A stretch of DNA of 13,892 bases, from contig JACPHL010000175.1 in NCBI GenBank assembly GCA_016188625.1, positions 1 through 13,892 of the forward strand, read 5' to 3'. The position numbers and the translations under genes were made by a program. Of the stretch, positions 1-13,892 are shown in pieces. The notes under the pieces were generated by a model. It made no database searches and was not told where the DNA came from. It saw nothing but the letters and a program-made list of their open reading frames with translations. How positions within the stretch are numbered: the first letter of the stretch is position 1; each line of letters begins with the position of its first letter. The stretch comes from Candidatus Rokuibacteriota bacterium. GTDB lineage: Bacteria; Methylomirabilota; Methylomirabilia; Rokubacteriales; JACPHL01.

Positions 1-99
1 GTGCACGGTTCCCCCGTCCTCGAACTTGAACGTGAAGGCGCCGGCCGGCGTCCCCGCGAGGGTCACGGCCGCCACCACCCAGGCCATCAGCGCGCGCAT
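1..99 (-). CDS. N-terminus of an exported protein of unknown function (partial)
   Basis: The reading frame begins at ATG 99-97 and runs off the left edge of the window. The 33 visible residues start MRALMAWVVAAVTLAGTPAGA, followed by FTFKFEDGGTVH. This is a classic signal peptide: Met-Arg, a hydrophobic stretch of about 15 residues, and an AGA-type signal peptidase I site near residue 21. The product is therefore probably periplasmic or secreted. A second ATG is at codon 5. No Shine-Dalgarno sequence lies at the usual distance, but a promoter-like pair at 108-137 puts the transcription start almost on the ATG. Too little remains to assign a family. A real gene start is likely from the signal peptide and promoter; the function is unknown. 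Confidence 0.6.
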   Translation of the reverse strand, partial: MRALMAWVVAAVTLAGTPAGAFTFKFEDGGTVH

Positions 100-107
100 C
101 GCGCCCA

Positions 108-137
108 ATGGTAAGGGCTCCCGCCCGGAGAGGTCAA
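108..137 (-). promoter_or_regulatory. Probable promoter of the left-edge gene
   Basis: On the minus strand there is TTGACC (137-132), an 18-nt spacer and TACCAT (113-108), close to sigma70 consensus at both boxes. Transcription would start near 101, about two bases before the ATG at 99. The mRNA would thus be leaderless or almost so, which fits the absence of a ribosome-binding site. Confidence 0.45.
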
Positions 138-166
138 GCCGGCCCGGACTCAAACGGCTCGCTCAA

Positions 167-320
167 TAGAGTTTGGGGGGAGGCAGGCCCCGAAGCCTTT
201 CGCCAGCGGCGAAGCCGGACTGGCGAAAGGTGGGCTTTGCCCAGGGCCGTCGGACGGGGTCCCCGCCGGGCCCGAAGGCCCGGTGGGGTGCTCGGTTGGG
301 GGGCGGAGCCCCCCTCCGAG
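167..320. repeat. Structured intergenic element after lon (three hairpins)
   Basis: This region separates the lon stop (324) from the left-edge gene and holds no gene. Read in the lon direction, three strong hairpins follow within about 125 nt of the stop. The first, 320-291, has arms CTCGG...CCGAG and GGGGGGC/GCCCCCC. The second, 288-261, is a 12-bp stem capped by a C(UUCG)G tetraloop. The third, 230-196, has an 11-bp perfect arm CCTTTCGCCAG plus an inner CGGC/GCCG stem. A small GGGC-TTT-GCCC hairpin lies at 232-242. The far end is another G6 run (175-180). No U-tract follows any stem, so these are not classical intrinsic terminators, but they probably end or protect the operon transcript. 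The first hairpin is related to the elements at 7219-7420 and 9235-9267. Confidence 0.7.
196..230 (-). terminator. Strong hairpin, possible terminator without a U-tract
   Basis: The arms CCTTTCGCCAG (196-206) and CTGGCGAAAGG (220-230) are perfectly complementary. The loop itself contains CGGC-GAA-GCCG, so the stem extends to about 15 bp with a 2-nt bulge. It lies between two minus-strand genes. A terminator role is inferred from position and stability only. Confidence 0.4.
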
Positions 321-323
321 CTA

Positions 324-2661
<2,338 letters not shown>

Positions 2662-2677
2662 TCGCGACTCCTTCGCG

Positions 2678-3106
2678 TCACGGCCCTTCGATGTCGGGCG
2701 CGTCCCATGGTCTCGTCACCTCGAAGAACTCGTCGAGTTTGCGGAGGCTCTGCCGGGAGACCCTCACCAGGGCCTCCTCCCGGTTCTGGCGGGCCGGACC
2801 GTCCCCGCCCAGCTCCTGCCGGATGTACTCGGAGAGCGTCTCCATCTCCCGTTGCATGACGAGCATCTGGCGCCGCATCTTGATGACGATCTCCACCCCC
2901 GCCAGATTCACCCCGAGGTCGCGGGTCAGCCGGAGGATCCGCTGGATCTCCTCCACGTCCTCGGCCGAGTAGAGCCGGGTCCGGCCGACCGTGCGGCTCG
3001 GGTTGATGAGCCCCTTCTTCTCGTAGAGGCGGAGGGTCTGGGGGTGGATCCCGAGCATCTCCGCCACCACCCCGATCTGGTAGAGGGGCTTGGCGCGGCT
3101 CGTCAC
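2678..3106 (-). CDS. hspR: HspR-type MerR-family heat-shock repressor
   Basis: This 142-residue protein carries an N-terminal winged-helix MerR domain (about residues 8-75). It includes [19 protein letters not shown] and the wing [11 protein letters not shown], the signature of HspR rather than of metal- or drug-sensing MerR proteins. The C-terminal half is a coiled-coil/dimerisation helix with no cysteine cluster. In Streptomyces and Mycobacterium, HspR represses dnaK operons, clpB and lon, with DnaK acting as co-repressor; that regulation is established for the family and inferred here. The start is GTG 3106, which overlaps the dnaJ stop in a GTGA arrangement, so translation is probably coupled. 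It lies between dnaJ and lon, as expected for a self-regulated chaperone operon. An exact copy of the actinobacterial HAIR operator was not found upstream of the operon. Confidence 0.9.
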
Positions 3107-4014
3107 GCCCGTCCCCCCACCGCGTCCAGCAGCCCCGTCCTGGGGTTCTCCGGGAGGAGCCGCTCGAGGGCTCGCAGGAGCTCCTCGATCCCCGAATCCA
3201 GGTTCCGGGGGATCACGACCCGGACCGCCACGTAGAGGTCACCCCGGCCGTCCCGTCCCAGATGGGGACACCCCTTGCCCCGGACCCGGAAGAGCTGCCC
3301 GCTCTGGGTGCCGGGGGGGACGATCATCGCCGCGGGGCCGTCCGGGGTCGGGATCTGGATCCGCGCGCCCAGGACGGCCTCGGGGATGGTGATCGGCACC
3401 TCGCCGTAGAGGTTGTCCCCCTTCCGGGTGAACAGGGGGTGGGGGCGGACCCGGGTGGTCACCACGAGATCCCCCGGAGACCCGCCGGACCGCCCGGCGT
3501 GACCCTGTCCGGGGATCCGGATCTCGGCGCCGGTGTCCACCCCGCCGGGCACCGTCACCCTGATCACCGCCTGGCGCAGGCCGATCCCGCGCCCCTGGCA
3601 GGCGGGGCAGGGGGCGGCGGTCCCTGCCGCTTGGGCGCCCCGTCCCCGGCAGGCCTCGCAGGCCGTCTGGCGGGCGACCTCGATGGCGGTCGTGAGCCCG
3701 CGCACCGCGTCCTCGAAGCCCAGGTCGATGGTGTAGTGGAGGTCCTCCCCGCGGCGCGGCTCGGGCCGGTCTCCCGGTGGGGGGGAGGGCATGAAGGCCC
3801 GGTGGCCGTACCGGTCGTAGAGGGAGCGGGCCGTGGGGTCGCAGAGCACCCGGTAGGCCTCCTCGATCTCCTTGAACAGGACGGCCGCCGTCCGGTCCCA
3901 CAGGTTGACGTCCGGCGAGCACTGGCGCGCCAGGGCCCGGTAGGCCCGGCGGACCTCCTGGAGGGAGGCCCCCACGCGGACCCCGAGGACCTCGTAGTAA
4001 TCCCGCTTCCGCAT
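3103..4014 (-). CDS. dnaJ: Atypical DnaJ-family co-chaperone (SPD in place of HPD)
   Basis: J-proteins deliver clients to DnaK and trigger its ATPase. This 303-aa protein has a J domain (residues 4-70, starting RDYYEVLGV), a reduced zinc region and a C-terminal peptide-binding domain (about 145-272) with VPPGTQSGQLFRVRGKG. It departs from the family in three ways. The invariant HPD tripeptide is S33-P34-D35, with Ser encoded by TCG. The Gly/Phe-rich linker is essentially absent (residues 71-90 are Pro/Arg-rich). Only two CxxCxGxG motifs are present (C119/C122 and C136/C139) instead of four, so the second zinc site is missing. It is about 70 aa shorter than canonical DnaJ. The ATG start at 4014 has GGGAGG 9 nt upstream, and the gene lies 24 nt after dnaK. 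Family membership is certain; normal J activity is doubtful, and a canonical dnaJ may exist elsewhere. Confidence 0.9.
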   Translation of the reverse strand: MRKRDYYEVLGVRVGASLQEVRRAYRALARQCSPDVNLWDRTAAVLFKEIEEAYRVLCDPTARSLYDRYGHRAFMPSPPPGDRPEPRRGEDLHYTIDLGFEDAVRGLTTAIEVARQTACEACRGRGAQAAGTAAPCPACQGRGIGLRQAVIRVTVPGGVDTGAEIRIPGQGHAGRSGGSPGDLVVTTRVRPHPLFTRKGDNLYGEVPITIPEAVLGARIQIPTPDGPAAMIVPPGTQSGQLFRVRGKGCPHLGRDGRGDLYVAVRVVIPRNLDSGIEELLRALERLLPENPRTGLLDAVGGRA

Positions 4015-4038
4015 CGCCCGAGGCCTCCCGGGCTCCCG

Positions 4039-5961
<1,923 letters not shown>

Positions 5962-5982
5962 GCCGACGCTCCTTTTAGCCGA

Positions 5983-6465
5983 TTAGCCGACCTCGATCTT
6001 GATCTCCTTGGGCTTGATCTCCTCCGCCTTGGGGAGGCGGATCTCCAGCACGCCGTCCCGGAACCTGGCCTTGACCTTGTCGGCCTCCACCGGGATCGGC
6101 AGCGGGATGTGTCGCTCGAAGCTGCCGTAGAACCGCTCCATGCGGTGGTAGTGCTCTTCCTTGACCTCGCGGTCCTGCTTGCGCTCACCCTTGACGGTGA
6201 GCACGTCTCCGACGATCGAGACGTGGACGTCCTTCTCCTTCGCCCCGGGCAGCTCGGTCGTCACCACCAGCTCGTCGGCCGTCTCGTAGACATCGACGAC
6301 CGGGGCCCAGACCCGATCCAGCAGGCCGACGGTCCGTCCGGGCCGTCCGAAGAAGGCGTCGAAGAGGCGGTTCATCTCGGACTGGATGTCCGCCAGGTCG
6401 TGGAAGGGGTCCATCCGCTCGAGGGCCCTAAACCGGCTAAATGGACGCCATCGCCCAAGGGCCAT
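5983..6465 (-). CDS. Small heat-shock protein Hsp20 (alpha-crystallin family)
   Basis: This 160-aa ATP-independent holdase binds unfolding proteins for later refolding by DnaK. A short variable N-terminal arm (residues 1-52) contains WRPFSRF and an amphipathic MNRLFDAFFG segment. The alpha-crystallin domain (about 53-147) runs from WAPVVDVYETADELVV through ELPGAKEKDVHVSI to the signature ARFRDGVLEIRLPK. The C-terminal tail ends KEIKIEVG and carries the I-x-I motif that docks in neighbouring subunits. GTG 6468 and ATG 6465 are adjacent. I chose ATG because AAGGAGG (6480-6474) then has an 8-nt spacer. It is the first gene of the operon, about 30 nt downstream of the predicted transcription start. 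Confidence 0.95.
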   Translation of the reverse strand: MALGRWRPFSRFRALERMDPFHDLADIQSEMNRLFDAFFGRPGRTVGLLDRVWAPVVDVYETADELVVTTELPGAKEKDVHVSIVGDVLTVKGERKQDREVKEEHYHRMERFYGSFERHIPLPIPVEADKVKARFRDGVLEIRLPKAEEIKPKEIKIEVG

Positions 6466-6473
6466 CACCCATC

Positions 6474-6480
6474 CCTCCTT
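6474..6480 (-). promoter_or_regulatory. Ribosome-binding site of hsp20
   Basis: AAGGAGG on the minus strand is a near-perfect Shine-Dalgarno sequence. It is 8 nt from ATG 6465 and 5 nt from GTG 6468, which favours the ATG as start. Confidence 0.8.
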
Positions 6481-6500
6481 TAAACATTGAGCCTGCCTCT

Positions 6501-6515
6501 CTTATATCATCTAAG
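6501..6515. promoter_or_regulatory. Candidate HspR operator over the -10 box
   Basis: CTTA (6501-6504), a 7-nt centre and TAAG (6512-6515) form an inverted repeat covering the operon -10. The known HspR site HAIR is CTTGAGT-N7-ACTCAAG. This has the same 7-nt centre and CTT/AAG outer bases but much shorter arms, so it is only a candidate. Confidence 0.3.
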
Positions 6516-6529
6516 TTTTTCACTGTCAA
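6501..6529 (-). promoter_or_regulatory. Promoter of the hsp20-dnaK-dnaJ-hspR-lon operon
   Basis: On the minus strand a perfect TTGACA (6529-6524) is followed by a 17-nt spacer and TATAAG (6506-6501), giving transcription from about 6494. It is in the only AT-rich stretch of the window. The -10 overlaps an imperfect inverted repeat, CTTA-N7-TAAG (6501-6515), placed where a repressor would block RNA polymerase. The housekeeping-type promoter plus a MerR repressor in the operon suggests derepression on heat shock rather than sigma32 control. No CIRCE element or sigma32-type promoter is visible. Confidence 0.8.
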
Positions 6530-6564
6530 GACTCGGCAGGTCATGATGAATTTTCTTTAATTTC

Positions 6565-6594
6565 TTGACATTTCCATGAGGATCGGTCTACGGT
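6565..6594 (+). promoter_or_regulatory. Divergent promoter for the 6601 gene
   Basis: A perfect TTGACA (6565-6570) is followed after 18 nt by TACGGT (6589-6594). TCTTGACA here and its exact reverse complement TGTCAAGA at 6524-6531 are the -35 regions of two divergent promoters, 31 nt apart. The predicted start falls at or next to ATG 6601. The same TACGGT -10 recurs in the promoter at 8310-8338. Confidence 0.5.
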
Positions 6595-6600
6595 GCCACT

Positions 6601-7437
6601 ATGCGGTTAGGGTGCCTGGGCTGTCTGGGTCTCGTCGTCCTGATACTCCTGGCAGTCGGGGCTGGCACCTTCGCCTACCGGGTCCTGGCTTCACCCCCCG
6701 AGCACGAGGCGGGGTTCACCGCCGAGGATGGCCTGCGGGCTCAGGGGAAGCTCGCCGAGATCCTGAAGCGGCAGGCCGGGCTCTCCAGCCGGCAGGATCC
6801 GGTGGTGCTGACCGAGCCCGAGATCAACGCCTTCCTGGCCCGGCACCTGGAGAGCCGCCACCTGCGCCTCGACCCCCTGCGCGTTCGCCTCCGCCCCGGC
6901 CGCGTCGAGGTCTCTGGGGGGCTCCCCGTCGACGCGCTCCTTCAGCGATCCCCGCTGGCGGGGCTCCGCCCCTTCTTCCCCCTGATCGTGCTCGACCGCA
7001 GGCTCTGGGTGACGGTCCGCGGGCGGGTCCTGGCGGAGGAGGGGGAGGGCGAGTTCCGGCTCGAAGGGTGGGCCCTGGGCCGGCAGGGGCTCCCGAGGTG
7101 GTGGGCCGGGTTTGTCCCGCTCCGGCGGAACTCCGACCTGTTCCGGTGGCGGGTGCCGGCGGTCGTGGATCGGGTGGAGATAGGGGAGGACCGGGTGGCC
7201 ATCCACACCCGGCCGAGACTCGGAGGGGGGCTCACGCCCCCCTTCCGAACCTCCCCCAAGGTTGCGCGGGCCAAGCCCGCGCTCGGAGCGGACTGGCCAA
7301 TCCGCGAGCCGAGGGTCGAGAGCGCCCGAGCAGCGTCGGCGTTAAATCGGACGAGCTTACAGCGAAGAGGCCGGCGGCCGGGGATGGTCCGGCGGCGGTC
7401 GCCACCGACCCCCCTCCGAGCTTCTATTCGCCGATGA
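6601..7437 (+). CDS. Membrane-anchored protein of unknown function, C-terminal tail suspect
   Basis: The 278-residue frame opens with a signal anchor (MRLGCLGCLG, then a hydrophobic run to about residue 24), so the body probably faces the periplasm. Residues about 66-80 (DPVVLTEPEINAFLA) and 93-110 resemble lipid-binding-like periplasmic proteins in which a 'T/S-E-x-E-[IL]-N' segment precedes beta strands. That is only a weak likeness and I assign no family. The globular part looks complete at residue 205 (IHTRP). From codon 207 the frame enters the palindromic element at 7219-7420 and becomes Arg/Pro-rich low-complexity sequence, overlapping yjbQ convergently by 14 nt. Codon 206 is AGA; a single change from TGA would explain the lost end (inference). 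No Shine-Dalgarno is seen; the mRNA is probably leaderless. It is divergent from the heat-shock operon. Confidence 0.65.
   Translation: MRLGCLGCLGLVVLILLAVGAGTFAYRVLASPPEHEAGFTAEDGLRAQGKLAEILKRQAGLSSRQDPVVLTEPEINAFLARHLESRHLRLDPLRVRLRPGRVEVSGGLPVDALLQRSPLAGLRPFFPLIVLDRRLWVTVRGRVLAEEGEGEFRLEGWALGRQGLPRWWAGFVPLRRNSDLFRWRVPAVVDRVEIGEDRVAIHTRPRLGGGLTPPFRTSPKVARAKPALGADWPIREPRVESARAASALNRTSLQRRGRRPGMVRRRSPPTPLRASIRR
7219..7420. repeat. Palindromic intergenic element with 12-bp inverted ends
   Basis: The left end CTCGGAGGGGGG (7219-7230) and right end CCCCCCTCCGAG (7409-7420) are perfect inverted repeats bounding 202 bp. The left end is also the arm of a local hairpin (7219-7247, GGGGGGC-TCAC-GCCCCCC). 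A second perfect hairpin, GCGCGGGC-CAA-GCCCGCGC, lies at 7264-7282, and weaker GC palindromes follow. The same 12-bp end occurs just after the lon stop (320-309 on the minus strand). There is no open frame of interest inside and no recognisable transposase. It may be a REP/MITE-like unit or a bidirectional terminator region between convergent genes. Confidence 0.65.
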
Positions 7438-7837
7438 GCTGGCAGACGACCTCGCGCCGGCGCGGCCGGGTGTCGAAATCGAGGAGGACGATCTGCTGCC
7501 ACGTCCCGAGCGCCAACCCCCCGCCCGTCACGGGGATCGTCACCGAGCTCCCGGTGAGGGCGGCCCGGATGTGGGCGTGGCCGTTGTCGTCGTGCTCGTT
7601 GTGGCGGTAGGGGGCCGTGGCCGGGACCAGCCGCTCCAGGGTCGCCTGGAGGTCGTGCACCAGGCCGGGCTCGTACTCCATGAGCGTGATCCCGGCGGTG
7701 GAGCCGACGACGAAGGCCGCCACGATCCCGTCCCGGATCGGGCCCTGACGGACCGCCTGGGCCACCCGATCGGTGATGTCGAGGATCTCGGTGTCGCCCT
7801 TGGTCTGGACGGTGAAGCGGACCGTCCGGACGGCCAT
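7424..7837 (-). CDS. yjbQ: YjbQ/UPF0047 family protein (thiamine phosphate synthase-like)
   Basis: This 137-aa protein is a full-length member of the YjbQ family. It is a small trimeric cytoplasmic beta-sandwich, for which a secondary thiamine-phosphate synthase activity is annotated although the physiological role is unsettled. Family blocks visible are DITDRVAQAV (20-29), FVVGSTAGITLMEYEPGL (42-59), the His/Asp/Asn-rich motif HNEHDDNGHAHI (79-90) that lines the conserved pocket, and SSVTIPVTGGGLALGTWQQI (97-116). The start ATG 7837-7835 overlaps the upstream gene's stop (TGATG), with GTG 7840 as an alternative. There is no strong ribosome-binding site, so translation is probably coupled to the DUF1844 gene. 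It ends in TAG at 7426-7424, 3 nt before the palindromic element. Confidence 0.9.
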   Translation of the reverse strand: MAVRTVRFTVQTKGDTEILDITDRVAQAVRQGPIRDGIVAAFVVGSTAGITLMEYEPGLVHDLQATLERLVPATAPYRHNEHDDNGHAHIRAALTGSSVTIPVTGGGLALGTWQQIVLLDFDTRPRRREVVCQLIGE

Positions 7838-8271
7838 CACAGGACCCTGACGGCCTGGAGGTAGCCGACCCGGAGGGCGTGAAGGGCCTCCTCCAGCACC
7901 TGGCTCTCCTCCGGCGTCCGGTTGCCTTCCGTCTTGGCCTTCAGGAGGTCGAGCAGGTCGATGGTGTACTTGGCCTGGGCCAGATCCCGATCGAGCTTTT
8001 GGGTGAACGGATCCGGGGCCTCACCGAGATGGACGAGGGCCTGGCTATAGAGCATCAGGATGAAGGAGGCGAGATCGGGGGCGGGCAGGGCCTCCGCGCG
8101 CGGCGCGGCGGTCCGGGTCGGCTCCGCCGAGGGTCGGGGGGACCGCCCCGTGACCGCCCTGACGGTGGCCTCGTCCCGGGCCGGCTCCGCCGGCGACTCG
8201 GACGGCTCCTCGCCCCTTCGGCGCCGGTCAACGATGGTGAAGCCCAGGTCGGGCGGGGTCTCCTCGGCCAT
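7837..8271 (-). CDS. DUF1844 domain protein
   Basis: The 144-aa product has a Pro/Arg/Glu-rich, probably disordered N-terminal half (residues 1-65). A C-terminal DUF1844 domain (about 68-143) reads SFILMLYSQALVHLGEAPDP, then DLAQAKYTIDLLDLLKAKTEGN and a final helix VLEEALHALRVGYLQAV. DUF1844 proteins are small helical proteins of unknown function common in diderm lineages. The frame is open to GTG 8304, but ATG 8271 is preferred. It has GAGGAGG 9 nt upstream, the TPPDLGFTIVDRR beginning follows directly, and GTG 8304 lies at or before the predicted transcription start. The stop overlaps the yjbQ start, making a two-gene operon. Confidence 0.88.
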   Translation of the reverse strand: MAEETPPDLGFTIVDRRRRGEEPSESPAEPARDEATVRAVTGRSPRPSAEPTRTAAPRAEALPAPDLASFILMLYSQALVHLGEAPDPFTQKLDRDLAQAKYTIDLLDLLKAKTEGNRTPEESQVLEEALHALRVGYLQAVRVL

Positions 8272-8280
8272 GGCCGTCTC

Positions 8281-8287
8281 CCTCCTC
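8281..8287 (-). promoter_or_regulatory. Ribosome-binding site fixing the DUF1844 start
   Basis: GAGGAGG on the minus strand lies 9 nt before ATG 8271. It decides for this start over the upstream in-frame GTG at 8304. Confidence 0.75.
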
Positions 8288-8309
8288 GGGGGTCCCGAGT
8301 CCACCCGCT

Positions 8310-8338
8310 ACCGTAGCATACGCCCCGATCCCCATCAA
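8310..8338 (-). promoter_or_regulatory. Promoter of the DUF1844-yjbQ operon
   Basis: On the minus strand TTGATG (8338-8333) is followed by a 17-nt spacer and TACGGT (8315-8310). Transcription from about 8303 leaves a 5' leader of roughly 30 nt with a good ribosome-binding site. The -10 is identical to that proposed for the 6601 gene. Confidence 0.5.
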
Positions 8339-8366
8339 GGAACGCGGCCCGGCGAGCGGTCTCCGG

Positions 8367-8372
8367 TATAAT
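8367..8372 (+). promoter_or_regulatory. Consensus -10 box of mazG
   Basis: A perfect TATAAT sits 11 nt before ATG 8384, with no recognisable -35 at 16-19 nt and no TGn extension. The start would fall near 8379, leaving a leader of about 5 nt and no ribosome-binding site. Confidence 0.5.
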
Positions 8373-8383
8373 AAAACCCTCTG

Positions 8384-9181
8384 ATGGCCACAGAAGACCC
8401 CGGCGCCCTCTTCGCCAGGCTCCTCGAGGTCATGACGCGTCTCCGTGGGGAGGGCGGATGCCCGTGGGACCGCGAGCAGACCCGCGATTCCCTCAAACCC
8501 TTCCTCATCGAGTAGGCCTACGAGGTCCTCGAGGCCCTGGAGGACGGCGACCCCGCGAGGCTCCGGGAGGAGCTGGGCGACCTCCTCTTCCAGGTCGTCT
8601 TCCACGTCGAGATCGCCCGCGAGCGGGGGGAGTTCACCATGGCCGACCTCCTCTCCGCGCTCGTGGAGAAGATGACCCGCCGCCACCCCCACGTCTTCGG
8701 CGATCGGCGCGTGCGGGACGCCCAGGAGGCCCTGGCCCAGTGGGAGTCCATCAAGCAGGCCGAGGGTGGGGGCGACCGGCGGTCGATCGTCCACGGCATC
8801 CCCCGGACCCTCCCCGCCCTGCTCCGGGCCCAGCGCGTCCAGCACCGGGCCTCGCGCGTCGGCTTCGACTGGTCCGCCCCGGCGGGGGCGCTGGAGAAGG
8901 TGGGGGAGGAGCTGGGGGAGCTGGGGGCGGTCGCCGGAGAGGGCCCCCGCGAGCGGGTGGAGGCGGAGCTCGGGGACCTCCTCTTCGCGGTCGTCAACGC
9001 GGCCCGCCTGCTGGATGTCGAGCCGGAGGCGGCCCTCCACGCGGCGACCGCGAGATTCCAGGAGCGCTTCCAGCGCATGGAGGCCGCGGCCGACGCCGCG
9101 GGGCGCGAGCTCCGGTCGCTCTCCATCGAGGAGATGGAGCGTCTCTGGGACGAGGCCAAGGCCCGCGAGCGGGAACGATGA
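8384..9181 (+). pseudogene. mazG: Nucleoside triphosphate pyrophosphohydrolase MazG with in-frame TAG
   Basis: MazG hydrolyses NTPs/dNTPs to monophosphates and pyrophosphate, with roles in housecleaning and stress signalling. The 266-codon frame (E. coli MazG has 263 aa) contains two MazG domains. The first has GCPWDREQT (25-33), the metal motif EExxE (E43, codon 44, E47) and ExxD (E63, D66 in EELGDLLFQ). The second runs from about residue 166 with EKVGEELGEL, ELGDLLFAVVNAAR and FQERFQRME. Codon 44 is TAG (8513-8515), where the family has a metal-binding Glu (GAG). One G>T change truncates the protein to 43 residues. Everything downstream is intact, so the change is recent or a sequence error. 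Restart at ATG 8639 would lack the first metal motif. TAG is used as a normal stop by dnaK and yjbQ, so recoding is unlikely. Confidence 0.9.
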
Positions 9182-9234
9182 GCCACCCACCTCTCGCTGT
9201 CGCCACCCATCCTTGGCCCCGGGCGGTGGGGGGG

Positions 9235-9267
9235 CTTGGGGGCGGAGCGACGCCGCTCCCCCCCAAG
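9235..9267 (+). repeat. GC-rich hairpin between mazG and tamB
   Basis: CTTGGGGGCGGAGCG (9235-9249) and CGCTCCCCCCCAAG (9254-9267) pair with one bulge around an ACGC loop. It shares the TTGGGGGCGGAGC core with the post-lon hairpin. The right arm ends in AAG and runs directly into the weak ribosome-binding site AAGGTGG (9265-9271) of the downstream GTG at 9276. The hairpin could attenuate transcription or limit tamB translation. Confidence 0.6.
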
Positions 9268-9275
9268 GTGGACCA

Positions 9276-12200
9276 GTGAGGCGCTGGGTCCTCCTGGGCC
9301 TGCTCCTCCTCGCCCTGGCCGGCGCGGTCGGGGTCGCGGTCTCCAAGGTGCGCCCGCTCCTCGAGTGGGCCCAGGCCACCATCCTCGAGCAGGCCACGGC
9401 GCGACTCGGCCGGGAGGTCGCCGTCGGTCGCGTCGAGGTCCGCGCCTGGGGGGTCATCGTCCTCCGGGACGTCGCCCTGGCCCGGTGGGAACGGCTCGAT
9501 GAGGGGCGCGCCTTCGAGGCCCGCGCGCTGACCCTGTCCCTCAAGCTCCTCCCCCTGTTGCGGGGGCGGGTGGAGATCGGCTCGATCGAGCTGGCCGCCC
9601 CCCGGCTCTGGGTGGAGGTGGACGAGCAGGGGCGGAGCAACTGGGACAGTCTGCTGGCGCGCCCGAAGGCCGACGGCCTCCCCTGGCCGGCGGTCCGGAT
9701 CACCGCCGGGGGTTTCGTCTTCCGGGATCGCCGCCACGCCGTGAGCGTCGAGGGGCGCGGGATCGAGGGGCGGGTCGCCCCGGGGCCTGACGGCCAGTTC
9801 AGGGCGGGGCGGGGCCGGGTGTCGGTGGGCGCGCTGGCGGTCGCCGTCCGCGATCGGGCCTATCCCGAGCTGGCGGTCAAGGCCCACGGCGGGTGGGAAG
9901 GCACTTCGCTGGATCTCTCGGGGCTCACGGTGGCCGCCGGCCGCTCCGGCCTCGAGCTGCGGGGGCGGATCGAGGACCTCCGGACGCTCGAGGGGTCTCT
10001 CGAAGGGACCGCCACCCTGGCCGTCCAGGAGATCGCCCCGTACCTCCCTGGCGCGGAGGGGTGGGAAGGGAGGGTGGCGCTGAGGGGGACCCTGGCCGGC
10101 TCCTGGCGGCACCCGGTCGTGCAGGCGACGGCCGAGGTGAGGGGTTTGAGCGGCCCGCGCGCCGTCCGGCTGGCCCGGGGGCTGGGCCAGGTCGTCCTCC
10201 GCCGTGATGCCCTTCGCCTCGCCGACTGGCGCGTGGAGGCCTACGGCGGACGGTTCGAGGGGGAGGCCACGGCGACCCTCGACCCCCCCCTGCGCTACCA
10301 GGGTCAGCTCAGGACGGCCGGTCTCGACCTCCGCGCTCTCCCCGCCCCCCTGCCGCCGCTTCGCGGGACGGCGCGCGGCACCCTCGCCTTTCGGGGAGCG
10401 GGGCGCGCCGTCACCGCGGAGGCGACCGTCGAGCTGTCGGACGCCGCGCCCGCCTCCCGCCAGGGGTGGGAGCAGCTCCCGCCTCACCTCGTGGACCTCC
10501 TGATCCAGGAGGGGCCCTGGCGGGCGAGTGGAAAGGTCGCCTGGGCCGAGGGCCGGATGACCATCGAGTCCGCTCGCCTGGCGAGCGACGCGCACCGCCT
10601 GAGCGGGAGCGGGACGGTGCAGGCCGAGGGCCTCGCGCTGGCCGTGGAGCTTCAGACCGACAAGGTCGCCGCGCTGCTCCCTCCCCGGCTCTCCGCCCTG
10701 GAAGGGGCGGCGCGCTGGGCCGGCCGGGTCGAGGGGCCGCTCGACGCCCTCCGGGTCTCCGGTCGGGCCGAGGGGCGTCAGCTTCGTTGGGAGGGGCTCG
10801 CGGCGGAGAGCCTGCGCGCCGAGTTCGGCTGGAGCGGCCGGACGCTGACGGTTACCGCACTCAGCCTCGCCGGGCCCGACGGTCGGCTCACCGCGCGCGG
10901 GGTCGCCGAGATCCCGGGCGGCGACGAGGGCCGCCCGGGGGCGATCACCGCGGAGGGGGAGGTCGAGGATCTCGCCCTCGCCCCGCTCCTCCGCCGGGCG
11001 GGCCTGACCCTGGCCGCCTCCGGTCGGATCTCCGGTCCCTGGCAGTGGCGCCAGCGCGGGGAGACCCGGACCGGGCACGCGGCCCTGGTGTTGGAGTCCG
11101 GGAGCCTCGCCGGCGAGCCGATCCCCCGCGGCCGGGCGACCCTGGCGCTGGAGGGGACGACGCTCCGGGTCTCGTCCCTTCACCTCGAGACCGCGGCCGG
11201 CGACCTCCGGGGTGAAGGGGTGATCGAGCCGGGGGCGAGCCTGAGCGCCCGGCTGGTCGCGACCATCCGCTCCTTGGGCGCGCTCCCCTGGCTGCGCGAG
11301 GTCGCTCCCCCGCTGAGCGGCGAAGGTTCGATCAGACTCGACCTCGGCGGGACCCCGCGCGCGCCCCGCATGACGGCGCACGGCGAGCTCCGCGACCTCC
11401 GCCTGGGCGATCTCCCCCTCGGAAGCCTCGAGGGGCGCGCCGGCTGGGACGGCGCGCGGCTCACCCTCACGGCACGGCTCCCGGCCCTGGCGATCGCGCT
11501 CGAGGGAGAGGGGAAGGTCGGGACGGGGGCGCCCTACCGGGCCGTCGCCACGCTCTCAGGCAGCCCGCTCCGCCGCCTCATCCAGGGGTATCCCGGGCTC
11601 GTCCAACGGGTCGGCGCGGTCGCGGGCTCGGTGACCGGCGAGGTCGTGGTGGAGGGCGCCTGGGGCGCCCCGCCGCGGATGCGCGGGGTGCTCACCGAGC
11701 TGGTCCTCCAGGCCCTCGGCGAGGAGTGGCGGAGCGCGGGCGTGAGCCGCTGGGCGTACGCCGCCGGGCGGATCACCGTGGAGGGGGTGAGGGTGGAGAG
11801 CCGGGTGGGGCGACTCACCGCCCGGGGCAGCCTCGCGCCCGGCCGAGCATGGGAACTCGGGCTCGAAGGGCGGATCCCCCTCACCCTGTTGGAGGGGGTG
11901 CGGGAAGGCTCCCTGGTCCGGAGCGCCCAGGGGTTCGCCGGAGGGGAGCTCGCGGTCTCGGGCCCCTGGGAGACCCCGCGCCTCTCGGGCCGTCTGGGCC
12001 TGGAGCAGGCCCGCGTCGAGCTCGTGGGGCTCGACGAGGCGATCACCCTGCGACGGGGCGAGCTCCGTCTCGACGGCGACCGGCTCTCCCTGGAGACCCT
12101 GGAGGGCGAGGTCGGGGAGGGGGGCTTCACCGCCACCGGCGAGGCCGTGCTCGTGGGGTGGCAACCGGATCGCTTCTCCGCGACCCTGACCCTTCTCGGG

Positions 12201-13763
12201 CAGACCCTCCGCCCCGCCCAGCTCGCGCGCGCCCTCCGCCGGCTCGCCCTGGCGCCCGCCGGGCTCGAGCCGCTCGCCGGTCAGCCCCTCTGGGAGGAGG
12301 CGACGATCAAGCTGGCCGGCGAGGTTCACGTGCGTGGGCGCTGGAGGGAGCCGGATCTCCTCACCGCCAGCGGTCGGCTGACCCGGCTCGAGCTCCTGAC
12401 CCCTCAGCTCCGCCTCGAGAACCTCGAGCCGGTCCGCTTTCGGTACTCCCGCGAGGGACTCGGGGTGGAGTCGCTCCAGCTGGCCGGCGACGGGACGCGG
12501 GTGATGGTCTCGGGCCGGGTCGGGGCGAAGGGGGAGCTGGGCCTCGACCTCCGGGGCGTCCTGGACCTCCGCCTCCTGGCCGAGCGCTTCCCCCGGCTCA
12601 TCCGGGAGGCCCAGGGCCCGCTGCGCCTCCAGATCCGTCTCGGCGGGTCCTGGGCTCGGCCCGAGGCGAGCGGCTGGGCCTCCGTGGAGGGGGGCTCGCT
12701 CCACATCCGCCGCGTCCCGCAGCCGGTCGTGATCGAGCGCGCGCGGCTCGCCTTCGAGGGGAGCCGGGAAGGGACCCGCGCCCGCATCCAGCACCTGGAG
12801 GGGCGGTGGGGGGAGGGGACCTACAGCCTGGAGGGGGGGGCCGCTCTCGGGAAGGGGTTCGCCGTGGAGCGCCTCGATGTCGCCCTGAAGGGGGAGGCCC
12901 TCAGGTTCAGGGTGCCCGAGGTCGGCCACGGCGTGGTGGACGCCGCCCTCCGACTCTCCGGCGAGGTGGAGGCCCTCACCCTGGCCGGCCAGATCACCCT
13001 GCGCCGGGCCGTCTACAGCCGGGATCTCGTCCCGGCCGTGAGGCCCGCGGGCCCGGCCCGACGCCTGGAGGAGGTCCTCGCCGAGGTGCCGCCGCCGCTC
13101 AGGGCCCTCCGCCTGGACCTGGAGGTGGAGGCCCCCGGCGGGGTCTGGATCCGGAACAACCTCGCCCGGGTCGAGCTCCGGGGGGAGCTCTCCTTCCGGG
13201 GCACCCTCGGCCACCCCCTCATCCTCGGCCGCGCGGAGGCCCTCCAGGGGAGCGTGGTGTACGGCAGGCGGGAGTTCAGGATCCTCTCCGCCACCGCCGA
13301 TCTCCTGGACCCCCGCCGGCTGAACCCCCAGTTCACCGTCACGGCCGAGACCACCGTCGAGGAGATCGCGGTCCAGCTCTACCTCACCGGGACCCTGGAG
13401 CGGTTCACCATCCAACTCGCCTCGGACCCGCCCCTCCGGCAGGAGCAGATCCTGGCCCTCGTCGTCGGCGGGGCCGCCTCCTTTGTGGCCGGCGAGGCTT
13501 ACGGTCGCCTCCTCGACGAGGCCAACAAGGTCGCCAAGCTCGATGTCTTCCAGATCGACCCGACCACGGGCGGGGCCCAGCTTCGGGTCGGCAAGCGCTT
13601 GAGCGAGCGCCTCGATGTCTCCTTCTCGCGCACCGTGGGCGCGACGCCGACCCAGCGGCTCGCCGTCGAGTACCGCCTGACCGATCAGATCTCCCTCATC
13701 GGCAGTCAGGACGAGCGGGGGATCTACGGGTTCGACGTCAAATTCTCGCTCTCCTTCCGCTGA
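9276..13763 (+). CDS. tamB: TamB-family translocation and assembly module protein (AsmA-like)
   Basis: This 1495-aa inner-membrane-anchored, periplasm-spanning protein belongs to the AsmA/TamB group. These proteins form long hydrophobic beta-groove bridges that carry phospholipids to, and help assemble proteins in, the outer membrane. An N-terminal signal anchor (residues 5-23) precedes an AsmA-like start with LGREVAVGRVEV and IGSIELAAPRLWVE. The middle consists of repeating beta segments in which a G-x-W/L/P-x-x-P motif recurs near 275, 692, 794, 896, 1021, 1124 and 1309. The C-terminal TamB (DUF490) domain (about 1150-1495) includes SDPPLRQEQILALVVGGAAS (1383-1402) and strand-like sequence ending in Phe-Arg. 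Start GTG 9276 was chosen because it gives the signal anchor directly; AAGGTGG lies just upstream. It follows mazG by 94 nt and precedes the next gene by 5 nt. The frame is fully open. Confidence 0.93.
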   Translation: MRRWVLLGLLLLALAGAVGVAVSKVRPLLEWAQATILEQATARLGREVAVGRVEVRAWGVIVLRDVALARWERLDEGRAFEARALTLSLKLLPLLRGRVEIGSIELAAPRLWVEVDEQGRSNWDSLLARPKADGLPWPAVRITAGGFVFRDRRHAVSVEGRGIEGRVAPGPDGQFRAGRGRVSVGALAVAVRDRAYPELAVKAHGGWEGTSLDLSGLTVAAGRSGLELRGRIEDLRTLEGSLEGTATLAVQEIAPYLPGAEGWEGRVALRGTLAGSWRHPVVQATAEVRGLSGPRAVRLARGLGQVVLRRDALRLADWRVEAYGGRFEGEATATLDPPLRYQGQLRTAGLDLRALPAPLPPLRGTARGTLAFRGAGRAVTAEATVELSDAAPASRQGWEQLPPHLVDLLIQEGPWRASGKVAWAEGRMTIESARLASDAHRLSGSGTVQAEGLALAVELQTDKVAALLPPRLSALEGAARWAGRVEGPLDALRVSGRAEGRQLRWEGLAAESLRAEFGWSGRTLTVTALSLAGPDGRLTARGVAEIPGGDEGRPGAITAEGEVEDLALAPLLRRAGLTLAASGRISGPWQWRQRGETRTGHAALVLESGSLAGEPIPRGRATLALEGTTLRVSSLHLETAAGDLRGEGVIEPGASLSARLVATIRSLGALPWLREVAPPLSGEGSIRLDLGGTPRAPRMTAHGELRDLRLGDLPLGSLEGRAGWDGARLTLTARLPALAIALEGEGKVGTGAPYRAVATLSGSPLRRLIQGYPGLVQRVGAVAGSVTGEVVVEGAWGAPPRMRGVLTELVLQALGEEWRSAGVSRWAYAAGRITVEGVRVESRVGRLTARGSLAPGRAWELGLEGRIPLTLLEGVREGSLVRSAQGFAGGELAVSGPWETPRLSGRLGLEQARVELVGLDEAITLRRGELRLDGDRLSLETLEGEVGEGGFTATGEAVLVGWQPDRFSATLTLLGQTLRPAQLARALRRLALAPAGLEPLAGQPLWEEATIKLAGEVHVRGRWREPDLLTASGRLTRLELLTPQLRLENLEPVRFRYSREGLGVESLQLAGDGTRVMVSGRVGAKGELGLDLRGVLDLRLLAERFPRLIREAQGPLRLQIRLGGSWARPEASGWASVEGGSLHIRRVPQPVVIERARLAFEGSREGTRARIQHLEGRWGEGTYSLEGGAALGKGFAVERLDVALKGEALRFRVPEVGHGVVDAALRLSGEVEALTLAGQITLRRAVYSRDLVPAVRPAGPARRLEEVLAEVPPPLRALRLDLEVEAPGGVWIRNNLARVELRGELSFRGTLGHPLILGRAEALQGSVVYGRREFRILSATADLLDPRRLNPQFTVTAETTVEEIAVQLYLTGTLERFTIQLASDPPLRQEQILALVVGGAASFVAGEAYGRLLDEANKVAKLDVFQIDPTTGGAQLRVGKRLSERLDVSFSRTVGATPTQRLAVEYRLTDQISLIGSQDERGIYGFDVKFSLSFR

Positions 13764-13768
13764 CACCC

Positions 13769-13892
13769 GTGCGGGTCGCGGGGCCCTTCGCCGCGCTCCT
13801 CGCCGTCCTGCTCCCCGCCCTCGCGGGGGGGACCCCCATCGTGCAGCAGGAGCTTGTGGTGGACGCCCCGGTGGCGGCGTACGGGCTGGGGG
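13769..13892 (+). CDS. Start of a secreted protein, probably BamA/TamA-like (partial)
   Basis: The frame opens at GTG 13769, 5 nt after the tamB stop, and leaves the window after 41 codons. It begins MRVAGPFAALLAVLLPALAG, a clear signal peptide, then GTPIVQQELVVDAPVAAYGLG. The sequence after the signal could start a POTRA or leader region. Genes directly downstream of tamB commonly encode Omp85-family proteins (BamA or TamA), which is the basis for the suggestion; the visible residues alone do not prove it. Translation is probably coupled to tamB, since no separate ribosome-binding site or promoter is seen. Confidence 0.6.
   Translation, partial: MRVAGPFAALLAVLLPALAGGTPIVQQELVVDAPVAAYGLG

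Follow-up and report, generated by a model that had tools for sequence, protein, structure and literature searches.

The J-protein encoded in the dnaK operon of the Rokubacteriales, an order of as yet uncultured bacteria from soil and groundwater, carries a serine in place of the histidine of HPD, the single motif of J-domains that is regarded as indispensable. This SPD motif is fixed across the order and is accompanied by the loss of the G/F-rich region, by losses within the zinc finger and by an order-specific overlap with the hspR gene. These data suggest that what was once a co-chaperone turned into a J-protein that does not fire DnaK and probably has a regulatory role.

The window, that is, the whole stretch of 13,892 nucleotides analysed here, contains an operon on its minus strand with the gene order hsp20-dnaK-dnaJ-hspR-lon. 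Its features, with the evidence used for each, are:

6501..6530, minus strand: putative operon promoter and overlapping HAIR-like HspR operator (promoter comparison across loci)
5983..6468, minus strand: hsp20, small heat-shock protein (Pfam HSP20, 81.4 bits)
4039..5961, minus strand: dnaK, encoding a DnaK with canonical J-docking residues, the sole general one found in the genome (NCBIfam and interface sites)
3103..4014, minus strand: dnaJ with SPD, 303 aa (ORF translation, Pfam, 58 orthologues)
3910..3918, minus strand: SPD codons TCG-CCG-GAC, at the place of HPD (sequence and DNA pattern)
3754..3813, minus strand: short linker of about 20 aa at the place of the G/F-rich region (linker comparison)
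3598..3660, minus strand: half zinc finger, with CxxC 1 and 4 (zinc centre I) but not CxxC 2 and 3 (alignment)
3103..3106, minus strand: GTGA, 4-nt overlap of the dnaJ stop and the hspR start (53/56 SPD loci vs. 0/15)
2678..3106, minus strand: hspR, MerR-type heat-shock repressor (NCBIfam NF047375)
163..2661, minus strand: lon, conserved neighbour with a 3' end that is broken in this contig (TIGR00763, 912 bits)

The product of dnaK scored above the cut-offs of two NCBIfam DnaK equivalogs (1052 and 1020 bits), and that of hspR scored 108.5 bits with the HspR equivalog NF047375, for which the cut-off is 105. In the lon frame (window 160-450), homology ends after LPVGGI, at about residue 741, and the expected Lon C-terminal end reappears in a different frame; therefore, around 35 codons are missing and the frame is shifted, as a consequence of either an assembly fault or a real truncation.

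Conservation and origin of the SPD motif

The translation of the window dnaJ reads MRKRDYYEVLGV...ALARQCSPDVN...FKEIEEAYRVL, and its J-domain is RDYYEVLGVRVGASLQEVRRAYRALARQCSPDVNLWDRTAAVLFKEIEEAYRVL. The first-pass annotation of this DNA had reported SPD for HPD in an otherwise preserved J-domain, and both points were borne out. The serine codon lies at 3916-3918, within the interval that had been annotated, the J-domain was recognized by Pfam PF00226 with 68.6 bits (cut-off 27.8), and the fold predicted by AlphaFold2 was intact, with four helices in the J-domain (6-10, 18-32, 41-58 and 60-74) and pLDDT values mostly of 81-96. A fold search with the window DnaJ returned the expected DnaJ family alone. 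The C-terminal substrate-binding domains were also present (PF01556, 156.4 bits, with fold matches), and the zinc finger scored below the cut-off of its family (PF00684, 21.3 bits vs. 32.7). Two features had not been annotated before, namely that the G/F linker is absent and that two of the four CxxC motifs are missing.

Serine was found at this position in 58/58 distinct orthologues, retrieved from every examined Rokubacteriales genome with the operon; most of them read ARQYSPDVNFWD, and Pro34 and Asp35 were also invariant in these proteins, which share roughly half of their residues with the window protein (numbering as in E. coli DnaJ). Ser33 was encoded by TCG in 42 of them, by TCC in 10, by TCT in four and by TCA in two. 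The broken 3' end of lon on the same contig points to local assembly faults, but a sequencing error, a pseudogene or a chance substitution as the source of SPD is refuted by this conservation in full-length open frames with four synonymous codons, leaving such an origin with practically no probability. The annotation had likewise argued against an error, on the grounds that TCG and CAC differ at three positions; they do, but a change from His to Ser needs merely two (CAY to TCY).

At the DNA level, the pattern LARxxSPD[VI]N was detected in 57/59 sampled Rokubacteriales genomes and in 0/35 other genomes of the class, and the two misses were explained by the variant SPDIA in one genome (G002) and by an assembly from which the whole dnaK operon is missing in the other (G016). 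One further genome (G022) showed the SPD stretch at two contig positions (C9 and C16; L117), possibly as a contig-end duplicate of the locus. When 84,980 species genomes were scanned with a peptide pattern restricted to close flanking residues, so that SPD lineages elsewhere are possible, SPD orthologues appeared only on Rokubacterial or Methylomirabilota-labelled contigs, those carrying the orthologues being labelled Candidatus Rokubacteria or Rokuibacteriota. All 50 paralogous or outgroup J-proteins examined had HPD, among them the DnaJ encoded beside grpE in the window genome and the syntenic hspR-linked dnaJ products of the sister orders. In the phylogenetic tree, the SPD proteins formed one branch (SH-aLRT 95) adjoining the hspR-linked HPD proteins, and SPD thus arose once.

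The general DnaK and accompanying changes in the SPD clade

The window genome is a 2.6 Mb draft, 84% complete, with five J-domain matches. One of them is a DnaJ with HPD and a full zinc finger that adjoins hrcA and grpE (C240), and another is an HPD protein without zinc finger (C123). Conservation of SPD in orthologues and the existence of a second, HPD-containing dnaJ were the two computational checks proposed in the first-pass annotation, and both favour a genuine, retained feature. A further J-domain (38 bits) was also observed in a 467-residue open frame of the same genome (G000 C156:4813-4980; L004). The grpE gene sits with hrcA and the HPD dnaJ in this genome, and none was seen in the window operon or in the sister-order operons. 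In several relatives, an internal TGA suspected in CbpA-like paralogues was the normal end of the gene.

Two Hsp70 genes were found in the window genome, the operon dnaK and a second one (C79) which, together with the small J-protein gene beside it, looks like an HscA-HscB pair. A single general DnaK, encoded in the hspR-linked operon, was present in nine of 10 other genomes checked (six Rokubacteriales and three sister-order genomes; the tenth, G016, is the assembly without the operon). A second general DnaK that could have been freed for the SPD protein was found neither in the window genome nor in the Rokubacteriales genomes tested. As one general DnaK was found, the SPD protein shares it with the HPD J-proteins, and the operon DnaK must still serve the HPD DnaJ.

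The surface of DnaK that receives the J-domain was compared at residues reported or known to meet it (HPD and helix II). The positions R167, N170, T173, E217, V218, L391, L392, D393 and D477 were unchanged in 38/38 DnaKs of the SPD clade, so that no compensating change was detected at the sites examined, including L391 and R167, which are contacted by His33 and Asp35, respectively (PMC13012618). A single site of DnaK set the groups strongly apart, E. coli position 48, and it lies outside these J-contact sites. Therefore, there is no sign of DnaK adapting to Ser33, and of the functions offered in the first-pass annotation, a partner adapted to this DnaK finds no support, whereas a holdase or a regulator fits the loss of the G/F region and of zinc centre II and the overlap between dnaJ and hspR.

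On the side of the J-protein, the SPD clade keeps Y6, Y7, R22, Y25, R27, R30, P34, D35, N37 and F47, the basic residues of helix II being present in 56/58 (R22), 53/58 (R27) and 58/58 (R30) proteins. Near or on helix III, a new set of residues became fixed, namely W39 (55/58), L46 (56/58), R55 (57/58) and A62 (55/58), with F or a similar residue fixed at position 38 and usually E or D at position 48, where the HPD orthologues have K. From its sequence, this set looks like a re-purposed surface and not like decay.

The G/F region helps DnaJ to act on DnaK. In the SPD clade, the linker between the J-domain and CTD-I has a median of 15 aa (11-24), compared to 57 aa (55-63) in the HPD orthologues, so that this region is gone, and the number of Phe residues per linker is 0.8 vs. 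7.3. Zinc centre I (CxxC 1 and 4) was kept throughout the clade, whereas zinc centre II (CxxC 2 and 3) disappeared on two to three independent occasions, at least two of which rest on well-supported branches; all four CxxC motifs were kept in 11 of the 58 SPD relatives. In the passage of PMC4428491 that cites Linke 2003, zinc centre I is assigned to substrate binding and centre II to the interaction with DnaK.

Coupling to hspR and the proposed role of the SPD protein

The start of hspR and the stop of dnaJ overlap by exactly 4 nt in 53/56 SPD loci and in 0/15 HPD relatives (Fisher p 9e-13, for loci that share ancestry and are not phylogenetically independent). Overlapping genes also serve simple dosage coupling. 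Upstream of the operon, the promoter elements TTGACA (6524-6529) and TATAAG (6501-6506) overlap a HAIR-like element, CTTGACA-N7-ACTTA, the second arm of which is one base off the lineage composite. In this composite, CTTGACA-N7-ACTCA-N3-7-TATA, a sigma-70 promoter is combined with a HAIR-like element; it lies 5' of dnaK in 33/43 loci, with 35 matches in total in the 2.39 Mb of all loci pooled; as it was derived from these same promoters, the evidence is its positional enrichment and not the match itself. The lineage variant surfaced through the comparison of promoters, whereas the strict Streptomyces consensus, CTTGAGT-N7-ACTCAAG (PMC7464140), gave a single chance-like match in the window with up to three mismatches, located inside lon.

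Three precedents bear on this gene arrangement. The H. pylori J-protein CbpA, whose gene lies with hspR, binds to HspR and weakens its interaction with DNA, and DnaK is a co-repressor of HspR in Streptomyces (PMC6032397). In E. coli, CbpA is bound by the MerR-like CbpM, which occupies the DnaK face of the CbpA J-domain and places its Glu62 on His33 (PMC4063869). Together with the order-specific overlap, these cases make HspR the first candidate partner of the SPD protein, although from gene order and such distant analogues its role as the main partner can be proposed only tentatively.

In published work, the first and last residues of HPD have different roles. In simulations, H33A keeps binding and disfavours the stimulated state by 3 kcal/mol, and D35A weakens binding (PMC13012618). 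In two-hybrid and pull-down assays, DnaJ H33Q continued to bind DnaK, but it gave no support to its ATPase (PMC8262869). The ancestral gene in Methylomirabilota would have been an ordinary dnaJ linked to hspR. In the Rokubacteriales, it would have lost the His that fires the DnaK ATPase as well as the G/F region, and at a later stage zinc centre II, but kept helix II, zinc centre I, Pro-Asp and the substrate-binding domains at the C-terminal end. The SPD protein would then most likely bind DnaK-ATP, docking via helix II and Pro-Asp, together with a client, and since hydrolysis would not be accelerated it would act as a holdase or adaptor and not as a trigger. The main client would probably be the co-translated repressor HspR, which, held or presented to DnaK without a power stroke, would set the strength of repression of hsp20-dnaK-dnaJ-hspR-lon. 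The ordinary folding cycle would be run with the same DnaK by the separate HPD DnaJ encoded beside grpE.

Docking and holding without firing is the simplest reading, because the firing residue, the G/F region and mostly zinc centre II were lost and the docking parts were kept. Judged from sequence, stimulation has quite probably been lost, and docking on DnaK is likely to have been retained, if with less assurance. The explanation as a whole, a docking, non-firing holdase or adaptor with HspR as its probable target, has slightly less than an even chance of being right; that the protein is a dedicated regulatory subunit, whose SPD J-domain docks without firing and couples the occupancy of DnaK to co-translated HspR, seems possible but somewhat doubtful. 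The changes in helix III could also cut DnaK binding altogether, the nearest analogue, H. pylori CbpA, does stimulate DnaK (PMC7074700), and replacement of HPD by AAA leaves partial stimulation in some J-domain systems (PMC13012618).

That residual stimulation would also suit a co-chaperone still at work, in which Ser33 and the new helix III residues fire DnaK and SPD is a tolerated alternative to HPD, as HPE is in E. coli DjlB and DjlC with HscC (PMC13254874). The conservation of Pro-Asp and helix II and the unchanged R167 and L391/L392 of DnaK agree with it, but H33Q and similar changes abolish stimulation in the systems studied (PMC13254874, PMC8262869), DnaK shows no compensating change at the sites that meet His33 and the G/F region is also gone, so that this alternative appears unlikely. 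A somewhat better, though still low, probability is given to a stress-induced holdase independent of DnaK, its J-domain a relic scaffold, which together with Hsp20 would hold unfolded clients and later pass them to the HPD DnaJ and DnaK. The elements lost (His33, G/F region, zinc centre II), the elements retained (client-binding C-terminal domains, zinc centre I) and the presence of hsp20 in the same operon are all compatible with such a protein; however, without contact with DnaK, Pro34, Asp35 and the basic residues of helix II should drift, instead of being invariant or nearly so in 58 proteins, and the 4-nt overlap with hspR is left unexplained. The behaviour of H33A and H33Q would predict binding without firing also for a competitive brake that fills the J-site of DnaK and damps the HPD DnaJ, as mitochondrial Pam16 does on Pam18, and co-expression with the sole general DnaK would favour it. 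Nevertheless, Pro and Asp are missing from Pam16 as well, and its action relies on a J-J dimer (PMC13254874), and conserved substrate-binding domains would be superfluous in a pure brake, which makes this role highly improbable.

Whether natural departures from HPD are accidental or selected was posed as an open question in a 2026 review (PMC13254874). The SPD clade provides a natural experiment on this question: SPD arose once and is fixed throughout the order, DnaK is unchanged, and comparison is possible both with an HPD paralogue of the same cell and with the HPD orthologues of the sister orders. It tells binding (Asp) and firing (His) apart, tests whether loss of HPD can be selected and offers a candidate link between J-proteins and heat-shock control by HspR. 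If the protein is indeed a regulatory subunit, the HPD histidine would have been lost through selection for a new function and not through decay.

Comparison with known J-protein systems

The window protein departs from class A DnaJ in the HPD motif, the G/F linker, the four CxxCxGxG motifs and the score with the NCBIfam DnaJ equivalog (TIGR02349, 271 bits, below the cut-off of 377). Its closest relatives are nonetheless the class A DnaJs of hspR-linked operons, as in the sister orders of Methylomirabilota and of the S. coelicolor type, with which it shares the neighbours dnaK, hsp20 and hspR and the J and C-terminal domains. In the sister sequences, 16 syntenic homologues have HPD, within the operon dnaK-(hsp20)-dnaJ-hspR; hsp20 lies there between dnaK and dnaJ (L157, L154, L159 and relatives) and precedes dnaK in the window. 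In contrast to these proteins, the SPD clade has SPD, a linker of 15 instead of 57 aa, a zinc centre II that is usually lost and the 4-nt overlap.

With a clear J-domain and a non-conservative replacement in HPD, the SPD protein counts, by sequence, as a type IV (HPD-less) J-protein, like Pam16, DNAJB13, which has class B architecture apart from the HPD change, and the exported JDPs of Plasmodium (PMC13254874). The examples named in that review are all eukaryotic, and HPE in DjlB/DjlC is given as the only tolerated change of HPD (PMC13254874). The SPD protein differs from them in being bacterial, fixed across an order and encoded inside the dnaK operon, and in that His alone is changed and Pro-Asp kept, whereas Pam16 has DKE and DNAJB13 has HPL. 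The part of the literature searched contained no mention of bacterial SPD J-proteins, of Rokubacterial DnaJ or of a bacterial, order-wide and operon-encoded case with His alone replaced.

Its coupling to hspR, through the overlap and a product that scores as an HspR equivalog, also places the gene among those of HspR-coupled J-proteins. As in H. pylori, where cbpA belongs to the hspR operon and a direct effect on HspR was reported, a J-protein is encoded with the repressor, but H. pylori CbpA stimulates DnaK, and binding of the SPD protein to HspR is a proposal drawn from gene order. The E. coli pair CbpA-CbpM likewise consists of a J-protein gene followed by a MerR-like gene, with CbpM on the DnaK face of the J-domain; however, CbpM contacts His33, absent from the SPD protein, and has no DNA-binding residues, whereas the neighbour in the SPD operon scores as a true HspR. 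The laboratory mutant DnaJ H33Q, in which His33 is also replaced and Pro-Asp kept, binds DnaK without supporting its ATPase, and compared to it SPD is natural, fixed and accompanied by further coordinated changes.
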